Below are positions 1 through 8,720 of a stretch of 8,720 nt of DNA, one piece after another. Source of the DNA: an uncultured Mucilaginibacter sp. (lineage in GTDB: Bacteria > Bacteroidota > Bacteroidia > Sphingobacteriales > Sphingobacteriaceae); assembly GCA_946479225.1 (NCBI GenBank), contig CAMLFI010000087.1:1-8720 (forward strand), written 5' to 3'. The position numbers and the translations under genes are program-made. Position 1 is the first letter of the stretch; each line of letters begins with the position of its first letter. Below the pieces are notes generated by a model, which saw nothing but the letters and a program-made list of their open reading frames with translations, was not told the DNA's origin and ran no database searches.

Positions 1-572
1 CGGCAGAAAAAGGTTTAAACACTGTTGTTGAGTTGGGTGAAGCCGCTTTTTACGGCCCTAAGCTTGATTTTATGGTGAAGGATGCCATCGGTCGTAAATG
101 GCAATTGGGTACCATACAGGTAGATTATAACCTGCCTGAGCGCTTCGAACTGGAGTACACAGGCAGCGATAATCAGAAGCATCGCCCGGTTATGATCCAC
201 CGTGCGCCGTTTGGCTCAATGGAGCGCTTTGTTGCCGTGTTAATTGAGCATTGCGCAGGTAATTTCCCGCTGTGGTTATCGCCTGAACAGTTTATTATAT
301 TGCCTATCTCAGAAAAGTATGAAGATTATGCAAAAAAACTTTCAGATGAGTTAAAAGATTCCGATATTTGCGGGCTAATTGACTTCAGGGACGAGAAGAT
401 AGGGCGTAAGATACGCGATGCTGAAGTTAAAAAGATCCCATATATGCTGATAGTTGGCGAAAAAGAGACTGAACAAAATGAGGTTTCTGTTCGCAGACAT
501 GGACAAGGGGATCTGGGTAGCATGAGTATTGAAGATTTAAAAAAACAAATAATAAAAGAAATAACCGTATAA
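1..572 (+). CDS. thrS: Threonyl-tRNA synthetase, C-terminal part (5' end outside window)
   Basis: Class II aminoacyl-tRNA synthetase that charges tRNA-Thr in the cytoplasm. Only the last ~190 codons are present; the open frame is already running at base 3, so the gene is cut by the window edge and not truncated biologically. The end of the catalytic domain is recognisable by [25 protein letters not shown] and the motif 3 stretch [11 protein letters not shown]. The histidine of VMIH (codon at 198-200) matches the third zinc ligand of ThrRS (His511 in E. coli). The anticodon-binding domain follows from about base 285 (EQFIILPI..., [22 protein letters not shown]) to the stop. Residues and order match the family to the C terminus. 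It is the first gene of the usual thrS-infC-rpmI-rplT cluster and ends one base before infC, so the two are probably co-transcribed and translationally linked. Identity is essentially certain. Confidence 0.97.
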
Positions 573-573
573 C

Positions 574-1140
574 TTGGCATTAAACAAACCATTCAACAGA
601 GGACCAAGGCTTCCTTTCAAGAAGAAAGAAGCTGAACACAACATTAATCAATTCATCAGAGCTGCCGAAGTTCGTTTGGTAGGCGATAATGTAGAAACGG
701 GTGTTTATGCGTTAAAAGACGCTTTAGCGATAGCTGAAGAGCAAGAGTTGGATCTGGTTGAGATATCGCCTAACGCTGTTCCGCCGGTTTGTAAAGTAAC
801 TGACTATAACAAGTTTATTTACGAGCAGAAGAAGAAGCTTAAAGAGATAAAGAGCAACGCCAAACAAACGGTTATTAAAGAAATTCGCTTCGGACCGAAT
901 ACTGATGACCATGACTTTGATTTTAAATTAAAGCATGCCACCAAGTTTTTAGAAGCAGGCGAGAAGGTGAGGGCCTACGTACACTTTAAAGGGCGTGCAA
1001 TTGTATATAAAGAACAGGGCGAGATATTGCTGCTGCGTTTTGCACAGGCGTTAGAAGAAGTAGGTAAAGTAGAGCAATTGCCAAAGCTGGAAGGGAAGCG
1101 GATGTTTTTAACCGTTGCTCCTAAAGTGGGTAAAAAATAG
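574..1140 (+). CDS. infC: Translation initiation factor IF-3
   Basis: IF3 binds the 30S subunit, keeps it apart from 50S and proofreads the start codon and initiator tRNA. The 188-residue product has both domains: the N-terminal domain with the typical [16 protein letters not shown] opening and [19 protein letters not shown] (about residues 25-80), a lysine-rich linker, and the C-terminal domain with [38 protein letters not shown] and the end [13 protein letters not shown]. The start is TTG at 574, the only reasonable start in frame: the preceding in-frame codons lie inside the thrS stop region, and the protein begins [12 protein letters not shown] as IF3 proteins of this phylum do. A non-AUG start fits the known autoregulation of infC (AUU in E. 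coli), since IF3 discriminates against rare starts; whether that happens here is inference. Only one base separates it from thrS and there is no Shine-Dalgarno sequence. Confidence 0.97.
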
Positions 1141-1180
1141 ATGTGCAGATTTCAGATGTGCGGATGTGCAGATGAATTTG
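1139..1180 (+). repeat. Direct repeat copy 1 in the rpmI leader
   Basis: This 42-bp copy begins AGATGTGCAGATTTCAGATG and ends GCAGATGAATTTG. It matches 1197-1238 at 40 of 42 positions, at a period of 58 bp. Internally it is built from a shorter GATGTGC(A/G) word. It starts inside the infC stop codon. Its bases 1156-1173 are complementary to 1284-1301 with 17 Watson-Crick pairs and one G-U pair, so in RNA a long stem could form that encloses the second copy. Confidence 0.85.
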
Positions 1181-1196
1181 TTGAGTAAAAATTAAA

Positions 1197-1238
1197 AGAT
1201 GTGCAGATTTCAGATGTGCTGATGCGCAGATGAATTTG
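1197..1238 (+). repeat. Direct repeat copy 2 in the rpmI leader
   Basis: Second copy of the 42-bp repeat, differing from copy 1 at two positions (T for G, C for T). It can also pair with the downstream inverted segment near 1284-1301, but with two mismatches, so the two copies are alternative partners for the same 3' strand, copy 1 being the better one. The function is unknown. Because the word GATGTGCAGAT is so internally repetitive, slippage could have produced the copies. Confidence 0.85.
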
Positions 1239-1269
1239 CCTTAAAAAGCAAACCCGCGGAGGTAAAGAT

Positions 1270-1301
1270 TTGCACATTTGCATATCTGCACATTCGCACA
1301 T
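1270..1301 (+). repeat. Inverted partner of the leader repeats, just before rpmI
   Basis: This segment reads TGCACATTTGCATATCTGCA followed by CATTCGCACAT and is the reverse complement of the GATGTGCGGATGTGCAGAT part of the upstream repeats. It ends 13 bases before the rpmI ATG, so the stem it forms with 1156-1173 would lie directly ahead of the rpmI start region. It may be an attenuator-like or ribosomal-protein-responsive leader, or simply one half of a dispersed palindromic repeat; the sequence alone does not decide. Confidence 0.7.
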
Positions 1302-1314
1302 ATAAATAAATAAC

Positions 1315-1515
1315 ATGCCAAAAATGAAAACCAATTCCAGTGCTAAAAAGCGTTTTAAGCTTACTGGAACCGGTAAAATTGCAAGAAAGAGCGCTTTCAA
1401 AAGCCACATCTTAACCAAGATGAGCACTAAACGTAAGCGTAATCTTACCCGCAGCACTTTAGTATCTGATGCTGATATGGGTAACGTTAAGCGTATGCTT
1501 GCAATCGGAAAGTAA
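1315..1515 (+). CDS. rpmI: 50S ribosomal protein L35
   Basis: L35 is a small basic protein of the large ribosomal subunit. The 66-residue product has the family opening [20 protein letters not shown], the middle [13 protein letters not shown] and the end RKRNL...[16 protein letters not shown]. Length is normal for the family (about 64-66). The ATG at 1315 is preceded by an A/T-rich stretch (ATAAATAAATAAC) with no Shine-Dalgarno sequence. It lies between infC and rplT as in most bacteria, but here it is 174 bp from infC, with repeats in between, which suggests its own layer of control over L35-L20 expression. Confidence 0.97.
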
Positions 1516-1589
1516 TTAACAAATTAATTAACCAGGTATTAGAGTATTAAAGTCCGTAAAACGGCACTCACTACCAAAAACAACAAAAA

Positions 1590-1934
1590 ATGCCACGTTC
1601 AGTTAACGCCGTAGCGTCGAGAAGACGCAGGAAAAGGATCATGAACCTCGCCAAAGGTTATTGGGGTTCACGCAGCAAGGTTTATACCGTTGCTAAAAAC
1701 ACAGTAGAAAAAGGCTTACAATACGCTTACCGCGACCGTAAGACCAAAAAACGCGAATTCCGCGCTCTTTGGATCCAACGTATCAACGCAGGTGCACGTC
1801 AGTACGGTATTTCTTATTCCGTTTTAATGGGTAAATTAAACGCTAAAAGCATTGGCTTAAACCGTAAGGTATTAGCTGATTTAGCTATGAACAACCCTGA
1901 CGCTTTTAAAGCAGTTGTTGACGCAGTAAAATAA
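1590..1934 (+). CDS. rplT: 50S ribosomal protein L20
   Basis: L20 is an early-assembly protein that binds 23S rRNA, and in several bacteria it represses its own operon by binding the leader mRNA. The 114-residue product shows the basic N-terminal tail ([18 protein letters not shown]), [17 protein letters not shown] and the globular C-terminal half with [18 protein letters not shown] and [17 protein letters not shown]. Length is normal. It is 74 bp downstream of rpmI; the gap is A/T-rich with a small CCGT-AAA-ACGG hairpin (1554-1564), possibly part of a leader. An intrinsic terminator follows 42 bp after the stop, so it is the last gene of the operon; pheS/pheT do not follow as they do in Enterobacteria. 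Confidence 0.97.
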
Positions 1935-1942
1935 CATTATAA

Positions 1943-1975
1943 GATTTCACTGATTCGTTGGTGATTTCACAGATT
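1943..1975. repeat. Short direct repeat between rplT and its terminator
   Basis: GATTTCACTGATT (1943-1955) and GATTTCACAGATT (1963-1975) match at 12 of 13 positions with a 20-bp period. They sit in the 3' untranslated part of the rplT transcript. No function is evident. Confidence 0.6.
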
Positions 1976-2008
1976 AAAGGCCTTCCGAAGATTCGGGAGG
2001 CCTTTTTT
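1976..2008 (+). terminator. Intrinsic terminator of the thrS-infC-rpmI-rplT operon
   Basis: AAAGGCCTTCCG (1976-1987) pairs with CGGGAGGCCTTT (1994-2005), 12 bp with one G-U pair and a six-base loop, and is followed by a T run to 2008. The T run makes it a + strand terminator. On the - strand the stem is followed only by TTTAATC, so it would serve the convergent lipoprotein gene only weakly. Confidence 0.9.
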
Positions 2009-2040
2009 GCGTTATGGTTTTTTCTGAACTAACCTAAGGT

Positions 2041-2060
2041 TGGCGCAAGAATGCAGCGTT
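2041..2060 (+). repeat. Isolated copy of the TGGCGCAAG repeat
   Basis: TGGCGCAAGAATGCAGCGTT. Its first 18 bases are the exact reverse complement of 4001-4018, and it matches 3878-3897 in direct orientation at 17 of 20 positions. It stands downstream of the lipoprotein gene, so the lipoprotein-acyltransferase pair is bracketed by copies. A small palindrome AACCTAAGGTT (2031-2041) abuts it. Confidence 0.85.
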
Positions 2061-2099
2061 GGGCGAGTTGATTAGGGACGTCTTATGTTTTGTGATGAA

Positions 2100-2537
2100 T
2101 TACAGACTGTCTCTTTTATACTCCTCTATCATATTCCTTACGTCCGGTATGTTTTCCACTTGAGTTTTTAATCCTTGAATTAAATTGACGGGCAATATAA
2201 TTTTTAAATCTATTCCATTTTTATCGGTTATCATGAAAGATCTTGGTTGACCAAAGTGAGCGTTTTTTCTTTCTACAACTTTCTGATTGTAGAATTTTTT
2301 TAAAGCAGTAAGATAGGCTATTGTATCATTGTCGGCAGTTAGGGGAGTAGCCGTACTATCAAGTGTAATTTTGCCGCTCGGATCGTCGTAATTATCTTGG
2401 TATAAGAAAAGAGTGTATTTTTTACCACCTGCATCACTGGCAATGGGCTTAGAATTTGAATCGTCGGTATTACGGTTTGAACAACTTTGAATAGAGGTGG
2501 CAATCAACAGTGCGAGGATAAGTGTTTTAATATTCAT
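2100..2537 (-). CDS. Small predicted lipoprotein of unknown function
   Basis: The frame is open from 2654, but I start it at ATG 2537 because this gives a clean lipoprotein signal: MNIKTLILALLIATSIQS followed by the lipid-bearing cysteine (residue 19 of 145). The longer reading would translate a palindrome and lack a signal. The mature part begins SNRNTDDSNSKP, a hydrophilic and acidic linker such as exported Bacteroidota lipoproteins often have. It continues with a small mixed alpha/beta domain (KKYTLFLYQDNYDDPSGKI, an AYLTALKKFYNQKVVERKNA helix, RSFMITDKNGIDLKIILP) and ends in a charged helix. I do not recognise the family. It should be anchored in the outer or inner membrane, facing the periplasm or surface. 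It has its own likely promoter (CAAATATA on the + strand at 2559-2566) and is convergent with rplT. Confidence 0.75.
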   Translation of the reverse strand: MNIKTLILALLIATSIQSCSNRNTDDSNSKPIASDAGGKKYTLFLYQDNYDDPSGKITLDSTATPLTADNDTIAYLTALKKFYNQKVVERKNAHFGQPRSFMITDKNGIDLKIILPVNLIQGLKTQVENIPDVRNMIEEYKRDSL

Positions 2538-2558
2538 ATTGATAAAATTTAGATAAGG

Positions 2559-2566
2559 CAAATATA
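2559..2566 (-). promoter_or_regulatory. Probable -7 element of the lipoprotein gene promoter
   Basis: Read on the - strand this is TATATTTG, a full match to the Bacteroidota -7 consensus TAnnTTTG, 21 bp before the chosen ATG. No good TTTG lies at the usual distance upstream, so only half of the promoter is supported. Its place supports the start at 2537 over the longer reading. Confidence 0.45.
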
Positions 2567-2623
2567 ATAAATCGATAAACAAAAGGAACTTAGTGCCTTG
2601 TGCACCATATGTTAATACAGGCG

Positions 2624-2645
2624 TTGTTGGTGTTATCACCAACAA
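2624..2645. repeat. 9-bp perfect palindrome after the acyltransferase gene
   Basis: TTGTTGGTG (2624-2632) and CACCAACAA (2637-2645) form a perfect 9-bp stem with a TTAT loop, 20 bp beyond the acyltransferase stop on the - strand. There is no T run after it on either strand, so it is not a classic intrinsic terminator; it could be an mRNA 3'-end hairpin or a dispersed palindromic repeat. Confidence 0.6.
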
Positions 2646-2665
2646 GCGCGACAACTGCGCACCTA

Positions 2666-3808
2666 TTAAATTATCTTTTTTAAACCCGGCACATTAACCA
2701 AAAGTTTCGCCAGTAAAAAAGTGCCAATTACAGCCAACGGTGCAACTATCAGAAACTTTAGTCCCGGTTCTATTGCCAGGTTATGCAGGGCTACGCTTAA
2801 TACAATAAGCACCAAGGGATGGAATATATACATGGCGAATGTTGTACGTGAAATGCTTGTCACCCATGCACCGGGACTGTTCAGGCGTGATCGGCCGATT
2901 ATAAGCAATGCAGCAGCAATGCTGAAACCGGTAAACTGCTCCCAAAGTGCATACCATAACGATGGCCAGTGACCGCCTATGGTGAATTCGCTTTGGGGAA
3001 AATTAAGCAATTGTTGTGCAACAAAAAACAAGGGAAACCCGATGGCGACCAGGTAAATGGCCGTTCGTCGCATTTGCTTACCGGTTTTTAACTCCATTTT
3101 TTCGAGCCATTTGCTGCGCGAGGCTATAAGGCCCAATATAAATAGGACAATATATTGCGGAAAATGCCCCAGTTGAAATCCTAACGGCTCAAGCACCCAA
3201 CCTACGGGAAAAAACACGCGTACAACATAACTTACAAGGCCAATAACTCCTGCAAAAAGCAATATCCGTGTTGATGTAGGCGCAGGCAAATTGAATTCAT
3301 ATTTCTTAGCTATCAGCCTGAAAAGCACATACAACAGCGTGAATATAAGCAAGGCTGCAACAAACCAAAGCACGCCAAAGCTGATCCAGCTATCAAACCC
3401 GCCCAGATATTGGAGATAAGTTATTTTTGGATGGGTGCCGGTATAGTTATAGGGAATAAAGCTTAAAAAGGGCGATAAAATAAAAGAATAAAAAAGTAGC
3501 GGCAGGCCCAATCTCACCAACCTGTCGGTGATAAATTTTACCGGCCCCTTTTTGTCGTATGACGAAGGGATAAAAAGAGCAGACAGGAAGAAAAAAAATC
3601 CCATAAAAAAACTCTGGTTAACGGCTACAAGCGTTGTCAGAGCGAGACTGACCCCAAGAAGCGTGGTCTTTTCAGAATAATACCAACCGCCGGGAGCGCC
3701 GTAGGTAACCGCTGTATGGTGCACAATAACCAAAATGGTAAGGACCACTTTTAGATAGTCAATATAGGCTATCTTGGATTTGCTTGTGGGAATAGTAGGT
3801 TCGGGCAT
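2666..3808 (-). CDS. Acyltransferase family 3 membrane protein (OpgC/OafA-like)
   Basis: Integral membrane protein of the acyltransferase-3 family, which moves acyl groups (acetyl, succinyl and others) onto sugars of polysaccharides, glucans, lipids or antibiotics. The 380-residue product has about ten hydrophobic helices. Family marks are IDYLKVVLTILVIVHHTAV (residues 16-34) with the likely catalytic histidine pair at 30-31, the following helix FFMGFFFFLSALFIPSSYDKKG, DRLVRLGLPLLFY (95-107), and the last conserved patch TFAMYIFHPLVL near 343-354. The general look is closest to glucan-modifying OpgC-type proteins, but the acceptor cannot be read from sequence. The frame is open back to 3874; I choose ATG 3808 because the extra 22 residues are not family-like and a promoter maps at 3837-3867. 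It shares strand with the lipoprotein gene, with a 128-bp gap and separate promoter signals. Confidence 0.9.
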   Translation of the reverse strand: MPEPTIPTSKSKIAYIDYLKVVLTILVIVHHTAVTYGAPGGWYYSEKTTLLGVSLALTTLVAVNQSFFMGFFFFLSALFIPSSYDKKGPVKFITDRLVRLGLPLLFYSFILSPFLSFIPYNYTGTHPKITYLQYLGGFDSWISFGVLWFVAALLIFTLLYVLFRLIAKKYEFNLPAPTSTRILLFAGVIGLVSYVVRVFFPVGWVLEPLGFQLGHFPQYIVLFILGLIASRSKWLEKMELKTGKQMRRTAIYLVAIGFPLFFVAQQLLNFPQSEFTIGGHWPSLWYALWEQFTGFSIAAALLIIGRSRLNSPGAWVTSISRTTFAMYIFHPLVLIVLSVALHNLAIEPGLKFLIVAPLAVIGTFLLAKLLVNVPGLKKII

Positions 3809-3836
3809 ATGTATAGGCAGGTGATCAAGTGGTTTA

Positions 3837-3867
3837 CTAAAATAGATATTTAACCGGTAGTTACAAA
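3837..3867 (-). promoter_or_regulatory. Promoter of the acyltransferase gene
   Basis: On the - strand: TTTG (3867-3864), a 19-bp spacer, then TATTTTAG (3844-3837), which matches TAnnTTTG at five of six fixed positions. Transcription would begin near 3830, about 22 bases ahead of ATG 3808, and rules against the start at 3874, which would lie upstream of the promoter. Confidence 0.65.
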
Positions 3868-3875
3868 CCCCCATT

Positions 3876-4020
3876 GCTGGCGCAAGGATTCGGCGTTAGA
3901 AAGAGCGTGGCGTTCTTGTGCCTTTGCACTGTTTAGCTTAGTAATGCTCAAATTAATAACTAGGTTATAAATGGCACAAGAACTTAACCCGCGAGGCCTG
4001 CGCTGCATTCTTGCGCCAGC
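3876..4020. repeat. 145-bp imperfect palindromic element between acyltransferase and NACHT genes
   Basis: Outer arms GCTGGCGCAAG (3876-3886) and CTTGCGCCAGC (4010-4020) are perfect 11-bp inverted repeats, weakly extended inward for another ten bases; CCCC and GGGG just outside continue the symmetry. Inner arms GTTCTTGTGCC (3912-3922) and GGCACAAGAAC (3973-3983) are again perfect for 11 bp. The 50-bp centre is A/T-rich. Each half thus carries one TGGCGCAAG word and one TTCTTGTGCC word. No transposase, and no target duplication visible at the edges. As RNA it would make a long two-tier hairpin 24 bases after the NACHT stop codon, so it could end or protect that mRNA. It may be a MITE-like or BIME-like dispersed repeat. 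Confidence 0.75.
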
Positions 4021-4043
4021 GGGGAAATATTGAATATAGACAA

Positions 4044-6974
4044 TCAATTTAAGCCGAGCCATTTTTCATCTAGCTGACTTAATAATATTCTTGAATTAGA
4101 CCTACCAGTTAAAATGAAATTTTCAGGCCACATATCTTGTGGCACGGAATTGTTAATTTGTAAACTTAATACATATTTTTTTTTGAAATACTCCGTTTTG
4201 AAATTGTCGTAATCTGCTGCTATTTGACCTCTCGATAAATTAACATTATAAAAAATTGATTTCAACCTAAAATAGTCTTTTAGCAATTCATAGATAACAA
4301 TTGAAAATAACCATAAAAAAATTGCTCCGATTAATATTGCGACACCTATCCCAATAAAAGGTGGGACGTTTTCGATGTAATGCGTTAAAGCTATAACTAA
4401 TAAACCAATCACTATCTGAAAGGATATGGTGTAAATCATTCTTTTATTTAAAAAATATTTTCTTAAAAATTCCCGATCAATTGTTAAGAGGATATAAATA
4501 TCTAAGAAAGGAAATAATATAAACGCAATCATTATATGGTGCCATGAAATTGATGGGTCTCTGTTTGAATTAAGAATAAATTTTAAGTACATAGGTAAGC
4601 TCAATGCCGATATAGAAACCATTAATCTTGAAAGCTGTCTCATGCTAAACAGACTTTTTGAAGAATGGACGGAAATAAATTCGCTAGCATAATATAAAGC
4701 TACAATGATAGCAAGGCTAGGATTAAGCACAATAGCTATTGTGGAGAACGTCATAAAAATTATCGAGTCATAATATCTAATTAGTGTCAATTTTCTAATT
4801 GTTTTAAATGGCTCCGAAAGTGATAGTAGAAAAAGCAGTTCTGCTTTTTCATGGACAAGCTCGAAAATGCCTTTTTTAAAAACGAATCGTACTATTCGAT
4901 CCTCAAATGTTTTGCTAATAGATGATAAAAATTTACAAGATTGCACAGCAGTTTGTTCTATCCACCAGTTATTGGTTGCAAAACATCGAAATAAAGCTTC
5001 ATGCATTTCTCTCTGTTCAAGAATGCCAGTAGCTTCTACCGCTATCTTTGTTAAAAGCGGGTGACGTTGATGTTCATAATTATTTATTATTTCTTTGATT
5101 AAGTTACTTAAATCATCCTTAAAAGAAATTAATAAATGTGTTTTTAAACGGTAAGCTTCCACCAAAAACCGCAGACAATGTATTGACCGCTTAAACTGCA
5201 AGATTTCCTTATCCCTTATAAGTTTAATCTCACTCCAGCAAAACTCAGCGATCTCAGTCGCGGTTTCATCTGGAGCAATTTCGCAATATAAAACCATCGA
5301 GTCTCGAAACTTAGAATCGACAGGAATAGAGTTTAAATCTATCATAGATGGGTCTGATAAATATTTTTGAACGATAAAATATTCATTGAATCTTCTATGC
5401 ACAAAACTAAATCTGTTTTCTTCCCCTTTACCAATTCGACCAATTCGACAATAAACGAGTATATCGATAATGCGATCTATATTAACTTCGGAAAACTTTT
5501 CTCTTAATTCATCTAATGGAGCTTCTAAACCAAAACTAATTTTGTTTAGCATATAGGACGCAATCTCAATTGCGTAGTTTTTAACCTGTTCTTGATCCAG
5601 ATCAGCTTTTTTTATAAGATTGTTGGCCGTGGACAATCGACTTTCAATGTAGCTATGATACAGATCGCCTTGTCCTTTCGGTAGTTTATTACCATTATCT
5701 TTTAAGTAAGAATAAATGAGACCAATTGCAAATGGATTACTAGCGATTGGTAGTAAATCCGTACGTCGACTAAAAATTTCCTTAACCGTATCATCATCAA
5801 TTATAATATACTTTCTTAACGCCTGATTAATTTTAAAATGAGTGAATGGACGTAAATTTAATGTGGTAAAAGCTTTAAATTTATCCGTGGGCTTCCTGAA
5901 GTGTCTTGATGCTAATATTCCGCGAGACTCATGAGCGCCGCCCAAGAAACTATATAAGATGTCTGACAGTTTGTCGATAAGCCAAGACGATTCATCCACG
6001 TCTAAAACTGCAGGTATTTCGTCAAAAGAATCAATTATAAAAAAGACATGTCCATTTTCGTAAAGTGTCTTAAAGTATTTATCGATAAAGTTGTCTGCAA
6101 ATATGTCCTTACCTTTTAAAAAACTTAAACAAAAATCATATAAATCCTGCGGTTTTGGAGGATTTTCTTCTGTCCATTTGAAATCAGATGACCATTCTTT
6201 AAGATTTAAATAGATTGGAATTTTCCTTGTCGAAATTACTTCATTGATTAAGTCTCTACAAAGTTTGCGGAGCGCGACGCTTTTACCCGATCCAGGTTCT
6301 CCTAACACCAAAAAAACTTTGCTTTGATAATTGTTTTTTATTGCTTTAATTAAATTGGTGATGTTATTTTTTTTTCCACGGCTGGTATATGTTTCGACCT
6401 CTGCATCTATGCTTGTAAAATGAGCATCGCTCCAATTAGCCTCATTGTCGAAAATATCTATGCGATTTCTTAAATAATTACAAAATGATTTCAATCTAAG
6501 ATTAAAATCCCTTTCAGGAAACAACTCGTTAAACGAATTATCATGCTCCTTCATAACGCTTTTGTCTTGCAAGAAGAAGTTGGCTGCGTGTAGTAAAATC
6601 AGGATTATTAAACTAGTTGTTAGAACGTTGAATTGAAATCTAGTTATTAAAGGAATACCGTATTTGAGTAAAAAATCACTAGTGTTTACGTAAGCAGAAC
6701 TAAAAAACGTGAGATTATTAAAGATAAATACTGCCAGTGGTGAAATTACAACAAGTAAAGATGCTGTTACCCGCCTATAACGAGTTTTCCCAAACTCTTT
6801 AGGCACTAATAACAAATACAGCAGCCAACAAATTGGCAACAGTGTTACTATTATTAAAGCTAAAAAAAGCCATGACCCAATAATACCCATAAAGAATAAG
6901 GAAGTTATTATCGCAAAAAGAACAACAGCAATGAATAAAATGATTGATTTGGGAGTATTTGGTTTGAGTATCAT
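4044..6974 (-). CDS. Membrane NACHT-domain STAND NTPase, candidate antiphage defence protein
   Basis: A 976-residue protein of the NACHT branch of STAND ATPases, signal-sensing switches related to animal NLRs; bacterial members are known in phage defence. Four hydrophobic helices come first (about 11-31, 33-56, 71-90, 113-136). The NACHT domain follows: Walker A GEPGSGKS (225-232), Walker B FFIIDSFDEI (311-320), an ILASR sensor-like motif (353-357), SNPFAIGLI (412-420), and the typical post-NACHT FSFVHRRFNEYF (522-533). About 560-730 is a helical, HEAT-like stretch, a plausible sensor. Five more hydrophobic helices follow (about 737-763, 781-801, 812-831, 846-866, 871-898), then a soluble tail to 976. 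No nuclease, protease or TIR domain is seen, so the membrane segments are the likely effector, perhaps acting by disrupting the membrane; this is inference. The gene is clearly more AT-rich than its neighbours, stands alone, and is flanked by repeat elements, all pointing to transfer. Domain call is firm, biological role less so. Confidence 0.85.
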   Translation of the reverse strand: MILKPNTPKSIILFIAVVLFAIITSLFFMGIIGSWLFLALIIVTLLPICWLLYLLLVPKEFGKTRYRRVTASLLVVISPLAVFIFNNLTFFSSAYVNTSDFLLKYGIPLITRFQFNVLTTSLIILILLHAANFFLQDKSVMKEHDNSFNELFPERDFNLRLKSFCNYLRNRIDIFDNEANWSDAHFTSIDAEVETYTSRGKKNNITNLIKAIKNNYQSKVFLVLGEPGSGKSVALRKLCRDLINEVISTRKIPIYLNLKEWSSDFKWTEENPPKPQDLYDFCLSFLKGKDIFADNFIDKYFKTLYENGHVFFIIDSFDEIPAVLDVDESSWLIDKLSDILYSFLGGAHESRGILASRHFRKPTDKFKAFTTLNLRPFTHFKINQALRKYIIIDDDTVKEIFSRRTDLLPIASNPFAIGLIYSYLKDNGNKLPKGQGDLYHSYIESRLSTANNLIKKADLDQEQVKNYAIEIASYMLNKISFGLEAPLDELREKFSEVNIDRIIDILVYCRIGRIGKGEENRFSFVHRRFNEYFIVQKYLSDPSMIDLNSIPVDSKFRDSMVLYCEIAPDETATEIAEFCWSEIKLIRDKEILQFKRSIHCLRFLVEAYRLKTHLLISFKDDLSNLIKEIINNYEHQRHPLLTKIAVEATGILEQREMHEALFRCFATNNWWIEQTAVQSCKFLSSISKTFEDRIVRFVFKKGIFELVHEKAELLFLLSLSEPFKTIRKLTLIRYYDSIIFMTFSTIAIVLNPSLAIIVALYYASEFISVHSSKSLFSMRQLSRLMVSISALSLPMYLKFILNSNRDPSISWHHIMIAFILFPFLDIYILLTIDREFLRKYFLNKRMIYTISFQIVIGLLVIALTHYIENVPPFIGIGVAILIGAIFLWLFSIVIYELLKDYFRLKSIFYNVNLSRGQIAADYDNFKTEYFKKKYVLSLQINNSVPQDMWPENFILTGRSNSRILLSQLDEKWLGLN

Positions 6975-7066
6975 GATTTGGAAGGTTTGTTTACAAGGTA
7001 AAATTTAATTTATATATAATCAATTAAATATAACTTTACGTTCCAGTGTCAGATAATTGCCCCTCC
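6975..7066 (-). promoter_or_regulatory. Upstream region of the NACHT gene
   Basis: About 90 bp of very A/T-rich DNA before the NACHT ATG. On the - strand it contains TATATTTA, one base off the TAnnTTTG consensus, without a clear TTTG at the right distance; no operator is evident. The promoter must lie here or in the repeat block beyond it, but I cannot place it exactly. Confidence 0.3.
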
Positions 7067-7346
7067 GCTAGCGCACGCATGCCGCGTGTGTTTACTCCCG
7101 CCTCAAACCCACTGTTGCAAAAGTGTTGCTAAACTGTTGCTTTTCTGTTGCAAAAGTGTTGCACTTTGTTCCTAAAAAAGGCCAATTTTAGCAATTCACA
7201 ATAATTTGATAACTAGCACATTACAAACATTTTACAGCTAAATATCCTGACGAATAAGTCATGGTAATTTATAATATCAACTGTCTGTAAATCAAATAAT
7301 TATAATTTTCAGACCAGGGAACATACATTTTTCTGCAACACCCCAC
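7067..7346. repeat. Word-array block A (TGTTGC type)
   Basis: About 280 bp without a gene. In order: a GC-rich flank containing GCATGCCGCG (7077-7086) and AAACCCACTG (7105-7114); five TGTTGC words at 7113, 7124, 7135, 7146 and 7157, exactly 11 bp apart, then TGTTCC at 7167; A/T-rich DNA with ACAGCTAAAT (7234-7243); and one inverted word, GCAACA, at 7335-7340 running into CCCCAC. Block B repeats this plan with another word. Even spacing near one DNA helical turn places the words on one face of the helix, as for protein-binding sites. No coding frame or integrase is present. Confidence 0.8.
7113..7172 (+). repeat. Five TGTTGC words at exact 11-bp period plus TGTTCC
   Basis: Words start at 7113, 7124, 7135, 7146, 7157; the five-base spacers vary (AAAAG, TAAAC, TTTTC, AAAAG). 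The degenerate sixth word TGTTCC begins at 7167, at a 10-bp step. Only the word, not the spacer, is conserved, which argues for selection on word identity and spacing over simple slippage. Confidence 0.9.
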
Positions 7347-7360
7347 AACCCCAATAAAAA

Positions 7361-7381
7361 AATCCCCGAAAAAAGGGGCTT
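7361..7381 (-). terminator. Hairpin at the end of block A, terminator-like on the - strand
   Basis: CCCC (7364-7367) pairs with GGGG (7375-7378) around a seven-base loop, with two A-T pairs beyond a mismatch. Read on the - strand it is followed by seven T, as in an intrinsic terminator; on the + strand there is no T run. The stem is short. No - strand gene lies between it and block B, so what it would terminate is unclear. Confidence 0.5.
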
Positions 7382-7389
7382 CTACCTTT

Positions 7390-7655
7390 GCTGATGCAAG
7401 CCTGCCGCGCCTATTTAGTCCGCTCCAAACCCACTGATCCAGGGTGATCCAAAATGATCCAAAAACGGGTCAATTTTTCAGTTTTTCACTTACTTGATTA
7501 TCAAATAGTTACAACCAATTTATAGCTAAATTTACTAACTTAAAAGTAGTTTCAATTTTATAAAACCAAAACGTTTAAATATTTAAATATCAATTAGTTA
7601 TAAAATAGTGATCCACTTTTTTTTGCTGAGACGCATATTTTTTGGATCACCCCAC
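7390..7655. repeat. Word-array block B (TGATCC type)
   Basis: Diverged copy of block A, displaced by about 322 bp at its left end. It has GCCTGCCGCG (7400-7409), the identical AAACCCACTG (7427-7436), TGATCC at 7435, 7445 and 7455 (10-bp period), A/T-rich DNA containing ATAGCTAAAT (7522-7531), a further TGATCC at 7609 and the inverted word GGATCA at 7644-7649 running into CCCCAC. GTGATCCA (7608-7615) and TGGATCAC (7643-7650) are a perfect 8-bp inverted pair. Compared with block A the word changed at both ends while flanks and middle remain alignable. No coding frame is seen. Confidence 0.8.
7435..7460 (+). repeat. Three TGATCC words at 10-bp period
   Basis: TGATCC begins at 7435, 7445 and 7455, with spacers AGGG and AAAA. 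The period is one base shorter than in block A. The array starts at the same place as in block A: the TG that ends the conserved AAACCCACTG is also the start of the first word. Confidence 0.85.
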
Positions 7656-7662
7656 CAACAAC

Positions 7663-7690
7663 AAAAAAGGCCCCGAACTTCGGGGCCTTT
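7663..7690 (-). terminator. Intrinsic terminator of the SRPBCC gene
   Basis: AAAGGCCCCGAA and TTCGGGGCCTTT form a 12-bp perfect palindrome about a single C (a real loop would open the last pairs). On the - strand it is followed by a run of six T and lies 26 bp after the SRPBCC stop, so it ends that transcript. On the + strand only three T follow. It also occupies the place in block B that the hairpin at 7361-7381 has in block A. Confidence 0.85.
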
Positions 7691-7715
7691 CCAATTTCTG
7701 TGAGTGTATTTATCT

Positions 7716-8477
7716 TTAGCTTTTAGCTTCTACCTTGTGGTTGGCGGTACCGTTACGGTGTACGGGTTTTAGGCTGTTATCAATATCCATGTATTGCTTA
7801 AAGTTGCGCACATCGGTATCAACCATGTTCTTAAATACCGGGTTTAATAAATTGGCTATCCCGGCGCCAACACCACCTGCAGGCGGGCGGTAGCTTATGA
7901 TAACATCAACTATAGTGCCCTTGCCATCGGCAGCGTCCCTAAAGAATACCTTGCCGGCATTGTCAATTATCGAGTCGGGGAGGGAGCTCCAGCCAATTAC
8001 CTCGCCAGGTTTATCTTTAACTATCTGGGCATCCCAGCTTACGGTACCCACGCCGGTAGGCAGGCGCAATACCCAATGGGAGCGGGTATCGTCCAGTTGT
8101 TCAACGCTTTCCAGGTGGTTCATAAACATGGGCAGGTTATCAAGCTTGCGCCAGAAATCATACACCGCCTTACGCGGTTTATCAATAACAAAGGCCGATT
8201 TAATGGTCACATCCACCGGCTCCTGGCTGTTTTTGCCAATAGACTCGTAAATATCACAATGGCCGCTTATGCCACGGTTTAACAGGTATCCGCCCGCGCC
8301 CAGCTTCAACAAACTAAACAACGGACTCCGGAACAGGCCCTTCAATCCCGAAAAGGTAAACTTAACGCCTGCAGCTATTGATATATACCGCTCGGGCCAG
8401 TTAAGATTAATCTCGTCTTCCTTAAGCGGAAGGCTCTTGTAACTCTGTATAGTGGGTAATGTTGCTCTTGTTGCCAT
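7716..8477 (-). CDS. SRPBCC-fold protein with N-terminal DUF2892-like membrane segment
   Basis: The 253-residue product joins two parts. Residues about 26-80 (NWPERYISIAAGVKFTFSGL ... LLNRGISGHCDIYESIG) resemble the DUF2892-type hydrophobic segment, usually two helices, with its typical GHC..Y signature at 72-76. Residues about 88-230 are a polyketide-cyclase/dehydrase-like START (SRPBCC) domain: AFVIDKPRKAVYDFWRKLDN, LPMFMNHLESVEQLDD, WDAQIVKDKPGEVIGWSSL, a glycine-rich PPAGGVGAGIANLL and a last helix FKNMVDTDVRNFKQYMD. Such domains bind small hydrophobic ligands; the combination is common in Bacteroidota and Proteobacteria and often appears in stress-related settings, but no reaction is established. 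The C terminus is a short charged tail. ATG 8477 gives the family-like start; the stop is followed by a strong terminator. It is divergent from the cobalamin riboswitch. G+C is clearly higher than in the NACHT gene. Confidence 0.85.
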   Translation of the reverse strand: MATRATLPTIQSYKSLPLKEDEINLNWPERYISIAAGVKFTFSGLKGLFRSPLFSLLKLGAGGYLLNRGISGHCDIYESIGKNSQEPVDVTIKSAFVIDKPRKAVYDFWRKLDNLPMFMNHLESVEQLDDTRSHWVLRLPTGVGTVSWDAQIVKDKPGEVIGWSSLPDSIIDNAGKVFFRDAADGKGTIVDVIISYRPPAGGVGAGIANLLNPVFKNMVDTDVRNFKQYMDIDNSLKPVHRNGTANHKVEAKS

Positions 8478-8540
8478 AATGCTTAACTAACAGTATAAAT
8501 GCCATACGGTTTTTAAAAAGTGTGATTGGGCAGGGTGATG

Positions 8541-8572
8541 TTTGCCATTGGTTAATACTTATTGTACATTTG
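8541..8572 (+). promoter_or_regulatory. Bacteroidota-type promoter ahead of the B12 riboswitch
   Basis: TTTG (8541-8544), a 20-bp spacer and TACATTTG (8565-8572), a full match to TTTG...TAnnTTTG at all fixed positions. Transcription would begin about 8579, just at the first bases of the riboswitch fold. This is the best promoter in the window. Confidence 0.8.
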
Positions 8573-8578
8573 CCATGC

Positions 8579-8720
8579 TTTAGGTTTCGCGGAAGGTGGC
8601 AACATCGCCGGGAATTAAAAGGGAATACAGTGAAAATCTGTAACTGTCCCGCAGCTGTAAGCTCCATAACCAAACGTCCAATCAAATGGTCACTATTTGC
8701 TAACGCGATGGGAAGACCGG
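8579..8720 (+). ncRNA. Cobalamin (B12) riboswitch, 3' end cut by window edge
   Basis: The aptamer of the AdoCbl-type riboswitch is recognised by AATTAAAAGGGAA (8613-8625), the AGTGAAAATCTGTAACTG stretch, the B12-box core GCAGCTGTAA (8651-8660) and the later GGTCACT and GATGGGAAGACC (8708-8719) that closes the fold. GGGA (8621-8624) can pair with TCCC (8647-8650). In this family binding of cobalamin represses the downstream gene by ending transcription or hiding the start site. The target gene starts beyond the window on the + strand; in Bacteroidota it is usually a BtuB-like TonB-dependent receptor, a cobalamin synthesis gene or a B12-independent enzyme, so no choice can be made. It follows a strong promoter with almost no spare leader. 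Confidence 0.93.

Follow-up and report, generated by a model that had tools for sequence, protein, structure and literature searches.

Two tandem blocks, A and B, of the window (the whole stretch of DNA analysed, 8,720 nucleotides from an uncultured Mucilaginibacter sp.) are best explained, with a probability of about two in three for the explanation as a whole, as members of a dispersed, non-coding, intergenic and mobile-looking Mucilaginibacter repeat family made of scattered, class-specific arrays of helicase-binding iterons. Each element would be an iteron-like array of a short word, direct in a fixed register and inverted once. Each word class would have its own RecA/DnaB-fold ATPase to read it through the HTH; the gene of this ATPase stands alone, often with a full element upstream. 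Blocks A and B would carry different words because each depends on a separate putative ATPase. Relatives of the ATPase occur in integrative elements, where a similar array is placed directly after the ATPase gene and ahead of a primase-type gene, a layout that suggests the array works like an origin. Copies spread within genomes, and words can change in place.

Blocks A and B and their repeat family

The homology of the two blocks, proposed in the initial annotation, is firmly supported. Local alignment of 7051-7385 with 7376-7695 scores 120, against a mean of 28.1 (s.d. 4.5, maximum 55) for 500 pairs of dinucleotide-preserving shuffles. In addition, 45 related elements were used to train a profile HMM after exact word copies had been replaced by N, with the window excluded and five odd loci left out; it matches the body of block A (7168-7334, + strand, E 3.2e-6) and that of block B (7455-7606, + strand, E 1.4e-6). 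Since this word-masked profile finds both without the window in its training set, the relation is independent of the words. Chance likeness of A and B was rejected by the shuffle control and the profile matches together. The order of landmarks noted earlier (shared flank, AAACCCACTG, CAATTTT, AGCTAAAT, CCCCAC) was also confirmed.

Block A opens with a GC-rich left flank (7062-7112, + strand; 3' end AAACCCAC) that resembles the left flank of block B (7385-7434, + strand); 7062-7098 and 7385-7421 agree at 70%. No relatives of the block A flank were found when local BLAST against the loci then compared gave only short, weak matches. Five direct TGTTGC words follow in block A with an 11-bp period (7113-7162, + strand; starts 7113, 7124, 7135, 7146 and 7157), and block comparison places one inverted word at 7335-7340 (- strand; GCAACA on the + strand). 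Block B has three direct TGATCC words with a 10-bp period (7435-7460, + strand; starts 7435, 7445 and 7455), a fourth direct TGATCC at 7609-7614 (+ strand) that was absent from the initial annotation, and the inverted word at 7644-7649 (- strand; GGATCA on the + strand). Thus block A totals five TGTTGC and one GCAACA, and block B four TGATCC and one GGATCA. Compared with the wider family, the left cluster is enlarged in both (three or five words) and the middle pair is lost. The hairpin to the right of block B (about 7664-7690, no strand assigned) had been read as part of the element; more probably it is native to the interval between the SRPBCC gene and rplT and serves there as terminator, because nearly the same 27 bases separate these two genes in the relative L024.

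The window is Mucilaginibacter-like: its infC is 97% and its SRPBCC protein 79% identical to those of Mucilaginibacter sp. dw_454 (L001). Of the 67 Mucilaginibacter loci with sufficient reach, most have infC and rplT close to the SRPBCC gene, and the gap between rplT and the SRPBCC gene is often only a few hundred bases. In the window this gap measures 5.8 kb; besides blocks A and B it contains a 184-aa ORF for which Pfam gives no match, an acyltransferase and a NACHT/NCH3 protein. The 976-aa NACHT protein (4044-6974, - strand), encoded in this variable stretch, is bacterial NLR-like, ends in an NCH3 domain and gave only a weak match in PADLOC. Sequences of the GGCGCAAGAATGC type at 2040-2070 and 3870-4030 (one copy near 2040, an inverted pair near 3885 and 4010) look by eye like another REP-like repeat. 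GATGTGCAGATTTCAGATGTGC repeats occupy the infC-rpmI interval (1141-1310), and a similar string flanks one element of genome G109 (L337). An RNA family reading of the blocks was discarded: at gathering thresholds Rfam gives only a cobalamin riboswitch in the window (8565-8720, + strand, interrupted by the window end).

A typical family element is ~200 bp long and carries up to about six direct words in a fixed register plus one inverted word. The word classes are TGTTTC, TGATCC, TGATTC, TGTTCC, TGTACC, TGTCCC and TGTTAC, with TGTTGC in block A; the word is mostly uniform within one element and differs between classes. Measured from the inverted word, the other words keep returning at the same offsets in different genomes, about -16/-25(/-34), -78/-88 or -88/-98, and -177/-191. 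Used as a DNA query, block B matched 37 of 120 genomes, mostly over short stretches at the terminator hairpin; among these, G061, G117 and G002 led to elements that were read, namely TGTTTC arrays ending in GAAACA and, in G002, TGATCC arrays ending in GGATCA. The TGTTTC pattern occurs in 16 of 120 genomes (1 to 75 matches each) and the TGATCC pattern in 4 of 10 (34, 15, 5 and 4 matches); these counts include overlapping matches, and the reversed-pattern control is zero in the rows listed. Twenty copies in G109 share a common ~200 bp body with unrelated flanks. A pattern built on the AAACCCACTG end was found at three places in 31 genomes, one an element (L133) and two without an array. A pattern scan of viral contigs gave 63 stretches that looked like chance and were set aside. 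Neither this repeat nor a pairing of it with an AAA_25-HTH ATPase came up in a search of the open-access literature with a few terms, which is weak evidence of absence. Other Mucilaginibacter repeats seen alongside are ~170-bp tandem units, CCGTCCCTTGAAAGGGACGG hairpins, and CCCCCTAAAGGGGG and CCCCCTGAAGGGGG palindromes (L001 4375-5065; L287, upstream of the ATPase; empty sites L351-L353 and L364-L365).

A single-word array scan of the loci gave 47 rows (33 TGTTTC, 11 TGATCC, 2 TGTTCC, 1 TGATTC), a few of which are one element counted twice; uniformity is built into these rows because identical words were required. The word-masked profile is the fairer test for this reason. It found seven elements in the window and 67 loci not selected by word. 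Five are single-worded (L002, L005, L006, A and B) and two, L004 and L013, mix TGTTCC with TGTACC; L002, L005 and L006 were in the training set, and A, B, L004 and L013 were not. Non-uniform words were also read in L269, L271 and L387.

Words have changed in place, judging from one orthologous site occupied by the TGATCC element of L002 and the TGTTCC/TGTACC element of L013 and L004. The flanks of this site are 78-80% identical on both sides, and the spacers are conserved while the word letters differ. With words masked, L002 is nearest L013 (65%) and L004 (63%), a G117 element is narrowly behind (61%), and other G002 elements are well behind L013 and L004. The mixed elements L269, L271 and L387 look like half-way states; in L387, from G002, TGTTTC occurs together with the block A word TGTTGC. 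L361, located at the L343 site, was not counted as an in-place change because its backbone is nearer to other copies of its own genome, G085.

The probable ATPase partner and the word classes

When the ORFs flanking 42 elements were compared, the recurrent neighbour that said most was an ATPase, seen in three genomes. In Pfam it has an AAA_25 domain and a C-terminal HTH, with HTH_38, HTH_23 and HTH_7 above cut-offs; the search gave these families only, and a ParB domain is absent from it. The ATPase is the sole gene common to all of the 20 ATPase loci fetched, every other gene family occurring in three at most. An AlphaFold2 model (mean pLDDT 76.7, pTM 0.68) has a core that matches DnaB, KaiC, RadA and T7 gp4, PHROGs groups the protein with DnaB-like helicases, and a RecA-fold core with a Walker A motif, as in the AAA_25 / DnaB-RadA-KaiC group, is present. 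The partner is likely a stand-alone RecA/DnaB-fold ATPase with a C-terminal HTH, not an integrase; hexameric helicase activity is a candidate function that the fold alone does not show. PADLOC returned nothing for the ATPase, NCBIfam nothing above cut-off for the three ATPases tested, and a sequence search of solved structures no useful match. Within the genus, 82 of 120 genomes encode a homologue, and within the order 44 of 201 do; in genomes first met in the order search the homologues are 35-42% identical, except in G264 (50%) and G248 (24%). At E <= 1e-3, 6,364 homologues were found among 8,000 scored.

Most of the 20 ATPase genes have a box like TACTGACA...TGTCACCA upstream and, farther out, often an element. 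The box also appears as a conserved TACTGACA...GTGTCACCA (e.g., L268-L287), followed in several cases by TAYCTTGCAT; the two are a possible operator and promoter. Among 39 distinct ATPases that share at least 54% identity with the query, 17 reached an upstream array score of at least 6, against 1 of 36 below 54%, 0 of 49 downstream stretches, and 9 of 1802 control segments; three of these nine segments are true elements. The 75 "distinct" ATPases are distinct translated strings from 90 loci, so that some near-duplicates may remain. Among the 22 of 39 close and 35 of 36 more distant ATPases that fall below this score, some have mixed or shifted arrays.

Word classes pair with ATPase classes. 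The arrays beside ATPases carry TGTTTC, TGATCC, TGTACC, TGTCCC, TGTTAC, TGTTCC, TGTATC, CGTTTC or mixtures of these. For a prediction test, TGTACC, TGTCCC and TGTTAC were searched in 16 genomes, the word beside the ATPase being the prediction. TGTACC gave 40, 30, 17 and 0 matches in the predicted genomes G093, G112, G090 and G060, and elsewhere one in G109 and two in G073. TGTCCC gave 23 in G062 and 17 in G109 as predicted, and elsewhere two in G073. TGTTAC gave 36, 0 and 2 in the predicted genomes G109, G122 and G073 (where the array is mixed), and elsewhere three each in G085 and G062. The zeros in G060 and G122 say little because there the pattern also misses the ATPase's own array. At least five matches were found in 6 of 9 predicted genome-word cells versus 0 of 39 others (Fisher 6.8e-6), a cut chosen after the counts had been seen, with 3 as the highest other count. 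Several classes coexist in one genome: three ATPases (C156, C151, C127) and three word classes (26, 36 and 17 matches) in G109, and two of each in G001. Counting copies with in-frame stops, a close ATPase (at least 54% identity) is present in 7 of the 8 genomes with at least 10 TGTTTC matches versus 16 of 112 others (Fisher 2.9e-5). Genome G061 counts against the pairing, with 75 TGTTTC matches yet only ATPases of 47-48% identity that lack a scored array, and no intact TGTTTC-type ATPase was found in G004 (19 TGTTTC matches) or G117 (17).

On a tree of 28 ATPase cores, with words read by eye and ATPases without a clear array left out, the word changes at least 15 times. One recognition-helix residue is linked to position 4 of the word (F/Y/C, 17 of 20 against 0 of 8), a link picked after looking and represented by three independent pairs (tree-aware p 0.25). 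The class word would be bound by the HTH of its ATPase. The suggestion in the initial annotation that one factor reads all the words of an element is probably right, with one such factor per class. Its further suggestion, that blocks A and B depend on factors that differ in specificity, is also supported.

More distant relatives of the ATPase are found in complete integrative elements, together with integrases of which some have an arm-binding domain. Homologues of 40-42% identity occur in eight plasmid records of Bacteroides, Phocaeicola and Butyricimonas. In the three examined, the ATPase lies beside a small HTH or excisionase-type gene, and two also have an integrase and a mobilization gene. 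Thirteen loci of a viral collection encode relatives of 41-52% identity. Of 17 loci, 15 were tested for a word array no more than 650 bp from the ATPase stop; 14 have one and L437 has none, several of the loci being near-duplicates. In 100 shuffles each, 12 of the arrays were never equalled and two once. The words are TGTAAC, GTTCAC, TGTTCA, TGTTTC, TGTCCC and TCGTAC, with a TAGTAA/GTAACA array in L439. In the three loci scanned with Pfam, the gene after the array encodes DUF6371 with a zinc ribbon (L434, L446) or a BT4734-like protein with PriCT-2 (L438). PriCT-2 is a primase domain, and DUF6371 may be primase-type as well. The order of helicase, array and primase suggests an origin-like layout, and the array may act as a replication origin.

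Spread of the elements and rival explanations

Elements spread within genomes, as many copies with unrelated flanks and the empty sites show. Two G109 elements (L329 and L343) were traced in 11 other genomes; each orthologous site proved to be occupied in two genomes, while six or seven others have it empty. At the L329 site G073 is filled, and an empty site is seen in G117, G061, G004, G002, G121, G050 and G001, with gaps of 88-166 bp versus 259; the site is readable across in all traced genomes but G120, G058 and G085. The L343 site is filled in G073, empty in G121, G002, G058, G050, G001 and G117, has a TGATTC element nearby in G085, and is not readable across in G004 and G061. In G120 (L363) it carries a ~770-bp insert of other sequence. 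No target duplication was resolved at the empty sites, the comparison being between species of about 80% identity and the ends blurred. The neighbouring genes are convergent for 24 of the 57 elements, tandem for 21, divergent for 7 and unclear for 5; divergent intervals are under-represented (24 of 31 convergent versus divergent, binomial p 0.003; 52 classified).

The copies could instead be sites kept for the host, scattered by other means, at which the ATPase organises the chromosome or regulates genes in the manner of ParB/parS, Noc or an autoregulated regulon. The fixed register, uniform words and HTH-ATPase pairing suit such a binding-site role, and the full element upstream of the ATPase suits autoregulation, but we consider this unlikely since copies come and go among species of one genus. 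As a transcription-factor regulon it was rejected, the positional bias against divergent intervals being the opposite of that expected. Still less probable is movement by a REP-associated Y1 (HUH) transposase, with the ATPase only binding. Y1_Tnp genes are present in 9 of 10 element-bearing genomes searched, the right end of the element can fold as a W/W' hairpin, and PMC6006769 describes a Bacteroidetes subclass of such proteins flanked by atypical repeated structures. Elements, however, lie in only 2 of 29 Y1 loci, against roughly 1 expected from element density, and the partial genome G120 has 31 TGTTTC matches with no Y1_Tnp match. A REPtron would have its Y1 gene flanked by the repeat; since elements show no clear excess near Y1 genes, the Y1 transposase was dropped as the partner. 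Two Y1 proteins, L216 (G109) and L224 (G061), have NHIH and YIHENP motifs and resemble the Bacteroidetes subclass 2.6 of PMC6006769.

The initial annotation had read the blocks as attachment-like sites, or small elements moved in trans, of two related tyrosine recombinases differing in arm specificity. Non-coding elements that spread were borne out by the filled and empty sites; the recombinase as their mover was not. A middle stretch framed by direct words and one inverted word does resemble a set of arm sites, and distant ATPase relatives sit in integrative elements with an arm-binding-domain integrase (L438, L446). No integrase family, however, recurs around the 42 elements or in the 20 stand-alone ATPase loci; the array of the distant elements lies by the ATPase stop in 14 of 15 loci; and the word follows the ATPase in Mucilaginibacter genomes, where the ATPase alone is shared by all 20 loci. 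The words are thus poorly explained as recombinase arm sites. With integrases confined to the distant integrative elements and no linked cognate integrase of the kind an attachment site calls for, the tyrosine recombinase was rejected as partner, and we regard this reading as very improbable.

For the favoured reading, scattered arrays each bound by the ATPase of its class, spread would be driven by the ATPase, and the best guess for copying is helicase loading at an array followed by replication-linked copying. A bolder form of it is tentative and on balance doubtful: the selfish repeats would be scattered helicase-loading origins, bound chromosome-wide in class arrays by a stand-alone DnaB/RecA-type ATPase with kinship to the replication module of integrative elements, and copied by local replication without a transposase, so that word-insulated systems coexist and an ATPase and its dozens of arrays shift specificity together.

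Comparison with known systems

The elements share features with several known systems. Like ParB/parS and Noc, they are scattered sites with a nucleotide-hydrolysing DNA-binding protein, and TGTTTCAC and TGTTCCAC resemble parS half-sites, as does the TGTTTCAC/GTGAAACA of TGTTTC and TGTTCC elements. The ATPase differs in lacking a ParB domain, the words differ between classes, and the copies differ between related species. MITEs of DDE transposons are likewise short, non-coding and numerous, with an inverted end word and empty sites. In contrast to these, no transposase with the element ends appeared in the searches made (which did not include DDE families by name), the internal words are in fixed register, and no target duplication was resolved. 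Iteron origins work with plasmid Rep proteins or with helicases of the RSF1010 RepA kind. They too have direct repeats, spaced roughly by the helical period, next to an ATPase gene of the replication type; a word array adjoins the ATPase gene in 14 of 15 distant loci, with a primase-type gene next in L434, L438 and L446. The Mucilaginibacter ATPase gene, however, stands alone in the chromosome, with dozens of arrays scattered.

PMC6006769 ties REP classes to one gene with adjoining copies and describes gene-repeat co-evolution. As with REPs and REPtrons there, many short intergenic copies fall into several classes per genome, with one gene per class and copies beside it; here that gene is the ATPase, not a Y1 gene. 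Two differences stand out. The partner, a RecA/DnaB-fold ATPase, carries an HTH, and Pfam shows no HUH nuclease domain in it; and 6-base words arrayed over ~200 bp make up the element, instead of a 20-40 bp GTAG hairpin. If the favoured reading is right, genes annotated "AAA family ATPase" or "hypothetical protein" would gain a testable DNA target, to be read from the adjoining word, and the variation of word and HTH over more than seven classes, up to three per genome, would be a natural experiment in how protein-site specificity shifts. It would also provide a second route, beside REP/Y1 pairs, by which one gene maintains dozens of short repeats, with a helicase-type ATPase in place of the expected nuclease.
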